In this document: positions 1-64,000 of the stretch, piece after piece
Layout: each line of letters opens with the position of its first letter
Numbering within the stretch: the stretch's first letter is position 1
NCBI GenBank assembly: GCA_031282065.1
Contig: JAITEL010000057.1
Span: forward strand, 1 to 64,000
Source of the DNA: Treponema sp.
GTDB taxonomy: Bacteria > Spirochaetota > Spirochaetia > Treponematales > Breznakiellaceae
Direction: 5' to 3'
Length of the DNA stretch: 64,000 nucleotides
The notes under the pieces: generated by a model
Told to the model about the DNA's origin: nothing
Databases searched by the model: none
Seen by the model: only the letters and a program-made list of their open reading frames with translations
Position numbers and translations under genes: made by a program

Positions 1-219
1 CATTATCTGCGGCAACTGAAACCCGTCCTCTGGCTTAATGAAAAACGTAAGCCGGTCATCCTCAAGCTGCAGGGTACGGAAGTCGAAGGGGAAGCGTTTT
101 TTCGCCTGGCGGAATACGCAGGCGAAAAGGAGGAGGGCGTCAGTCCGGTTGAACAGGGGCTCGCGGTTATTGATACGGGAACATATCCGGTACCAGACCC
201 CCTGCTTAAGGACGCGTAA
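1..219 (+). CDS. C-terminal fragment of a protein of unknown function
   Basis: The frame is open from the first base of the window to a TAA at 217-219 and gives 72 residues, starting HYLRQLKPVLWLN and ending PVPDPLLKDA. The composition (many E, K, L; no long hydrophobic stretch) is that of a real soluble protein end. I do not recognise the family. The gene starts to the left of the window. It is followed by a 448-bp gap with a repeat array before the next gene, so it probably ends a transcription unit. Being a real coding tail is likely; function cannot be said. Confidence 0.5.
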   Translation, partial: HYLRQLKPVLWLNEKRKPVILKLQGTEVEGEAFFRLAEYAGEKEEGVSPVEQGLAVIDTGTYPVPDPLLKDA

Positions 220-428
220 GTTTCTCATACCCCTAGAGAGGGGATAGAGGAGGAGTTTTGCGTTAATTAAAGCGGCAAAACATCCTGATAATGGACGGGG
301 AGAACCTTACATGGCGATCCGCGAGCCTTTCAAATGCCTATGAGCTTGCCGGCACCCACGGGTTATGGACCTTGCTCAACGCGGTTCGGGAGGAACTCAA
401 GACCCGCTTCCCGGACGCAGGCGGTACC
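220..428 (+). other. Intergenic stretch with a short coding-like remnant
   Basis: This gap holds an open frame at 267-437 (ATG at 291) whose end reads AYELAGTHGLWTLLNAVREE then LKTRFPDA, which looks like real protein. In a second frame 260-341 also reads smoothly. No good ribosome site precedes the ATG. It may be a decayed gene or a very small protein; I cannot name it. A Shine-Dalgarno-like AGGAGGAG lies at 248-255 but leads to no long frame. Confidence 0.25.
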
Positions 429-554
429 CTGCGATAAGCCTTCGCAGGGTGCTGCGATAAGCCTTCGCAGGATGCTGCGATAAGCCTTCGCAGGGTACCG
501 CGATAAGCCTTCGCAGGGTGCTGCGATAAGCCTTCGCAGGGTGCTGCGATAAGG
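429..554. repeat. Tandem array of a 23-bp hairpin unit, 5.5 copies
   Basis: Copies start at 429, 452, 475, 498, 521 and 544 (last one partial), an exact 23-bp period. Each unit contains the inverted repeat CTGCGA-N7-TCGCAG and can fold into a hairpin with a 6-bp stem; the 498 copy has one change in the left arm. The first copy overlaps the end of the small open frame before it. There are no spacers, so this is not a CRISPR array. Confidence 0.9.
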
Positions 555-667
555 CTATAGGGATAGCCGCAGCGTGGTGATATGGTGAAAATACCCTGTA
601 TACTTTAAAAAAGCGTTACCACAAGCGATTATCAGGGATTTCCTCGTTTGCTTAAGGCAATCCGCTC

Positions 668-1429
668 TTGAAGTCTTTTTTGAATACCGGTAGTATATCC
701 TCTATGGAAGACGGGAGTACTTCATTTTCCTTATTGACCCTTTTTCAAATGGGCGGCATCTTCATGTGGCCCTTACTTTTCTTTTCAATTGCTACCATTG
801 CCATAGCCTTGGAGCGGTCGGTGTATCTGTGGTACCACAATTTGCGCCTGGACGATCTCAAAGCCTTCGTGCTGGAATGCCTGCTAAAGGATAAACTTCC
901 TGAAGCCCAAGCGTATTTGACCGGGCTAAGCAAACGCCGGGTAGGCGCGAGGATCCTGCTCACCTTGGTAAACCGATCTGAACTGCCGGAACATCAGATA
1001 GAAAAAGCCCTTGAAGCCGAAGCCATGAGTTGTATCAACTCCCTGGAAAACGGTTTTAATTTTCTTACTGCCCTGGGTTCCCTCTCGCCCCTCACCGGCT
1101 TTCTGGGGACCGTTTCCGGGATGATAGGCGCCTTCAAATCCATAGCCGAAGCCACCGACGTGAACGCCCAGATCGTCGCAAACGGTATCTATGAGGCCTT
1201 GATTACCACGGTGTTCGGCCTTATTATCGCCATGATCGCTATGGTGGCGCATTCCCTCTTTACCCATAGGGTAGATACCTTCGCAGCGGAAGTGGAAAAG
1301 ACCTGCTCAGACCTTATCATGGAACTTACCCTCTCCCAGCAGGGGGAACGAGGCTTGAAGCGCCGGGGCCAGCCCCTGGCAAAGAAGCCTTCCCAGACGG
1401 ATATACTCCCCCTGGAAGACTATACCTAG
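668..1429 (+). CDS. exbB: MotA/TolQ/ExbB-family proton channel protein
   Basis: This inner-membrane protein belongs to the ExbB/TolQ family, which with ExbD/TolR uses proton flow to energise envelope processes. The 253 residues show a first membrane helix near 28-55 (ends ALERSVYLWY), a cytoplasmic stretch, and two further helices around 130-160 and 175-200 with the family's conserved LSPLTGFLGTVSGMIGAF segment. The start is uncertain: TTG at 668 has AAGG 10 nt upstream, while ATG at 704 has no ribosome site. A possible -10 box TATACT is at 599-604. No exbD/tolR follows; the next gene is convergent, 4 bp away, so the partner must lie elsewhere or the protein acts alone. Confidence 0.85.
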   Translation: MKSFLNTGSISSMEDGSTSFSLLTLFQMGGIFMWPLLFFSIATIAIALERSVYLWYHNLRLDDLKAFVLECLLKDKLPEAQAYLTGLSKRRVGARILLTLVNRSELPEHQIEKALEAEAMSCINSLENGFNFLTALGSLSPLTGFLGTVSGMIGAFKSIAEATDVNAQIVANGIYEALITTVFGLIIAMIAMVAHSLFTHRVDTFAAEVEKTCSDLIMELTLSQQGERGLKRRGQPLAKKPSQTDILPLEDYT

Positions 1430-1433
1430 CACT

Positions 1434-2429
1434 TCAATTTTTGCGGGCAGTAGATTCCCGGATAATAAGCTTATAGGGAAGGATCATATCCGCTCCGATT
1501 CCCCGACAGCCGTTGATAAGCCTATGCAGGGTAAGCGCGGTCTGTTCCCCGATCTCATCCAAAGGCTGCCGTATGGTGGTGAGCCGGGGGATGAGATAAT
1601 CCGCGATTTCAATGTCATCAAATCCAACCACGGAAATATCCTCCGGTACCCGCAGGCCCTCATCCCTTAAAACCCGCAGAGCCCCGATAGCCAGTTCATC
1701 GGTGGCGGCAAAGATCGCGGAAAAATCCCTATCCCTCAGCAGGAATTCCCGCATACCGTACATGCCGAACTCAATGGTATAATAGGGAACCTGGATCAGG
1801 AGGCTTTCGTTCCGCTCAAGCCCTACCGCTTCGTGGGCTTGGAAGAATCCTTCAGCCCTTTGCTTGCCAAAGGAAAAGCCGTCCCCGCTTATCATGCAGA
1901 TATTCCGGTGCCCCAGGCTGATAAGATGGCTCACCGCATCAAAAGCCGCCTGTTCCTCATTAACATGAATAGAGGGAACCCCTTGGGTACTGAAGGTAGC
2001 CGCTACAATGGGCAGCTTCATCTCCAGGGCGTATGCGTAAAACTGGGGGTTTTTCATCTCATGGATCATGATGATGCCGTCCAGGGATTCTGACTTTAAA
2101 CGGGCAAGACAGGCTTCCTCACTGGCGCCGTCAAATTGCATAAAGAAAAAAAGGGTATGATACCCAAACGATTCAAGCCGCCGTTCAATAAACGAGAACA
2201 GCTGGCGCTGAAACATGTTGAAGGTATCATTGATGATGATCCCCACGGTAAAACTCCGCTGTAACACCATGCTCCGCGCCGCTTTATTCGGCACATACCC
2301 GGTTTCTGCTATTATTTTAAGAATTTGGTCCCGTTTTTCTGGATTTACGTTATTTTTTCCATTAAGCACCCGAGAAACCGTAGCAGGAGACATCCCCGCC
2401 TGTTTCGCAATATCTTTGATGCTGACCAT
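1434..2429 (-). CDS. LacI-family transcriptional repressor of the inositol regulon
   Basis: The N-terminal helix-turn-helix is typical of LacI/GalR proteins (IKDIAKQAGMSPATVSRVLN, residues about 4-23), followed by a hinge and a periplasmic-binding-protein-like effector domain to residue 331. Family knowledge says such proteins bind palindromic operators and are released by a sugar. It lies just downstream of the leftward transporter and dehydrogenase genes, and LacI-type palindromes occur in front of it (2514-2523) and in the divergent promoter region at 7231-7244 and 7420-7429. I infer autoregulation and control of both inositol transcription units, with inositol or an early intermediate as effector. 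The 3' end abuts the convergent exbB. Confidence 0.9.
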   Translation of the reverse strand: MVSIKDIAKQAGMSPATVSRVLNGKNNVNPEKRDQILKIIAETGYVPNKAARSMVLQRSFTVGIIINDTFNMFQRQLFSFIERRLESFGYHTLFFFMQFDGASEEACLARLKSESLDGIIMIHEMKNPQFYAYALEMKLPIVAATFSTQGVPSIHVNEEQAAFDAVSHLISLGHRNICMISGDGFSFGKQRAEGFFQAHEAVGLERNESLLIQVPYYTIEFGMYGMREFLLRDRDFSAIFAATDELAIGALRVLRDEGLRVPEDISVVGFDDIEIADYLIPRLTTIRQPLDEIGEQTALTLHRLINGCRGIGADMILPYKLIIRESTARKN

Positions 2430-2513
2430 ACGCTTCCCTTTATGTTTCTTGCCCTATGGTACATAAATGCCCCCTTAAGTACAAGCCGGGACCAAAAGCA
2501 ATCGATTTAAAAC

Positions 2514-2523
2514 AAAGCGCTTT
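2514..2523. promoter_or_regulatory. LacI-type operator before the repressor gene
   Basis: AAAGCGCTTT is a perfect 10-bp palindrome with the central CG of LacI/GalR-family operators. It sits between the dehydrogenase stop codon and the repressor start, about 85 bp upstream of the latter, which fits autoregulation. A second palindrome AATCGATT lies at about 2500-2507. No clear -35/-10 pair was found beside it. Confidence 0.5.
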
Positions 2524-2526
2524 CCC

Positions 2527-3540
2527 CTAAAACCGAACCAGTTCCCCGGTCTCAAAGGCCCGTTTACAGGCGTAGGCAATTTCTGAAACCCTGGTTCCGT
2601 CGTATACAGAAACCCGGGGCTTTTGCCCGCTCACGATACAATCCACAAATTCCTGGATCTCCTTACAGTAGGCGTCGCTGAAGCGCTCTAGGAAAGTTTC
2701 GCTGCACTCCCGTCTCACCCCATGGCGGTCCAGGACTTCCACCAGGTTTTTCTGGGGTACCGAGGCGATACGGAGTATCCCCTGGGTACCGATGATCTCG
2801 GTTTCTACGTTATAGCCGTGGGGAGCGGTACGGCCTGCAAAGAGGAACACCATACAGTCGTTCTTAAAGCGCATGAGGCAGGAAACATTGTCCCCGTCAT
2901 TATATTGGGCAAATTCAGGATGTACGTAACAGCCTCCAATGGCATAGACGGTTTCCGGTTCGCTCCCGGTAAACCACCGGGCTAGATCTATGTCATGGAC
3001 CGCCATGTCCAGGAATTGACCCCCCGAATGAGCGGCAAAGGCAATGGCTCCGGCAATGGCCTTCTCCGGGTCCTGACTGTAGGACCGGAACAACACCGGC
3101 TTACCGATTTCCCCGGCAGCCATTTTTTGCTGGGCATATTGGTAAGAACTATCGAAGCGCCGCATAAAGCCCAGCATGAACACCAAATCCGGGTGGGCCT
3201 CTACGGCTTTTTCCGCTTCTTTACACTCCGCCACGGTAACTCCCAGGGGTTTTTCGGAAAACACATGTTTTCCCGCATCCAGGGCCGCCGCGATCTGGGC
3301 GGTGTGGAGTCCCGAAGGGGACACCAGGACCACCGCGTCTAATTCCGGTAAGGAAAGCATATCCTCAAAGGTAGTGAAGCGATGAGAGACCCCCAGGGCA
3401 TCTGCGGTTTGGTCTAATTTAGACCTATCCACATCACAGAGGGCCACCAGTTCCGCATGGCGGATTTTAAGGGCGATGTTTTCAGCATGAGCCATACCCA
3501 AACGACCGAGCCCCACGGAACCGATACGAATTTTTTGCAT
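2527..3540 (-). CDS. iolG: Gfo/Idh/MocA-family inositol 2-dehydrogenase-like oxidoreductase
   Basis: An NAD(P)-dependent sugar or cyclitol dehydrogenase, probably oxidising a hydroxyl of myo-, scyllo- or chiro-inositol to the inosose. The N-terminal Rossmann motif is GSVGLGRLGMAHAEN, the family EKP motif occurs as SEKPLG near residue 98, and the catalytic-region motif GGQFLDMAVHDIDLARW carries the expected Asp and His. I start it at ATG 3540 because GGAGAA lies 6 nt upstream; a longer frame to 3591 has no such site. The length is 337 residues, normal for the family. It is the fourth gene of the leftward transporter operon, 16 bp after the permease in the longer reading. A second family member heads the rightward operon, so the two may oxidise different isomers. 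Confidence 0.88.
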   Translation of the reverse strand: MQKIRIGSVGLGRLGMAHAENIALKIRHAELVALCDVDRSKLDQTADALGVSHRFTTFEDMLSLPELDAVVLVSPSGLHTAQIAAALDAGKHVFSEKPLGVTVAECKEAEKAVEAHPDLVFMLGFMRRFDSSYQYAQQKMAAGEIGKPVLFRSYSQDPEKAIAGAIAFAAHSGGQFLDMAVHDIDLARWFTGSEPETVYAIGGCYVHPEFAQYNDGDNVSCLMRFKNDCMVFLFAGRTAPHGYNVETEIIGTQGILRIASVPQKNLVEVLDRHGVRRECSETFLERFSDAYCKEIQEFVDCIVSGQKPRVSVYDGTRVSEIAYACKRAFETGELVRF

Positions 3541-3606
3541 ATATTTTCTCCATTTTTGAAGATAAAACATGCAGGGGACCATCCCCTGCATGTATAATGG
3601 CTTTCC

Positions 3607-4617
3607 TTAATCCCGTTTGGCGTTCTTTCTCATGTCGATGATGACCGCCCCAACGATGATGAGGCCCTCCACAACCTTCTGCCAGTAGGCGTTTACCCCC
3701 AGGAGGGTAAGGCCGTTCCGCATCACCGAAAGCACCAAGGCCCCCACAAAGGCCCCGCCTATGGTACCAATGCCCCCGGAATGGGAGGTACCGCCGATGG
3801 TCGTTGCGGCAATGGCGGTCAACTCATACCCGTCTGCTGCCCCCGGGTGTACGCTGCCCACCCGGCCTGCAAAGACCACTGCGGCAAGCCCTGCTAGGAG
3901 GCCGCAGTAGGTGTAGATCATAACGAGATTCTTGGGTACATTCACCCCGGATACTTCTGCGGCAGTGATGTTCCCCCCAATGGCATAGGTGTTTTTACCA
4001 AACCGGGTTTTGTTTAACAAGATATAACTTATCACAATCATGATAAAGTAAATGATAACCGGTATAGGAATGACGTTAAAAACTTTCCCGCTTAAGGCCG
4101 TGAGAGAGGGTACCATGTTACTCACCGGCCGGCCGCCGGTATAGATCAGGGCAAAGCCCCGGGCCACGGTCATCATCCCTAAGGTAGCGATGAACGCGGG
4201 GATCCTGGTCTTGGCGATCAAGAGCCCGCTGATGCTCCCGCAGGCTCCACCGATAAGGAGGGCCGTCAGAATAGGAACGATGACCGGCAACACCGGCAGA
4301 GAAGGAAAGTACTTTTCCGTAGCCGTGGCGGTTTGCGCGAGACTTGCGGCGATCACCCCGGAAAAGGCCAGGACCGAACCTACGGAGAGGTCTATGCCCT
4401 TGGATATGATGACAAAGGTCATCCCCAAGGCCATAATGCCGAAGATGGCGCTCTGGGTTAACACGTTAAAGATGTTGGTGGCGCTGAGGAATGCCGGCTG
4501 CACGATACTCAGCAAGATGATCATGATCACCAACACAATCACAATACCGTACTTCTTGGCAGTTTGCCCGATATTGATGTTTCCCAGAGTAATATTGGGT
4601 AAAGCTACAGATTTCAT
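3607..4617 (-). CDS. Inositol/sugar ABC transporter permease (RbsC-like)
   Basis: An inner-membrane permease of the ribose/xylose/inositol class (BPD_transp_2). The 336 residues contain about nine strongly hydrophobic segments and the family's conserved stretch GMTFVIISKGIDLSVGS near residues 63-79. Its ATG directly follows the TAA of the ATPase gene (TAAATG), so the two are translationally coupled. With the ATPase and binding protein upstream it forms a complete importer. The substrate is inferred from context: the same divergent locus encodes inositol degradation. Confidence 0.9.
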   Translation of the reverse strand: MKSVALPNITLGNINIGQTAKKYGIVIVLVIMIILLSIVQPAFLSATNIFNVLTQSAIFGIMALGMTFVIISKGIDLSVGSVLAFSGVIAASLAQTATATEKYFPSLPVLPVIVPILTALLIGGACGSISGLLIAKTRIPAFIATLGMMTVARGFALIYTGGRPVSNMVPSLTALSGKVFNVIPIPVIIYFIMIVISYILLNKTRFGKNTYAIGGNITAAEVSGVNVPKNLVMIYTYCGLLAGLAAVVFAGRVGSVHPGAADGYELTAIAATTIGGTSHSGGIGTIGGAFVGALVLSVMRNGLTLLGVNAYWQKVVEGLIIVGAVIIDMRKNAKRD

Positions 4618-6162
4618 TTACTGTATCTCCTTTGCTTTTCTTTCTTTTTGCGCTTGGTAGTATTCATCCATGGTATTGGTGGCATAGGCCATGAGTTCTT
4701 CCTGGGTCAGGTCCGGGGAATTCTCTAAGATTCCCGTTACTGTTCCCTGATGCATTACCATGATCCGGTCGCTCATCCCCATAACCTCGGGGAGTTCCGA
4801 AGAGATCATCACAATGGACTTTCCCTCCCCGGCAAGCATGCTGAGCAGGCGGTGGATCTCCGATTTGGTAAGCACGTCAATACCCCGGGTAGGCTCATCC
4901 ACGAAGAGAATCTCCGGATCCGTCATAAGCCAGCGGGCAACCAGGACCTTCTGTTGGTTTCCCCCGCTTAATTCTCCAATACGCTGTTCAAGCCCCGCGG
5001 TTTTCACCTGGATCTTCTTGATGTATTCCTCACATTCCGAGCGCATGTAGGTTTCCCGAATGAGCGCAGCCTTGTTGAGGAACTTAGGGATATTGGCGAT
5101 GACCATGTTGAGCTGCACCCCCAGCATGGGGAATATCCCGGAACTCCGGCGGTCTTCGGTGAGCCAGGCCATCCGAGCGTTGATGGCCTCCTCCGGGCTC
5201 CTGATTTCCACCTTTTTTCCGTCAATGAAGATTTCACCGCCGCTTTTAGGCCGCACCCCGAAGATAGTTTCCACCAGCTCACTGCGGCCCGCGCCTACCA
5301 GTCCTGCAATCCCCAGGATCTCTCCCCGCCGCACGGTAAAGGAAACATCCTGAAAATACTTCCGGTTCGAGAGGTTCTTCACTTCAAATTTGACCTCCCC
5401 TATGGGACAGCTTACCTTGGGGAACAGTTCCTCTACATTCCGGCCTACCATCATGGTAATGAGCCTATCCACCTTGAGCTTGGCCGTATCCTCGGCACCG
5501 ATGTATTCCCCGTCTCGGTACACCGTGATCCGGTCGGTGATCTCATAGACCTCATCAAGTTTATGGGAAATAAAGATAATGCTCTTTCCCTGGGACTTGA
5601 GCTTTCTCATAATCACGAAAAGCTGCTTGATCTCTTTTTCCGCGAGAGCTGAAGTGGGCTCATCCATGATGATGAGCTTTGAATTGTAGGATACAGCCCG
5701 GGCAATTTCGATCATCTGCATTTTCGCTACCGTAAGGGCGGCCATGAGGGTCCTTGGATCCTCACGCAGGTCAATCTCTTTAAGGACCTCCTGGGTCATC
5801 TCATACATCTTCCGATGATCCACCAAGCCAAGGGGGCTAAGGGGTTCCCGGCCAAGCCAGATGTTTTCCATGATAGGCCTATGGAGCACAGGGCTCAATT
5901 CCTGATGGATCATGGATATGCCCATCTCCAGGGCCTGAGCAGGGCTATAGGCTCCCTGAAGCTTCCCATCGAAGATAATTTCACCGCTGGTTGGATGCTG
6001 CATCCCAATGATGCACTTCATCAAGGTCGATTTACCGGCCCCGTTTTCTCCCATGAGGGCATGAATCTCCCCAGGACGGACCTTGAGTTCAACCCCCCGT
6101 AGCGCCTTGACCCCGGGGAAGGTTTTTACAATATTTTTCATTTCAAGCAGATATTCTGCCAT
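4618..6162 (-). CDS. Sugar/inositol ABC transporter ATPase, two ABC domains (RbsA/MglA-like)
   Basis: A 514-residue cytoplasmic ATPase with duplicated nucleotide-binding domains, the layout of RbsA, XylG and MglA. Domain 1 has Walker A GENGAGKST near residue 39 and Walker B LIIMDEPTSA. Domain 2 has the usual degenerate Walker A GLVGAGRSE, an LSGGNQQKV signature and ILFVDEPTRGID. It lies 54 bp after the binding-protein gene and is coupled to the permease. It powers import of the ligand bound by the lipoprotein encoded just upstream. Confidence 0.93.
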   Translation of the reverse strand: MAEYLLEMKNIVKTFPGVKALRGVELKVRPGEIHALMGENGAGKSTLMKCIIGMQHPTSGEIIFDGKLQGAYSPAQALEMGISMIHQELSPVLHRPIMENIWLGREPLSPLGLVDHRKMYEMTQEVLKEIDLREDPRTLMAALTVAKMQMIEIARAVSYNSKLIIMDEPTSALAEKEIKQLFVIMRKLKSQGKSIIFISHKLDEVYEITDRITVYRDGEYIGAEDTAKLKVDRLITMMVGRNVEELFPKVSCPIGEVKFEVKNLSNRKYFQDVSFTVRRGEILGIAGLVGAGRSELVETIFGVRPKSGGEIFIDGKKVEIRSPEEAINARMAWLTEDRRSSGIFPMLGVQLNMVIANIPKFLNKAALIRETYMRSECEEYIKKIQVKTAGLEQRIGELSGGNQQKVLVARWLMTDPEILFVDEPTRGIDVLTKSEIHRLLSMLAGEGKSIVMISSELPEVMGMSDRIMVMHQGTVTGILENSPDLTQEELMAYATNTMDEYYQAQKERKAKEIQ

Positions 6163-6216
6163 ATGTCATCCCCTTAACTCGCAAAAATGGACAAAGTATA
6201 GAAACCAAAAAACTAC

Positions 6217-7167
6217 TTATGGATACTGATCCAAATTGTCCTTGGTAATGAGCACAAAAGGTACCCAGATGATTGATTCCGGGGTTTCATTCCGCAGGGC
6301 TTTGTAAGCGATTTCCGCAGCTCCCCTGCCTTGGCCTGCTGCATCCTGGAGTACGGTGGCCGCGAGGCTGCCATCTGCCACTGCTGCCTTAGCATCAGGG
6401 ATCGCATCCACTCCGATGACCGGCACATCTGTACGGCCTGCTGCCTTGAGGGCTTCCACTGCACCCAGGGCCATTTCATCATTGTTGGCCAAAATACCTT
6501 TGAGATTCGTTCCGTATGCGGTAAGCCAGTTTTCGGTGAGGCTCAAGCCCTGATCTCGCTGCCAATTTCCGGTTTCCTCAGCAAGCACCGTGACCCCAGG
6601 GAATTTACGCTTAATCGTATCCTTGTTGCCTTCGGTGCGAAGGAGGGCCCCTTCGTTATCCAGTTTACCCACCAAAATGGCCACTCCCCCGGATCCTCCC
6701 AGGAGTTCACCCATGGCTTCCATCTGCATTTGTCCTGCAATCACTTCCTGAGACCCTACATAGTACACATGAGGAGGAAGGGACTGATTACTAAAGGGAT
6801 TCCGGTTGACATATATCAACGGAATATTGGCTTCTTTAGCCGCATTGGTAATCGGTTCAGTGGCATTGGTATTCACCGGTACCACGATCAGCGCTTTAAC
6901 TCCCTGGGCAAGCAAGGTATTGGCCAGATCCTGCTGCTTGATCACATCTTCCTGGGCATCCTGAAAGATAAGCTCGTAATCCGGCTTATCTGCAAAGAAG
7001 GCCCTGGTTTCGTTCATGATGTACCCTTGGAAGGTATCATTGAAGTTGTTACAGATGTACCCGATCCTAGTTTTACTAGCCCCGCCGGCCGCTTGCTTTC
7101 GGGAACAACCCACAAACCCTGACAGCGCAATAAGTGCTGCCATACACACCCATACTGTTTTTTTCAT
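6217..7167 (-). CDS. Periplasmic sugar/inositol-binding lipoprotein
   Basis: The first gene of the leftward operon encodes a 316-residue substrate-binding protein of the ribose-binding (Peripla_BP_4) family. It has a signal peptide with a plausible lipobox ending at Cys21 (SGFVGC), so it is probably membrane anchored. Family features seen include IGYICNNFNDTFQGYI near the start, the strand ALIVVPVNT, and ILANNDEMALGAVEALKAAG in the second lobe. The ribosome site AAGGAG lies 7 nt before the ATG. The ligand is inferred to be inositol from the neighbouring genes. Confidence 0.9.
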   Translation of the reverse strand: MKKTVWVCMAALIALSGFVGCSRKQAAGGASKTRIGYICNNFNDTFQGYIMNETRAFFADKPDYELIFQDAQEDVIKQQDLANTLLAQGVKALIVVPVNTNATEPITNAAKEANIPLIYVNRNPFSNQSLPPHVYYVGSQEVIAGQMQMEAMGELLGGSGGVAILVGKLDNEGALLRTEGNKDTIKRKFPGVTVLAEETGNWQRDQGLSLTENWLTAYGTNLKGILANNDEMALGAVEALKAAGRTDVPVIGVDAIPDAKAAVADGSLAATVLQDAAGQGRGAAEIAYKALRNETPESIIWVPFVLITKDNLDQYP

Positions 7168-7230
7168 ACCAATCTCCTTGGAAAAAGTAGTATTTGTTTT
7201 CTACCGCGCCAGAATACAGACGCTCTACGG

Positions 7231-7244
7231 TGAAAACGTTTACA
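7231..7244. promoter_or_regulatory. LacI-type operator in the transporter promoter
   Basis: TGAAAACGTTTACA holds an AAACGTTT palindrome with a central CG. It lies just downstream of the leftward -10 box (7251-7256), where a bound repressor would block transcription of the transporter operon. Confidence 0.65.
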
Positions 7245-7250
7245 AATAAA

Positions 7251-7279
7251 AGTATCCACTGGCTTCTCAGAATTGTCAA
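7251..7279 (-). promoter_or_regulatory. Sigma-70-like promoter of the leftward transporter operon
   Basis: Read leftward, TTGACA (7279-7274) is followed after exactly 17 nt by GATACT (7256-7251). Transcription would start near 7243, inside the LacI-type operator, and run about 75 nt to the binding-protein ATG. Confidence 0.65.
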
Positions 7280-7376
7280 TAAAAATTTTATAGGTATAAT
7301 TATTTACAGGACAATGAATTATAAATAAAGAATAAAAATCTTTTTAAGGGGACTCAAGAAAAATGAAAAAAGACGC

Positions 7377-7403
7377 TTTACAAACGGGGCTATTCCTTAT
7401 AAT
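7377..7403 (+). promoter_or_regulatory. Promoter of the rightward iol operon
   Basis: A perfect TATAAT -10 box is at 7398-7403. The best -35 is TTTACA at 7377-7382 with a short 15-nt spacer, so the promoter may be weak or activator-assisted. A LacI-type operator follows 16 nt downstream. Confidence 0.5.
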
Positions 7404-7417
7404 ATTTATGGAACAAC

Positions 7418-7432
7418 TAAAAACGTTTTCAC
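7418..7432. promoter_or_regulatory. LacI-type operator in the iol operon promoter
   Basis: AAAACGTTTT (7420-7429) is a perfect 10-bp palindrome with a central CG, matching the 7231 site in its core. It sits just after the predicted start of the iol transcript, a classic repression position. Confidence 0.65.
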
Positions 7433-7484
7433 GCGGTAATCATACGTGGATAGGGAAAAGCATAGCAAAAGGGTCGGAGGAACC

Positions 7485-8510
7485 ATGGCGGATGTAGTAA
7501 GAATAGGGCTTATTGGCCTTGGCCGGATCGGGAAGATTCACGCTGAAAATAGTGCTCGGCGTGTTCCCGGCGCGTGGCTTGAAGGCATAGCAGATATCGC
7601 ATTGCAGCAGGAGCAGCTATCCTGGGCCGAAGGGCTGGGCGTGAGGCTCATTTCCAGGGATCCTCGGGATATCCTGAAGGATCCCTCCATTGATGCGGTG
7701 TTGATTTGTAGTGCTACCCATACCCATGCGGATCTCATCATAGCCGCAGCGGCGGCGGGAAAACATATCTTCTGTGAAAAACCCATAGACCTGTCGGTTC
7801 CCCGGGTGAAGGCAGCCTTGGCTGCGGTGAAACAGGCGGGTCTTATCCTTCAGATAGGCTTTAACCGCCGCTTTGATCATAACTTTACGCGGATTCGGGA
7901 GCTCACCCGGGCAGGGGACTTGGGAGCAGTGCAGCTTATCAAGATCACCTCCCGGGATCCGGCTCCTCCCCCTCCTGTGTATGTGGCGAGTTCCGGGGGT
8001 CTCTTCATGGACATGATGATCCATGACTTTGACATGGCCCGCTTCCAGGCAGGGAGTGAGATCACCCAGGTCTATGCTGCCGGGGCAGTGCTCATTGACC
8101 CGGAAATCGGGAAGGCCGGAGATGTGGATACTGCTATCGTAACCCTTACCTTTGCCAACGGTGCGCTGGGGGTCATTGATAATTCCCGGCAAGCAGTTTA
8201 CGGCTATGATCAACGGGTAGAGGTCTTTGGTTCCAAAGGCGTGGCAGTAGCGGAAAATGACCTCCCCAACCAGGTACGGGTGTCCACTGCTGCGGGAGTT
8301 ACCGAGGAAAAGCCCCTGTACTTTTTTCTGGAACGGTACAAAGAGGCGTATATTGCCGAATTAGCATCCTTTGTGGATGCGGTCGTACAGCATACCCCTC
8401 CGAAAGTAAGCGGGGAAGACGGCTTAGAGAATATGTACGCGGCTTTGGCCGCAGGAAAATCCCTCAAAGAAAAGCGGGCTGTTTTCATTGATGAAGTCCG
8501 CTCTGAATAA
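7485..8510 (+). CDS. iolG: Inositol 2-dehydrogenase (Gfo/Idh/MocA family)
   Basis: It oxidises myo-inositol to scyllo-inosose with NAD+, the first step of inositol breakdown. The Rossmann motif is IGLIGLGRIGKIHAEN, the family EKP motif is CEKPID near residue 98, and GGLFMDMMIHDFDMARF supplies the catalytic Asp/His region. I start at ATG 7485, which has GGAGG 4 nt upstream; an upstream GTG at 7446 would add 13 poor residues. The length is 341 residues. It is the first gene of the rightward operon and is followed after 19 bp by iolB. A paralogue lies in the divergent operon. Confidence 0.92.
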   Translation: MADVVRIGLIGLGRIGKIHAENSARRVPGAWLEGIADIALQQEQLSWAEGLGVRLISRDPRDILKDPSIDAVLICSATHTHADLIIAAAAAGKHIFCEKPIDLSVPRVKAALAAVKQAGLILQIGFNRRFDHNFTRIRELTRAGDLGAVQLIKITSRDPAPPPPVYVASSGGLFMDMMIHDFDMARFQAGSEITQVYAAGAVLIDPEIGKAGDVDTAIVTLTFANGALGVIDNSRQAVYGYDQRVEVFGSKGVAVAENDLPNQVRVSTAAGVTEEKPLYFFLERYKEAYIAELASFVDAVVQHTPPKVSGEDGLENMYAALAAGKSLKEKRAVFIDEVRSE

Positions 8511-8529
8511 GCTAATATAAGGAGAAAAC

Positions 8530-9330
8530 ATGCAATTTCAGCATAAATCACCCTTTAACCGAGGCTACACGCCCCTGGTGCCAAGGAGCGGCGCCACCGC
8601 GGATATGCTCATGGATTTCGGGGTGCTGCGTCTTTTGCCCGGCGAAACCTATGAGAGCTATTCTGAAACCGATGAGCGCCTCTGGCTTTTATCCCAGGGC
8701 AAGGGGTTCTTTACCATAGATAAGGAAGGACCCTTTGAAGTGTCTCGACCCAATCTGTTTGACTATTCCCCCTGGTGCCTTTCGGTTCCGGCAAAACGGC
8801 GGGTACGTATAGGCGCGCAGGACCAGGCCTCCGAGTTTTACTGTGCAGCCACGGACAACCCCCGGGACTTCGAGGTAAAACTCTACCCCCCTGAAGCATG
8901 CCGCAGCGAATTCCGGGGAGAAGGGACCCTGCGGGAAACGTCTACCCGGATCGTGCGGACCATCTTTGATGATACCAACCGTCCTGAATCAAACCTGGTC
9001 ATAGGGGAAGTCATCGGTGTACCGGGGAAATGGTCGAGCTATCCCCCTCATCACCACCCCCAGCCGGAGATCTACCACTACCGCTTCCTTCCTTCCCAGG
9101 GTTTTGGGCTTACTGCCATCGGGGATACTCCCTACATCATCCGGGATAAGGATACCATCCTCATCCGGGACGGAGAGGATCATCCCCAGGTAACGGCTCC
9201 GGGGTATGCTATGTGGTACCTGTGGGTAATCCGGCACCTGGAGAACAACCGTTATGGCCCCCAGTACGTTACCGAGGCCCACCAGTGGGTAAGCGGACCA
9301 GAAGAACGTATCTGGCAGCCGAAACACTAG
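8530..9330 (+). CDS. iolB: 5-deoxy-glucuronate isomerase
   Basis: A cytoplasmic cupin enzyme converting 5-deoxy-glucuronate to 5-dehydro-2-deoxygluconate. The 266 residues match the usual IolB length, and the signature PPHHHPQPEIYHYRF with its metal-binding histidines lies at residues 172-186. An AAGGAG ribosome site stands 7 nt before the ATG. Its product is the last intermediate that the recognised iol enzymes here can make, because neither the IolC kinase nor the IolJ aldolase is encoded in this window. Confidence 0.95.
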   Translation: MQFQHKSPFNRGYTPLVPRSGATADMLMDFGVLRLLPGETYESYSETDERLWLLSQGKGFFTIDKEGPFEVSRPNLFDYSPWCLSVPAKRRVRIGAQDQASEFYCAATDNPRDFEVKLYPPEACRSEFRGEGTLRETSTRIVRTIFDDTNRPESNLVIGEVIGVPGKWSSYPPHHHPQPEIYHYRFLPSQGFGLTAIGDTPYIIRDKDTILIRDGEDHPQVTAPGYAMWYLWVIRHLENNRYGPQYVTEAHQWVSGPEERIWQPKH

Positions 9331-9415
9331 GAGCGGACCGGTACTGCCCCTATAATGGAGATGGTATGTTTCGGGCATCCATGAGAGAAGAGCGTATAGA
9401 GCGTAAGGAGAGTAC

Positions 9416-11275
9416 ATGAAAACAGAACGGCTTACCATGGCCCAGGCATTGCTTCGTTTTTTAGACCATCAGTATATCGAAGCAGATGGGGAAGAGATAA
9501 AATTCGTAGCCGGGGTCTTCGGCATATTCGGACACGGTGTGGTGGTGGGACTTGGGGAGGCTTTGGCCGCGGGTAATCACGGACTACGCTTTTATCAGGC
9601 TAAGAATGAGCAGGGCGCAGCCCATGCGGCTATGGGATTCGCCAAACAGCACCGGCGCCATCAGATCATGGGGGTATGCAGTTCCATAGGCCCCGGGGCA
9701 CTCAACATGGTAACTGCCGCGGGTACTGCTTCGGCAAACCATATCCCGGTCCTGTTCTTGCCCGGGGACGTGTTTGCCTGCCGTCAGCCGGATCCCGTGT
9801 TGCAGCAGATTGAAAACCCCGTGGACTATACCGTAAGCGCCAGCGATGCCTTCCGGCCGGTGAGCCGCTACTGGGACAGGATAAACCGGCCTGAACAGCT
9901 TATGACGGCCCTCATCAATGCCTTCAGGGTCTTGACGGATCCTGCGGAAACCGGGGCGGTTACCCTATCCCTGCCCCAGGATGTGCAAGGGGAAGCCTGG
10001 GATTATCCTGAGGACTTCTTGGCCAAACGGGTCCATCACCTGGAACGCCGGCCTCCGACTCAGGGCCAGATCCGGCGGGCCTTAGGCATGCTCAAGGCGG
10101 CTAAGAAGCCCCTGGTGATCTGCGGCGGGGGGGTGGGCTTCTCCGGGGCAGGGCCGGCGCTGGAACAGTTTTGTACCAGCTATCACATCCCCTTTGGAGA
10201 AACCCAGGCAGGCAAGGGCACCATCCTATGGGATCATCCCTATAACCTTTCCGGTATGGGTACTACCGGTAGCCTTGCGGCAAACCGTCTGGCCAAAGAA
10301 GCGGATCTCATCATAGCAGTGGGCACGAGGCTGGGGGACTTTACCACCTGTTCCAAATGGCTTTTCCAGAACCCTGCGTGCCGGATCCTGGGGATCAACA
10401 TCGCCCCTTTTGATGCATATAAGATGAACGGCGAGCCCATCATCGCGGATGCGAAGCTGACCCTGGAAGCCCTGCATGCCGGTGCAGCGGGTTACCGGTC
10501 GCAGTGGAACGGACGGATCCAGGAGGTCCGAGCCGAATGGAAGGCAGAGGTAGACCGGCTCTACCGGGAAGAAGACCCCCTGGCCCTTTCGCAAGTGCGG
10601 GTCTTGGGAGAACTCAACGACCGGCTCCTGCCCCCGGATACCATAGTGGTCTCCGGCTCAGGTTCCATTCCCTCGGATATGCAGCGGGTATGGCGGGTGA
10701 GAACCCCGGGTACCTACCACATGGAATATGCCTTTTCCTGTATGGGCTATGAAATCGCCGCTGCCTTGGGGGTCAAAATCGCCCGGCCGGATACGGAAGT
10801 AGTAGCTTTGGTAGGAGACGGGGCCTATACCATGCTTCATACCGAGCTTTTGACCGCGGTCCAGGAACGGAAGAAGATCATCGTGGTGGTGCTGGATAAT
10901 GCAGGGTTTCATTGCATTGATAACCTCCAGCATAGCCAGGGGATAGTCCATTTCGGCAATGAATGGAAGACCAGGGATGCCCAAAGCGGGCGCCTGGAAG
11001 GGGCCTCCATACAGGTGGACTACGCCAAAAACGCTGAAAGCTGGGGGGCCTTGGGTATCCGGGTGCGGACCGTGGAAGAACTGCACAAAGGGGTGGAGCA
11101 GGCCCTGGCTGCTTCTGGACCGGTGCTGCTGGATGTTAAGGTCAGCCCTAAGTCCATGACCCAGGGTTATGAAAGCTGGTGGCGGGTTGGGACGGCCCAA
11201 GTCTCTGCCAATCCTGACGTAGTGCAGGCTGCAAAGCAGATGGCTCTTGAAATTGCCAAAGCAAGAACCTTTTAA
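9416..11275 (+). CDS. iolD: 3D-(3,5/4)-trihydroxycyclohexane-1,2-dione hydrolase
   Basis: A thiamine-diphosphate enzyme that opens the ring of the diketone made by IolE to give 5-deoxy-glucuronate. At 619 residues it has the usual acetolactate-synthase-like three-domain layout: an N-terminal pyrimidine-binding domain with FFxxKNEQGAAHAA-type glutamate region near residues 60-68, a central domain with SGMGTTGS, and the C-terminal diphosphate-binding motif GDGAYTML with downstream DNAGF at about 466-496. AAGGAG precedes the ATG. A degenerate repeat array separates it from iolE. Confidence 0.95.
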   Translation: MKTERLTMAQALLRFLDHQYIEADGEEIKFVAGVFGIFGHGVVVGLGEALAAGNHGLRFYQAKNEQGAAHAAMGFAKQHRRHQIMGVCSSIGPGALNMVTAAGTASANHIPVLFLPGDVFACRQPDPVLQQIENPVDYTVSASDAFRPVSRYWDRINRPEQLMTALINAFRVLTDPAETGAVTLSLPQDVQGEAWDYPEDFLAKRVHHLERRPPTQGQIRRALGMLKAAKKPLVICGGGVGFSGAGPALEQFCTSYHIPFGETQAGKGTILWDHPYNLSGMGTTGSLAANRLAKEADLIIAVGTRLGDFTTCSKWLFQNPACRILGINIAPFDAYKMNGEPIIADAKLTLEALHAGAAGYRSQWNGRIQEVRAEWKAEVDRLYREEDPLALSQVRVLGELNDRLLPPDTIVVSGSGSIPSDMQRVWRVRTPGTYHMEYAFSCMGYEIAAALGVKIARPDTEVVALVGDGAYTMLHTELLTAVQERKKIIVVVLDNAGFHCIDNLQHSQGIVHFGNEWKTRDAQSGRLEGASIQVDYAKNAESWGALGIRVRTVEELHKGVEQALAASGPVLLDVKVSPKSMTQGYESWWRVGTAQVSANPDVVQAAKQMALEIAKARTF

Positions 11276-11298
11276 CCTCAGGGATTTTTTCTCTATTC

Positions 11299-11416
11299 TA
11301 TGGGATAAGGGGTTTATTCCATAGAATAAGGGCCTTAACCTGTAGGATAGGACTCTTAACTTATCGGATAAGGGTCTTAACTCATCGGTTAGGACTCTTA
11401 TCCTGCCGGGTAAGTG
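11299..11416. repeat. Degenerate 21-22-bp hairpin array inside the iol operon
   Basis: GGATAAGG-like cores recur at 11302, 11324, 11345, 11366, 11387 and 11408. Arms between units pair differently along the array: TTATTC with GAATAA around 11314-11329, TTATC with GATAA around 11361-11371, CTTATCC with GGGTAAG around 11397-11413. The pairing is kept while the sequence changes. It fills most of the 183-bp gap between iolD and iolE. Confidence 0.75.
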
Positions 11417-11458
11417 ATTTTGTATCCCTCGCAGAGGGGTACTGGGTAAGGATACAAC

Positions 11459-12343
11459 ATGGAAGCAATTCAGCTTGGGATAGCCCCCATAGGATGGACT
11501 AACGATGACCTTCCTGAACTAGGCGGGGAGATACCCTTTGAGCAATGCCTCAGCGAAATGGCCTTGGCCGGCTTTGCGGGGACTGAAGTGGGGAATAAGT
11601 ACCCCAAAGACCCGGGCATCCTCAAGAGCGCCCTGAAACTGCGGGGCCTCAGTATTTGTAACGCCTGGTTCAGTTCTTTTTTGACCGCCAAGCCCTATGA
11701 GGAGGTGGAAGCGGCCTTCATCAGGCATAGGGATTTTCTCTATGCACTAGGCGCCCGGATCATCGGGGCAGCAGAACAGGGCCATTCCATCCAGGGAACG
11801 GCCAAGCCTATCTTTGAGGCCAAGCCGGTTTTTACCGATGAGGCATGGCAGCGTCTGTGCGAGGGGCTTAACCGCTTAGGGGAAAGGGCCGCGGAAAAGG
11901 GGATGCACCTCACCTATCATCACCACATGGGAACCGGGGTGCAGACCGCCGCAGAGATAGACCGGCTCATGGAAAACACCGATCCCCGGTTGGTGGGGCT
12001 CCTCTACGATACCGGACACCTGGTCTTCTCCGGGGAAGATCCCCTGGCAGTACTGACCCGGTGGCTCCCGAGGATCCGTCATGTGCACCTCAAGGATATG
12101 CGTCCTGCCCTGCGGGACCAAGCACGCGGCGAGCACTGGTCCTTCCTCCAGGCGGTGAAGGCCGGGGTCTTTACCGTACCCGGGGACGGATGCGTGGATT
12201 TTGCCCCGGTCTTCCGGGCCCTCAAGGAAGCAGGGTACCACGGCTGGTGGGTGGTAGAGGCGGAACAGGATCCTGCCAAGGCAAACCCCTTGGAGTACGC
12301 CATCAAGGCGCGAAGGTATATTAAGGAAAAAGCCGGTATCTAG
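11459..12343 (+). CDS. iolE: Inosose dehydratase
   Basis: A TIM-barrel enzyme of the xylose-isomerase-like family that dehydrates scyllo-inosose to the trihydroxycyclohexane-dione. The 294 residues start IQLGIAPIGWTNDDLPELGG, the typical IolE opening, and contain the metal-site strands LTYHHHMGTG (about 156-165), LLYDTGHLVFSG (about 181-192) and RHVHLKDMR (about 205-213). AAGGA lies 7 nt before the ATG. It is the last of the canonical iol genes in the operon; the PGK homologue follows after 36 bp. Confidence 0.95.
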   Translation: MEAIQLGIAPIGWTNDDLPELGGEIPFEQCLSEMALAGFAGTEVGNKYPKDPGILKSALKLRGLSICNAWFSSFLTAKPYEEVEAAFIRHRDFLYALGARIIGAAEQGHSIQGTAKPIFEAKPVFTDEAWQRLCEGLNRLGERAAEKGMHLTYHHHMGTGVQTAAEIDRLMENTDPRLVGLLYDTGHLVFSGEDPLAVLTRWLPRIRHVHLKDMRPALRDQARGEHWSFLQAVKAGVFTVPGDGCVDFAPVFRALKEAGYHGWWVVEAEQDPAKANPLEYAIKARRYIKEKAGI

Positions 12344-12379
12344 CCGTTTTACGGCAAGCCGGTGGTGTAAGGAGCATTT

Positions 12380-13636
12380 ATGCGATTCGGGATTAACACC
12401 TTAGACGATCTGGCGGTACAGGGGAAGACCGTGCTGTGCCGCGTTGATATCAATGAGCCGGTGGACCAGGCAGGGGGAACCCTCAAGGATACCACCAGGA
12501 TAGAGGCGTGTACGCCGACCCTCAAAGAATTGAGTGAAAAAGGGGCAAAGGTGGTCCTTTTGGCCCATCAGGGCAGCGACATTGAATACCAAAATTTTTA
12601 TACCACTGCTCCCCATGCCCAGGTCTTGTCCGGCCTGCTGGGAAAACCGGTCCGCTTCATCGACGATGTCTGCGGCCCTGCGGCACGGGAGGCTATTAAG
12701 GCCCTGAAACCGGGGGAACTCTTACTCTTGGATAATGTCCGTTTTATGGCAGAAGAGCAAACCTTCTTTGAAATGAAACTCCAGCTTTCCCATGCAGCCC
12801 AGGCAAAAACCCTGCTGGTACAGAAACTGGCCCCCTTGGGGGATCTCTATGTCTGCGATGCTTTTGCCGCAGCCCACCGGGATCAGCCGAGCCTGTGCGG
12901 CTTTGAACAGCTCCTCCCCAGCGCCATGGGGCGGCTCTTTGAAAGGGAATTCTGCGTGATCTCCTCTTTGATGGAAAACCCAGAGCGGCCCTGTGTATTT
13001 GTCCTGGGAGGGGCCAAGATAAACGATGCCTTCCTCATGATGAGTACCGTGTTAGCCGGGGGTATTGCGGATACGGTTTTAACCGGCGGCCTCGTGGGAG
13101 AGGTCCTCTCCTGGGCAGATGGAAAGGATATTGGGGAAGGCGCCAGGAAGTTTATCAAACAAGAGGGCTATGAACTCCTGGTAGAAGCCGGAAAAGCCCT
13201 CTTAGCCCGGTACCGGGACCGGATCGTGATGCCCGGGGATTTTGCAGGAGTGCGCGAGGGGAAGCGGCTTGAATACCCCCTGGGAAGCATACCGCAGGAT
13301 ATTTTGGTCCTGGATATAGGGAGCAAGACCGCGCAAGCCTACCAGGATAGGATCAAAGCGGCCAAGACCGTCTTCGTGAACGGCCCTATGGGGGTCTTTG
13401 AAGAGGCGGCCACGGAAAAAGGTACCCGGATGGTCTGGGATGCCTTGGGAGAGACCGTGGGCTATACGGTGGTAGGCGGCGGCGACAGCATCAGCGCGAC
13501 CAAAAAATACGGTAAAACCGGTCTCATTAAGTATATCTGTACCGGCGGGGGGGCGCTTATCCGCTTCCTCACCGGAGAAGAATTGCCGGTGGTAAAAGCC
13601 CTCCGGCATGGTTCACAACTGACCACAAAGCAATAA
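12380..13636 (+). CDS. Archaeal-type phosphoglycerate kinase homologue
   Basis: A 418-residue PGK-fold kinase that by resemblance is closer to archaeal (Thermococcales) PGK than to bacterial Pgk: shared blocks include THxTTxxHAxVL-like spacing, LLLDNVRF, DAFAAAHRDQPSL, VFVNGPMGVFE and CTGGGALIRFLTGEELPV. Substrate residues D23, N25, R40, H63, R121 and R167 are present, but the basic residue after HQG (Arg or Lys in PGK, a ligand of the 3-phosphate) is Ser66. AAGGAG precedes the ATG. Within an inositol operon and next to a type II GAPDH it may simply complete glycolysis, or, as I infer, make ATP from an acyl phosphate lacking the 3-phosphate, such as malyl phosphate. Family assignment is firm; substrate is not. 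Confidence 0.88.
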   Translation: MRFGINTLDDLAVQGKTVLCRVDINEPVDQAGGTLKDTTRIEACTPTLKELSEKGAKVVLLAHQGSDIEYQNFYTTAPHAQVLSGLLGKPVRFIDDVCGPAAREAIKALKPGELLLLDNVRFMAEEQTFFEMKLQLSHAAQAKTLLVQKLAPLGDLYVCDAFAAAHRDQPSLCGFEQLLPSAMGRLFEREFCVISSLMENPERPCVFVLGGAKINDAFLMMSTVLAGGIADTVLTGGLVGEVLSWADGKDIGEGARKFIKQEGYELLVEAGKALLARYRDRIVMPGDFAGVREGKRLEYPLGSIPQDILVLDIGSKTAQAYQDRIKAAKTVFVNGPMGVFEEAATEKGTRMVWDALGETVGYTVVGGGDSISATKKYGKTGLIKYICTGGGALIRFLTGEELPVVKALRHGSQLTTKQ

Positions 13637-13681
13637 GCTTTTTTCTCTCTATTTCTATAGGGAACATTGAAGGAGAACATA

Positions 13682-14707
13682 ATGGTTAAAGTAGGCGTAG
13701 CAGGTTACGGGGTAATCGGCCAGCGTTTGGCTGATGGGGTGGCCTTACAGAAGGACATGGAACTGGTGGGTATTGCGGACTTAGCTCCCACCCTTTCTAT
13801 CCGGGCGCTCAAAGAACGGGGCATGCCCTATGATCTGTATCTGGTGGAAGGGGCAGATACCGCTGCATTTGCCGCGGCAGGTATTCCGGTGAAGGGCAGT
13901 TTTGCGGACCTTATCGGGAAGGTTGACATCATGCTCGACTCTTCCCCGGGAGGAGTGGGGGCCAAGAACAAGGAACGCTATGAAAAGGCAGGTATCCGGG
14001 CGGTCTTCCAGGGAGGTGAGAAGAACTCCGTGGCAGATGTGTTCTTTCACGGGTATGCCAACTACGAGAAGGGCCTGGGAGCCAAGTATTTGAAGCTCAC
14101 CAGTTGTAATACCACCGGGCTTATCCGCTCGGTGGACTGCCTTGACCGCAGCTATGGGCTTGACCGGGTAGCCATCACCATAATCCGGCGGGTAGCGGAT
14201 CCTGGGGACTACCACCGGGGACTGACCAATGCCCTGCAGATGGACAAGGCCCCTTCCCATCAGGCCCTGGACCTTATGACCATCATGCCCCATGTGGAGG
14301 CCACGGGCATCCTGGTACATACCCCAGTAACCCACGGGCATATCATAACCGTGGTAGCCCACGGCAGGCAGGGGAAGATAAGCAAGGACATGGCCCTGAG
14401 CGCCTTTAAGGCCCATGACCGTATCCGGGTGGTCCGTATTGAGGACGGATTCTTGGGGAATGCCTCGTTCTTCCGGTATGCCCGGGACCTGGGCAACCCC
14501 AGAGGGGATATGTATGAGATTGGGCTGTGGGAGGACAGCATCGTGGAAAGCGGAGATACCATCATGTACGCCATCAACATCCCCCAGGAGTCGGTTACCA
14601 TCCCGGAAACCATGGATGCCATTCGGGCGGCTCTGCGTATGCAGCCGGATGCCGCTTCAGGGACTGCAAAAACCAATACATACCTGGGCTTAGGCAAATG
14701 GAAATGA
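13682..14707 (+). CDS. Type II (archaeal) glyceraldehyde-3-phosphate dehydrogenase homologue
   Basis: A 341-residue phosphorylating aldehyde dehydrogenase of the archaeal GAPDH class, not the bacterial GapA class. The Rossmann motif VGVAGYGVIGQRLAD opens it, the catalytic Cys142 lies in TSCNTTGL, RRVADP follows near 169-174, and the histidine pair THGH is at 217-220. The loop that reads SHHGPD in archaeal enzymes as I remember them is SHQALD here (192-197). ATG 13682 has AAGGAG upstream; TTG 13667 is less likely. It overlaps the transketolase start by ATGA. In the operon it could oxidise G3P, or as I infer the carboxylate analogue malic semialdehyde, feeding the PGK homologue. Confidence 0.88.
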   Translation: MVKVGVAGYGVIGQRLADGVALQKDMELVGIADLAPTLSIRALKERGMPYDLYLVEGADTAAFAAAGIPVKGSFADLIGKVDIMLDSSPGGVGAKNKERYEKAGIRAVFQGGEKNSVADVFFHGYANYEKGLGAKYLKLTSCNTTGLIRSVDCLDRSYGLDRVAITIIRRVADPGDYHRGLTNALQMDKAPSHQALDLMTIMPHVEATGILVHTPVTHGHIITVVAHGRQGKISKDMALSAFKAHDRIRVVRIEDGFLGNASFFRYARDLGNPRGDMYEIGLWEDSIVESGDTIMYAINIPQESVTIPETMDAIRAALRMQPDAASGTAKTNTYLGLGKWK

Positions 14708-15564
14708 GTATACCAGGCCTGCCTAGCCTCAAGGAGATCAGATGCTTTGCCGCGCGGATCCGCTTGGAAACCCTCAAGTGTGTGGGCGCCCGGGGCTTTG
14801 GCCATCTGGGAGGGGCCTTGAGTATCGTGGACGCCCTGGCGGTCTTATACAGCGGGATTATGCGGATAGATCCCCATAATCCCCAGTGGCCGGATAGGGA
14901 CAAGCTGGTGATGTCCAAGGGACATGCCGGGCCCGCGCTCTATGCGACCTTGGCCCTCAAGGGTTACTTTCCCTTAGACTGGCTTTCGACCTTAAATCAG
15001 CCGGGAACCAGGCTCCCCAGCCACTGCGACAGGAAGCTCACCCCGGGCATTGATATGACCACCGGTTCCCTGGGACAGGGGGTCTCCACAGCCATAGGGC
15101 TTGCCTTGGCTCAAAAAATGGACGGCCGGGGCAGCCGGACCTGCCTCATTACCGGAGACGGAGAGCTCAATGAGGGCCAGGCCTGGGAGGGAGCCCTGTT
15201 TGCCCCCCAGCACCAGCTTACGAACCTTACCTGGCTGGTGGATTACAACCACAAACAGCTTGACGGTGATACCCGGGAGATCCTCGATCTGGGTGACCTG
15301 GAGGCCAAGTTTCGGGCCTTTGGCTGGGCTACGGCATCGGTGAAGGGGAACGACATCGCGGCGGTGGCCCAGGCACTGGAAAAAATCCGCCAAGAAAGAC
15401 CTAAGCCCTTCTGCATAGTGCTTAACACCGTGAAAGGCGCCGGGGTGCCCTTAGTGGAGAGCATAGCCCTCAACCATCATATCGTGTTTGAGGGGGAACT
15501 GCGGGCAAAGGCCATAGCCGCCATGGAACAGGAACTGGCGGCCCTGGAAGGAGCGAGCGCATGA
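14704..15564 (+). CDS. Transketolase, N-terminal (diphosphate-binding) subunit
   Basis: One half of a split, thiamine-diphosphate-dependent transketolase. It shows the N-terminal-subunit landmarks GHLGGALSIVDALAVLYSG, SKGHAGPALYATLALKGYF, MTTGSLGQG and the cofactor motif GDGELNEGQAWEGALFA ending in DYNHKQLDG. The start ATG at 14704 overlaps the GAPDH stop (ATGA); ATG 14698 is a close alternative. The stop again overlaps the next subunit by ATGA, so the pair is made in equal amounts. Transketolases move a two-carbon unit between ketoses and aldoses. Split forms are common in pentose-using bacteria; here its place after iol genes suggests a ketose of the inositol pathway as donor. Confidence 0.92.
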   Translation: MSIPGLPSLKEIRCFAARIRLETLKCVGARGFGHLGGALSIVDALAVLYSGIMRIDPHNPQWPDRDKLVMSKGHAGPALYATLALKGYFPLDWLSTLNQPGTRLPSHCDRKLTPGIDMTTGSLGQGVSTAIGLALAQKMDGRGSRTCLITGDGELNEGQAWEGALFAPQHQLTNLTWLVDYNHKQLDGDTREILDLGDLEAKFRAFGWATASVKGNDIAAVAQALEKIRQERPKPFCIVLNTVKGAGVPLVESIALNHHIVFEGELRAKAIAAMEQELAALEGASA

Positions 15565-16505
15565 TTGTGTATGACGGCAGTATGGACACGGAAGTGTACA
15601 AGAGTGTTTTTGGCCGGGTGATGGAGGAACTGTGCACGGAAGATCCTGATGTGGTGTACTTGGATGCGGATCTGATGAATTCCTTTGGCACCCACGGCTT
15701 GTGGAAGCGGAACCGGCGGCAGGCCATTAACTGCGGCGTGAGTGAGGCCAACATGATGGGCATAGCCGCAGGGCTTTCCGCAGGGGGCAAGAAGCCCTAT
15801 GTGCATACCTTCGGTCCCTTTGCCTCCCGGCGCTGTTATGATCAGACCTTCCTCTCGGTGGGCTATGCGGGAAACAGCGTCCGGGTCTTTGGCTCTGATC
15901 CGGGGGTCACTGCTGCCTTTAACGGCGGTACCCACATGCCCTTTGAGGATATGGCCTTGATGCGGGCCATACCCCAGAGTACGGTCATAGAGATAAGCGA
16001 TGGGGTCATGCTGGAGAAGCTCATGCGCAGCGCTAAGGACAGGAGCGGGCTTACCTATTTCCGAACGACCCGCAAGGCCTATCCCAAGCTCTACAGTGCG
16101 GATCACCCCTTGAGCATAGGCAAGGGGGAAGTGCTCCGGGAGGGAAAAGACCTCTGCATCATTGCCTGCGGGCTTATGGTGGGAGAGGCGCTGAAAGCCG
16201 CGAAGATCCTGCAAGACCGGGGCCTCAGTACAAGGGTGGTGGATATGTTTACGGTTAAGCCCCTGGATACGGAACTGGTCATACGCTGCGCTAAGGAGAC
16301 CGGACGGATCCTCACTGCGGAGAACCACAACATCATAGGCGGCCTGGGAGATGCCGTGGGCGCGGCCTTGCTGGAAAGCGCGGTCCCGGTGAAGATGCGT
16401 AAACTGGGGGTTAAGGACGAATTCGGCTCTGTAGGCCCTCAGGACTACCTCATGGAACACTATGGCTTGAGCGCTGCCCACCTGGTAGAGGCTTCAGTCT
16501 TCTAA
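15561..16505 (+). CDS. Transketolase, C-terminal (pyrimidine-binding) subunit
   Basis: The partner subunit, 314 residues. The pyrimidine-binding domain has the catalytic glutamate in NCGVSEANMMGIAAGLS near residue 62, followed by PYVHTFGPFASRRCYDQ and THMPFEDMALMRAIPQ. The C-terminal transketolase domain begins near residue 190 with CIIACGLMVGEAL and GLSTRVVDMFTVKPLD. It is the last gene of the rightward inositol operon; a strong hairpin follows within 11 bp. Together with the N-terminal subunit it makes a full enzyme of about 600 residues, standard for the family. Confidence 0.92.
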   Translation: MIVYDGSMDTEVYKSVFGRVMEELCTEDPDVVYLDADLMNSFGTHGLWKRNRRQAINCGVSEANMMGIAAGLSAGGKKPYVHTFGPFASRRCYDQTFLSVGYAGNSVRVFGSDPGVTAAFNGGTHMPFEDMALMRAIPQSTVIEISDGVMLEKLMRSAKDRSGLTYFRTTRKAYPKLYSADHPLSIGKGEVLREGKDLCIIACGLMVGEALKAAKILQDRGLSTRVVDMFTVKPLDTELVIRCAKETGRILTAENHNIIGGLGDAVGAALLESAVPVKMRKLGVKDEFGSVGPQDYLMEHYGLSAAHLVEASVF

Positions 16506-16515
16506 GTTTTTTTTC

Positions 16516-16554
16516 AATACCTCGAACAGGGACCTCAGGGCTGTTCGAGGTATT
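16516..16554 (+). terminator. Strong hairpin at the end of the iol operon
   Basis: AATACCTCGAACAG (16516-16529) pairs perfectly with CTGTTCGAGGTATT (16541-16554) around an 11-nt loop. The T-run lies before rather than after the stem, so it may protect the 3' end or terminate without a classic U-tract. Confidence 0.6.
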
Positions 16555-16572
16555 CCTCTTGGTAGCCTGGCA

Positions 16573-16593
16573 GAGGGGCTTTCAAAGCCTCTC
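16573..16593. terminator. Second hairpin after the iol operon
   Basis: GAGGGGCTTT and AAAGCCTCTC form a compact stem with one G-T wobble. It lies 18 bp after the first hairpin in the 193-bp gap before the glycosyltransferase gene. A TATAGT box at about 16661 may serve that gene. Confidence 0.4.
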
Positions 16594-16698
16594 GGTCCGC
16601 CGACTTCTGCTATATGCCCGCGGCAGGCGGCAGGCGCTTTCATTTAGTCTGTTCCTGTAGTATAGTGGCTTAACCTAACGTAAAATAAAGAACAAAGT

Positions 16699-18003
16699 AT
16701 GAAAATAGTGATGTTTACTGATGCGTACTGGCCCCGGGTAAACGGGGTAACGGTTTCGGTGGAATCTTTTTCCCGGGCCCTCATACGACTGGGAAACGAG
16801 GTGCTGATCATTTGCCCGTTTTACCCTGAATCATCGGTGGTAGGCCGTATTTCCACCGACCGTACCGGGCCGCTTCGGGAGACCCATGAGCCCCAGGTGA
16901 TTCGGGTGCCCTCTATGCCCTTTATCATCTCTAAAGAAGACCGGATAGCGAAATTCCATAAATGGTTTTGGGTGGCCAAACAGATTGAGCAGTTTAAGCC
17001 TGATATTATCCATATTAACTCGGAATTTGTGATTGCCGAATTTGGCTTTCAATACGCGTGGCTGTATACCCTGCCCACGGTATATACCTATCATACCCTC
17101 TGGGAAGATTATGCGGCTAACTATATTCCCCTGGTTCCTACGTTCTTATTGCGCCTGATCATTCGGGGAATAAGCAAAAGTACCTTAAAGCGGGCCTGGA
17201 CCATCATCGTGCCCAGCTTGCAGATTCAGGAGTTCCTTAAAAAATACCGGATAAAAAAGAGCAGCTACTTGCTGCCCACGGGCATAGAACCGCAGCTCTT
17301 TACCCGTGATGCCGGGGAAGTGGCCTCCTTTAAGGAGACCCTCATCCACCAGTACCCGCAGCTTGCACACAAGCGCATACTCCTCTTTGCCGGTCGTATT
17401 GCCAAGGAAAAGAACATTGATTTCCTGCTGGCCATTGCCCCCCGGATTATCGCCAAACATCCAGAGGCGATCTTTTTATTGGTCGGTAATGGGCCTGATC
17501 TCTACGACTATCAGGAGGAATGTGAACGATTGGGTATTGCCGATCATTGTGTGTTTACCGGCTATCTGGACCGGGAAGATCTCGCCTTGACCTACCGGGT
17601 CTCGGATATATTCGTCTTTCCCTCCCTCACGGAAACCCAGGGCTTGGTAACTATCGAAGCCATGTTTTCCGGCATTCCGGTCGTAGCCATTGGGGCTATG
17701 GGGACCCTCATGGTGATGAACGGCGATAACGGCGGTTTTATGGTCAAGAACGATCCCCAGGAATTTGTGCAGCGGGTCTTTGATTTACTGGAAGATGAGG
17801 CCCTCTATGCGCGCAAAGCAGCAGAAGCAAAACAGTACGCCCAGGGTTGGAGTATTGATACCCTGGCGGTAACCCTGCAAAGCATTTACCGGGACACCCT
17901 CTCGAGCTTCCGGCAAGATCCCCGGGCACGGCCCACTCAGAAGGTCCGGTCCTATCTTCAGCAGTTAAAACAGCGGCGGGCCCCTGCGGATCATGCAGAG
18001 TGA
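16699..18003 (+). CDS. Family 4 glycosyltransferase (diacylglycerol glucosyltransferase-like)
   Basis: A GT-B fold glycosyltransferase of 434 residues. The N-terminal domain opens MKIVMFTDAYWPRVNGVTVS, the typical start of GT4 enzymes that glycosylate lipids, and the C-terminal domain has AGRIAKEKNIDFLL, FTGYLDREDL and the EX7E motif in FPSLTETQGLVTIEAMFSG. By resemblance it may attach glucose to diacylglycerol, making glycolipids of the spirochaete envelope, but other acceptors are possible. It stands alone with no clear Shine-Dalgarno and ends at a convergent hairpin. Confidence 0.85.
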   Translation: MKIVMFTDAYWPRVNGVTVSVESFSRALIRLGNEVLIICPFYPESSVVGRISTDRTGPLRETHEPQVIRVPSMPFIISKEDRIAKFHKWFWVAKQIEQFKPDIIHINSEFVIAEFGFQYAWLYTLPTVYTYHTLWEDYAANYIPLVPTFLLRLIIRGISKSTLKRAWTIIVPSLQIQEFLKKYRIKKSSYLLPTGIEPQLFTRDAGEVASFKETLIHQYPQLAHKRILLFAGRIAKEKNIDFLLAIAPRIIAKHPEAIFLLVGNGPDLYDYQEECERLGIADHCVFTGYLDREDLALTYRVSDIFVFPSLTETQGLVTIEAMFSGIPVVAIGAMGTLMVMNGDNGGFMVKNDPQEFVQRVFDLLEDEALYARKAAEAKQYAQGWSIDTLAVTLQSIYRDTLSSFRQDPRARPTQKVRSYLQQLKQRRAPADHAE

Positions 18004-18005
18004 TC

Positions 18006-18029
18006 CCTGTGCGCACTCATGCACACAGG
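18006..18029. terminator. Hairpin between convergent genes
   Basis: CCTGTG (18006-18011) and CACAGG (18024-18029) form a short stem right after the glycosyltransferase stop. The opposite gene ends at 18088. It could serve both directions. Confidence 0.4.
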
Positions 18030-18087
18030 TCATCTGTTTTCCGTGCCCCTTAGGTGCTACCAGTATACGAAGAGGGCGTACATGCCC

Positions 18088-19260
18088 TTAAGACAGGAGA
18101 TAGGTCCGGATGGGCGGGAAGCCGTTAAAGCCCACCGAAGCATAGCTTGCCGTATAGGCACCGGCGGAGAGAAAATACAAGCGGTCTCCGCTCTTGAGAT
18201 CCACCGGCAAGCGGTATTTATAGTTTTCGTAAAGGATATCCATACTATCACAGGTAGGACCTGCGATGATCACCTCTGCTTCCTTGCCGCCGGGCAGGTC
18301 CTTGCTGCTTACAATCGGGTACTTGATGGATTCGTCCATAGTTTCAATGAGGCCGTTGAATTTACCCGTATCCAGGTATATCCACCGGTTAAGGGCGGTG
18401 TTGTTTTTCCGGGAAATCAGGACCACTTCGGCAATCAGGATGCCGCTGTTGCCTACCAGGGAACGGCCCGGTTCCAATAGGATGAGAGGCTGCTCTTCCC
18501 CAAAATCATCGGAAAGATAGCGGTGAATCTCCGCTGCATATTCGTTGAGCTCATGGCAGGGCTGGATATAGGCTGCCGGGAAACCGCCGCCCATGTTGAT
18601 CATCCCCAGGCGTATGTTTTCCTCCTCCTCCAAAGATGAAAACAGGTACCTGGTCTTGGTGAGGGCATCATCCCATTGCCCAATATCCCGCTGCTGGCTG
18701 CCCACATGAAAGGAAATGCCGTAGGGAACAAGCCCCAGATCCCGGGCCAGGACCAATAAATCGTAGGCCATATCCGGGTGGCAGCCGAATTTCCGGGAAA
18801 GGGGCCAATCCGCGGTGATGGAATTCTCCATAAGGAGCCGGACATACACCTGAGAACCCGGTGCAAAGGCGGCGAGGTTCTTGAGATCATCCTTGCTGTC
18901 CGTAGCAAAGAGCCGGACCCCCCGTTCATAGAAATAGGCGATGTCCTTTGCTTTCTTAATGGTGTTACCATAGGAAATACGCTCAGGGGAAACCGGCAGG
19001 TCCAGGATTCTGTCCAGTTCCGGCCGGGAGGCTATATCAAAGTGAGATCCTAAGCCGGCCAGGAGGTTAAGCACCGCGGGCTCCGGGTTTGCCTTAACCG
19101 CATAGTAGATAGGGCTGGCAGGAAAGAGGGCTTTAAGGTTGAGATAGTTGGTTTTGATGCTGTCCAGATTCAGCACGATACAGGGGGTTTCCAGGTTCTG
19201 GGAAAAGGCAAGGAAACGATGCCAATCTGCATCGGACATATAGTCCATAGGGTTAATCAT
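18088..19260 (-). CDS. Ornithine/lysine-type decarboxylase (alanine-racemase fold)
   Basis: A PLP-dependent decarboxylase of the eukaryotic-ODC-like family. The PLP lysine is in YYAVKANPEP near residue 55, followed by SFHVGSQQ, the phosphate-binding GGGFP, EPGRSLVG, the catalytic GPTCDS and the C-terminal SAGAYTASYAS-FNGF motif. The 390 residues match bacterial ODC. It probably makes putrescine (or cadaverine) for polyamine synthesis in the cytoplasm. TTTTGGAG lies 8 nt before the ATG. It sits downstream of the truncated HAD gene and may share the transcript with the pseudouridine synthase. Confidence 0.9.
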   Translation of the reverse strand: MINPMDYMSDADWHRFLAFSQNLETPCIVLNLDSIKTNYLNLKALFPASPIYYAVKANPEPAVLNLLAGLGSHFDIASRPELDRILDLPVSPERISYGNTIKKAKDIAYFYERGVRLFATDSKDDLKNLAAFAPGSQVYVRLLMENSITADWPLSRKFGCHPDMAYDLLVLARDLGLVPYGISFHVGSQQRDIGQWDDALTKTRYLFSSLEEEENIRLGMINMGGGFPAAYIQPCHELNEYAAEIHRYLSDDFGEEQPLILLEPGRSLVGNSGILIAEVVLISRKNNTALNRWIYLDTGKFNGLIETMDESIKYPIVSSKDLPGGKEAEVIIAGPTCDSMDILYENYKYRLPVDLKSGDRLYFLSAGAYTASYASVGFNGFPPIRTYLLS

Positions 19261-19369
19261 ACCGGGTACTCCAAAAGAACAAATCTATGGTATTGAAGAT
19301 AGTCCGCGAGCCTCCATTCGGACGAGCCCGGGTCTTGCTTGTGAAGCCTATAGAATCCTCAGTACCCTG

Positions 19370-19465
19370 TCAAGAATCCGCATTGCCCCATCCGGGGCCG
19401 GCCTTGAACCGTTCATAAGGGTCCGTCAGCGTACCATCTAAATCAAATAACACCGTGGTATACAT
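19370..19465 (-). pseudogene. Truncated HAD-family phosphatase
   Basis: The frame starts with MYTTVLFDLDGTLTDPYE, the exact DxDGT nucleophile motif of HAD phosphatases such as phosphoglycolate phosphatase, but stops after 31 residues. Its ATG overlaps the stop of the pseudouridine synthase gene (TAATG), as expected for an operon partner. About 105 bp separate it from the decarboxylase, too little for the missing ~190 residues, so most of the gene has been deleted. The reading after DPYE does not look like a HAD protein, placing the deletion joint near 19412. It cannot encode an active enzyme. Confidence 0.75.
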
Positions 19466-20244
19466 TATTCCCCCTTACCGCAAAGGCTGAGAAAAGCATC
19501 CCAGAGCCGGTCTTGTATCGGGGGCAGTGCGGTGAGGCGCAGCAGGGCTCCTTTTTCCGCGGGATTCGGAAAGCCCAGGGCATAGGCGTGCAAGCGGATA
19601 CCCCCGCCCTTTTCACTGCGGCGGGCGCCGTATTTGAGGTCCCCTTTTATGTGCAGCCCAAGCCGGGCCAGCTGAGCGCGTATCTGGTGATGCCGTCCGG
19701 TTATGAGGTCTATTTCCATGAACAGGTAGTGCTCACCAGAGCCTGAAATCCGGTAGCGCAGGACCGCCTGCTTGCGCTCAAGTCCAGGCTCGTTGTAGGC
19801 GATGCTCTTATTCCGTTTAACATCGGTTTTAATCCAATGCACCAGCTCCCCGGCTTCTGGAACCGCTACCCCGGGATCGGGCTTTTCAATGATCCCCCAG
19901 TACCGTTTCTCACCGCTGCCCTGGGCAAACCGGGCGTTTAAGAAGCTAAGCGCCGAAGGGGTACGGGCAAAGAGGCAGCACCCCGAGACCGGAACATCCA
20001 GGCGGTTCACCGCTGCAGGCAGGAAACCCCGGCCTTTAGCGCTGCCCTGGAGTTGGTCCCAAAGGAGCTGCGGGAGGTCCCGCATCCCCCGGGCTGCTCC
20101 TTGGACCGCCTCTCCGGGGATTTTGTTTACCACCACACAGGCCGGGCTCAGATACAGGATCCGCTCCGGTGCAATGCCCGACAGGTCCTCCGGTATGCCC
20201 TGCTCCGGGGCCTTTTCCCTCATGAGCTCTTCCTTATAATCCAT
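19465..20244 (-). CDS. RluA-family RNA pseudouridine synthase
   Basis: It converts a uridine of rRNA or tRNA to pseudouridine. The catalytic Asp is in AVNRLDVPVSGCCLFA near residue 80, and the family's second motif ITGRHHQIRAQLARLGLHIKGDLKYG follows around 178-203. I start at ATG 20244, which has GAGGAG 7 nt upstream; the frame is open back to 20259. It overlaps the end of the glycosidase gene by 11 bp, so the two are co-transcribed. No S4 domain is seen, and the length of 259 residues is at the short end of the family. The target base is unknown. Confidence 0.87.
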   Translation of the reverse strand: MDYKEELMREKAPEQGIPEDLSGIAPERILYLSPACVVVNKIPGEAVQGAARGMRDLPQLLWDQLQGSAKGRGFLPAAVNRLDVPVSGCCLFARTPSALSFLNARFAQGSGEKRYWGIIEKPDPGVAVPEAGELVHWIKTDVKRNKSIAYNEPGLERKQAVLRYRISGSGEHYLFMEIDLITGRHHQIRAQLARLGLHIKGDLKYGARRSEKGGGIRLHAYALGFPNPAEKGALLRLTALPPIQDRLWDAFLSLCGKGE

Positions 20245-21469
20245 CTTCGTGCTCCTCAATCAAACCGTATCGAATCTTCTCAAAAAGGATGCGTTCCACG
20301 GCCTCCTTAAGCCGTTCCCGCGGCAGGCGGCCCTCCTTAAGCGCCGTGAGTATGGCCTGGTGTACGCTCCGCAGGTTCCGGGGCCAGGTCATCACCATAT
20401 CCAGCCCCGCATTCAGGGCCTCCACCACCGCAGCTTCCAAGGGTAAACCCGAATCCGCTACCGCGGCCATCGTAAAATCATCCCCCATGACTATGCCGGT
20501 AAATCCCAGCTCACCGCGAAGCCACTCCCGGATCACCCTGGGGGAAAGGCTGGCGTTCCGCCGCTGGTCCCAGGCAGGGACGACGATATGGGAGACCATG
20601 ATGCCCGATGGCCGGCTGTCCCGGACAGCCTCGGCAAAGGTGCGGGTCATCCGCTTGAGGGCCTGCCGGTCCGCAGGGAGGACGGCCCTGGCTTTATGGG
20701 GATCCGTCCCGGTATTGCCGGGAAAATGTTTCACCACACAGGCAACACCTGCCCCTTCCATACCCCGGATAAAGGCCTGTACCGCAGGTCCCGTAAAAGA
20801 CGGATCCGGCCCGTATGAACGGGCCTCAAGAAAGCTGCGGTTTTCCTCATCCAGGGTTTCCGCTACCGGCGCAAAGTTCATGGTGATCCCCAGGGCGTGA
20901 ATCTCCTTTCCCGAGCGCAGGGCCTGGGCTTCCAGTTCCCTCAGGGCATAGTCCCGTCCCTGGTTTTGCGCGAGATCCCAAAACCAGGCAGGCTCAGGAA
21001 GCCGGCCTACCTCAGGGCCGAATCGGTGAACCGCTCCCCCTTCGTGATCCACCGCGATAAAGGGAGGGATAGCAAGCGGTACACCCTCCTGGGCAAAGAC
21101 CGCGGCAATATCCGCGGAACACCGGTCTAAAAAGGCCCGGATCGCCCCTTTTTCCGTATCGAGGTTGTACTTAAACAGCATGATGCCCCCCACAGGACTG
21201 TACGCAAGCAGGGCCTGCATGTCCTCGGGTAATGCCGGGGCCTTCCCGTCAATACCGCTCATCAGCACCTGCGCGGTAAGGAGCCGGTCATCCAGGGAAG
21301 AGGCAAGCCGGGCAGCCCGTTCACGGGAGCCTTCGGCAGGGGAAGCCCGGTCTTCCTGTGCCCGGTAAGCAGGATCCGGGGGGAGGGTATCATCGGGAAG
21401 ATCGTGAGTTGCATCTCTGGTACACCCCATACAGATAAGGAGCGCCAGGGCCAAGCCTAGGGGACACAT
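20234..21469 (-). CDS. Family 3 glycosidase lipoprotein (beta-N-acetylhexosaminidase, NagZ-like)
   Basis: A 411-residue exported GH3 enzyme. The N terminus is a signal peptide with lipobox LICMGC, so unlike cytoplasmic NagZ it should sit on the periplasmic or outer face. The body has PPFIAVDHEGGAVHRFG, the acid/base-loop motif KHFPGNTGTDPH and the nucleophile motif IVMGDDFTM. It probably trims N-acetylglucosamine from peptidoglycan or other glycans. It has no ribosome site; a good promoter ends 6 nt before its ATG, suggesting a leaderless mRNA. It is first in an operon with the pseudouridine synthase. Confidence 0.88.
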   Translation of the reverse strand: MCPLGLALALLICMGCTRDATHDLPDDTLPPDPAYRAQEDRASPAEGSRERAARLASSLDDRLLTAQVLMSGIDGKAPALPEDMQALLAYSPVGGIMLFKYNLDTEKGAIRAFLDRCSADIAAVFAQEGVPLAIPPFIAVDHEGGAVHRFGPEVGRLPEPAWFWDLAQNQGRDYALRELEAQALRSGKEIHALGITMNFAPVAETLDEENRSFLEARSYGPDPSFTGPAVQAFIRGMEGAGVACVVKHFPGNTGTDPHKARAVLPADRQALKRMTRTFAEAVRDSRPSGIMVSHIVVPAWDQRRNASLSPRVIREWLRGELGFTGIVMGDDFTMAAVADSGLPLEAAVVEALNAGLDMVMTWPRNLRSVHQAILTALKEGRLPRERLKEAVERILFEKIRYGLIEEHEDGL

Positions 21470-21475
21470 AAGGGT

Positions 21476-21504
21476 ACTATACCCCGGCAGGGGAACTCTG
21501 TGAA
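21476..21504 (-). promoter_or_regulatory. Promoter directly abutting the NagZ-like gene
   Basis: Read leftward, TTCACA (21504-21499), 17 nt, TATAGT (21481-21476), then only ACCCTT before the ATG at 21469. The start of transcription would fall on or next to the A of the ATG. Confidence 0.65.
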
Positions 21505-21576
21505 GGGTTTGAGCAAGGGGGGCTCCTGGGGCAGCTCCCCCTTATCCCCTTTATAAGCCTGGGCCGGATGAACCTC

Positions 21577-21690
21577 AAGACGTGGCCACGTCAGACAAAA
21601 GACATGGCCACGTCAGCATCAAAGACACGGCCACGTCAGAACCAAAGACACGTCCATGTCAGAACTAAAGACACGGCCACGTCAGATCTC
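21577..21690. repeat. Tandem array of a 23-bp palindromic unit, 5 copies
   Basis: Units beginning AAGAC start at 21577, 21599, 21622, 21645 and 21668 (periods 22, 23, 23, 23). The first holds the perfect 14-bp palindrome GACGTGGCCACGTC; the others are near-palindromic variants such as GACACGGCCACGTC. It fills the divergent gap between the NagZ-like gene and the VWA operon, upstream of the latter's promoter. Confidence 0.88.
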
Positions 21691-21724
21691 CCCGCCTTAG
21701 CCGGGTGAGCCTCTACGCGAAAAC

Positions 21725-21753
21725 TTGACACCTACCGGCTGTGCTTATATCCT
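21725..21753 (+). promoter_or_regulatory. Promoter of the VWA operon
   Basis: TTGACA at 21725-21730 is followed after 17 nt by TATCCT at 21748-21753. A GGAGGAAAGGAG ribosome site and ATG 21774 follow closely, so the 5' leader is about 15 nt. Confidence 0.55.
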
Positions 21754-21773
21754 TGGAGGAAAGGAGCTCGGAT

Positions 21774-23318
21774 ATGCAGAAATACGCATGCTTAGGTTTG
21801 GTATATCTATGGGGAGCGCTCTGTTTCGCGCAGCAGCGCCCGGTGGATTATATAGATGAGGCGGTCTTTAAGGCGGCCCGCTACCTGGAAGAGCGTCTTC
21901 CTCCCGGCGCGCGGGTCATCCTCGTCAATGATCCTTCCAAAGAGGCGGAAGAAGCGGTCTTTCATCCATTAGAAAGCACCCTGGTAAATGCGGATAAACT
22001 CGATGTTTTTGAGCGGAATGCCCGCATACTGCACCTCATTCAAGAGGAGCTGGATTTTCAGTACAGCGGCGAAGTAAGGGATGATACCCTGGCCGCCCTG
22101 GGACACAAAATAGGGGCCCAGTACATAGTGCTGATTTCGGTGCACCCTCAAGCAGGCGCAAGCGGCCGTTTCCGGGTGAAAGCGGTGCATGTGGAAACCG
22201 CTCAAATCAGAGCGTCTCAGGAATACCCCTTTCAGCGGCAGGTAGCGGTTCAGAGCCGGGTGGTGATCGACTACCGGCTTAACCAGCTGAGCTACGGCGG
22301 GGTTTCCCAGGGTATAGGGCCGGGGGATGTGTACCTGGGCCTGGGCTTCCGTATTGCTTCGGATCTCGATATCCGGGAGCTTAGCCAGGAGCATATAGAG
22401 GCGGCCCTTTCATCCGCGGTGGAGCCTAAGAATATATGTCTGGTCATTGATATAAGCGGTTCTATGAATGAGACCATAGACCAGGGAATACGGAAGATCG
22501 ATTGGGTGAAAAGAGAACTGGAGCGGTATTTCAGAAACACCCTCCATGTACAGGATGTCATATCCGCGATTGCTTTTACCGATACCTTTCAGGAAATCAT
22601 CCCTTCCATGCGTATCGAAAACGAGGCCGACCGGGAATGGTGTATCGGTAAAATAAAGGCATTACAGCCCGGGGGGAATACCCGCATTGCCCCGCCCTTA
22701 CGAAGAGGCTATGCATTGCTTACAAGCAATAAGAAAGATGCGTATATCAACAGGGTTATCCTCATTACCGACGGCTTGAGTAATGACCGGGAAGAGGTGA
22801 AAAACCTGGTGGCGGAACATAAGAACACGGATATTGCCACGTTTTCAACGGTTGCCCTCTGTCTTGACGACGCTTCAAGAACTTTTATGCTCAGCGTCGC
22901 CGACCTGGGGGGCGGTTTCTTCCTTCCGGTAGACGCAAGGAATGCCGCAAAACCTATGGATAAAGCCTTGGACCTCCTTGCCACTGCCGTCGCTGCCACG
23001 ATCAAAAACAAAGAGCACCGGCTGGATATCAAATTGAGCGCCCCTGAAGGGCTTAGCTTTACGGCTGCCTCCGGGGAACAGAGCGGACTTAGCCCCGGAT
23101 TCGCCCATTACCGTCTGGAGCTGCGCGAGGGTGAGCACAAGATCATTTGGCTTAAAGCCGCCCTGGGGCCTGGGGCCGTACAAGGCGGCAGCATAGCGGA
23201 TCTTGCCATTGCCAGCGGCAGCCTCCTTGCCCGCACGTATCACATACCCCTTAAAGCCCCGGATGATGTTACTTCCTATGATAAAACAAGGATCCTCGGG
23301 GTTTACCAAACCCTGTAA
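21774..23318 (+). CDS. Secreted von Willebrand factor A protein with N-terminal FlgO/CsgG-like region
   Basis: A 514-residue exported protein. ATG 21774 is preferred because GGAGGAAAGGAG precedes it and it begins a signal peptide (MQKYACLGLVYLWGALCFAQ). Residues about 25-160 resemble the penicillin-binding-activator/FlgO/CsgG-like fold (long helix, FERNARILHLIQEELDFQYSG, then IGAQYIVLISVH). A VWA domain follows at about 225-410 with the metal-site motif DISGSMNET and later LITDGLSND. VWA domains bind proteins through Mg2+. Its stop overlaps the next gene (TAATG). Role unknown; probably protein-protein contact in the periplasm or at the surface. Confidence 0.8.
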   Translation: MQKYACLGLVYLWGALCFAQQRPVDYIDEAVFKAARYLEERLPPGARVILVNDPSKEAEEAVFHPLESTLVNADKLDVFERNARILHLIQEELDFQYSGEVRDDTLAALGHKIGAQYIVLISVHPQAGASGRFRVKAVHVETAQIRASQEYPFQRQVAVQSRVVIDYRLNQLSYGGVSQGIGPGDVYLGLGFRIASDLDIRELSQEHIEAALSSAVEPKNICLVIDISGSMNETIDQGIRKIDWVKRELERYFRNTLHVQDVISAIAFTDTFQEIIPSMRIENEADREWCIGKIKALQPGGNTRIAPPLRRGYALLTSNKKDAYINRVILITDGLSNDREEVKNLVAEHKNTDIATFSTVALCLDDASRTFMLSVADLGGGFFLPVDARNAAKPMDKALDLLATAVAATIKNKEHRLDIKLSAPEGLSFTAASGEQSGLSPGFAHYRLELREGEHKIIWLKAALGPGAVQGGSIADLAIASGSLLARTYHIPLKAPDDVTSYDKTRILGVYQTL

Positions 23319-24535
23319 TGAGGCGGATTATGCACACCGTATGGTTAGTATTCCTTAGCATGATGCTTATTACCCCGCTTCTCCCGCAGAACCCCGGCTA
23401 TTTTGATAAAACCACGGTGATATACGAGATTCAGCAGGTCCGGTATATAGAGCAGAAAGAAAACCCTGAGCTGAAAGCAGGAGAGGATACCGTGGTTTCT
23501 ATCACCTTACAACAGGCTGACCTTGACTTGGATCAGGTTCCCGATGAGGTGCTGCAGGAAGCCCAGGCGGCGGTGGACCTGCCCCCCAGAAATATCTGTC
23601 TTGTCATTGATATAAGCGGTTCTATGGGCGGGGTCATAAGCAAGGATAGGATCCGGCTGGATCTGGTAAAGGAGCTGTGCCTGCATCTCATGTATGAGGT
23701 AATAAAAGACAAGGATGTGGTTTCGGTGCTTGCTTTTTATCATGAGAACGAAGTGATCATCAAACATAAATATATAGGGGATGCCTATGACCGCCAGGCA
23801 GTTATCGAGGCGATTGCAGGGCTCAAACCCAAAGAAAAGGGAAATACCTTTATGCGGCAGGCTTTGGCGGCAGCCTATACGGTGATCAATGAGTTAAGAG
23901 ATACCGGACCGTATCATAACAGCGTTCTGCTGCTTACCGACGGTGAACAAATCGAGGGGAGAGACCCCACAGAGACCAAAGCACAGGTGAACGAAATCGT
24001 GAGAAAGAATAAAGCGGAAGGCATCGGCACCGACGTTTCAACCGTCGCATTCTTCGACTCTCATGCGAGAGCCCACATGGAGCAGGTAGCCGAATTGGGG
24101 GGCGGTACGTCGCTTTTTATAGAAAGTGAGAAGCGTGTACCCTCCCGTGCCCGCCTGGCAAGCCTTATGAACAAAGAATTACCCAATCTCATCAACAGGG
24201 CATGGAGAAACGCCGAATTTGACGTAACCTTAACCTTGAGCGACGGGGTATCCTGCCAAGAGGCCGCTCCCTATAACAAGCAGCAGCCCCAAATACAAGG
24301 CAATACGCTTATCTATCCCCATATACGGCTTGGCAGGTCAATTTCCCTGAAGCTTTCATTAAGCGAAGATGCCGTGCATACCAAAGCGACGATACTGGTG
24401 CTTTCCGTAAGCAGCAGGGATAAGCGCTTTTCACTGCTGGAGAACTACCCCCTCTCGCTTAATAATCCGGTAACCGCGGATAGCGATACCGGGTTTGTTA
24501 CGTTTGCCATTAAAAAATATAAGCGGGGTACCTAA
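23318..24535 (+). CDS. Secreted von Willebrand factor A protein
   Basis: A 405-residue protein with a signal peptide (residues about 1-24, ending LLPQN) and a VWA domain from about 90 to 290. The metal-site motif is DISGSMGGV and the distal motif LLTDGEQIEG. The segment NICLVIDISGSM is nearly identical to that of the upstream protein, so the two VWA domains are paralogous, but the N-terminal FlgO-like part is missing. A beta-rich C-terminal third follows. It overlaps the flanking genes by 1 bp on both sides, so the three proteins are probably made together. Confidence 0.78.
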   Translation: MRRIMHTVWLVFLSMMLITPLLPQNPGYFDKTTVIYEIQQVRYIEQKENPELKAGEDTVVSITLQQADLDLDQVPDEVLQEAQAAVDLPPRNICLVIDISGSMGGVISKDRIRLDLVKELCLHLMYEVIKDKDVVSVLAFYHENEVIIKHKYIGDAYDRQAVIEAIAGLKPKEKGNTFMRQALAAAYTVINELRDTGPYHNSVLLLTDGEQIEGRDPTETKAQVNEIVRKNKAEGIGTDVSTVAFFDSHARAHMEQVAELGGGTSLFIESEKRVPSRARLASLMNKELPNLINRAWRNAEFDVTLTLSDGVSCQEAAPYNKQQPQIQGNTLIYPHIRLGRSISLKLSLSEDAVHTKATILVLSVSSRDKRFSLLENYPLSLNNPVTADSDTGFVTFAIKKYKRGT

Positions 24536-25239
24536 TGCGGGTGCTATGGGTAGTAATGGCGCTCCTAGCGCTTGCCGGCTGTGCTTCCACCAAACAAGCG
24601 GAAGCTACCATCGCCAATCTCCAAAACGAACTGAGCAGGCTGCGGGAACAGGAACAGATACGGCAGCAAGCTCCGCCGCCGCAGGTTCCGCCGCAGCCTG
24701 CTCCCCTACCAGACGAATTCGATAGGATCCTCTACGCGCAAATGCTTAACGATCTTCAGCAGGAAAAGGCGCGCCTTGAAAGCGGGATTGCCGCCTTACA
24801 AGCCGCCATTTCCCGCGTACAAGAGGACATGGCAAGCCTGCGGCGTGAAAAATCGTCCCTTGAAAAAGAGAAGGCCGATTTAGAAAACGCCGTGAGCAGC
24901 TTAGCAGGTGATAAATCGCTCCTTGAAAACAAGAATGCCGCCTTAGAAGCAGAACTTGCCGGCTTACGAGATGAAAAATCGTCCCTTGAAAAAGAAAAGG
25001 CCGATTTAGAAAACGCCATAGCCAGCTTAGCAGGCGAGAGATTACGAGAGAAGGAAGCCTCAGAGAAAGCCATTAACCAGTTGCGCGGCGACATTGCCGG
25101 CTTAGAAGAGGCTAAATCGCTCCTTGAACGTAAGAATGCAGCCTTAGAAAAAACATCAAAAGACAAGATTCTAGAGCTGAATACACGAATCTCTGCATTA
25201 GAAGCTCAAGGATACCTTCCTCAGCCGGCAACGGACTGA
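24535..25239 (+). CDS. Coiled-coil lipoprotein with internal repeats
   Basis: A 234-residue lipoprotein with lipobox LALAGC (Cys16). After a proline-rich linker (about 45-60) the rest is predicted coiled coil. The stretch EKSSLEKEKADLENA occurs twice, and the DNA around 24846-24915 and 24972-25041 is almost identical, which points to a recent duplication. Related units with KSLLE-KNAALE also recur. It is the last gene of the VWA operon and is likely a periplasmic or surface spacer or scaffold, perhaps binding the VWA proteins. No enzyme motif is seen. Confidence 0.75.
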   Translation: MRVLWVVMALLALAGCASTKQAEATIANLQNELSRLREQEQIRQQAPPPQVPPQPAPLPDEFDRILYAQMLNDLQQEKARLESGIAALQAAISRVQEDMASLRREKSSLEKEKADLENAVSSLAGDKSLLENKNAALEAELAGLRDEKSSLEKEKADLENAIASLAGERLREKEASEKAINQLRGDIAGLEEAKSLLERKNAALEKTSKDKILELNTRISALEAQGYLPQPATD

Positions 25240-25247
25240 CCCCCCGC

Positions 25248-25276
25248 GCCTCCAGGGGCATTACCCCCCTGGAGGC
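25248..25276. terminator. Bidirectional terminator hairpin
   Basis: An 11-bp perfect stem, GCCTCCAGGGG (25248-25258) with CCCCTGGAGGC (25266-25276), and a 7-nt loop, lies exactly between the convergent lipoprotein and GH57-like genes. Confidence 0.8.
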
Positions 25277-25277
25277 C

Positions 25278-27167
25278 TCAATAAATCCTTAAACTAAACT
25301 CCGTGGCAAGGCAGTCCCCCGGTTCAAGCACGAAGGGCCTGAGGGGCATGATACAGGTGGATTGGTACATCTGGTGCAAAACCCCGTGGATACGGCAGGG
25401 AGTACGGATAGGCAGGATCCAGGCGTCAAAAGCAAGGTCGGATTTCAAGGTGATACACACCTCGTTCTTGAGGTCTTCAAAGGTAATACACTCCGTATCG
25501 GTAATGAGCGTCCCTTCCGGGGCAAGGCCCCTGGTTCCGGCCTGGACCAGGTGTACAAAGAATTCCCCTTCTCCAGGGAAAGAAAGGTCTAGGCTGGGGA
25601 TACATATACCCGTTTCCCGGTCAGTCCCCCGGTTGATAAGCACATAGATTACCTTGAGGGTATCTTTTCGTATCTGATAGCGCTTCTCGATCTCTATATT
25701 CCCATAAGGGAGCCCCGGATGGACCGGAAGGCGAAAATGAACCTGCTCATGCTCCTTATCAAGACTCACCAGTTCAAAGGGCTCAGCCCCGCAATACCTA
25801 TGGGCAAAGTCAGGGGGTATGGCCGCAAGTCCTGTACGCATATTCTCAAAGCCTAAGGCAGGGGAAACCAGGTAATCTGCAAAACCGGTCCGCCTAAAGC
25901 CCGATGCAAAGGTATCCAGATAGTTCCAGACCTTGGGAAGATAATCCAACTCAAAGACCGCGGCCCCCTCAAGTTGTATATAGCAGTTGATACACCCATT
26001 GCGAAACAGATACTCCCCTTCCCCATCCAGATCAAAATCAAAATGCAAGACCGACGGGGTAAAACTGCCCTGTTCCCGGCTTATCTTCTCCGCCTCTAAG
26101 AGGGCTTTGTAGGCCGCCTTGCGTATCGAGTGCCGGCACACCCCGCCATAGACCCCGGGACAAAACGAGTCAAGCCCTTGGGCCTTCCACAGTTCCTCCC
26201 GGGCAATACGTTTTCGGGACTTATCCCCTCGAAGCTGGTTGATTAATACATGGGTAAACATCATCTTGGCATAGATGCGGTTTGCCTCTGGATAGTCGAT
26301 GAGCAGTTGCCGGACCGCAGGATCGGAGGCCCTTGCTTCGGATAAGGCCCCGGCTTCCTGGGAAGGGGGGAAGTATATCTTTTTTAAGCCCCGCAGCCCC
26401 TTAAAGAGTTTCCCGGGACTGGTAAAATCAATCCGGGACTCAAAAGAGGAGAGGTCTTCAAAAAACCGGTGAAACTTCAGCTCCGCTGCTTCTGAAGCGC
26501 CGTTTTCCCCAAAGATCTGTTCTGGAAACACACAGATACTCGAGCCGGCATCTCCCCGGTCGTGCTCAGCCACCCAGTCCGCCAGCACGAAAGATGCCCT
26601 CTTTTGGGCAAAGGCTTCTTGAAACCGGTTTGAAACCGGAAAAACGGTGATGAGCTTACCCTGGTCTTCGGTGATGCACGGACCAATGAGCTTTGGGGCT
26701 AGCCCGGCCAGGATAAACTGCCGCTCCTCCAAGAAGGTATAGCCCATCCCGCAGGTACTCAAGGTACCGACGATATGGGGTTCCCAGGCCAGGGCTGGGA
26801 GCCTGCACCCCTGGGGCCGCTTACCAAAATGCTTTCGTAAGTAGGTGGTCAGCATCTCAATCTGCCCTATTTTGTCTGAAAGGGGTATCAGGGACATCAG
26901 GGGTTCATAGAAACCGCCGCCGAGCAATTCGATCTGTTTTCGAGTAACCAAGTCTTCCAGGAGCATGAAGAATTCAGGATGGGCCTTCTCAAGCCAATGG
27001 AGCAAAACCCCGGAATAATGCAAGGTCGCCTGAATTTTAGGGTATTTGTATAAGGTTGAGACAAAAGGCTTTAAGTCCCGGTTATAGGCTGTTTCGAATT
27101 CATCATCCCCCACTCCATAGGGGATATGATAATGGGAACCCAAGATAAACCGCAATGTATGATCCAT
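25278..27167 (-). CDS. GH57-like protein lacking the catalytic nucleophile
   Basis: The 629 residues follow the 4-alpha-glucanotransferase/alpha-amylase GH57 layout: HYHIPYG near the start where active enzymes have HNHQP, LGGGFYEPLMS near residue 84, and RLPALAWEPHI near 122. In active enzymes the last reads WLxERVWEP, and the Glu of that motif is the nucleophile; here the position is Ala. No GDDGEKF-like acid motif is seen either (FPEQIFGENG stands in its place). Beta domains fill the C-terminal half. It is therefore probably a non-catalytic glucan-binding or regulatory relative, or has changed chemistry. It stands alone. Confidence 0.75.
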   Translation of the reverse strand: MDHTLRFILGSHYHIPYGVGDDEFETAYNRDLKPFVSTLYKYPKIQATLHYSGVLLHWLEKAHPEFFMLLEDLVTRKQIELLGGGFYEPLMSLIPLSDKIGQIEMLTTYLRKHFGKRPQGCRLPALAWEPHIVGTLSTCGMGYTFLEERQFILAGLAPKLIGPCITEDQGKLITVFPVSNRFQEAFAQKRASFVLADWVAEHDRGDAGSSICVFPEQIFGENGASEAAELKFHRFFEDLSSFESRIDFTSPGKLFKGLRGLKKIYFPPSQEAGALSEARASDPAVRQLLIDYPEANRIYAKMMFTHVLINQLRGDKSRKRIAREELWKAQGLDSFCPGVYGGVCRHSIRKAAYKALLEAEKISREQGSFTPSVLHFDFDLDGEGEYLFRNGCINCYIQLEGAAVFELDYLPKVWNYLDTFASGFRRTGFADYLVSPALGFENMRTGLAAIPPDFAHRYCGAEPFELVSLDKEHEQVHFRLPVHPGLPYGNIEIEKRYQIRKDTLKVIYVLINRGTDRETGICIPSLDLSFPGEGEFFVHLVQAGTRGLAPEGTLITDTECITFEDLKNEVCITLKSDLAFDAWILPIRTPCRIHGVLHQMYQSTCIMPLRPFVLEPGDCLATEFSLRIY

Positions 27168-27203
27168 ATTTTTATTTAGATTTCCTATTATTTGCTAGGT
27201 TTT

Positions 27204-27241
27204 CTGGAAAGGTCTCCAGATCTTCTGGAAAAGTCTCCAAG
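27204..27241. repeat. Two copies of a 21-bp hairpin unit
   Basis: CTGGAAA-like units start at 27204 and 27225. The first reads CTGGAAAGGTCTCCAG, with arms CTGGA and TCCAG. It lies in the 169-bp gap between the rnf genes and the GH57-like gene and looks like a minimal member of the intergenic arrays. Confidence 0.5.
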
Positions 27242-27336
27242 CTACAGGTACACCGGTATTTTTAACGGATCCGGCTTTTCAGATCAGTCCCGGAGAGCTC
27301 CCTTTAGAGTCTTCCCATAGGCATGCTCCCTTTTCC

Positions 27337-27909
27337 CTAGAATATCCCAGAGGCACTAAAAAAGATAAGCCCCAGAGCAGTAAAAAGCAAGGATAACAGC
27401 CCCAGGGAGATGAGCATCAAGGGGCGGCCTTGCATAAAGGAAGGAACCAGTTCCAGGGAAGAACGCTTACGAATCTCCGTGAGGAGCACCATGGAAAGCA
27501 AGGTTCCGAGAGAAAAACCTAATGACAGGATGAGGGCTTCAATAAGGGTCCGGGCGATATGCAGAGTCATCATCAGGGAACTTAACACCAAGCCGTCATA
27601 CGCGGTAGCAGGGTTGAACCTTTGGTATTCCGGCACCAGAGCAGGGAATAAACGGATACAGAGCGCCTCAAGGCCCATACAGGCCAAAGCGCTCAGGGGA
27701 AAGAGCAGGGCATATTCCAGGTAACCAAAGGATAAAAAGCCCAAACCATAGGAGGCAAGCATCCACAGGAGCAACACCGATACAAAGAGCACGCCCACTT
27801 GAAACAGCCCTATAGACTGGTCCTGCTCTTCCGTGATGTTCCCTATGCCCAAGGCGCTGTGCAGTATCAGATTCAACGTAAACCCGGAAAAGATAAGCAG
27901 GCCCAGCAT
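27337..27909 (-). CDS. rnfA: Rnf complex membrane subunit A, divergent
   Basis: An integral membrane subunit of the ion-translocating ferredoxin:NAD+ oxidoreductase. I start at ATG 27909 (AAAGGAG upstream, 2 bp after the rnfE stop), giving 190 residues, the normal RnfA length, with about six helices. Family members have conserved membrane cysteines in LG(L/I)C and NC(A)-type motifs that bind an iron-sulfur cluster shared with RnfE. Here the first reads ALGIGNI with no Cys, while the second retains one (ALACMGLEAL). Last gene of the cluster; no rnfB follows. Confidence 0.8.
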   Translation of the reverse strand: MLGLLIFSGFTLNLILHSALGIGNITEEQDQSIGLFQVGVLFVSVLLLWMLASYGLGFLSFGYLEYALLFPLSALACMGLEALCIRLFPALVPEYQRFNPATAYDGLVLSSLMMTLHIARTLIEALILSLGFSLGTLLSMVLLTEIRKRSSLELVPSFMQGRPLMLISLGLLSLLFTALGLIFFSASGIF

Positions 27910-27910
27910 A

Positions 27911-28546
27911 TCAGAGCTCCTTTTGGATAGAGGGTTTTCTAAGCTGGCGGAATAAGGCCACCCCATAGCCCAACAGGAGTAAGCCCCCTCCAGCACTTGA
28001 AAGGAGCCGAATCGGGAATAAAGATGTGCTGTCCTTCTCCTTAAATAGTTCAAGCATCCCTGGACCCTCTCTCACAGGGACTGAGAGGCTCATAAAGCCC
28101 AGAGGTTCCCGGATGAGGGCAAAGGCGATGATAAGCAGCCCCAGGAGCGCGGCATCAAGCAGGGTTTTCAGTAAGGCCTCTTCCAAGGTCTGGGAATCAA
28201 GATGGGTAAAAAGTTCAGAACCCATGCAATAGACAGGACACAGGAGAATGATAAAGGCGCTTCCCAGGGCAAGGAGGGGACTCATAAGCCACAGGACCAA
28301 CAGGAAAAGGCTTCCTATGAGGCTTGATAAAAAAAGGAGTATCACCCTGATGCCCCGTTTCGGCAGAATCGGCTTTGCCACAAACGCGCTCAACACGGTA
28401 AAACCGTAGACCCACAGAAGCGCTGCACAGGCAACCAGGGCAAAGGCAACCCGGCTTGAGGCGATGATCAAAAGGCCTCCTCCTGCCAACGTGGAGAGGG
28501 GGGCACAGGAATTGCCCAATATATAGGTTTGAAACCGTTTATTCAT
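27911..28546 (-). CDS. rnfE: Rnf complex membrane subunit E
   Basis: A 211-residue polytopic membrane protein, partner of RnfA. It keeps cysteines at the expected places (GNSCAPLS near residue 13, LLCPVYCMGSELF near 110), consistent with the intramembrane cluster. Its ATG overlaps the rnfG stop. The remainder is hydrophobic, with about six helices. Identity is inferred from length, topology and place in the cluster more than from strong motifs. Confidence 0.8.
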   Translation of the reverse strand: MNKRFQTYILGNSCAPLSTLAGGGLLIIASSRVAFALVACAALLWVYGFTVLSAFVAKPILPKRGIRVILLFLSSLIGSLFLLVLWLMSPLLALGSAFIILLCPVYCMGSELFTHLDSQTLEEALLKTLLDAALLGLLIIAFALIREPLGFMSLSVPVREGPGMLELFKEKDSTSLFPIRLLSSAGGGLLLLGYGVALFRQLRKPSIQKEL

Positions 28547-29061
28547 TACCGTGCTGCTCCTGTTGGTGCTAGGGATGAGGGGCTTTCTATGCGCTGGATA
28601 TAGATGTTAATGAGTCCTGGGGGGATCTGCTTCAAGGTCTGTTCCGGGTGGCTGGTTAAGGGGAGGATGGTACCATCCACCACCTTACCGGTACCTGAAG
28701 AAACCACTGCCATACAGGGAATGAAGATGCCATTGCTCATCAGGGAAAATACCAGAACCCGGTCTTGCGAACCCGTGAGGGTATACCAGTTTCCCCAGGG
28801 GATGTGCCCCCAGGACAGCGGCTGCTGGATGAGGTCATCCAAACGCCGGGAATCTTGGGCGGTTTCAAGGACTTGGTTGACGGTCTGCCGTAACACCCTG
28901 GTCCGCTGGGACTGGGTAAAAAACCACAAGCCCCATCCCACAAGGAGGATCCCCAGGATCCATGCCATGAAGAAACATCGCTCTTTAAGGGTATCCTGGG
29001 TTCTAAACCAAGAGCGTTCCGATTGCTTCTTACCGTATTGGGACTCATCCTCATGCCTCAT
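28546..29061 (-). CDS. rnfG: RnfG-like subunit without the flavin-attachment motif
   Basis: A 171-residue protein with one N-terminal membrane helix (about 33-50) and a periplasmic domain, the RnfG layout, encoded between rnfD and rnfE as in other clusters. RnfG normally ends in an FMN domain whose S/T-G-A-T motif carries covalent FMN on the Thr. No such motif is present; the protein ends soon after IPPGLINIYIQRIE. The family's VGI-type strand survives as FIPCMAVVSSGTGKVVDG. Either electron flow here bypasses the RnfG flavin or this is a vestigial subunit. Confidence 0.65.
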   Translation of the reverse strand: MRHEDESQYGKKQSERSWFRTQDTLKERCFFMAWILGILLVGWGLWFFTQSQRTRVLRQTVNQVLETAQDSRRLDDLIQQPLSWGHIPWGNWYTLTGSQDRVLVFSLMSNGIFIPCMAVVSSGTGKVVDGTILPLTSHPEQTLKQIPPGLINIYIQRIESPSSLAPTGAAR

Positions 29062-30137
29062 GGATTGCTCCGCTTTTCATAAAACCTCCGGCTTTCTATA
29101 TCCCGAATCAAGGGGACCAGGGCGTTGATCAGCGCTATGGCAAAGAAAGCACCATACGCCTCTAAGCCGTAATAGCGGAATATAAAGGTGAAGCCCCCTG
29201 CTCCTACTGCCGTAAGCAAGGCTCCCCAGGATGACTTCGGCCCGGTGGCAGGATCGGCAATCAATAAGAAGGCCGCTACCAGGGTACCTCCTGAAAAGAA
29301 ACCGAAAAATATATCTCCATTCCCCAGAGGACCTCCAAAAGGCAGGGCCCCAAACAGTCTAATGAGCAGACCATACACCAGCAAGTAGACCCCAGGCACC
29401 CAGGACCGGCTTACCTGGGAAGCGGTAATGATGATGGTTCCCAGAAGCAAGGCAAAAACACCCCGGTCTGCGATAATTCCCATTCCTGAAGCATTAAAAA
29501 ACTCGATATACCCTTCGGGTAATGCCGAGCCGGTAATGGAAAAAATCCGGCTGTTCAGGAAGGACTGGATCATCCGTTCAAGAGAAGCTAGGGGAGAGGA
29601 GAAATAACCAGCCCCCGCCTGGTTGAGGATCTCTATAGGAGAACCGCTAGGGTCCACAAGACCCTGACGTATCCCTGCGGATACGGTGGCCAAGGGGGAC
29701 AGTTCCAAGGCCTTCGTAAAAATCTCAGGCCAGGAACACCGGATAAAAAGCCAGCCTCCTATGGCAGGATTCATCCAGTTGGATCCGAGGCCGCCAAAAC
29801 TATGCTTCACCACTGCCATAGCAAATATCCCACCCAGGAGCGCGTAGATGGGATGGATGTTATTCGGCAAGAGGAGCACCAGTACCAGGGCCGAGGCAAT
29901 GGAACTCCCATCCCGGACCATTCCCGCCTTTGCGGTTCTGAAATAAAAGAGAAATTCCGTAAGGACCGCTGCCAGAACCGTGCTCAGGGCGATGAGTAAG
30001 GATGCAAAAGAATCGCTTAGAGAAGACTGGAAAATAGCCAAACCCGCACATAAACTGACCAGCCACATCCGTCCTGTGGTAGGACGGGAGAGATGTATCT
30101 GGGCCCGTTGATACCATAAGATTTCTTTTTCCGCCAT
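29058..30137 (-). CDS. rnfD: Rnf complex membrane subunit D
   Basis: A 359-residue NqrB/RnfD-family membrane protein. Typical features are HLSRPTTGRMWLVSLCAGLA at the start, LLPNNIHPIYALLGGIFAM in the middle, HSFGGLGSNWMNPAIGGWLF, and near the end ADPATGPKSSWGALLTAVG. RnfD proteins usually carry FMN on a Thr in S/T-G-A-T in the loop after the MNPA segment; I see no such motif (that loop reads SPLATVSAGIRQGL). It overlaps rnfG by 4 bp and starts 1 bp before the rnfC stop region. Confidence 0.88.
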   Translation of the reverse strand: MAEKEILWYQRAQIHLSRPTTGRMWLVSLCAGLAIFQSSLSDSFASLLIALSTVLAAVLTEFLFYFRTAKAGMVRDGSSIASALVLVLLLPNNIHPIYALLGGIFAMAVVKHSFGGLGSNWMNPAIGGWLFIRCSWPEIFTKALELSPLATVSAGIRQGLVDPSGSPIEILNQAGAGYFSSPLASLERMIQSFLNSRIFSITGSALPEGYIEFFNASGMGIIADRGVFALLLGTIIITASQVSRSWVPGVYLLVYGLLIRLFGALPFGGPLGNGDIFFGFFSGGTLVAAFLLIADPATGPKSSWGALLTAVGAGGFTFIFRYYGLEAYGAFFAIALINALVPLIRDIESRRFYEKRSNP

Positions 30138-31472
30138 TCAATGCTCCCCAAGGGCGGCGTTTACGATGGCAGTACTCAGGGAAAACCGTGAAGGACACAC
30201 CAGATCGCAGCAGCCGCAGCCGTGACATTCCCCAAACCGCGCACTGTGTTGTTCCTGCTTTTGCTTAAAGAACACAAGACCTTTGAATAAAGCTTCCGGA
30301 TCCAAACCAACGGGGCACACGGCCCGACAGGATCCGCAGCCGATACAGCTCCGCACCACCGTACCGCCGGTCTGTTTGGCCAAGAGGGCGCCCAGGGCAT
30401 AGCTTGTTTTAATCACCGGTTCATCCAGGTTCTTTTCAAAGACCCTTCTGCCTGAAAGGGGAGAACCCAGGATGATCCGCTGGGGTTCACCGGTAAAGCC
30501 CCCGCATTCAGCAAAAAGATCCCCTATCCTGGTCCCTATCCTCACCTTCATAACCTGGGGTTTCTTCACAGCGGAACCTCCTACTGCCACATAGCGATCC
30601 AGAATAGGCCGGTGTAAAACCAGGGCATCCCGAACCGCTGCCAAGGTAGCAGGCCCTTGGATGAGCAGGGACCCTAAGGCAGGCTCTACAGGGCCATCCT
30701 GTTTCCCCCTTCGCCTTTCATAGGCCCGTAAGGCCAGTTCCAATTCCCGGGGGTTTCTCTGGGGATAGCGGGAACTGACCAGCACCAACGATGCGGGTAT
30801 ATCATAGGCTTGGGCTTCTGCCAGCAACCGAGTTCCCACATCCTTTTCCTGGGCAGAAACCGCATAGACTATATGGCTTACCCCACATGCCCGGCCCAGA
30901 ATACTGCTGCCTTCCGCCACTGCCGCGGCCCGTTCCCGGCATAGCACATAATCCGCCACCAGCCAGGGGTCATCAAAGACACAGCGGACCACCAGGGTTA
31001 TGGGCTGAGAGACGGTGGCTAAAGAGGCAAACAGATCCCCTAAGGGGCGACCTGGACCTTCCATCTCCACAATACCATATTCGACAATGCACTGCTGGAG
31101 TTCCTTAGGTTCTAGGCCTTCCCAAGAAAACCGCTCTTCCGGTTTTCCCAGTTGCTCAAAACTCCCCTTAAGGCGTATGACCAGGCCCTCATTGGTAAGG
31201 CCCTCGGCCATTTTCCAGGAAACCATCCGAAGCACCTGACCGGGAACCGTGGCATGAATATGGGCGGACCCGGGGCCTTGTGCAAGACCTATGAGCATAC
31301 CCTCCCGAACAGAGGAGCCCCCTGAGACCAGGGGCAGCGCCTTGGATCCTGAATGCTGTACCAGGGGTAGAACCGAAAGCACCGGAAGAAAGGCCACCAC
31401 GCTCTCCGCGGGAGGAGGCGCGGTGGGGTCTGTAAAGTGTATCCCCCCCTGGGGAAATGAATATACATTCAT
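30138..31472 (-). CDS. rnfC: Rnf complex iron-sulfur/flavin subunit C
   Basis: A membrane-associated NADH-side subunit of 444 residues. The N-terminal domain has GGIHFTDPTAPPP and a barrel-sandwich segment (HIHATVPGQVLRMV); a central NADH/FMN region follows with VRCVFDDPWLVADY. Two [4Fe-4S] motifs, CIGCGSCRAVCPVG near 373 and CHGCGCCDLVCPS near 415, complete it. It is second in the leftward cluster after a 520-residue membrane protein, overlapping it by 4 bp. Confidence 0.93.
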   Translation of the reverse strand: MNVYSFPQGGIHFTDPTAPPPAESVVAFLPVLSVLPLVQHSGSKALPLVSGGSSVREGMLIGLAQGPGSAHIHATVPGQVLRMVSWKMAEGLTNEGLVIRLKGSFEQLGKPEERFSWEGLEPKELQQCIVEYGIVEMEGPGRPLGDLFASLATVSQPITLVVRCVFDDPWLVADYVLCRERAAAVAEGSSILGRACGVSHIVYAVSAQEKDVGTRLLAEAQAYDIPASLVLVSSRYPQRNPRELELALRAYERRRGKQDGPVEPALGSLLIQGPATLAAVRDALVLHRPILDRYVAVGGSAVKKPQVMKVRIGTRIGDLFAECGGFTGEPQRIILGSPLSGRRVFEKNLDEPVIKTSYALGALLAKQTGGTVVRSCIGCGSCRAVCPVGLDPEALFKGLVFFKQKQEQHSARFGECHGCGCCDLVCPSRFSLSTAIVNAALGEH

Positions 31473-33031
31473 GCGGCTATCCGTTTTTCATTATATACCA
31501 TGCTCTGTTTCTTTTTTCCAGTCTGTTTAAACCAGCTCAGAACCCTGCCATACCGGCCCGAAGCCATAAGCAGTAACAGAAACCCTATCATATTCAGGGA
31601 AGTAAAGGTCAGCATCCTCATGCGGCTGGGTTCCCTTCCTTCAGTATGCCTGAAACCCTCAAGAAATGCTATGAGGTCTTGCAAGGGGAAGGGAGGAATC
31701 ACCTGCTCATCATACGGGGAAAGGGTCTGCTCATAGCCTCCTTGTCCGGCGATGAGCCCGTCTTCCCCTAAGCGGTACTGTCTATACGTCAAGCCCGGCC
31801 TATCCCCTAAAGGAGAACCGGACAAGTCCTGAGCGCTTCCCAGGGGCATCAAAGAAAAAGAAGCCTGATACCGGACATGGTTTTCATAGGCCCCTGCATC
31901 AATGAAATACCGGGGGTCCGCGATACACCCCGGATCATGATAGGCATGCAGTCCTTCATAGAGCCAGGGCCCATAGAGGGCGGCCAGGGAAACCAGGGCA
32001 AAGGGAAGGATGGTCCGGTTAATCGGTCTCCCCTGGGTGAACTCCATGATCCTAACCGGCACAAACCGTATATGATTCTGGGCTTTCCCCCGGCTTGCTT
32101 CAAGCCAGAGGAGCACCCAAAGCAGAAGCCCGGAACATGCCAAGGCCGCGATTCCCACCAGGGCCAGGCTTTTCCCGGAGGGCCCTACCGTACTTCCTTC
32201 AGGGAGGGACCGGGCATACAAGATACCAAAGAGCCCTAAAAAGAGCAGCACCCCGGTCAAAGGAAGTGCCCATAGGGGGTAGGCCTTAAGGCGGTTCTTG
32301 GCAGACTTCTTGCCTGGGGTATGATCCTGTCGGTATCGGTGGGCACTCCAGCGCTTTCGCAGCGGTTCGGTACCTATGCCCACCAACACCACCAGGGCCG
32401 CCGCCAGGGCAAGTCCTGGCGGCCCGGCAAATACCAGGGCGCCCAGGGTCGGCAGCAGGGCCAAGATGAGCGGCGGATTATCGGAAAGCAGCATCGTGGC
32501 CCCTGCGGCGGCTGCAAAAAGGAGAAAATAAAACAGCAAAGGCTTCTCAGAGCCTAAAAAGGTGAGAGAAAAAGGGATTCCTTCCAAGACTGCGGCGAGG
32601 GATGCTTCAAAAGCCCGTATCCGCTGCTTATTAAGCCAAGGGTCTGAGAGGCGGGAGTCTCCTGAGAACGGGATAAAGCACAGCCGTTTCCCTTCGCGTA
32701 CAAAAAAGGCCCGCACTTTTTCCGCGTAGCCGTCATTGCGTGGATCAAAGGCTTCGACTCGCTCCTCGTAGGCATCCAGGGGAATCCGCTGTAAGGAACC
32801 AAAATCATCCAAAAACACCCATTGGGTAGATTCGGATAGAAACCCTTGGGTAAAGACCTCGGATGCAAGCAAATCTCCCACAAGCCGGTCCGGGTAGGAA
32901 GCGTCCAGCATAAGCACCGCATAGCCGCGGCTGCTTTCCAGAGGTATACGGCTTAAAACGACAGACAACATGAAAGCCCCAAGGCCCAGAGAGAGCAGGG
33001 ATGCTAGTAGCAGGGACTTTCCAAAGGACAT
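31469..33031 (-). CDS. Rnf-associated polytopic membrane protein of unknown function
   Basis: A 520-residue protein with an N-terminal helix (about 7-28), a periplasmic domain of about 120 residues, a block of membrane segments (about 160-220), more helices near 260-320 and 350-375, a second extracytoplasmic stretch and a last helix near 480-498. I recognise no domain. It is first in the leftward rnf operon and overlaps rnfC by 4 bp, so it is probably an accessory or lineage-specific part of the complex. Alternatively it could be an assembly factor. Confidence 0.65.
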   Translation of the reverse strand: MSFGKSLLLASLLSLGLGAFMLSVVLSRIPLESSRGYAVLMLDASYPDRLVGDLLASEVFTQGFLSESTQWVFLDDFGSLQRIPLDAYEERVEAFDPRNDGYAEKVRAFFVREGKRLCFIPFSGDSRLSDPWLNKQRIRAFEASLAAVLEGIPFSLTFLGSEKPLLFYFLLFAAAAGATMLLSDNPPLILALLPTLGALVFAGPPGLALAAALVVLVGIGTEPLRKRWSAHRYRQDHTPGKKSAKNRLKAYPLWALPLTGVLLFLGLFGILYARSLPEGSTVGPSGKSLALVGIAALACSGLLLWVLLWLEASRGKAQNHIRFVPVRIMEFTQGRPINRTILPFALVSLAALYGPWLYEGLHAYHDPGCIADPRYFIDAGAYENHVRYQASFSLMPLGSAQDLSGSPLGDRPGLTYRQYRLGEDGLIAGQGGYEQTLSPYDEQVIPPFPLQDLIAFLEGFRHTEGREPSRMRMLTFTSLNMIGFLLLLMASGRYGRVLSWFKQTGKKKQSMVYNEKRIAA

Positions 33032-33047
33032 GCGCGGCTACCCGGCC

Positions 33048-33536
33048 CTATAAACTCGCGTATGCCGCGGCAATGAAGATACCCAGAAATGCCCCCACCA
33101 CTACTTCCAGCGGCGCATGACCATGCACTTCTTTTACCGGATGATATTCCACATCCAGACGATCCGCCACGGTCCGTCCCAGCAGATTGAGCACCCTTGA
33201 TTGGATTCCTGAAGAGCGACGGACCCCCATAGCATCGCGCATAACAATAAGGGCAAACCACAAAGAGACGACAAACAGATTCGAGCCTATCCCTTCTTTA
33301 AAGGCGACCGATGTCGTTAAGGATGAAACCAATGCCGCGTGGCTTGAGGGCATGCCACCGGTACGCCAGACCATAATGGAGAGGATTTCCCGGGTATTTT
33401 TTTTACGGGTATTCAGCAAGACTATCACCGTCTTGATAAGCTGGGCGAAGAACCAGCTTGAAATGGAAGATAAAAAAATAAGATTTTCAAAAAAACTTTT
33501 TAGCGCTACCCCTCGTATAGACATGACTAAAGACAT
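33048..33536 (-). CDS. DUF212 divergent PAP2-family membrane protein
   Basis: A 162-residue membrane protein with the DUF212 signatures GGMPSSHAALVSSL (about 60-73), MRDAMGVRRSSG (about 97-108) and HAPLEVVVGAFLG (about 139-151). The motifs are remote versions of the acid-phosphatase/PAP2 active site, so a lipid phosphatase role is possible but unproven for the family. GGAAAG lies 8 nt before the ATG. It ends 16 bp before the Rnf-associated gene and may start that operon. Confidence 0.85.
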   Translation of the reverse strand: MSLVMSIRGVALKSFFENLIFLSSISSWFFAQLIKTVIVLLNTRKKNTREILSIMVWRTGGMPSSHAALVSSLTTSVAFKEGIGSNLFVVSLWFALIVMRDAMGVRRSSGIQSRVLNLLGRTVADRLDVEYHPVKEVHGHAPLEVVVGAFLGIFIAAAYASL

Positions 33537-33796
33537 TATTTAACTTTCCATTAGGGAAGGGCTTTTGTCAAGACGCCGAGTTGAGAGGGTCTTACGCCGC
33601 AATAGCAATGTCCCCATCCCTCATGCGGCACAGGGATCCCTTCACCTGCGCCAGCATCGAAATCCCGGCAAGCCCTGCCTCTGTTACCAGAGGCCGCTGC
33701 TCCACTCTGGGGCTTCAAAATGAGCCCTTTTCCAAGCCCCCTACTGGCCCTCCCTGGGGCTATATCCTCATCATCAATAGCGTAGTTTGCTGAAAA
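33537..33796. other. Intergenic stretch with a possible gene remnant
   Basis: On the minus strand a short frame at about 33598-33714 reads PLVTEAGLAGISMLAQVKGS then LCRMRDGDIAIAA and stops, which looks coding-like but has no proper start. It may be a decayed gene end. Nothing else is recognisable before the repeat array. Confidence 0.2.
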
Positions 33797-33897
33797 ATCA
33801 CCAAGAGATTTTGGAAAATCGTCAAGAGATTTTGGAAAAAACATCAAGAGATTTTGGAAAAACATCAAGAGATTTTTTTAAATCTCTTGGTGATTGT
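33797..33897. repeat. Tandem array of a 21-22-bp unit ending in an inverted copy
   Basis: CAAGAGATTTTGGAAAA-like units start at 33802, 33823, 33845 and 33866. The final copy runs into its own complement (AAGAGATTT then AAATCTCTTGGTGA near 33868-33892), so the array ends in a strong hairpin and the last arm is also complementary to the first unit (TCACCAAGAGATTT). It lies upstream of ravA in a divergent gap. Confidence 0.85.
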
Positions 33898-33943
33898 ATA
33901 CTGGCGAAAGGGTGCTTTGGGGAGAGCCCGCCTGGGGGAACCA

Positions 33944-33972
33944 TAGACAGCCCTTAGGCCGCAGGATATGCT
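33944..33972 (+). promoter_or_regulatory. Promoter directly abutting ravA
   Basis: TAGACA at 33944-33949, 17 nt, TATGCT at 33967-33972, then 7 nt to ATG 33980. No ribosome site fits in between, so the transcript is probably leaderless. Confidence 0.55.
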
Positions 33973-33979
33973 TTGACCT

Positions 33980-35659
33980 ATGGCGGTCAAAGCACAGATA
34001 AGCCGGTTGCTCAAGGAATTAAATACCGGTATATACGAGAAGGAAGAGATCCTCTCCCTGGCCCTGCTTACGGCCATAGCCGGGGAAAGCCTCTTCCTCC
34101 TTGGCCCCCCCGGGGTGGGCAAGAGCCTCATTGCCCGGCGGCTTAAATACGCGTTTCAAGAAGGCCGCGCCTTTGAGTACCTGATGAGCCGTTTCAGTAC
34201 CCCCGATGAAATCTTCGGCCCCCTCTCTATTGCGAAACTCAAGGATGAGGACAGGTATGAGCGGATAACCCGGGGCTATCTTCCTGAAGCGGCGGTGGTT
34301 TTCTTGGATGAAATCTGGAAAGCCGGCCCTTCCATTCAGAACGCCCTCCTTACGGTCTTGAATGAAAAGCTCTACCGTAACGGGGAACAGGAAATCTCCG
34401 TCCCCATGAAGCTCCTCATTGCCGCATCCAACGAACTGCCCCTGCCCGGACAGGGCCAGGAAGCCCTCTGGGATCGCTTCCTGGTGCGCCTTCCGGTAGA
34501 GGGGATATCCGATCCTGCATCCTTTAGGGCCATGATTACCCTGCCCCGGCGTTTCGATGTCCCCCATGACCCGGTGCAGGAGAAACACAAGATCACCCAG
34601 GCGGTCTATGCAGCCTGGAGCCGCGGTATTGATGGGGTTGCCCTGCCGGATCATGTGTTTCACGTCCTGTGGTTTATCAAATCCCAGGGAAGAGCGGGGG
34701 AAGGGGACGCGCGAGAACCGGAGCTTCCCGCTCCAGAAGAAGGGCTCCGCCAAGCGTCCGACAGGCGGTGGCGGAAAATCCTGCGTTTATTGCGGACTTC
34801 CGCCTTCTTACAGGATCGTAAGCAGGTGGAGCTCATGGATTGTTTCCTTATTAAACACTGCCTCTGGAATGACCCTTCAGAGCGGGCGGCCCTTACCCGG
34901 CTGGTCCATGAGGCCATTGAAACCCAAGGCTACCGCTCAGCCTTGGGTTTCCGCGGGATTCGGGAAGAGCTTAGTGCCCTGCAAGCGGAGATTAGCCGGG
35001 AAACCCGGCGTATTGAGGATAGCCGCTGCGAGGTCTTACGGCTTATTACACCGGGCTATTACCGTATCCTCGGCGAAGAGCGCCAAGAGCGGTATATCAA
35101 AAAACAGGATTTCGAGGGCCTTCGCGCAGAAGCTCAGACCCTGCCCCTGTATGCCCGGCAGCGCCTTGCCTCAGGATACCTGAACCGTAACCGCTCCGCG
35201 CAATTACAAAAGGGATCCGGCACCTTTAGCCTGCACATTGACGGGATTGAACAGGATATGGAAACCTTGATGAGCCGGCAGGAAAGCGCCCAGGTGAGCC
35301 GGGGGAGCGGCCCCTTTCAAGTGGTGGTGGACGGCAGGGAATGTACCTTGGATACCATGCCCAGCGGAGACAAACGGCGGATAAGCCGAAAACCGGCTCC
35401 CGCCCAAGAGCGGGCCTGGGATACCCGCATCCAGGGCTTGCTGGACTATACCGCGGGGATGAAAAGCCGGCTTGCCCAGCAGGAGAAGCAGGAGCGCCCG
35501 CACCTAAGAACGCACCTGTTTGTACCCCCTGCATGGGCAAGCCTGATTGAATCCCATATAGAGCGCACCTACAAGGAACTGGACAAACTTGCCGTGGAGA
35601 TCCGGGAAATCCAGCACGCCTACAAGACCCTCACCGATGAAGAAGTGCGGCTTCGGTGA
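33980..35659 (+). CDS. ravA: MoxR-family AAA+ ATPase, RavA-like
   Basis: A 559-residue cytoplasmic AAA+ ATPase of the RavA branch. Walker A GPPGVGKS is at 42-49, Walker B VVFLDE at 106-111, with the RavA-like MSRFSTPDEIFGPLS between them and sensor ASNELP near 150. The C-terminal third has a duplicated beta unit (GSGTFSLHIDGIEQDMETLM, then GSGPFQVVVDGRECTLDTM) that is probably an added domain. RavA works as a hexamer with the VWA protein ViaA, encoded 48 bp downstream. In enterobacteria the pair tunes respiratory complexes and stress responses; an equivalent role here is inference, though the rnf operon lies just across the gap. Confidence 0.88.
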   Translation: MAVKAQISRLLKELNTGIYEKEEILSLALLTAIAGESLFLLGPPGVGKSLIARRLKYAFQEGRAFEYLMSRFSTPDEIFGPLSIAKLKDEDRYERITRGYLPEAAVVFLDEIWKAGPSIQNALLTVLNEKLYRNGEQEISVPMKLLIAASNELPLPGQGQEALWDRFLVRLPVEGISDPASFRAMITLPRRFDVPHDPVQEKHKITQAVYAAWSRGIDGVALPDHVFHVLWFIKSQGRAGEGDAREPELPAPEEGLRQASDRRWRKILRLLRTSAFLQDRKQVELMDCFLIKHCLWNDPSERAALTRLVHEAIETQGYRSALGFRGIREELSALQAEISRETRRIEDSRCEVLRLITPGYYRILGEERQERYIKKQDFEGLRAEAQTLPLYARQRLASGYLNRNRSAQLQKGSGTFSLHIDGIEQDMETLMSRQESAQVSRGSGPFQVVVDGRECTLDTMPSGDKRRISRKPAPAQERAWDTRIQGLLDYTAGMKSRLAQQEKQERPHLRTHLFVPPAWASLIESHIERTYKELDKLAVEIREIQHAYKTLTDEEVRLR

Positions 35660-35707
35660 TTTTTTAAAGAGCGCCGGGCCTTGAGGTCCCGGCTCAGGAG
35701 GCGGGAT

Positions 35708-37378
35708 ATGCAGCATACTATCTTCCACCGGTTTCATAAGTTCATCCACTTTGGCGCCCTGGCCGATGAAAAGGCAAGAGCCCAGATGGCCGCGGCTATC
35801 TACGGCTACCTGCTGGATCACGAAGGAAGCGGCGCGCTCCTTGCCGGTCTTGCCGGCGGCACAAGCGCCCGCTTTGCGCAGCTCATCCACACCCTCGTGT
35901 CCAAGCCGGGACTGCGGGAACTGTGCGTACAGGATGCCCTGAGTATCCAGGGGCAGGCCTCACCAAAGGGGGCAGGAGCGCCTCTGCTTGCGGAAGACCT
36001 GACGAAAGCCATGCTCGATTTCCTCAATACCGCACAAAGAAGCATAGAAAAAGCCGAAAGCCCCTTTGCCCCGGAACAGTACCTCCTGGAGGAATGCAAA
36101 GCCTTAGAGCCGATGGACTTCCCGGATGCCTGGGAAGGGATAGCCCCCTTCATCCGGGAAACCTATGAGCCCCAGGAATTGGACAGCGCCTTTTATACCC
36201 AAGAGTTTCAGAAGAGCCTTATGCCCCTTACATCCAAAGCTGCGCGCAAGGCCCGCCGGGCAGCATCGAGTTTTGCCGGGGTAAAAGAGCACTTTACCGA
36301 ACGGTGGGCCGCCTTACTTTCCGAAAAACAGCAGGACTGGGAACAGGAATGTCTTGAAGAACAGGGCACGCGGTGGAGTGAAAGCCTCTACCAACGGGTA
36401 GCGGCGTATAAGCATATAGAAACCCTCTTTAACCCCTGTCCCGGGGAAACCCGGCGGCTTTGGGATTTGAGCGAGGCAGGGCAAAAGGTCAATTTTACGG
36501 TGCTCTATCGTTACGGGAAACTCCTTGAACGGGACCCCCTCATCCAGGAACTGGCCCAGAGCCTGGGACGGCACGAGACGCAGGCGCACACAGAGCCGGT
36601 GAGGGAAGCCCGGAACCGTGAACCCGAGCGCTTGGTGGAAGAGGCAAGCAAAGGGGACCTTATCGGGGTGCATGAAAGCGATGATCTCAGCAGCATACTC
36701 CCTTCTGAGGCGGCCTTACTGACCGATGAGAGCGCCCAATGGCTGTTCTTCCAGAAATTCGCCGCAAAGAAACTGCTTACCTTTGCGTACCGGCAGGAGT
36801 TTTTCCTCCCCCCCAAGGTCCTGCCTTGGCTCCCCCCGCAGAGCACTCAAAAAGGCCCGCCCAGCCCCAAAGGGCCGTTTATCCTTTGTATGGATACCAG
36901 CGGTTCCATGCGGGGCATCCCTGAGACGGTGGCCAAGACCCTCTGTTTCGCCCTCTTGAAAATCGCCCTGCAAGACAGCCGGGACTGGTATCTGATCTCC
37001 TTTTCTACCGGTTTGAAGGCCCTGCATATCGCTGAAACCGTACCAACCCGGCAGCTGGGCACGGCCCTGGACCGGCTCACGGAATTCCTTTCCACCAGTT
37101 TCTACGGCGGCACCAATGCAGGGCCCGCCCTCCAAAAGGCCCTGGACGTGCTGGAAACCCAGGACTTTCGCAAGGCGGATGTGCTTATGGTTTCAGACTT
37201 TATCATGCCCTCTTTGGATGAAGCCACCCTGGAACGGATGAGATCTGCCCAGGCAGGGCAAACCCGGTTTCACAGCCTCCTTATAGGAGACCGGGGAAAC
37301 AAGGCCGTCAATCAGGGCGTGGTAGGGGTCTTTGACTGCCAGTGGGTATATGAAGCGGACATTCCCGAACTGCCTTAA
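35708..37378 (+). CDS. viaA: VWA-domain protein, ViaA-like partner of RavA
   Basis: A 556-residue cytoplasmic protein. ATG 35708 has AGGAGG upstream and is preferred to the longer frame from 35681. The N-terminal two thirds are helical; the VWA domain occupies about 390-550 with metal-site motif CMDTSGSMRG and the distal YGGTNAGPALQKAL and VLMVSDF motifs. CoxE/ViaA proteins act as adaptors for MoxR ATPases. No signal peptide is present, unlike the two secreted VWA proteins at 21774-24535. Its stop overlaps the convergent peptidase gene by 4 bp. Confidence 0.85.
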   Translation: MQHTIFHRFHKFIHFGALADEKARAQMAAAIYGYLLDHEGSGALLAGLAGGTSARFAQLIHTLVSKPGLRELCVQDALSIQGQASPKGAGAPLLAEDLTKAMLDFLNTAQRSIEKAESPFAPEQYLLEECKALEPMDFPDAWEGIAPFIRETYEPQELDSAFYTQEFQKSLMPLTSKAARKARRAASSFAGVKEHFTERWAALLSEKQQDWEQECLEEQGTRWSESLYQRVAAYKHIETLFNPCPGETRRLWDLSEAGQKVNFTVLYRYGKLLERDPLIQELAQSLGRHETQAHTEPVREARNREPERLVEEASKGDLIGVHESDDLSSILPSEAALLTDESAQWLFFQKFAAKKLLTFAYRQEFFLPPKVLPWLPPQSTQKGPPSPKGPFILCMDTSGSMRGIPETVAKTLCFALLKIALQDSRDWYLISFSTGLKALHIAETVPTRQLGTALDRLTEFLSTSFYGGTNAGPALQKALDVLETQDFRKADVLMVSDFIMPSLDEATLERMRSAQAGQTRFHSLLIGDRGNKAVNQGVVGVFDCQWVYEADIPELP

Positions 37379-38601
37379 CATTCCGAAAGCATAAGCCAGG
37401 CCATGACCTTGGCATCCCCCAGGATATGCGCAAGAACCGTGTACTCGTTGGGCTGGTGCGCGGTGTTGTCCATCCGGGACCACACCACCGCGGGGATCCC
37501 CGCATTCCGAAGATGCGCCCCTACCGTCCCGCCGCCGACCCCAATGATCCGGGTGTCCACCTGGTACAGCTCCTTGACCGCTTGGGAGAGTAAGCCTACC
37601 AAAGGCGCATCCGGGCGGGTGGGCTGAGATTCCATGGTTTGGACCGGGGTGTAGGCGATGCTCACCTGATACTTGGCCTCAATCCGGGCGCTTATCCGGC
37701 GGATTTCCTCAAGGACCGTCTTGATGGAATACTGGGGTAAGATCCGCATATCCATGTAGAACACATCTTCCCCCGGGATGGTGTTGATGTTGGGGACATT
37801 GGCCTCTTGCTTGGTGGGCTGGAAGGTGGAATAATCCGGCTCAAACAGGGCATCCCGCTGGGCAAAGCGCTGAGAAAGCCCGGTATGCAGGCTCAAGGCC
37901 AGGTCTGCTGCCGCGAGATGGGCATTAGCCCCCTGGTCAGGCCGGGACCCGTGGGCCTGGAGGCCGGTGGTGGTAAACCGGATCCACAGGAGGTTCTTTT
38001 CCGCGATTTCTATGGTGGCTCCCCGGCTATCCCCTCCATCGGGGATGAGGACCATATCCTCAGGGGTGAACAGATTCCGGTTCTTAAGGAGCCACTGGAT
38101 GCCGTACTCACTGCCCATCTCTTCGTCTGCTACAAACAGGAGCTTAACCGTATGGGGAGGCCGGATCCCCTGCTTCACCAGGGCAAGGGCAGCGATGACC
38201 GAAGCAGTGAGGCCCTGTTGGTTGTCCTCCACCCCGCGACCTATGAGGCGTCCCTCTTTTTGTACCACGGTCCAGGGGTCGCTTTTCCAGAGGGCCGCTT
38301 CTCCCGGAGGGACCACGTCCAGATGACTCATGATCCATAAGCGCCGGCGGTCCTGCTTACCCGGAAGGGTCGCCACCAGGTTAGGCCGTCTGCCCCCTTT
38401 GGCCCTGGGATCCGGGGCATCGTGCCGTTCCAGGGCGCGGATGCCCTGCGTTCTCAGCCAGGCTTCCAGAAAGTCAGCCTTATCCAGTTCTCCTTCCCCG
38501 CCAGAAACAGGGGCTATGGCAGGCCGTTTGGTCAACTCGGTTTCCAGCTCCACCGCCAGGGGGAGGGACCCATCAATAAAAGCACTAATTGCGTGATCCA
38601 T
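37375..38601 (-). CDS. M20-family metallopeptidase (dipeptidase/deacylase)
   Basis: A 408-residue zinc enzyme. Metal and catalytic residues are seen in SHLDVVPPG, GRGVEDNQQG, ADEEMGSEYG, IPDGGDS and the C-terminal DNTAHQPNEY, so the site is complete. The middle holds the lid/dimerisation domain of M20 enzymes (FTTTGLQAHGSRPDQGANAH). It probably cleaves dipeptides or acylated amino acids in the cytoplasm. I start at ATG 38601 (AAGGAG 13 nt upstream); the frame is open to 38667. It follows galE by 34 bp. Confidence 0.88.
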   Translation of the reverse strand: MDHAISAFIDGSLPLAVELETELTKRPAIAPVSGGEGELDKADFLEAWLRTQGIRALERHDAPDPRAKGGRRPNLVATLPGKQDRRRLWIMSHLDVVPPGEAALWKSDPWTVVQKEGRLIGRGVEDNQQGLTASVIAALALVKQGIRPPHTVKLLFVADEEMGSEYGIQWLLKNRNLFTPEDMVLIPDGGDSRGATIEIAEKNLLWIRFTTTGLQAHGSRPDQGANAHLAAADLALSLHTGLSQRFAQRDALFEPDYSTFQPTKQEANVPNINTIPGEDVFYMDMRILPQYSIKTVLEEIRRISARIEAKYQVSIAYTPVQTMESQPTRPDAPLVGLLSQAVKELYQVDTRIIGVGGGTVGAHLRNAGIPAVVWSRMDNTAHQPNEYTVLAHILGDAKVMAWLMLSEC

Positions 38602-38635
38602 AGCAGCTTCTCTACTCCTTACAATGCATAAAACC

Positions 38636-39616
38636 CTAGCCCCGGCAGTAGTGCCTGCGGTAGGCATTCCAAGTGGTCCGCACCAGGCTGTCCAGGTCCG
38701 AAGAGAGGGCAGTCCAGCCTAGGGTTTCCCGGGCATAGCGGGCGGAAGCGGTGAGCTTCCCCGGATCTCCGGGCCTGCGCGGGCTCATCCTGGCAGGGAT
38801 GGGCTTCCCGCTGATTCGCCGGGCCGCCTCAAGGATTTCCAGCACGGATAGGCCGGTCTCGCTTCCCAGGTTGACCGTGAGGCTTTGCCGGTAGCGCCGG
38901 ATATAGTCCAGGGCAGCCGCATGGCCTTTGGCAAGGTCGCTTACATGGATGTAATCCCGCACCCCCGTACCGTCGGGGGTAGCATAATCATTCCCAAATA
39001 CCTGCACCTCCTCCCGCATACCGCAGGCAGCTTCCATGATCACCGGAAGGAGGTTCGCGGGGTTCTGTTCAAGCCCGCTTATCCGGCCCTGCGCATCGTA
39101 GCCTGCGGCATTGAAGTACCGCAGACAGGCAAAGCGTATCCCTTTAAGCCTTTCATACCAGACAAGGAGACGCTCGATCTCAAGCTTAGTGAAGCCGTAA
39201 TAGTTTTCAGGCTTAGTGGGGTGCTGTTCATCTATCGGAAGGTACTCCGGTTCGCCGTAAACCGCAGCGCTGGAAGAGAAGATAATACAGGGTATCTGCG
39301 CTTCCACTGCGGCATTCAGGATGTGAACGGTCCCATTGATGTTGTTTAGGGAATACTGTTCCGGCCGTATCATGGACTCCCCGGCGGCCTTGTATGCGGC
39401 CAGGTGTATGAGGGCATCGAAGCCCTCCTTGGCAGCCCGGATCAGACGGGGGTAATCTTGAATGTCCCCATGTATGAAGGTCGCTTCAGGGAACAGATTC
39501 TCCCGCAGTCCGCTGGAAAGGTTATCGTATACCGTAACCTGATGGCCTTGATCCAGGAATTCCCGGGCTACATGACTGCCGATATAACCCGCTCCGCCAA
39601 TGATTAATAGCGTCAT
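38636..39616 (-). CDS. galE: UDP-glucose 4-epimerase
   Basis: An extended short-chain dehydrogenase that interconverts UDP-glucose and UDP-galactose. It has GGAGYIGSHVAREF at residues 7-20, the catalytic Ser in FSSSAAVYG and the YGFTK (YxxxK) motif, plus the GalE-specific RYFNAAGYD and GVRDYIHVSDLA. The start at 39616 overlaps the mazG stop (ATGA). The length of 326 residues is normal. It supplies galactose for envelope glycans or feeds galactose into metabolism. Confidence 0.93.
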   Translation of the reverse strand: MTLLIIGGAGYIGSHVAREFLDQGHQVTVYDNLSSGLRENLFPEATFIHGDIQDYPRLIRAAKEGFDALIHLAAYKAAGESMIRPEQYSLNNINGTVHILNAAVEAQIPCIIFSSSAAVYGEPEYLPIDEQHPTKPENYYGFTKLEIERLLVWYERLKGIRFACLRYFNAAGYDAQGRISGLEQNPANLLPVIMEAACGMREEVQVFGNDYATPDGTGVRDYIHVSDLAKGHAAALDYIRRYRQSLTVNLGSETGLSVLEILEAARRISGKPIPARMSPRRPGDPGKLTASARYARETLGWTALSSDLDSLVRTTWNAYRRHYCRG

Positions 39617-40422
39617 AGTCCCCCGCTTCTGCCCTTTGCCTCTTCCCAAAAGCCCTGCATCAGGGCCAGATTACCCTGATGCAGCTCCTGTGCACGCTCC
39701 CCCATGCTTTTTTCCACATACTTGAAACGTTTGGTAAAGGTCCCATTGGTCCGTTGCAGCGCGACCGAAGGTTCTACCCTTAAAAAGCGGCAGAGGTTCA
39801 CCACGGAAAAGAGGAGATCCCCGAGTTCCGCTTCCACCGCATCCGTAGCGGCTTCCCCTGCTTTCAAAGAGGCCGCAGCTTCGCGTACTTCTCCCAGTTC
39901 TTCCTCAATTTTACACACCACATCCTCCATGCAGGGCCAATCAAACCCAGCCTTGGCAGCCTGCTTTTGGAGCTTATAGGCTCGGTCTAGGGGAGGCAGG
40001 GATCGGGAAACCTGATCCAGCACGGAATCTTTGGGCTTGCGGCCCTCTTGTTCCACTTTGATCCGGGCCCAATTATCCAGCACCTCCCGGCTGTCCTTAA
40101 CCTGGAGGCCTCCAAAGACATGGGGGTGCCGGCGGATGAGTTTCTCGCAGACCCCGGTAAGCACCTCAGCCACGGAGAAACACCCTTCTTCCTGGTGCAT
40201 ATACGCAAGCATGGTTACCAAGAGAAAGATATCCCCTAATTCTTCTTTAATATGCTCTGGAGCCTGTTCATCTATGGCTTCCACACATTCATAGGTTTCT
40301 TCAATGAGATCCCCCCGGAGGCTGCGGGGGGTCTGCTCCTGATCCCAGGGGCAACCTCCCGGGGATCTGAGCCGTAGGACTATATCGTATAAGTCCTTAA
40401 AGGCAGCACTTGTATCTTGCAT
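39613..40422 (-). CDS. mazG: Nucleoside triphosphate pyrophosphohydrolase MazG
   Basis: It hydrolyses non-canonical NTPs to NMPs and pyrophosphate. The 269 residues contain two MazG domains; the first has CPWDQEQTPRSL and the EEx12-28ExxD metal motif in EETYECVEAID-EELGDIF, and the second KIEEELGEVREAA with EAELGDLLFSVVNLCRF. First gene of a leftward mazG-galE-peptidase operon. The TGAGG just before the ATG is very close to it. Confidence 0.92.
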   Translation of the reverse strand: MQDTSAAFKDLYDIVLRLRSPGGCPWDQEQTPRSLRGDLIEETYECVEAIDEQAPEHIKEELGDIFLLVTMLAYMHQEEGCFSVAEVLTGVCEKLIRRHPHVFGGLQVKDSREVLDNWARIKVEQEGRKPKDSVLDQVSRSLPPLDRAYKLQKQAAKAGFDWPCMEDVVCKIEEELGEVREAAASLKAGEAATDAVEAELGDLLFSVVNLCRFLRVEPSVALQRTNGTFTKRFKYVEKSMGERAQELHQGNLALMQGFWEEAKGRSGGL

Positions 40423-40571
40423 ACCTCAGTGTGGGGAAGCTCCCATAAAAGATCAAGCCTCACCATACCGAGGCCAGGATAAACGCAGAGTAATTCCCCG
40501 GAAGCTATCGAGGTACTATCTCCCCCTAGTGATTACCGTGAGTTCGACCCTTAGATGATGCTTGTCTTTCC
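40423..40571. other. Intergenic stretch before the large repeat array
   Basis: No gene, promoter pair or RNA is recognisable in these 149 bp between mazG and the array. Confidence 0.4.
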
Positions 40572-40811
40572 CCCAGGTTGAGGGTGTCTCTCAGCCCAGG
40601 CTGAGGGTCTCTCTCAGCCCAGGCTGAGGGTCTCTCTCAGCCCAGGTTGAGTGTCTCTCAGCCCAGGTTGAGGGTCTCTCTCAGCCCAGGTTGAGGGTGT
40701 CTCTCAGCCCAGGTTGAGGGTCTCTCTCAGCCCAGGTTGAGGGTGTCTCTCAGCCCAGGCTGAGGGTCTCTCTCAGCCCAGGCTGAGGGTCTCTCTCAGC
40801 CCAGGCTGAGC
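40572..40811. repeat. Tandem array of a 23-bp hairpin unit, 11 copies
   Basis: CCCAGG marks of the unit lie at 40572, 40595, 40618, 40641, 40662, 40685, 40708, 40731, 40754, 40777 and 40800: ten steps of 23 bp except one of 21. Each unit holds CTCAGCC-CA-GGCTGAG, a 7-bp stem. Several copies read GGTTGAG instead of GGCTGAG, which keeps the stem through a G-U pair on one strand. There are no spacers. It is the longest array in the window and lies between the leftward mazG and pyrC genes. Confidence 0.93.
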
Positions 40812-41070
40812 GGAGACTCCCCCTATTAGGAACAGAAATATTCATGTATCGGTGAGAGGCGATCTTCTGCGTAATGTAGCTGGAAAGCAGCCTTCCCTGT
40901 TTGAGGAACTCCGTCGAGCTCACGGTATGTAAGCTCTTTACTACCCAGGCTATGGAGGAGCTCCTATTCCCCACTCCAGGTTGATGGCCTATGCGCGTAT
41001 CCTGTACCGAGGCAGCCCTGTACCCTTCCAACATGTCCTTCCTAAGGTGAATCCGAGTACGGAATATAGG
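40812..41070. other. Intergenic stretch between the array and pyrC
   Basis: These 259 bp contain only short frames without ribosome sites. A leftward frame at about 40830-41034 is open but has no family resemblance. I see no promoter or terminator that I would trust. Confidence 0.35.
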
Positions 41071-42414
41071 CTAATACGTATCAGGGCTTACCAGGGCCTC
41101 AAAAACCACCCTGCCCTGCTGTATGGTCATAAGCACTTTCCCCATACAAGCCAAACCGGTAAAGGGTGAGTTCTTGCCCCGGGACTTGAACAGGCCCCTG
41201 TTTACCTGCCAGACCGCCTCAGTATCCGCCACCAGGAGATCCCCCCGGAACCCCGGCGCAATGCGGCCCCGCTCTGTAAGCCCCAGGATGCGGGCGGGGG
41301 AGGCGCTCATCAGGGAGGAAAGCCGGGAGAGGCTCAGCCGGTCTTGCAGAACCAGTTCCGTATGGCAGAGGGCAAAACCGGTCTCCAGGCCGGTAAAGCC
41401 CGCGGCTCCTTGGAGCTTGTCCGCTTCGGTATGCGGGGCATGATCCGTAGCAATGGCATCAATGGTTCCGTCCATGAGCCCCTGGATAAGGGCCTGCCTA
41501 TCCTCCTCGGTTCTTAAAGGGGGATTCACCCTGCCCCAGCTTTCCTCACCCAGGGCCTTGGCATGTTCCTGGGTGAGGCACAGATGATGGGGCGTTGCCT
41601 CTGCGCTCAGGCTAAAGCCTTTGTCGCCTTGTCCCTGCCGGGTCTCCTTGGCCTTCCGTATGAGATCCACTGCCTCCCTGGTCGATACATGGGCAATATG
41701 CACCTGCCCTCCGGCTCGCCCGGCAAGTTCAATGACCCGCCGGGTGGCATGGTTCTCTTCGATACGGCTCCAGACTTCCCGCTTCTTTCCCGCAGCCTTG
41801 GCCGCTTCCGCCTCAGGCCCCCCCGCATCACAGTGGCAGGATACGGGGATGCCTAGGCGTCGGGCCTCTTGTAAGGCCCGGTACAGGAGTTCATCTGAAG
41901 GCACATCCTTACCGTCCTCAGAGAGCATCCTAAGCCAGGATTCTGTTTCGCGTACCGGGCCTTGAAGGAGGCGTATCTCCGAAAGAGCCTTGCCTTCCAT
42001 GCCCTGGGTCAGGGCCAGTACCGGGTACAGATCCACAAGACCCAGGGCACAGGACCGTTCTTTGAGGGTCCCGGCCTTGGCCCGGGTATCCAGTACCGGA
42101 TGGGTATTTGCCATGCAAACCACGGTCCCATATCCCCCGGCCACTGCCGCAAGGGAGGCAGACTCTAGGGTCTCTTTTTCGGGGTACCCCGGATCCCTGA
42201 AATGGGCATGAAGGTCTACCAGGGCGGGCATGAGGACCAAGGTGCCTCCTCCCTGGATGGTCTTGTGCAAGGGAAGCCGGGTTTCAGGCAAACGAGCGTT
42301 CTGGGGGAATATCTCCCGGATCATACCCTTTTCGATCCAGACCGACCCCCTCATATCCAAGCTTTCATCGACCAGGCGGAAATCCTCAAGTAAAAGCCCT
42401 GGGCCTAGGCTCAC
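41071..42414 (-). CDS. pyrC: Dihydroorotase
   Basis: It closes carbamoyl-aspartate to dihydroorotate in pyrimidine synthesis. The 447 residues show the metal-binding DLHAHFRDPG near residue 68, CHCDAGG, HIAHVST, the second metal motif ATDHAPHT near 320 and the C-terminal GRIAPGFRGDLLVAD. It is of the longer (class I-like) type. It overlaps pyrI by 4 bp, an operon that puts two pyrimidine steps together; pyrB is not in the window. Confidence 0.93.
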   Translation of the reverse strand: MSLGPGLLLEDFRLVDESLDMRGSVWIEKGMIREIFPQNARLPETRLPLHKTIQGGGTLVLMPALVDLHAHFRDPGYPEKETLESASLAAVAGGYGTVVCMANTHPVLDTRAKAGTLKERSCALGLVDLYPVLALTQGMEGKALSEIRLLQGPVRETESWLRMLSEDGKDVPSDELLYRALQEARRLGIPVSCHCDAGGPEAEAAKAAGKKREVWSRIEENHATRRVIELAGRAGGQVHIAHVSTREAVDLIRKAKETRQGQGDKGFSLSAEATPHHLCLTQEHAKALGEESWGRVNPPLRTEEDRQALIQGLMDGTIDAIATDHAPHTEADKLQGAAGFTGLETGFALCHTELVLQDRLSLSRLSSLMSASPARILGLTERGRIAPGFRGDLLVADTEAVWQVNRGLFKSRGKNSPFTGLACMGKVLMTIQQGRVVFEALVSPDTY

Positions 42415-42839
42415 TGGAAGTCTCCGGCGGATCGGATTTCATCACAGTATTCACAGCGGTAGGTCCGTAAGTCCGGGTTTTCCAAGTGAAAGACATGGGG
42501 AATGTAGGTTTCCGTGGAGGTAATACACCGGGGGTTTTTGCAGATGAGCACATTCTCCACCCGTTCAGGGAGGAACAGGCTGATCTTTTCGCTCACGCAC
42601 GCATTTTTGATGATGTTCACCGTGATATTAGGGTCAATGAAGCTCAAGACATCAAAGTTGATGGCAATGGTCTCATTGATTTTAATGATGTCCTTTCGTT
42701 CCATTCGACAAGAGCTGGCATTCACCACAAAGGCCACGGTATGGGGGGTCTTATCCAGGCCGAGCCAGTTGAAAATCCTGATACCCTGCCCTGCCTTAAT
42801 ATGATCGATGACGATCCCGTTCTTTATTTGCGCTAACAT
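42411..42839 (-). CDS. pyrI: Aspartate carbamoyltransferase regulatory subunit
   Basis: The nucleotide-binding regulatory chain of ATCase. The N-terminal allosteric domain starts IKNGIVIDHIKAGQG; the C-terminal zinc domain has four cysteines, CKNPRC near 100-105 and YRCEYC near 129-134. The 142 residues are typical. TTAGGAGG precedes the ATG and a TATAGT -10-like box lies about 25 nt further up. The catalytic PyrB must be encoded elsewhere. Confidence 0.93.
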   Translation of the reverse strand: MLAQIKNGIVIDHIKAGQGIRIFNWLGLDKTPHTVAFVVNASSCRMERKDIIKINETIAINFDVLSFIDPNITVNIIKNACVSEKISLFLPERVENVLICKNPRCITSTETYIPHVFHLENPDLRTYRCEYCDEIRSAGDFQ

Positions 42840-42905
42840 GCGGTATTCCTCCTAAGACTATACTGCTTAGAGGGCCTCCCGGGTTTCTGTCCCTTTCGAT
42901 ACCCA

Positions 42906-42934
42906 TTGACTAAGAGACCCATCTTTGGTATACA
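42906..42934 (+). promoter_or_regulatory. Promoter of the rpsP operon
   Basis: TTGACT at 42906-42911, a 17-nt spacer and TATACA at 42929-42934 form the best sigma-70-like promoter in this gap. It would give a 5' leader of about 155 nt before rpsP. Confidence 0.7.
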
Positions 42935-42958
42935 TAAAATTCGTAAGTTTGTATTGCG

Positions 42959-43026
42959 GACCGGTAAACCGGTCGGTCTGAACTGTGGTCATGTTTTTAA
43001 AGCAGTTCTTTCCAAACCGCGGTTTG
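42959..43026 (+). promoter_or_regulatory. Structured leader of the rpsP operon
   Basis: The leader holds two perfect inverted repeats: GACCGGT-AA-ACCGGTC (42959-42974) and the palindrome CAAACCGCGGTTTG (43013-43026). They could be an attenuator or a ribosomal-protein binding site; this is inference from structure only. Confidence 0.4.
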
Positions 43027-43095
43027 CAAAGACTCTAGTATGTATACAGCTAAGCAGCTTTCCTTGTATAGAGGGAAGCCATGAGGAGGACCTCC

Positions 43096-43344
43096 ATGAG
43101 CGCCAGAATTAGGCTCAAAAAATTCGGAACCAAGAAACGGCCCTATTACCGCATAGTGGTTATGGATAAACATGCTCCCCGGGATGGGAAAGCCATTGAA
43201 GAACTGGGGTACTATCATCCCATTGAAAAGGAAGACCAGCAGATCCGCTTTAACGAGGAACGGGTAAAACTGTGGCTTCGGCAGGGAGCCACCTTGAGCG
43301 ATACAGTGCATAAAATCCTCAACAAAAAGCGGGTAGTTTTATAA
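43096..43344 (+). CDS. rpsP: 30S ribosomal protein S16
   Basis: An 82-residue protein starting MSARIRLKKFGTKKRPYYRI, the conserved S16 opening. ATG 43096 has AGGAGG upstream; the frame is open to 43081. It is the first gene of the conserved S16-KhpA-RimM-TrmD-L19 operon. Confidence 0.97.
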   Translation: MSARIRLKKFGTKKRPYYRIVVMDKHAPRDGKAIEELGYYHPIEKEDQQIRFNEERVKLWLRQGATLSDTVHKILNKKRVVL

Positions 43345-43397
43345 TCTTGATTTATAGGAAAGCATAAGCCCTGATACACGAAAGGGAAGGTGGAGAG

Positions 43398-43631
43398 GTG
43401 GAAAAAGATCTGGTTGAATATATCGTAAAGTCCCTGGTGGATGATCCTTCATCGGTATCGGTCAATGTTGTGGAGGGAGAAAAGTCTACCATATTGGAAC
43501 TTAAAGTTGCCTCCGAGGATATTGGCAAGGTTATTGGTAAACATGGCCGTATTGCCAAGTCTATTAGGACCGTCTTGCAGGCAGCAACCGCAAGAGGAGG
43601 GAAGCACACGGTTCTTGAAATATTGGACTAA
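43398..43631 (+). CDS. khpA: KH-domain RNA-binding protein
   Basis: A 77-residue single KH-domain protein with the RNA-binding loop IGKVIGKHGRIAKSI near residues 43-57. Such proteins (KhpA/YlqC) bind RNA and work with KhpB/Jag in cell-size control and post-transcriptional regulation. The start is GTG with GGAGAG just before it. Its place between rpsP and rimM is widely conserved. Confidence 0.93.
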   Translation: MEKDLVEYIVKSLVDDPSSVSVNVVEGEKSTILELKVASEDIGKVIGKHGRIAKSIRTVLQAATARGGKHTVLEILD

Positions 43632-43674
43632 GGAGTAGCGCCTGGGTCCAATGCTCGGTGAGGGGACGAACAAG

Positions 43675-44178
43675 ATGACTGAACAGTTTGTAGTGGGGGT
43701 AATAGGCGCGCCTTTTGGGATCAAAGGCCATGTGAAGGTGCGGTCCTTCTCCGGTGAGTATGAGCATCTCAAGCGCCTTGATACCTTGCGCCTTCGTTGC
43801 GGAGATAGTGAACGGTTCCTTGAGCTGGAAGCAACCCTGCCGCTTACGCGGGGCTTGGGAATGAAATTCAAGGGGATTGATACGCCGGAACAGGCCCAGA
43901 GCCTTACCGGAGGGGAACTCATCACTGACCGATCCCATGCAGCGCCCCTTAAAAAAGACGAATTTTATGTAGAAGACCTCCGAGGTCTTCAAGTGCTGGG
44001 GAATGGCGTAGTCTTGGGGCATATCACGGATGTCCTTGAAGGCGGCGGGGGCCAGCTTATTGAAATCCGTCTGGCGGGCGGGGAATTAAAGCTCGTTCCC
44101 TTTAGAAATGAATTCTTCGGGGATATATGCCTTGAAAGGGGTACGGCGATCCTCTTGGAGCAGTGGATCCTCTCATGA
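43675..44178 (+). CDS. rimM: 16S rRNA processing protein RimM
   Basis: A 167-residue ribosome maturation factor for the 30S head, binding S19. It opens VVGVIGAPFGIKGHVKVRS, the RimM N-domain, and ends in a PRC-barrel with DEFYVEDLRGLQVL and LVPFRNEFF. I start at ATG 43675 (GAGGGG 9 nt upstream); ATG 43651 is possible. It overlaps trmD by ATGA. Confidence 0.94.
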   Translation: MTEQFVVGVIGAPFGIKGHVKVRSFSGEYEHLKRLDTLRLRCGDSERFLELEATLPLTRGLGMKFKGIDTPEQAQSLTGGELITDRSHAAPLKKDEFYVEDLRGLQVLGNGVVLGHITDVLEGGGGQLIEIRLAGGELKLVPFRNEFFGDICLERGTAILLEQWILS

Positions 44179-44960
44179 CCTATACGGTACTTTCCCTATT
44201 TCCAGAACTTATTGATGCGTTTTTTACCTTCTCTATTCTGGGAAAGGCGGTACAGGAGGGGCTCCTTGGCTACCGCTCGGTGAATATCCGGGACTTTGCG
44301 CGGGATAAGCACAAGACCTGCGATGACACCCCCTATGGCGGGGGCGCGGGCATGCTTATGATGCCTGAGCCCGTGGGACAGGCATTAGCCGCCTTAGGGC
44401 TGCCTAATCGCTTGGATCCGCGGCTAGCCGAGGTGAAGACCTATCAGAGTAAGCCGCGGGTGATCTACCTTTCCCCGGCAGGACGGCCATTTACCCAAGA
44501 AACAGCAAAAAGTCTTGCCGCGGAAGCGGAACTTGTCCTTTTGTGCGGACGGTATGAGGGGCTGGATCAGCGTATCATTGACGCATATGTGGACGAGGAG
44601 ATTTCCATTGGGGACTACGTGCTTTCCTCAGGGGAAGTGGCAGCGCTGGTGCTCATTGATGCCACCTACCGTTTGCTTGAAGGGGTGATCGCTCCTGAGT
44701 CCCTGGAAGAGGAAAGCTTTTCCGGCGGCTTATTGGAGTATCCCCAGTATACGAGGCCGGAGTGCTATGGTATGCTTACGGTTCCAGAGGTATTACTTTC
44801 AGGGCACCATGAAAACATACGGCGCTGGCGCCTTCGGAAACGAATTGAAAAAACCCTTGCCCTGCGTCCGGATCTTATCCGGCAGGGTGAGGAAGCGGGC
44901 CTGTTCGACAGGGAAACCCGCACTATTATAGCAGAACTACGGAATAGCGGTGCAGGATAA
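44175..44960 (+). CDS. trmD: tRNA (guanine-37-N1)-methyltransferase
   Basis: It methylates G37 of tRNAs to prevent frameshifting. The 261 residues contain the knotted SAM-binding site motifs [35 protein letters not shown] and [16 protein letters not shown] 44175 overlaps the rimM stop; GTG 44163 is an unlikely alternative. Confidence 0.96.
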
Positions 44961-44983
44961 AGGCTGCATTCCAAGGGGGAGAA

Positions 44984-45385
44984 ATGAGTGAAATAAAGGC
45001 AGGTATCAAAGAAATTGTAGCCTCCCAAATGAAAAAAGAATTGGACCAATTCAAGGTAGGGGATACGGTAAAAGTCCATTTTAAGATCGTTGAAGGCAAG
45101 AACGAGCGGATTCAGGTATATGAGGGTCTGGTAATTGCCTTCAAGAATGCTCAACTGAGTAAAACCTTTACGGTGCGGAAGAACTCCTATGGGGTTGGAG
45201 TTGAACGGGTGTTCCCTCTTCATTCTCCGCGAATCGCTCGGGTTGAACTTATTCGTCCTGGCAAGGTCCGCCGGGCAAAGCTCTATTATATCAGGAGTAA
45301 AATCGGTAAGGCTGCCAAAATCAAGGAACTTATTACCAAGAAAAAAAAGCAGCCCAAAGTGCTTGCAGAAGCCCCTCAAGGCTGA
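44984..45385 (+). CDS. rplS: 50S ribosomal protein L19
   Basis: A 133-residue protein with the L19 core [20 protein letters not shown] and [16 protein letters not shown], and a basic tail of about 20 extra residues ([15 protein letters not shown]). It is the last ribosomal gene of the operon. GGGGGAG precedes the ATG. Confidence 0.97.
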
Positions 45386-45386
45386 G

Positions 45387-45413
45387 CCAGCTTAGCTGGG
45401 GGAGATGGTCTCC
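45387..45413 (+). terminator. Pair of hairpins after rplS
   Basis: CCAGCT-T-AGCTGG (45387-45399) is followed at once by GGAGA-TGG-TCTCC (45401-45413). There is no T-run. They may tune read-through from the ribosomal genes into yraN. Confidence 0.4.
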
Positions 45414-45455
45414 TAAATACGCATCTTCCTTATGCTTTACAGGGGAAGGCGGGCG

Positions 45456-45809
45456 GTGAATAAGTCCCAGAGAGGCCGGAAAGGTGAAGAGCAGGCCGCG
45501 GCATTTTTGGAAGATGCAGGAATGCGCATCATCGCCCGGAATGTGCGTTCCAGTGTAGGGGAGATCGATTTAGTTGCCCTGGATGACCAGACCATTGTAT
45601 TTATTGAAGTTAAGACCTGGTCGGTGTATCCTATTGAGGAGTTGTCCTACGGAATTGGCGAGAAAAAACAGCGCCGTATCATTGAAACCGCTAAGTATTT
45701 CCTTTTTTCCCATCGAAAATATAGTGATATGGCGGTTCGTTTTGATGTTATATTTATTGGACCGGAACATATTACCCATCTTGCATCGGCCTTTATGGAG
45801 TGTACATGA
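45456..45809 (+). CDS. yraN: UPF0102 (YraN) nuclease-fold protein
   Basis: A 117-residue protein of the UPF0102 family with a restriction-endonuclease-like core: RKGEEQAAAFLEDAGM, then VGEIDLVALDDQTIVFIEVKTW, holding the expected E-D-EVK triad. Function is not settled for the family; DNA processing is suspected. GTG 45456 has GGGGAAGG upstream; ATG 45432 is an alternative. Confidence 0.88.
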   Translation: MNKSQRGRKGEEQAAAFLEDAGMRIIARNVRSSVGEIDLVALDDQTIVFIEVKTWSVYPIEELSYGIGEKKQRRIIETAKYFLFSHRKYSDMAVRFDVIFIGPEHITHLASAFMECT

Positions 45810-46027
45810 TCATGGTTCAGAGAGCGGTTCAAGGGGAGCATCATCGAGAGCCTGCTGACTTAGAATCGTTGAAGATCAAGATTAACGATCAAAGGTATTT
45901 GTATGAGGCCATTAATTGTTTAGCTATGATATTGAGTAATGAGATTCTGGATACACTCCAAGGAGGAATAAGCCATGAGTGGGAGGGGAGCAAGGCGCAG
46001 AGGCTGTCGTCGCCGGGAGCGGAGTGA
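45806..46027 (+). CDS. Small hypothetical protein
   Basis: A 73-residue frame that overlaps the end of yraN by 4 bp (ATGA) and the next gene by 53 bp. The stretch LESLKIKINDQRYLYEAINC then LAMILSNEILD looks like a real helical protein. TGGAG lies about 6 nt upstream. I do not recognise it; the long overlap with the following gene lowers confidence in its last 18 residues. Confidence 0.5.
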   Translation: MIMVQRAVQGEHHREPADLESLKIKINDQRYLYEAINCLAMILSNEILDTLQGGISHEWEGSKAQRLSSPGAE

Positions 46028-46451
46028 TACGAGGCCGGACGCTACCAAACCAGGTAAAAAAAACGCAGAGCATTCCCGGTCCGATAGGGGAGGGGCAGGG
46101 GTGCACGAGCGGCTTCGGTGGACTCCTCCGGTAGTGGCGAGCGACCCCCTTCCTGTGCCGAATTGTCCCTATTGCGGTAAACCTATTAAGGATCTGGCTA
46201 GCGCCATAACAGATAAACATTCAGATACACCGGTTCATTTTGATTGTATCATCGCTCAAATTGCCGAAAGTGAAACCTTGGAAAAGGAGGATGCCATTGC
46301 CTATATTGGAGGCGGCAGTTTTGGCATTCTGAGGTTTACCGGCTCTTCGCATACATCGCGGTTTACCATTAAAAAAGTGGTGGAGTGGGAGGATAGGGAA
46401 CATTGGGCAGAATGGCGAAGAACCCTGAGCGATCGGTATTCTACGACATAA
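45975..46451 (+). CDS. Hypothetical protein with a zinc-ribbon-like motif
   Basis: A 158-residue protein. The first 50 residues are very rich in Arg and charged residues; the rest has CPYCGKPIKDL (near 64-74) and PVHFDCIIAQI (near 85-95), a likely metal-binding Cys/His set, then a compact domain with IAYIGGGSFGILRF. An AGGAGG site precedes the ATG. I recognise no named family; the basic N terminus and zinc-ribbon-like core suggest nucleic-acid binding. It overlaps the diguanylate cyclase gene. Confidence 0.75.
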   Translation: MSGRGARRRGCRRRERSDTRPDATKPGKKNAEHSRSDRGGAGVHERLRWTPPVVASDPLPVPNCPYCGKPIKDLASAITDKHSDTPVHFDCIIAQIAESETLEKEDAIAYIGGGSFGILRFTGSSHTSRFTIKKVVEWEDREHWAEWRRTLSDRYSTT

Positions 46452-47620
46452 TGAGCGATACAGGTAAGCGCAGTCTTGAAAATCGAGATACCCCCAATAC
46501 CCTTCCTATAGGGTCTTCGCTTAACACACCGGAAGCGTTCCTATCGGACCCGCGCATTCAGGAACACCATGGACTCCTGCAGTACCTGGACCGGCTGAAA
46601 CGGGAACTGGATACCTATAAAAGCCTCTTTGCCGGTGCCTTAACGCTGTTTCATCATACCTCTATAGATGCTATGTTGGACGCTGCGGTCTCTCACCTCG
46701 CTACCCGTACCTTACTGTCTTTTGTGGTGTTTCTCTGGAAGCCTTTCCAAAACAAAAATGAGCTCTGTATCAGGAGCTATGAGGGCCATACACCGGCGAA
46801 TAGAGTACCCCCTCTTGAGAGCTTGACCCTTTTTGAGGTCTTTTTTCAGCAGCATCCTGAACCCTTAAGCTATGCGGAGCTGCTGAAACAGATGGGCTCT
46901 AATACCGCGACCCAGGCCTTACAAGAGATGGAACCGGAACTGATAATCCCCATTCGGGGACCCTACGGCTTTTATGGGCTGATCCTGGTGGGCCCTAAAC
47001 TCCGGGGGGAGCGGTTTCAGGCGGAGGAACTGACCTTTATTCGGGACCTCCTGTTCTTTGTTTCCCTGGCGCTCCAGAATCACCTGCATTATGATCATTC
47101 CCTCCAGGATGTAAAAACCGGCCTCTATAACTACGGGTTTTTTATGACCCGGCTTGAAGAAGAAATATCCCGAGTCCGGCGTAATAAGTATGCCTCTTCG
47201 GTTATGGTGATTGATGTGGATTTTTTTAAGTCCTTTAATGATACCTATGGCCATATAGCAGGAGACCGGGTCTTGGAACATATCGCCTTTCTCATCAAGG
47301 GGGGGGTGCGCCTTGATGATGTGCCTTCCCGTTTTGGGGGAGAGGAATTCACCGTACTGTTACCGGATACCCATGCGGAATCCGCATGGCATGTGGCGGA
47401 ACGGCTGCGTCTTGCTATTGCGCAATTAAAGGTTCCCTGGGAAATACCGCTCCCGCGGATTACCATTAGTCTTGGTATTTTCACCTTTGATAACCAGACG
47501 GATATTATGGCGAGTGAAATTCTTAACCGGGCGGATAAAGCCCTGTATGCCTCAAAAAGCCGCGGGAGAAATTGCACCACTATATGGGAACCGGGGCTTG
47601 AATTTGGAATGTACCGATAG
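46403..47620 (+). CDS. GAF-like and GGDEF-domain diguanylate cyclase
   Basis: It should make cyclic di-GMP from two GTP. The N-terminal half (about 60-230) looks like a GAF-type sensor without membrane segments, and the C-terminal GGDEF domain has VIDVDFFKSFNDTYGH and the active-site loop RFGGEEF, so it is likely active. No inhibitory RxxD was noted before the loop. The start is unclear: TTG 46403 has GGAGG 10 nt upstream, ATG 46412 has weak support, and ATG 46451 overlaps the previous stop (TAATG). It lies in a run of coupled genes after yraN. Confidence 0.88.
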   Translation: MGRMAKNPERSVFYDIMSDTGKRSLENRDTPNTLPIGSSLNTPEAFLSDPRIQEHHGLLQYLDRLKRELDTYKSLFAGALTLFHHTSIDAMLDAAVSHLATRTLLSFVVFLWKPFQNKNELCIRSYEGHTPANRVPPLESLTLFEVFFQQHPEPLSYAELLKQMGSNTATQALQEMEPELIIPIRGPYGFYGLILVGPKLRGERFQAEELTFIRDLLFFVSLALQNHLHYDHSLQDVKTGLYNYGFFMTRLEEEISRVRRNKYASSVMVIDVDFFKSFNDTYGHIAGDRVLEHIAFLIKGGVRLDDVPSRFGGEEFTVLLPDTHAESAWHVAERLRLAIAQLKVPWEIPLPRITISLGIFTFDNQTDIMASEILNRADKALYASKSRGRNCTTIWEPGLEFGMYR

Positions 47621-47654
47621 GACATTCAAGGAAAACATGATATAGGGAGCGTGT

Positions 47655-48365
47655 ATGATTGGAATCATTGGAGCTATGGAGGATGAAATTACCCTGCTTC
47701 GCTCGGCCCTCAGGCATCAGCACGTCAAAACTACGGGAGGGTTTACCTTTTTTGAAGGGGAACTTGAAGAAAAGCCCGTGGTTTTATTGCGATCCGGAGT
47801 GGGTAAGGTCCATACCGCGATAGCTTGTACCTTGCTCATTACCAGCTATCAACCGGATGTAGTCATCAACACCGGCTCTGCCGGAGGTATCGATCCCATG
47901 CTCAAGTTCGGGGATGCCATTATTTCCGATGGCTTGGTGTACCATGATGTGGATGTTACCGCCTTTCAGTACGCCCCCGGCCAGCTTCCCGGTATGCCTG
48001 CGGTATTTCCGGTTCCTGAGGACTTGATTAACCGGGCGAAACAGGCAGTGGAAGAGCTGAAACAGGAGCGTAAACTTCCTTTAGCCTTTAACCATGTCCA
48101 GGGACTCATTGGCTCAGGAGACGTCTTTATGCACGAACCGGATCGTATTGCTGCGGTGCGGGCCCTCTTCCCTGATATGAAGGCAGTGGAAATGGAAGGC
48201 GCCGCAGTGGCTCATAGCTGTTTCATCTTCAAGGTCCCGGCCCTGATCATCCGTGCCCTTTCGGATATTGCGGGGACTGAATCGCCCCTTACCTTCACGG
48301 AATTCCTCCCGGTAGCGTCTCAACATTCCGCAGAAATCGTCCGGCGTATCATCCGCAATACCTAA
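47655..48365 (+). CDS. mtnN: 5'-methylthioadenosine/S-adenosylhomocysteine nucleosidase
   Basis: A 236-residue nucleosidase that recycles MTA and SAH. It has IGIIGAMEDEI at the start (catalytic Glu), VVINTGSAGGID, GSGDVFM and the base-binding AVEMEGAAVAHSC, then ALSDIAG with the catalytic Asp. It is the last gene of the run and is followed by a terminator hairpin. MTA is also a by-product of polyamine synthesis, which links loosely to the decarboxylase at 18088. Confidence 0.94.
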   Translation: MIGIIGAMEDEITLLRSALRHQHVKTTGGFTFFEGELEEKPVVLLRSGVGKVHTAIACTLLITSYQPDVVINTGSAGGIDPMLKFGDAIISDGLVYHDVDVTAFQYAPGQLPGMPAVFPVPEDLINRAKQAVEELKQERKLPLAFNHVQGLIGSGDVFMHEPDRIAAVRALFPDMKAVEMEGAAVAHSCFIFKVPALIIRALSDIAGTESPLTFTEFLPVASQHSAEIVRRIIRNT

Positions 48366-48384
48366 AAAACGCCTTCCCGGCAAG

Positions 48385-48413
48385 CCGGAGGGGTCTCGCA
48401 CAAGCCCCTCCGG
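48385..48413. terminator. Terminator hairpin between convergent genes
   Basis: CCGGAGGGG (48385-48393) pairs with CCCCTCCGG (48405-48413) around an 11-nt loop. Leftward it is followed 10 nt later by a T-run (complement of AAAAAA at 48364-48369), so it suits both directions. Confidence 0.7.
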
Positions 48414-48425
48414 GCCTCCTCTTCT

Positions 48426-48857
48426 TTAGTATCCCCGATGATGAAACCGGGGGCGAGGCGGCGGGTAAGGAACCGTGAGCCTTCCCTGGGAGCGCCACGG
48501 TTCCGGCGGCACTAAATCGTACTGTTTCGTATTGAGGGTGAGTTTCGTAGCCCTCAAAAACCGCAATTCCCCACTGGGGGACGCCTGGGAATACCCCTCT
48601 AGGCTTACCGTGGCCCCTTCCTTGAGGCCCTCAATAAAGCCGATAAATCGATCGAGCCCCCGGACATAGTAAAGGGTATCCGTATCTTGAAGGGCGATCA
48701 TGCCATTGAGGACCGCGAGTTTTCCGGTAACCTTGAGGGTTTCCGGCGGGTCCGCTTGCCATCGGGGATCAGGGCCTCCCCAAGGGTTCCGATGCTGGGT
48801 AAACAGTAGTCCTGCGACTGCGCCGAGCAGCAGGATACAAAAAATGCTTCTTTTCAT
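48426..48857 (-). CDS. Small secreted protein of unknown function
   Basis: A 143-residue protein with a signal peptide (KRSIFCILLLGAVAGLLF). The middle, LKVTGKLAVLNGMIALQDTD then TLYYVRGL, resembles a small OB-like beta barrel, and the tail is rich in Pro, Arg and His (PPPRPRFHHRGY). AAGGAG precedes the ATG. Function unknown; probably periplasmic. Confidence 0.7.
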   Translation of the reverse strand: MKRSIFCILLLGAVAGLLFTQHRNPWGGPDPRWQADPPETLKVTGKLAVLNGMIALQDTDTLYYVRGLDRFIGFIEGLKEGATVSLEGYSQASPSGELRFLRATKLTLNTKQYDLVPPEPWRSQGRLTVPYPPPRPRFHHRGY

Positions 48858-49071
48858 GCAAACTCCTTAGCAAGATATACGCAAAATCCGTACCAAAATA
48901 CGCTTAGGCCGGATGAGATGAGGATTTTCATGCTCGTACCAGGAAATACTCAAGGCCCTTTCCCGCTTCCTGCCTGCTTACCGGGTCCAAATGGGCAAAA
49001 TGTTCCCACCTGGGTAAAATATGCCTTGTTCAACATGAGTTCAATAGGGACATGAGAGCAGCAAGGATAGC
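48858..49071. other. Intergenic stretch before the 49072 array
   Basis: With the array it forms a 381-bp gap. It carries the leftward ribosome site and probably the promoter of the small secreted protein (TATATC near 48873). Nothing else is recognisable. Confidence 0.35.
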
Positions 49072-49163
49072 TTCCGAGCATAGCCGGAGACCTTCCGAGC
49101 TTCCCCGAAGACCTTCCGAGCCTCCCCGGAGACCTTCCGAACATAGTCCGGTAGCTTCCGAAC
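49072..49163. repeat. Tandem array of a 21-bp unit, 5 copies
   Basis: TTCCGA marks lie at 49072, 49093, 49114, 49135 and 49156, an exact 21-bp period. Units hold CGGA-GACCT-TCCG, a 4-bp stem. Because 21 is a multiple of three, it creates repetitive open frames (RRPSELP on one strand), which I do not regard as genes. Confidence 0.85.
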
Positions 49164-49238
49164 TGGAAAGCAGCAGGTCTATTCCGCTTGTCGAACTGAC
49201 TTATGAGCACCGTTCAGACGAAGAGGAGCCCCACTGGC

Positions 49239-50756
49239 TTAAGCCGCTTGAGGGGGGCTTTGCGCATGGCCTAACCAGGCTTCCCGGTACCTTGCCAGTT
49301 CGGGTATGTCGATCCGCAAGACTTCCTGATAGGCTATATCAAAATCCTCAGCGAGGTCCGCGAGCTTTTTACCGGTCAAAGCCATCTTAACGGTCATGGC
49401 CGCCCCTAAGGCAGTAGCTTCCGCCATGTCCGTGAGGACTACCCGGTTCTTCGGGAGGGCCGCTGCAAGGAGGGTAAGGTAGGCCCTATCCTTCCTAAAT
49501 CCCCCTTCGGTAAAAACCGGAACGCCTGGGACAAGGCCGGTCCGTTCCAAGGCAGTGAGGGTCTGCATGACCAGGGATATACCCAAAAGGGCAATTCCCG
49601 CTTCGTAGCGTTTAAAAACCGGGGGCATGAGGGTTCCCTGGGCAAGAGCGCTAAAAGGATACTCCTGCCCGTCCTCAATGACCCGTGGGGTGGACCAGGG
49701 GAACTGGCCTGAACCAGGGGTAAGCTCCGGCAGGAGGAAGGCGCTTTTGTCGGCGAGCAGGGAACGGTACAGGCTCAGGTCAAAAGGAGGCAAATCCCGG
49801 CGGCTATGTATATCCTTAAGGAGGCGGGACCAGCGTTCAAATTCCTGGCCTCCCAGGAAGATAGCGGTCTTTACCGGTGTTCCAAAGGCAGAAATATTGA
49901 AGAAGACCACCTTGCCCAGCTCTTCTTTGGCGAATCCATAAGCCGGTACAGGGTGCATAATAACACACCAGGTCCCGGTGGAATTGAGCACAAAGCCCCC
50001 CTCTCCGTGCTTGGCAAAATGGGGGAGCAGGGAAGCATTGGAGTCATGGATACCCAGGGTCAGGATCACCTCCTGCGTAAGACCGGTTTTCCGGGCAAAG
50101 GCCGGGCTGAGGGTTCCCGGCACATCCCAGGGGGCCCCCAGTCGCTTTGGCATGAGGGGAGCGAGCCCCAGGCCCTGGGCCACAGAGGAAAGGCGCCCCT
50201 GCCGCTGATCCCAGAGGTAGCTATGACAGCCCATAGAGGTTCTCTCTGCCCCGGTCTTGCCGGAGAACCGGTACCCCCAGTATTGAGGATAGAGCAGCAC
50301 CTGGACCGTCTGCTTGAAAGCTTCTGGATACTGTTCCTGGGCAAAAAAGATCCCCTTGCCGGTGTTGATGAGGGCCTTGAACGCAGGGGTACCGGTCTCT
50401 TCCTGAAGCGCCTCCGGGGAGCCAAACCGGGCATAGAAACGTTCATGAAAGGCATCCCCCGGTTCATGGGTGTAGTATACGCAGGGCAGCGAAGGGGTAC
50501 CGTCTTTTCCCACCCCGACAAAGGTGGCCCCGTGGGTACTCACGGCCATGCCCTTAACCGGATAGAGCCGGGCATACCGGGCGATTTGTTCGGTGAACCA
50601 GTCCTCCATGGCCGCTAGATCATGGGTTTCCAATCCATCCCTAAGGAGAGGCGGGAAATGCCGGTACCGGCTATCCACCGGCCTCAAGGCATCATCATAG
50701 ACCGCCACTTTCTTATTGGTCATCCCGATATCGAGCACCGCAATAGCATATTCCAC
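49239..50756 (-). CDS. FGGY-family carbohydrate kinase
   Basis: A 505-residue sugar kinase of the FGGY family. The ATP-binding start is AIAVLDIGMTNKKVAVYD; later motifs include LNSTGTWCVI, FLGGQEFERW and FTEGGFRKDRAYLTLLAAAL. It most resembles the rhamnulokinase/fuculokinase group, but the substrate cannot be told. It is third in a leftward PHP-SDR-kinase operon (9 bp after the SDR gene). A sugar or polyol oxidised by the SDR is the likely substrate or precursor. Confidence 0.85.
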   Translation of the reverse strand: MEYAIAVLDIGMTNKKVAVYDDALRPVDSRYRHFPPLLRDGLETHDLAAMEDWFTEQIARYARLYPVKGMAVSTHGATFVGVGKDGTPSLPCVYYTHEPGDAFHERFYARFGSPEALQEETGTPAFKALINTGKGIFFAQEQYPEAFKQTVQVLLYPQYWGYRFSGKTGAERTSMGCHSYLWDQRQGRLSSVAQGLGLAPLMPKRLGAPWDVPGTLSPAFARKTGLTQEVILTLGIHDSNASLLPHFAKHGEGGFVLNSTGTWCVIMHPVPAYGFAKEELGKVVFFNISAFGTPVKTAIFLGGQEFERWSRLLKDIHSRRDLPPFDLSLYRSLLADKSAFLLPELTPGSGQFPWSTPRVIEDGQEYPFSALAQGTLMPPVFKRYEAGIALLGISLVMQTLTALERTGLVPGVPVFTEGGFRKDRAYLTLLAAALPKNRVVLTDMAEATALGAAMTVKMALTGKKLADLAEDFDIAYQEVLRIDIPELARYREAWLGHAQSPPQAA

Positions 50757-50765
50757 TGCCCGCTC

Positions 50766-52046
50766 CTAGTGTAACCGCACCTGGCCGCCGGTAACCGGGA
50801 CCGCCTGACCGGTTTCATACTCCTGTTCGATACTATAGTAGATTGCCCGCATCACATCCGGGCCGGTACAGCCCCGTTTCATGGGGACTTTGGTTTCATA
50901 GTAGGCCTTTACATCCGAAAGATGCCTGGCCCCAGGTACTTTGCCGGCTCGAAAGTACTGGACGAAAAGGCCCTTTTCCGGGTCAGCCCAGAGGGGGCCT
51001 TCAAAGAAATTACCCGGGCAGATGGCATTTACCTTGATGTTATAGTCCGCCAGTTCCAGGGCAAAGCTCTCGGTCAATCCTATGCCGCCGAATTTTCCCC
51101 CGGCATAGGCACCGTTTTTATTTGAACCCTCAAGACCGGACTTGGAATTGATCTGAATGATATCGGTCTTCCAGTGAGGAGCGGTCCGGTGCTGCGCTCT
51201 CAACAATACACCCGCGTGCTTGGCAATGAGAAAGAAGCCGGTGTAATTAACAGCCGTAACCAGGGCAAAATCCTCCAAGGGCTGCTCCAGAACACCGGCG
51301 GCCTTGAGAACCCCGGCATTACTGATGCAAATATCCAGGCCCCCTGCGCTGGTTACCAGGGTCTTAAACAGGGCCTCCACCGAGGCTTCGTCCGCAACAT
51401 CCACCGCCACGGGGATTGCGGCGGTCCGTTTTTCCCTGGCATTGATCTGGACCGCCAGGGCTTGCGCCCCCTCCGGGTTACGATCTGCGATAAAGACCAG
51501 GGCCCCTGAAGCGGCAAGGCTTCGGGCGATGATTTCTCCTATCCCTTGGGCCCCGCCGGTTACCAGGGCAATCTTGTTCTTCACCACATCAGCGCGATGG
51601 GCAGACATGAAGGCCGCGGGCGGCGGCGGGGCCTTTTCCGTTAAAAGGGCATCGTTTCTTGCCTCCATCCGCTCTTTAGCCGCATCAAAGTCCCGGTCTA
51701 TCCAATAAACCCCCTGGACCGTATCCGCATCTTTTACCACGACGCAGGAAGGGCTCTTTTTACCCGCTTCAGTCCGGGCCGCTGCTTCCACTCCTGCCGG
51801 GGCCCGGTCGAATTCCCAGGCCGTATAGGCATCCTGTAAAATTTTGGCGGCATACTCGGTATCCAAGGAGGTACCCTCGGACCGGGCAGGGGCGATATCA
51901 ATGATCAATGCCGCTGGGGGTATCTGGGTTTGTCCCGGAGGGCTCGGCATAACCACCAAAGGGTATCTTCTGGTGTTAATATAAAGCCCCCGGATAAGGG
52001 GTATGAGAGCGGTGGGATCCACCGCTCTTGGTTCAGCTCTTTCCAT
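50766..52046 (-). CDS. Short-chain dehydrogenase with a 140-residue N-terminal extension
   Basis: A 426-residue protein. The C-terminal 270 residues are a classical SDR: NAD(P) motif TGGAQGIGE, CISNAGV, catalytic Ser in INSKSG and YAGGKFGG (YxxxK), ending ETGQAVPVTGGQVRLH. The first 140 residues are not the aldolase domain found in RhaEW-type fusions and match nothing I know. ATG 52046 has GGGAGG upstream and overlaps the PHP gene by 14 bp. It resembles sorbitol-6-phosphate dehydrogenases in its SDR part. Substrate unknown. Confidence 0.8.
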   Translation of the reverse strand: MERAEPRAVDPTALIPLIRGLYINTRRYPLVVMPSPPGQTQIPPAALIIDIAPARSEGTSLDTEYAAKILQDAYTAWEFDRAPAGVEAAARTEAGKKSPSCVVVKDADTVQGVYWIDRDFDAAKERMEARNDALLTEKAPPPPAAFMSAHRADVVKNKIALVTGGAQGIGEIIARSLAASGALVFIADRNPEGAQALAVQINAREKRTAAIPVAVDVADEASVEALFKTLVTSAGGLDICISNAGVLKAAGVLEQPLEDFALVTAVNYTGFFLIAKHAGVLLRAQHRTAPHWKTDIIQINSKSGLEGSNKNGAYAGGKFGGIGLTESFALELADYNIKVNAICPGNFFEGPLWADPEKGLFVQYFRAGKVPGARHLSDVKAYYETKVPMKRGCTGPDVMRAIYYSIEQEYETGQAVPVTGGQVRLH

Positions 52047-53397
52047 ATACAATCCTCCCATGGATGAGGTTTTCTGCTAAGTGTATTGCCGAGGCTTCAG
52101 GGTGACGGTGATCCAAGGCCCTGCCTGCTGCGGCATAGGTGGCAAGCCGGGATGCCAAGGACTCCCCGGCAAGGGGATTTTTCGAGGAAAAGAGCCCCCA
52201 CCGGGGATCTAGGGAGCACAGCCGTTCATGGGCAATGAGGGCCCAGGTGCTATCCACCAGGTGCCGGCAGGAGGGGCTCCTTACTTCGGGGCATGTAAAG
52301 GATTGGCGGGAACTGTTGATATCCACCCCGGAGATTTCCATGAAACCCCAGGCCGTACATAAATCCCGGACCCGCTTGAGTTGCGCCGGGGTATTCCGGG
52401 GAGGCATATAGGTGATCCCCTGATAGCCGATACGGGCTAATGCCTCAAAAAGGGCTTCCAGATAGGCGTCCTCGAATGGTTCTGCCTGTTTGTCTCCGGT
52501 AGGAGATGCTCCCACATCCCCCAGGTAGGCATAGGATGGAATGGCCCCAATGGAGCGGGCAAAGTCCACCACGGTTTGAGCAGGGATACATTCTGTTTCC
52601 TGGGGCGGTATATATATCCGGGGGAGCAAGGCTGATTTCAGAACCCCCAGGAGATCGTAGAGGTAATGGGGATTTTCAGTATCCCCCAGGAAGGCCCTGA
52701 TTTCTGGCCTGGGTACTATCCCCAAAGCGCTGGAAAGTCCCTGCACTAAAGCGGGCCCCTTGCCAAAGCCTTGGATGATCTTGGCGGCCACTGCGGCCAA
52801 GAGATGCCGTTCCGTGATTGCCCCGCCTGCAGCATATTGGGACCTATCCAGAATATCCTGGACAAAATCAATGTCCTCGGTAAACCCCGTTTCTGTAAGC
52901 AGGGTATTGGCGGCTTCGGTCATGGCTTGGATTCGCAGGAAGCGCTGGGCCCGGATAGACTTAAGGAAGTCCTCCACCGCGGAAAGCTGGGGCTTGGGTA
53001 TCCCCTGGACGGTCATGTAGAGGATCCCTACGGAATCGGGGTTGTTGAGCTTCTTATGGGCAAAAGAAGTAGGCCCCCAAGGGCCTTGGGTAAGACTGAC
53101 CCGGACCTCAAAGCCCACACACGCTCCGATACCCAGGCTTGCACAGGCCCTGAGCATCTCCTCTGCGGCAGCACTGGAATCGTGATCCACCGACCCCGCT
53201 GCTTCGAGCCCCGCTTCCCTGGCCTTTAAGGCCGCCATGCTTGGGGTATAGGGGCTAAAACTGTAGATGGTATGGATATGGTTATTCACTTCCCCGGTGG
53301 TTTGTGCAGGACCCGGCTTTTCCCCTACCCCTGCCTTGAGTGCGGAAAGTCGCGCTTCTCTTGAAGCCTTGGGGTCGTTGATAAGCTGGTAATTCAT
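52033..53397 (-). CDS. PHP-domain metal-dependent hydrolase
   Basis: A 454-residue protein whose first part is a PHP domain: NNHIHTIYSFSPYTP (His40, His42), VDHDS (Asp71, His72) and GFEVRVSL supply metal ligands. The rest has no motif I recognise. PHP enzymes hydrolyse phosphoesters of small molecules or nucleic acids. It is first in a three-gene operon with an SDR and an FGGY kinase, so a sugar-phosphate or cyclic ester substrate is likely. Its promoter ends 8 nt before the ATG with no ribosome site, so the mRNA is probably leaderless. Confidence 0.78.
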   Translation of the reverse strand: MNYQLINDPKASREARLSALKAGVGEKPGPAQTTGEVNNHIHTIYSFSPYTPSMAALKAREAGLEAAGSVDHDSSAAAEEMLRACASLGIGACVGFEVRVSLTQGPWGPTSFAHKKLNNPDSVGILYMTVQGIPKPQLSAVEDFLKSIRAQRFLRIQAMTEAANTLLTETGFTEDIDFVQDILDRSQYAAGGAITERHLLAAVAAKIIQGFGKGPALVQGLSSALGIVPRPEIRAFLGDTENPHYLYDLLGVLKSALLPRIYIPPQETECIPAQTVVDFARSIGAIPSYAYLGDVGASPTGDKQAEPFEDAYLEALFEALARIGYQGITYMPPRNTPAQLKRVRDLCTAWGFMEISGVDINSSRQSFTCPEVRSPSCRHLVDSTWALIAHERLCSLDPRWGLFSSKNPLAGESLASRLATYAAAGRALDHRHPEASAIHLAENLIHGRIVYGKS

Positions 53398-53405
53398 GGG
53401 TGTCG

Positions 53406-53434
53406 AGTATATACCATTCAGGTTTGCGTGTCAG
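53406..53434 (-). promoter_or_regulatory. Promoter directly abutting the PHP gene
   Basis: Read leftward, CTGACA (53434-53429), 17 nt, TATACT (53411-53406), then 8 nt (CGACACCC) to the ATG at 53397. There is no Shine-Dalgarno. Confidence 0.7.
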
Positions 53435-53545
53435 CACCTGCGGCGGGCTGCGCTGAACATGCTCCTGAGGATGGGTATAAAAACGCTTGATGAAAATACA
53501 TGCTTTCCCCTTTGAGCCCGCGCTTACGGGGCACGAAAAACTCCA

Positions 53546-53575
53546 TTGCATGAGCCCTCCTCTAAAGACTATACT
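53546..53575 (+). promoter_or_regulatory. Promoter directly abutting rnz
   Basis: TTGCAT (53546-53551), 18 nt, TATACT (53570-53575), then 8 nt (CAAGTACG) to ATG 53584. No Shine-Dalgarno is present. The layout mirrors the divergent PHP promoter. Confidence 0.6.
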
Positions 53576-53583
53576 CAAGTACG

Positions 53584-54510
53584 ATGAATCTTGAAGCGTT
53601 TATTCTCGGTAGCGGCGGTATGATGCCCCTGCCCAACCGGCATCTTACCTCGGTACTGGTGCGGCGTGAAGGGGACCTGTTTTTGTTTGATGGGGGAGAA
53701 GGCACCCAGGTCTCCCTGCGCAGGCTCAACCTCCGATGGAAAAAAATATCCGCCATTTTTATAAGCCACACCCACGCCGATCATGTTACCGGTATTCCGG
53801 GCATCCTCATGCTCTCCTCTCAGGTAGACCGGGAGGATCCCCTCTATATCATTGGCCCCCCGCGGATTGCCGAATACATTGAAACCAGCCGCCGGGTGCT
53901 GGATATGTATATCAACTATGAAATTCTGGTCCAGGAGGTAATTGAGGGCGGTATCGTCTATACGGGAGCGGACTTTCATATCCGGGCCTTTCCCTTGCGG
54001 CATACCAAGCCCTGCTTTGGGTATACCCTGGAAGAAAAGTCCCGTCCCGGGGAGTTCCACCCGGAACAAGCCTTGGCTCGAGGCGTACCCCGGGGACCCT
54101 GCTGGTCTCAGCTCCAAGCCGGGAAGACCGTACAGGCTGCGGACGGCAGCGAAGTCCGCCCTGAAGAGGTTTTGGGACCCACTCGTTCAGGGAGAAAATT
54201 TTCTTTTGTAACCGATACCTTGCCCTTCTCTGAAATAGCTCAGGAGGTTGCCGGATCGGATCTCTTGGTATGTGAGGGTATGTTTGAAGCGAACCTGGAA
54301 GAAAGCGCCCGGGAGAAGAAGCACATGACCGCAGAACAGGCCGCCCGGATTGCCGCGGCGGCTCAGGTGAAAAAGCTGGCCCTGATCCACTACAGTCCCC
54401 GCTATACCGAGTACAATCTGAAACAGCTCCTGAAAGAAGCCCAGGCCATTTTCCCCAATACCCTGCTTTCCAGGGATCGCTTGGTGTTTCCTATTGAATA
54501 CCGTGATTAA
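53584..54510 (+). CDS. rnz: Ribonuclease Z
   Basis: A metallo-beta-lactamase-fold endonuclease that cuts the 3' trailer of tRNA precursors. The metal motif HTHADH is at residues 62-67, with further ligands in LRHTKPCFGY, FVTDT and HYSPRY. The 308 residues contain the typical flexible-arm insertion region. It stands alone, with a likely leaderless transcript. Confidence 0.93.
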   Translation: MNLEAFILGSGGMMPLPNRHLTSVLVRREGDLFLFDGGEGTQVSLRRLNLRWKKISAIFISHTHADHVTGIPGILMLSSQVDREDPLYIIGPPRIAEYIETSRRVLDMYINYEILVQEVIEGGIVYTGADFHIRAFPLRHTKPCFGYTLEEKSRPGEFHPEQALARGVPRGPCWSQLQAGKTVQAADGSEVRPEEVLGPTRSGRKFSFVTDTLPFSEIAQEVAGSDLLVCEGMFEANLEESAREKKHMTAEQAARIAAAAQVKKLALIHYSPRYTEYNLKQLLKEAQAIFPNTLLSRDRLVFPIEYRD

Positions 54511-54539
54511 GCCCCTAAAAGTACTTCATGGACAAGGCC

Positions 54540-57473
54540 TTAAAAAAGCGCATCGGATAAGCGGAAGTTTTGGGGAGCCAGCTCTTCCCAGGGAGAAGGT
54601 TCCAACACATCCTTATCAATCTGCATGTATATCTGCGGTTCATAATCAGACTCAGGGTGCAGGCTATTGAGAGAATTGAGGAATGCCAGATTAAGTCCGG
54701 GCATGGACAGTTCCCCTACACCAAAACGAACCGCGGTTTCAGGGTTTCGGGTAAGGGCATCCCAGGCCCGGGCAGACTCGGTGTACAAGCCCAAGGCTTG
54801 AGAGCGGTACCGGTTATCCCCTGTCCGTTCTGTCAGGGCCTCCAAGGTTACCCCCAAATTATTCTGAACCACCATGAGTCGCTCTATCAGTTCCAAATGG
54901 TCCGGCCGCTCATTGGGAAGCAACAGGGGAAAACGAATCCGGTCAGCTTCTAAGAGATCCCGTAAACGGCTGTAATACCCTTGGGCAGTAAAATAATCTC
55001 CCCGCATATAGGAGACATTTCCCAAAGCATTGAGGAGCCGCCGATTTAAGGGTATATCCGAAGAAGCGGCAAAAAACCGTTCCAGCCCCGGTCCCCATTG
55101 CCGCTGATGATAGTGGGCAGAACCCATACGGTACTGTATTTCAGGAGGAGCCCAACCGTTTTGCTCGGATTGTATATAATACTCTAAGGCCCTTGCCATA
55201 TTCCCCTCTTGGGTGAAGTAGGCCAGGTCCCCCAGGTCCGCATAGAGCCGGCCAAATTGCGGGGAACGGGAAAGAATCTGGCGGTTTACCCCGTCTTCGT
55301 ACAAGCCAACTCCTCTAATCAGATGTTCTTCCGCGGCAAAAAATTCCTTCTGGGTAATTAATAATCTGGCATACCTTCGCTCCGTATCGATCCGCATGTG
55401 GAGGCTGCGAACCGATTCTTCCGTGGCGGCATTAAAGGTCTGAATGGCTCGTTCCAAGGTTATCCGTTCATCCGTCACATTGTCGAAATAGTTATAATAC
55501 CGGGCAAGGTGATAATGGGATTCCGGTAAGGAAGGATCCGCATCCGCGGCTTTCACCAAAATATCCCGAATACCGTCGATATAGCTGATATACTCATTAG
55601 GAACCCCGCGAGCTTCCTCAAGCTTTTTATCCAACAAATACCCCCCCAGTTCCGCCAAAGCAGCGGGGGCAATTTTTCTTCCCGGATTATCCATGAAGTA
55701 GGATTGCAGGGGAAGCACTTCCTTGAGATTGTCCGTACGGATAAAATACTTCAACATCCGGGCTACCACCGGGTCAACCCAGCCGTAGCGCTCAAGATAC
55801 CGGGCATAGGCATCCCGGGCATCTTCATACCGTTGCGGGTCTCTATCACCCCAGGCAAGGGCATTATCCCCTACTGCCAGGAGCCCCTCCTTATCATCCG
55901 CTGCGTAATCCAGGATATTTCTTCGCAGGAGGCTATCCGCCTTGGCGTAATTATAGAGCTGATTGGTTTCCATAGAGGCATAATCCAGGACACCCTTCTT
56001 ATCCCGGGGATAATAGCGCAGCAGTCCATCGTACATCTCCTCTGCATAGATATATTGCCGGGCATCCCTAAATCCTTTGGCGTATCGGTAAAACCACCGC
56101 TTCACCGGATGAATGCTGAGGGCCTCACTAAACCGTTCCTTTGCCTGGCTATACTCCCCGGCATTGAGCGCCCCATATCCCTTCCTGTACACCAGGTCCG
56201 CACGGATGGGCGTATAAATAAAGCGATAGGCTAAATAGCAGAGAAAAGCCATCACCAGGGCAATTATCAAGACAAGCCGGCATACCGGCAGGAACTTATG
56301 GACAAAGATATAGGTAAAACTGACAGTGCCTGCTTCCAGGTCTTCCCCGGTCTTCATCTCAAAGTTCTTGGGTATGATGATAATCCGCCCAAGAATTTTC
56401 CCCACCAAAGGAACCATTTCTGCTGCAGATGCGCCTTTGACCAAGGATTTGATCAATTTGGACATCAAGGCTGGCTCTACCGCCTGTTCCGCGATTGCTT
56501 CTTCGCAGGCAATACGCAGATTCAAGGGATAGCTGTCCAAAGTCTTGGTAATTGAGGCCAGTTCTTCAGGGCTTACTATAATTTCTTCAATATCCGCTGA
56601 AGGTTTAATCGCCGTAAGGTCCGTCTCTAAGGGCCTGGAAGCAGGGCTTAGTACATGAGCGGTCTCCGCTTCCGGTTCCGATGAATCAGGCTCGGTTTCA
56701 ACCTTAAAGGCGTCAAAGGTATCAAGGGGTAATCCTTCTAAGGAGCTGCCGTCGTCATCCTGTTCCAGGGTAAAGGGGGAATCTTCTTCCGGCTTATCCG
56801 ACAGGGATGTTCCAAGCTCCTCAAAGGAAATATCCTCTGAGGGAGAAAGATCCAATGGAGAAGGAGCCTGCTCTGGAGCAGCCTCCTCTTCGCCGGGAGG
56901 AGTATCCAGCTTCAGGGAATCTTCCAACTCCTCAAAGGAAATATCCTCTGGGGGAGGGAGATCCAATGGAGAAGGAGCCTGCTCTGGAGCAGCCTCCTCT
57001 TCACTGGGAGGAGTATCCAGCTTCAGGGAATCTTCCAACTCCTCAAAAGAAATATCCTCTGGGGGAGGAATATCCAGCTCAGGAGCAACTTCTTCGAGAG
57101 CGCCCTCTTCTTCGGAGGGAGGAGGCGCTTCCTCTGCTATAGCCGTGGACAAAGCAGGACTCACTAAATCACCAAAATCAAAATCAGCATCAAAGTCGTC
57201 CTCATCTTCGAAGGACAGGGACGAGTCCCCGGTGTCATCCTGCCTGCCGGCTACTGGTTGCGGAGGAGCCTCTGCTTCGGCCTGGGTAGAAAGCGCACCG
57301 GTATCACCGCGGTTTTCAAGAGTTGGCTCAGGGGGCTCAGGAGAAGAGGCTGCTTCTGAACCTGGCAAAGCAAGGTCTTCCAAAGGAATGTCTTGGGCAG
57401 CCAGGATGGCATCTTCTTTACCAACTTTACGAAATGAGTTTTTAAATGCTTCTAATGCTTGTAATGACGGCAT
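54540..57473 (-). CDS. Large TPR membrane protein with acidic repeat region
   Basis: A 977-residue protein. Residues 1-300 are acidic, Pro/Glu-rich and low-complexity, with a 37-residue repeat (133-169, 170-206 and a third partial copy) around PPPEDISFEELEDSLKLD. One membrane helix lies at about 397-420. The remaining 550 residues, probably periplasmic, hold many TPR-like helix pairs (for example YRKGYGALNAGEYSQAKERF). It probably scaffolds envelope or flagellar proteins; similar TPR proteins are common in treponemes. No ribosome site is obvious. It is divergent from the CBM48-like gene. Confidence 0.8.
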   Translation of the reverse strand: MPSLQALEAFKNSFRKVGKEDAILAAQDIPLEDLALPGSEAASSPEPPEPTLENRGDTGALSTQAEAEAPPQPVAGRQDDTGDSSLSFEDEDDFDADFDFGDLVSPALSTAIAEEAPPPSEEEGALEEVAPELDIPPPEDISFEELEDSLKLDTPPSEEEAAPEQAPSPLDLPPPEDISFEELEDSLKLDTPPGEEEAAPEQAPSPLDLSPSEDISFEELGTSLSDKPEEDSPFTLEQDDDGSSLEGLPLDTFDAFKVETEPDSSEPEAETAHVLSPASRPLETDLTAIKPSADIEEIIVSPEELASITKTLDSYPLNLRIACEEAIAEQAVEPALMSKLIKSLVKGASAAEMVPLVGKILGRIIIIPKNFEMKTGEDLEAGTVSFTYIFVHKFLPVCRLVLIIALVMAFLCYLAYRFIYTPIRADLVYRKGYGALNAGEYSQAKERFSEALSIHPVKRWFYRYAKGFRDARQYIYAEEMYDGLLRYYPRDKKGVLDYASMETNQLYNYAKADSLLRRNILDYAADDKEGLLAVGDNALAWGDRDPQRYEDARDAYARYLERYGWVDPVVARMLKYFIRTDNLKEVLPLQSYFMDNPGRKIAPAALAELGGYLLDKKLEEARGVPNEYISYIDGIRDILVKAADADPSLPESHYHLARYYNYFDNVTDERITLERAIQTFNAATEESVRSLHMRIDTERRYARLLITQKEFFAAEEHLIRGVGLYEDGVNRQILSRSPQFGRLYADLGDLAYFTQEGNMARALEYYIQSEQNGWAPPEIQYRMGSAHYHQRQWGPGLERFFAASSDIPLNRRLLNALGNVSYMRGDYFTAQGYYSRLRDLLEADRIRFPLLLPNERPDHLELIERLMVVQNNLGVTLEALTERTGDNRYRSQALGLYTESARAWDALTRNPETAVRFGVGELSMPGLNLAFLNSLNSLHPESDYEPQIYMQIDKDVLEPSPWEELAPQNFRLSDALF
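56802..57077 (-). repeat. In-gene 111-bp repeat of the TPR protein
   Basis: Two nearly identical 111-bp copies and a shorter third encode the 37-residue acidic repeat. The DNA identity is high, so copy number could vary between strains. Confidence 0.8.
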
Positions 57474-57515
57474 ATTTAAGATATTGAGTTATCCACCGAT
57501 AATTGTAAATAGTAT

Positions 57516-58253
57516 ATGAAAACAATCACGGTTATAGAGCTCCTTATGCTTATTATCGGCACGATTGGGGCGGTAGATACAGAATCTTATTCCTTTATCG
57601 AGCATTTATTGAGTATCAGCGAGCCGGGGCGGCCTGAGGTATTTGAAGACGGGGTGATCTTTACCGTTCCTTCTTCCTACCGCAGGGTGGGAATAGCCTT
57701 TGCCCATGAGGACTTCGCTCAAGTGTATTGGTTTCGCAAGCTCGTATTCCCCAAGGATACTTCCACCATTTCCCGGGAAGAACAGAAAAGGGCTCCCTAT
57801 ACCGATTCCGGGATATTGTTCCATGTATATACGGTGCCCGATCATATCCGGGAATTGGAATACCGGCTGATCATAGATGGGCTTTGGACCACAGATCCGG
57901 GAAACCCGGACTACCGCATAGATGCTTCAGGGCTCAGCCATTCGGTGGTGGCTATTCCGGCTTTCGAAAAACCTCCGTCTCCCTTTGACGCGCCTGAGGG
58001 CAGTCTCCGCTTCACCTACCAGGGGCCCCCAGGGGAGGCTGTTACCGTAGCAGGCACTTTCAATGGCTGGGATCCGTTCATGTATACCTTGCAAGAAACA
58101 AAACCCGGTTACTATTCCCTCACCCTCAGCCTGCCGCCGGGGACCTATCAGTACGTGTTCTTTCACCGGGGGCAGCGGATCCTCGATCCCCATAACCCAA
58201 ACCGCATGTATACCAAAGATGGAAAGATAGCCTCGGTGGCCCTCATCCGGTAA
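57516..58253 (+). CDS. Secreted CBM48/E-set glycogen-binding-like protein
   Basis: A 245-residue protein with an N-terminal hydrophobic export segment and two early-set beta domains: one around 35-145 with YRLIIDGLWTTDPGNPD, and a clear CBM48 at about 160-245 with VTVAGTFNGWDPFMYTL and LPPGTYQYVFFH-DPHNP. Such modules bind alpha-glucans in glycogen enzymes and AMPK, but no catalytic domain is attached. It may bind glucans or act as a structural partner. Its stop overlaps the convergent pepF end by 11 bp. Confidence 0.78.
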   Translation: MKTITVIELLMLIIGTIGAVDTESYSFIEHLLSISEPGRPEVFEDGVIFTVPSSYRRVGIAFAHEDFAQVYWFRKLVFPKDTSTISREEQKRAPYTDSGILFHVYTVPDHIRELEYRLIIDGLWTTDPGNPDYRIDASGLSHSVVAIPAFEKPPSPFDAPEGSLRFTYQGPPGEAVTVAGTFNGWDPFMYTLQETKPGYYSLTLSLPPGTYQYVFFHRGQRILDPHNPNRMYTKDGKIASVALIR

Positions 58254-60030
58254 GGGACCTCAGCATACCTTCAAACTCCTCGACCTCAGCAGCGATAATC
58301 CCGACTCCCTGTTGCCAGAAAGCCGCATCTTCAAGGCTGAATCCTGCAACCTGAGCCACGGCTTCAGCAGCAGCCCTCCCGGTAAGGCGCAGGAGATCCC
58401 GATACACCTCTTGAAACCCAGGCCCTGCGGTTTTTGCCTTGCTATAAAGGCTGAGGGAAAAAAGCAGCCCAAAACCATAGGGGTAATTATAAAACCCCAA
58501 GGCAGGACTGTAGTAATGGCTTTTTACCGCCCACATGTAGGGGTGCAGCAGCTCAGGATCAAGGCCCTGGGCATAGGTCTTTTGCTGGGCATCCAGCATG
58601 AGCTTGCAAAGCTCCTCAGGAGAAAGTTCTCCTTGAGCCCGCCGTGTAAAGAGGCTCGCTTCAAAATAAAAGCGAGAGAGTATATCCACGATCACCTGGC
58701 AGCTATTTTGGAGGTGTCCCTCCAGGAGGGAAAGCCGCTCATTGAGGGAGGCGTGCTGCAAGGCCCCTTCAAAGACAAGGGTTTCCGCAAAGATACTGGC
58801 CGTTTCCGCCAAGGTCATGGGATAGCGGCTAAGACTCAAGGGGAGGTCCTTCACGAGTTCATGGTGCCAGGCATGACCCAATTCATGGGCTACGGTGGTA
58901 ACCGCATCAAAAGAACCATCGAAGTTGCAGAGTATCCGGGATGCTCCTGCCAGGGGAAAGTCCGTACAATAGGCCCCGCCTATTTTGCCTTTTCGGGGCT
59001 CGGCATCTATCCAGGAACAGGCAAAGGCATGACGGGCAAAGGCCCCCATCCGGGGATCAAAGGCGTCAAACTGTTTTGCGATAAACTCCGTCCCTTCCTC
59101 CCAGGTCCATTGCCGTACGGCACCGGTACAAGGCGCGGGCGCAAAGAGGTCGTAGAAGGCGCATACCCTAAGCCCCAGAAGCCGGGCCTTAGCCTGCAGA
59201 TAACGGTGAAAGAGGGGAAGGGCTCCCTCCATAGCGGCGATAAGCGCCGAAAGGGTCTGTGCGCTGATCCGGGACTGGAAGCGGGATTTTTCCAGGACGG
59301 ATTGCCAACCCCGCCGGTTTTCCAGGGTGAGGGCCGTACCTTTCACCCCGTTGAGGGATGACGCCAGGGGAAGCGCAATGGACTGCCAGCCGCGCAATTC
59401 CGCCTTATAGGCCCGTTCCCGAATATGCCGATCCGGGCTATGGGCCAGGTCCCTCAGGCTTACGAGGGTTTTCTCTTCCCCGCTGTCCGCATCCCACAGT
59501 ACCGTAGTGGCAGAGGAAAGGGCTTCCTGGAGCCGGGTCCAGGCATTACCCCCGGATCGGGAAAGATCATTGGCCAGATCTTCCATATCTGGGCTCATCT
59601 GGAACGCGGCTTTCTTGAGGGATTCGGTAATAAAGAAGCGATAGGGCTTCAGGGCATCAAGCGATTCGGTCCATTGCAGAACCTGCGCTTTCTGTTCTTT
59701 CAGACGGTTCCTGAACAGAACCGTCCCTTTCTCCAGCGGCAAGCCAGCGGCTTCCAGGGCGTTGATCTCTCCCAGGGCCTTGGCATCCTGGGTATCGGTG
59801 GTGTAGATGGCCTGTGCATAGGCGCTCAGGTTTTCTGCAAGCCCCGCAGCATCTTCATAGGCATGTATCAAAGCCAAGAGGCCTTCTGGCGAGAGGGGCT
59901 CCTCTAAACGCTTAAGGAGGGCCTGGATTCGCTGGTGCAGGAGTGCTTTATCCCGGGCATACTGAGGAGCATCAAAAGAAGGGTAGATTGGAGAGAGATC
60001 CCATCGGGGGACGGTTCCATGGTTTTTCAT
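58243..60030 (-). CDS. pepF: Oligoendopeptidase F (M3 family)
   Basis: A 595-residue zinc peptidase that degrades oligopeptides in the cytoplasm. The HExxH motif is in VAHELGHAWHHELVKD near residue 390, with the third ligand region in MTLAETASIFAETLVFEGAL. No signal peptide is seen. A TATACT box (60041-60046) lies 10 nt before the ATG with AGGGG between, so the 5' leader is very short. Confidence 0.93.
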   Translation of the reverse strand: MKNHGTVPRWDLSPIYPSFDAPQYARDKALLHQRIQALLKRLEEPLSPEGLLALIHAYEDAAGLAENLSAYAQAIYTTDTQDAKALGEINALEAAGLPLEKGTVLFRNRLKEQKAQVLQWTESLDALKPYRFFITESLKKAAFQMSPDMEDLANDLSRSGGNAWTRLQEALSSATTVLWDADSGEEKTLVSLRDLAHSPDRHIRERAYKAELRGWQSIALPLASSLNGVKGTALTLENRRGWQSVLEKSRFQSRISAQTLSALIAAMEGALPLFHRYLQAKARLLGLRVCAFYDLFAPAPCTGAVRQWTWEEGTEFIAKQFDAFDPRMGAFARHAFACSWIDAEPRKGKIGGAYCTDFPLAGASRILCNFDGSFDAVTTVAHELGHAWHHELVKDLPLSLSRYPMTLAETASIFAETLVFEGALQHASLNERLSLLEGHLQNSCQVIVDILSRFYFEASLFTRRAQGELSPEELCKLMLDAQQKTYAQGLDPELLHPYMWAVKSHYYSPALGFYNYPYGFGLLFSLSLYSKAKTAGPGFQEVYRDLLRLTGRAAAEAVAQVAGFSLEDAAFWQQGVGIIAAEVEEFEGMLRSLTG

Positions 60031-60198
60031 ACTGTCCCCTAGTATACTGCTGAGGGAAACCGAGGTCTAGGAGCCTGTTCCCTTTGTAAAGACAATACCC
60101 GGTTTCCATTGCCCGCTTTCTCCTCCCGCTTGAGTATACCCTGCCGCCGGGACTTTTGACGCAGTCTCACCCCCATAGGTCGGCACAGCCGATTTCCC
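60031..60198. other. Intergenic stretch upstream of pepF
   Basis: It carries a leftward -10 box TATACT (60046-60041) and a poor -35 TAGACC (60069-60064) for pepF. Nothing else is recognised. With the array and the 110 bp after it, the gap to the TssM-like gene is 370 bp. Confidence 0.4.
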
Positions 60199-60290
60199 GC
60201 CCCTTATCCCTTCTAGGGAGAGCCCCTTATCCCTTCTAGGGAGAGCCCCTTATCCCTACTAGGGAGCGCCTCTTATCCCTCCCAGGAACC
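60199..60290. repeat. Tandem array of a 23-bp hairpin unit, 4 copies
   Basis: CCCCTTATCCC-like units start at 60200, 60223, 60246 and 60269, an exact 23-bp period. Each holds TCCCT-N3-AGGGA, a small stem; the third and fourth vary slightly. It lies between pepF and the TssM-like gene, both leftward. Confidence 0.88.
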
Positions 60291-60400
60291 GCCCCTGGTT
60301 TCCCCCGAAATACGGTCTTGATCATCCTTTATCTAGCGGCAAAGGGCGCTTCGATGCCTTACCACCACTGAGAGTCATGGGCGTTAAACCCGCTGGCGGG

Positions 60401-63400
60401 CTAGCGGTTGACCGTAACTACGCCGTCTACTATCCTGAAATTCGGCCAGGTAGCACGGGTATACCATTGCTCCGGTTTGGGAATAGGCACGTTGAAATCA
60501 ATCTCCACAAAGTATGCGTATTCCCCGGCTTCATCCGTTAAGAAGATGGGGAAATAGGTGCCCTCATCAGTACTTATCACCTCTTTATGCAAATAACAAT
60601 CAAAAATCGACCAGGGTTTATCCATGTTTATGGCTACCGACGGACGGGTATCCGAAGATGTCCGGTAAAACTTGAAACTCAGGCCCCGGTCAATCGGGGT
60701 GCCCTCTGCCAGGCTGACTTTTTCATTCATATAGGTGTTAAGGGTTTTGGGATTTCTCCCGGAGCCGGAAACCTCGACGTATCTAAACCGGCTTACCGCA
60801 AGCAGCCGGTTGCTCAGGGAAAGTTTCCCCTGGACATCAATAGGCGGCTGAGAAAGGGTCCAGATGAGCGGTTTTTGGGCATCCACTGCGGCCGCGGCAA
60901 ACTGATAGAGCGTCTGGGCCCAGGTTTGGGCCAGGGCCCCTCTGAACAGGATGGGGTGCAGGATGGGTTCCAGGGGATCCGCTTCCTCTGTGGCCTTTAC
61001 CGGTAAATCGCCGGCTCCCATGTCCCGCAACAAGATCGCGATATCTTCCAAGGCAGTAAGGGATAAGACCTCTTCCCGGGACGCATCGGAGAGGAGGGGG
61101 AAGACCCGGAGACCAGCAAGTTTGTCAGAAAAGGCGTTCACCTTGAGGCGGCAATAGGTTTGTGACAGGAGATTGATGCCGTTCATGATAAAATCATTCC
61201 ACCAGCCTATGGTGATGTTTCTCGTATCTGAATACACGGTCATATAGGTGTCTTTGATTTCATCCAGCGATAACGCGCGGATCTGCTTAAAGGCCGGCTC
61301 CGCCTCGGCAGGCAGTTTGCTCCAGGCCGTAAGCATACGATCCGCATCCGCGCTGAGAAAGGCGGAAAGCAGCTTTATCCGGTCGTTCAGGGAACTGATA
61401 TAATCGCCTTTTTCCCGCTTTAATACATCGGATAAGACCACATCATTGACATTATTGAGTATGCCCATACATTCGGTGTAGAGGGACTGCAATACGGAAT
61501 TGATCTGATAGGGTTTCGTTTGATTTACCCGTATCCGGTATTCCCGCCACCCCGGAGAGGGAATGTAGGCGCTATCCGGGTAGTTGCCCCAATAGCTCAG
61601 ATATAAACCCAGATAGGCGCTGAAAGACTCGGTCTGATAGATACTCTGATCCTGTTTTTGGAGAAATTTCGGCTCTTCCTTCAAGGTAATATAACGGGTA
61701 AATAAATCGTTATATGCGGCTATACCGTCGGTTATCTGTTTCACTATCCCCGGATCATAGGCCCGATTTAACGCCATTCCCCCCAGGGCGCTTTGAATTG
61801 CCCGGCCGGACAGGGAAAAAAGCTCCCGGTTCTCTTGTTCCGAACGGGAGGCTATCGTGGCGGCTATGGATTCCTGGGAGTTTGTGAGAAAGTCATATTC
61901 CACACTGAGCACTAGGTACCGGTTAAGATAGGCCTGGGCCGCCAGCATGATCCTTCCGTTGCTGATAAGGGTAGCCACCTTTTCATGTTCCACAAAGGGT
62001 TTCACATAGGATTCGTATGTATCAAAGGCCGCAATGATGTCATACTGCCCGTTCATCCAGTTTAAGCCGGGGGTGTTTCTCAAGGTTTCCGTGTCCGGTA
62101 TATCCACTGCCCCGGCAAGGTTCAAGATTTTCTCCACCACGAGAAACAGGGAATCTGCATCGGCTTCTTTGCTCATTTTCTCGGACAAGAGGGTATCGGT
62201 CTTGAGGCTTGCGGCACTGACCCGCAAATTGTCCAGTTCCCGTGTGAGATTACTGGAGAATTCCCGTTCCAGGACGCTGATGGCCCCCAGGACGCCGTTT
62301 CTCATGCCGCTGCTCTTCACGCGGATAAACTCCATATCCTGCTTAAAAAGATCGCTGTACTCTTTGACCGCATAATTGATCACCAGGTCGTTAAAAAGAT
62401 AGTCGTTTATCAGGTTGTTTCCAAAGGCATCGCCATCCGTCATAGTAAGCAAGGGTATCGTGGCCTTTTGGAGGTCATTTTTTATTTCTTCAAAGAGATC
62501 CCTCCCCTGGGAGATGAGGCTGTTTTGGGTTGCGCTTAAGCTTTTCCATTCGGTAACCAGGTTCTGCACATCCCGCAGGGAAGCGGCGTCCCCGGCCTGG
62601 CGTAGGAGGAAGCTAATCCGGGCGTAATTGGTAACGATATTCTGGGAAATGGAGAGGAGAGCTTTTATCTTGCCGTACAAAGAATCAGGATACACCGAAA
62701 GACGCTGCCATGCGGTGAGGATGATCTGCAAGGCCGCGCCTTTGGCCCGAAGAAACTCATCCGAGTAGATATAAGACGCTTCTTCCGCAAAGGTATAACG
62801 CCTATCCCTTCGGGAAAGAAAGCTGTTGAGGAGCACCCTGGAATCATTGGAAAGCTCCGGTAGGAGATAGCCTATCATGGCATCAGAAACATACTGATTG
62901 GACAGGAATAAGCGCTGGAAATCTTCCGGTTTCAGTTCATCAAGCATGGTAAAGGACTGAATCACCGAGCGTAATTCCCGGTCAAGCACCGTGGCTTGCA
63001 AGGACTGGTCCGTCAATTTGGAGCCCACATTTTTGATCAAGGGGGTTCTGATAAGGCTCCCGTAGAGCTGATTGCTAATAAACACCCGGTCTCTATGTCC
63101 CATATTGAGTTCCTGAAATACCAACAGATCCGGAAGCAGAAACCCAAAAGAAGGGGTCAAGTTGAGGTTCCTGAAAGCCAAGGCATTGTAGTAGAACTGT
63201 ACCGGAGAGGAGCCGGTTTGTTGCGAACCGGGATCATTATTAAAGGTAAAAGTCCTGTCCCTGTTTTTTATGATGATAGGAAGTCCGGCGCCGCTCTTTG
63301 ACTGCAAGGTAGCACTCAGGGAAGCATAATAATTGGTAACTTGGACCAGGGACGTGCTCAGGTCATCGGCCCTGAAAAGGGCCGTGAAAAGGGGGATACA

Positions 63401-64000
63401 CCCGAGGAGCACCAAGACCCCACAGAGGGCGAACAGGGGTATGGCCCGGTTCAAGGCTTCTTTTTTGACAAAGGCCGCTTTGGGGGACGGGTTAAAGATA
63501 AACTTGTGCAGCATATCCCGGACAAAATAGGATTGGGAAACCAAAGGCGGCTCCTCGGTAAAGAGGATATCCTCGGGCTTTTTTTCAACCAAAGCGGCAA
63601 TGCTGGGGCTAAAGGAAACCCCTATATCCGTGGAAGAGGTGAAGAAAAGGCCATCAAAAACCGTATTCTTGGTTCCATGAAAGGTATCTTCACTGAACAG
63701 GGTCTCCAGGTAAATATGGAGCTTGGGGTAAAGGCTGTCGAAATTTTCAGAAAACAGAAACAGCTTTCCCGTTACATCCATCCGGTTAGACCCGCTGGAG
63801 AGGCGCAGTTGCACTTCCCGGGAGGTCATGCTTTTTTTATACCCGGAACGCAGCCGCTGCAAGAGCTTGCTCCAAAAGCGCTTAAAATCTTCGCTCTGGT
63901 ACGCACTGCCGGTATTTTCATACCCGAGGATCTGATGCCGTAATTCTCCTGAAAGCCCCTGGGTATATTCCCGAAACCCGTTTACCATATCGAGTTTGGT
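60401..64000 (-). CDS. tssM: TssM/IcmF-like type VI secretion protein, 5'-truncated by the window
   Basis: The frame is open to the right edge (1199 residues seen) and the first ATG has no ribosome site, so the start lies outside. Residues resemble the middle and C-terminal parts of TssM: FDGLFFTSSTDIGVSFSPS like the YFTSxTQEG motif, VRDMLHKFIFNPSP, then a membrane helix (about 188-208) and a long helical periplasmic domain. The end has MDKPWSIFDCYLHK and GEYAYFVEIDF, like the C-terminal beta domain. TssM forms the membrane complex of type VI secretion with TssJ and TssL. Neighbours that could confirm it are outside. IcmF-like proteins of other systems are an alternative. Confidence 0.7.
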   Translation of the reverse strand, partial: TKLDMVNGFREYTQGLSGELRHQILGYENTGSAYQSEDFKRFWSKLLQRLRSGYKKSMTSREVQLRLSSGSNRMDVTGKLFLFSENFDSLYPKLHIYLETLFSEDTFHGTKNTVFDGLFFTSSTDIGVSFSPSIAALVEKKPEDILFTEEPPLVSQSYFVRDMLHKFIFNPSPKAAFVKKEALNRAIPLFALCGVLVLLGCIPLFTALFRADDLSTSLVQVTNYYASLSATLQSKSGAGLPIIIKNRDRTFTFNNDPGSQQTGSSPVQFYYNALAFRNLNLTPSFGFLLPDLLVFQELNMGHRDRVFISNQLYGSLIRTPLIKNVGSKLTDQSLQATVLDRELRSVIQSFTMLDELKPEDFQRLFLSNQYVSDAMIGYLLPELSNDSRVLLNSFLSRRDRRYTFAEEASYIYSDEFLRAKGAALQIILTAWQRLSVYPDSLYGKIKALLSISQNIVTNYARISFLLRQAGDAASLRDVQNLVTEWKSLSATQNSLISQGRDLFEEIKNDLQKATIPLLTMTDGDAFGNNLINDYLFNDLVINYAVKEYSDLFKQDMEFIRVKSSGMRNGVLGAISVLEREFSSNLTRELDNLRVSAASLKTDTLLSEKMSKEADADSLFLVVEKILNLAGAVDIPDTETLRNTPGLNWMNGQYDIIAAFDTYESYVKPFVEHEKVATLISNGRIMLAAQAYLNRYLVLSVEYDFLTNSQESIAATIASRSEQENRELFSLSGRAIQSALGGMALNRAYDPGIVKQITDGIAAYNDLFTRYITLKEEPKFLQKQDQSIYQTESFSAYLGLYLSYWGNYPDSAYIPSPGWREYRIRVNQTKPYQINSVLQSLYTECMGILNNVNDVVLSDVLKREKGDYISSLNDRIKLLSAFLSADADRMLTAWSKLPAEAEPAFKQIRALSLDEIKDTYMTVYSDTRNITIGWWNDFIMNGINLLSQTYCRLKVNAFSDKLAGLRVFPLLSDASREEVLSLTALEDIAILLRDMGAGDLPVKATEEADPLEPILHPILFRGALAQTWAQTLYQFAAAAVDAQKPLIWTLSQPPIDVQGKLSLSNRLLAVSRFRYVEVSGSGRNPKTLNTYMNEKVSLAEGTPIDRGLSFKFYRTSSDTRPSVAINMDKPWSIFDCYLHKEVISTDEGTYFPIFLTDEAGEYAYFVEIDFNVPIPKPEQWYTRATWPNFRIVDGVVTVNR

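Follow-up and report, generated by a model that had tools for sequence, protein, structure and literature searches.

A PHP-SDR-FGGY kinase gene trio in Treponema is split off from a conserved Spirochaetota operon linked to L-rhamnose and L-fucose catabolism

The three genes that we examined in a Treponema genome, which encode a PHP-family protein, an SDR, and an FGGY kinase, are a detached piece of an operon that is conserved across genera, families, and classes of the Spirochaetota. Given that isomerases for 6-deoxyhexoses co-occur with this operon, and that in several genomes it is contiguous with genes for rhamnose or fucose use, the operon and the trio almost certainly belong to the catabolism of L-rhamnose and L-fucose. 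More tentatively, and with a probability of roughly 40%, we propose that spirochetes use a carbonyl-shift route for both sugars, in which a PHP-fold protein would handle a tetrose phosphate and the formation of lactaldehyde and 1,2-propanediol would be avoided.

The window, meaning the whole 64,000-nucleotide stretch of DNA that we analyzed, corresponds to contig C71 in a 2.65-Mb draft genome (G000) that is 98% complete. The nearest relatives of this genome are Treponema MAGs, which, judging by isolate names and relatives, we take to be of termite gut origin. All three genes lie on the minus strand, packed together as the initial annotation had described them:

49239 to 50756, minus strand: FGGY kinase of the FGGY_C_2 type (Pfam; RhaK homology; GTG start)
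50766 to 52046, minus strand: SrlD-like SDR of about 426 amino acids (PRK12384, 5o3z, tree, Ser-Tyr-Lys motif, ribosome-binding site)
51654 to 52046, minus strand: N-terminal extension of the SDR, a small alpha/beta domain (AlphaFold model)
52033 to 53397, minus strand: PHP-family protein of 454 amino acids, the first gene of the trio (Pfam; structure model and fold comparison)

The annotated ATG of the SDR lies at 52061 (50766 to 52061, a 431-amino-acid reading), but a GGGAGG motif precedes an internal ATG at 52046, which we therefore judge to be the better start, 52061 being less likely. The overlap between the PHP and SDR genes is 29 bases from the ATG at 52061 and 14 bases from that at 52046, and the kinase start lies 9 bases past the SDR stop. 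In Pfam, the kinase matched FGGY_C_2 (72 versus a cutoff of 27) as well as FGGY_N, the SDR matched adh_short (142 versus a cutoff of 27), and the match of the PHP protein was subthreshold (21.3 versus a gathering score of 26.4). As had been reported, no transporter, isomerase, or aldolase adjoins the trio within the window. Just downstream of the kinase gene, at 49067 to 49161 on the plus strand, is a short imperfect tandem repeat with a 21-base unit in 3.6 copies. A PNP_UDP_1-family nucleosidase gene (47655 to 48365) remains a neighbor of the trio in several sister species, and we found no functional link between this gene and the trio.

We carried out the gene neighborhood search that the initial annotation had suggested and found that the Spirochaetota operon consists of genes for a DeoR regulator, an E2, an E3, a fused E1 (818 amino acids), the PHP protein, the SDR, usually the FGGY kinase, and a zinc dehydrogenase. 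The E2 has lipoyl, E3-binding, and acyltransferase domains, the E3 is a lipoamide dehydrogenase, and the E1 is of the thiamine-diphosphate type. The gene set first proposed was correct, although it is not a stand-alone set but a fragment of a larger operon, in which its missing partners are another dehydrogenase and a complex resembling the 2-oxoacid dehydrogenases. Some variation is seen among relatives: the FGGY kinase is absent from operons L039, L086, L081, L080, and L082, a rhamnulokinase-like gene replaces it in L080, L082, and L085, and L079 has LipA- and LipB-type genes for lipoyl synthesis next to the operon. In the genome of the window, the parts are spread over four contigs of the draft MAG, with the trio on C71, E2-E3-E1 on C121, the zinc dehydrogenase on C169, and, on C86, an L-rhamnose isomerase gene adjoining a gene for a RhaE-type class II aldolase. 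The reported lack of partners consequently holds for the surroundings of the trio but not for the genome, and partners were missed at first because they sit on other contigs.

The separation of the trio from the E1/E2/E3 complex and the zinc dehydrogenase, on separate contigs, could also mean that in this genus the trio is a relic or has been recruited, independently of the complex, to the use of a different sugar or polyol. This reading is also favored by sister loci L019 and L029, where the PHP gene was not found beside the SDR and FGGY genes, and by a second SDR paralogue that has lost its catalytic Tyr. Nevertheless, this one genome contains every part in intact form, the SDR of the trio has kept its catalytic residues, and most sister species retain the trio in the same order at 75 to 85% identity, a degree of conservation that marks it as more than a chance set of open reading frames. 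We therefore regard a relic or a reused trio as quite unlikely.

We examined the link of the operon to 6-deoxyhexoses in a sample of 296 Spirochaetota genomes, 16 of which, spanning 14 genera, carry the PHP family. E1 is present in all 16 of these genomes versus 2 of the 280 others (Fisher p of about 1e-24, with shared ancestry ignored), and RhaA or FucI is likewise present in 16 of 16 versus 40 of 280 (p of about 4e-13, again ignoring shared ancestry). Five of the PHP genomes are rhamnose-only, five are fucose-only, and six are dual. RhaA is missing from five operon-bearing genomes, every one of which has FucI, and RhaI, sought as a substitute isomerase, is absent from the RhaA-negative genomes.

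Physical linkage points in the same direction. In G024, a two-component system follows the operon directly, and the unbroken run goes on with RhaS (457 bits versus a cutoff of 342), an ABC ATPase, two permeases, RhaM, RhaE, and RhaA (656 bits versus a cutoff of 572), and the same unbroken run from DeoR to RhaA is found in G086. The operon of G045 extends as far as RhaS and the ATPase, and RhaE and RhaA come a few kilobases later, while that of G311 is surrounded by RhaM, a transporter, RhaE, and RhaA and has a rhamnulokinase-like kinase instead of the FGGY_C_2 kinase. On the fucose side, FucI lies directly upstream in G323, in the order FucI-FucU-DeoR-operon, and in G264 it stands behind FucU and a sugar transporter, in divergent orientation to the operon. 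The L-rhamnose isomerase on C86 scored 554 bits, under the TIGR01748 cutoff of 585, whereas its homologue in G024 was above the cutoff. The initial annotation had envisaged that a kinase and an oxidoreductase act together on a sugar or polyol, which this operon context supports; it had also stated that its reading would be refuted by conserved neighbors placing the trio in a known rhamnose, fucose, or sorbitol pathway, and relatives do tie the operon to L-rhamnose and L-fucose isomerases, mutarotases, and transporters, which marks it as serving 6-deoxyhexose catabolism. Its further remark that the combination is not a recognized pathway holds, in that no known pathway has this gene set.

The homologies of the individual enzymes are compatible with such a role. 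The kinase is 32 to 34% identical to RhaK of Sinorhizobium meliloti and 45% identical to a Treponema saccharophilum homologue that adjoins rhaD, and its nearest solved structure is 3h6e. RhaK is genetically needed for rhamnose use in rhizobia (PMC9025865). We propose that the kinase acts as an L-rhamnulose 1-kinase and, in relatives, also as an L-fuculose 1-kinase. The zinc dehydrogenase is 50 to 51% identical over its full length to SorE of Klebsiella (the protein of the window's genome, 50% over 427 columns), a full-length, family-level homology from which we predict a SorE-like enzyme. SorE is an L-sorbose-1-phosphate reductase.

The SDR most resembles SrlD (sorbitol-6-phosphate 2-dehydrogenase), with 38 to 40% identity, 5o3z as its best structure match, and intact catalytic Ser, Tyr, and Lys; its best NCBIfam match, PRK12384, is below the cutoff (225.7 versus 307). 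In our tree, SrlD groups with the spirochetal SDRs (94/86), among them the ones fused to RhaE, and RhaW forms a separate clade (100/100), which rules out the SDR as a split RhaW. The N-terminal extension noted at first sight is real, covers roughly residues 1 to 135 of the 431-amino-acid reading, and folds confidently in part; structure prediction, as had been advised, yielded the small alpha/beta domain, although no family was matched. It is about 20% conserved between families. Comparison by hhalign gave no signal for a decayed RhaE domain and no match to other operon proteins. The window SDR is without the N-terminal class II aldolase fusion of the RhaEW layout; a RhaE-SDR fusion is found only in G197 and G181.

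The second SDR paralogue, which likewise carries the N-terminal extension, occurs on contig C56 of the same genome (L036:1709-3100, minus strand) and in L047, L031, L026 to L028, and L050. Three copies were examined (L036, L047, and L031), all of which have Asn at the position of the catalytic Tyr, and the paralogue is possibly a noncatalytic partner. An HD-domain gene comes after it in the genus, and an HD-domain gene also closes the operon in L075.

The E1/E2/E3 complex might, in principle, be an ordinary pyruvate dehydrogenase that is coregulated by chance with rhamnose and fucose genes, as the domain makeup and GHS catalytic loop of the E1 match those of a pyruvate dehydrogenase-type E1. 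We consider this very improbable, because the E1 scores far under all pyruvate dehydrogenase equivalog cutoffs (240 versus 454 and 166 versus 394), is present at high identity in only 18 of the 296 genomes, in keeping with its presence in all 16 PHP genomes, and has homologues in other sugar loci. These homologues, at 52 to 55% identity, lie on plasmids of Rhizobium, Agrobacterium, and Pleomorphomonas (L147 to L150; for example, pRL8) in unassigned sugar loci, where the fused E1 is accompanied by a lipoyl protein, an AcoC-like hydrolase, a sugar kinase, and a sugar-binding regulator, and sugar transporters stand beside the rhizobial ones. Such loci suggest a wider family of acetyl-CoA-forming sugar pathways. 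The PHP family gave no match in the plasmid search.

From genome linkage, co-occurrence, and homology, we infer the following reactions, all of which are predictions. RhaA or FucI would produce L-rhamnulose or L-fuculose, which the FGGY kinase would phosphorylate at C1. The SorE-like zinc dehydrogenase would then reduce the C2 ketone to give a 6-deoxyhexitol-1-phosphate, and the SrlD-like SDR would oxidize C5, beside the methyl group, so that the carbonyl would have moved and a 1-deoxyketohexose-6-phosphate would result (1-deoxy-D-sorbose- or 1-deoxy-D-tagatose-6-phosphate if the SorE stereochemistry holds). Together, SorE-type and SrlD-type enzymes relocate the ketone of a ketose-1-phosphate from C2 to the opposite end of the carbon chain. 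Since the product would be acetoin-like (CH3-CO-CHOH-R), E1/E2/E3 could cleave it to acetyl-CoA and an aldotetrose-4-phosphate. With the SorE stereochemistry, both sugars would yield acetyl-CoA and D-threose-4-phosphate, by Fischer-projection reasoning rather than computation, and a common product would explain why one core serves two isomerases. For the steps from kinase to cleavage taken jointly, we would offer slightly less than even odds.

The last and least certain step of the proposed route is assigned to the PHP protein, which may act on the tetrose phosphate as an isomerase, epimerase, or phosphatase. Its model (pLDDT of 92) is a PHP barrel with a fold nearest to the phosphoesterases 3e0f and 2yb1, and it shares with PHP phosphoesterases (3e0f, 2yb1, and RNase AM) the barrel and the HxH, DH, and Glu motifs. 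In contrast to those enzymes, it has Phe47 in place of the Asp after HxH, Asn361 in place of the final His, and about 150 extra residues. With at least two canonical metal ligands replaced in the alignment, its chemistry may differ, and its original description as a metal hydrolase is doubtful. Its fusion with a mannitol-dehydrogenase-like domain in G197 hints at sugar phosphates as substrates. Independent gene fusions join a class II aldolase to an SrlD-like SDR (L079:7203-11692) and a mannitol-dehydrogenase-like domain to PHP (L088:6590-8551). A distant PHP homologue lies beside a class II fructose-bisphosphate-aldolase-type gene in a spirochete of another class (G066, L108:7262-9467).

A RhaE-type class II aldolase accompanies RhaA in the genomes examined, that of the window included, and if it acts on rhamnulose-1-phosphate, giving lactaldehyde and DHAP, it would bypass the proposed route. 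It is conceivable that RhaE or another aldolase cleaves the ketose-1-phosphate to DHAP and L-lactaldehyde, and that the SDR, zinc dehydrogenase, PHP protein, and E1/E2/E3 turn the latter into acetyl-CoA, with either lactate and pyruvate or methylglyoxal as intermediates. Lactaldehyde would be common to rhamnose and fucose, the L082 operon has an L-lactate dehydrogenase gene in its vicinity, and the RhaE-SDR fusions in G197 and G181 fit this scheme, as do the findings that lactate is the product of RhaEW in Chloroflexus and that Bacillus subtilis depends on RhaEW to use rhamnose (PMC3870299). Yet the SDR groups with SrlD and not RhaW, a SorE-like enzyme would have no obvious part to play on a three-carbon aldehyde, and the E1 is below the pyruvate dehydrogenase cutoffs and confined to this system. 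Moreover, RhaE is absent from four FucI-only genomes, and the fucose loci of G264 and G323 show no PF00596-type class II aldolase recognizable by RhaE similarity. Weighing these points, we consider the lactaldehyde scheme unlikely, although the strongest of the alternatives, and retain the carbonyl shift as our preferred reading. The two routes may run in parallel, the core may act on aldolase products as in the lactaldehyde scheme, or RhaE may have another substrate. We disfavor a RhaE-like protein as a C4-epimerase of rhamnulose- to fuculose-1-phosphate, as six of six carry PSVE with the aldolase-type Glu. Glu is the aldolase type in FucA/RhaD, as contrasted with AraD.

L-Rhamnose and L-fucose are common in pectin and in algal and host glycans, and the known phosphorylating routes yield lactaldehyde and then lactate or 1,2-propanediol. 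If our proposal is true, direct formation of acetyl-CoA would alter which fermentation products are predicted for spirochetes from the gut, from termites, and from hot springs, and it would provide a function for the fused E1 family of rhizobial sugar loci and a substrate class for an orphan PHP family. We found no description of a carbonyl-shift, acetyl-CoA-forming route in the open-access literature that we searched, and the 2013 L-rhamnose survey of Rodionova et al. did not cover Spirochaetes (PMC3870299). Cultured species with closed genomes appear to have the full operon, which makes the proposal directly testable.

The proposed route combines features of several known systems. It shares with the L-sorbose pathway (SorE plus glucitol-6-phosphate dehydrogenase) a reduce-then-oxidize pair with an SDR of the glucitol-6-phosphate dehydrogenase type, although Klebsiella SorD is only 25% identical, and whereas L-sorbose enters glycolysis as fructose-6-phosphate, the substrate here would be a 6-deoxyketose phosphate that is cleaved to acetyl-CoA. 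The cleavage would resemble that of the acetoin dehydrogenase system in its TPP-dependent E1, lipoyl E2, and E3, and in the splitting of CH3-CO-CHOH-R to acetyl-CoA and an aldehyde, but E1 alpha and beta are fused here in one 818-amino-acid chain and embedded in deoxy-sugar operons. The kinase belongs to the same branch of FGGY kinases as rhizobial RhaK; the S. meliloti gene sits behind rhaM and next to the rhamnose ABC transporter, in a locus that, as viewed, has no adjoining PHP, SorE-like, or E1 gene. Finally, as in the L-rhamnose pathway built on RhaA or RhaI, a kinase, and RhaEW (PMC3870299), relatives combine RhaA, RhaM, a RhaS transporter, a kinase, a RhaE-type aldolase, and a DeoR-type regulator in one locus. 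Unlike that pathway, the spirochetal system has an SrlD-like SDR rather than RhaW, and its additional PHP, SorE-like, and E1/E2/E3 genes, which the known L-rhamnose pathway does without, show the strongest conservation within the operon.
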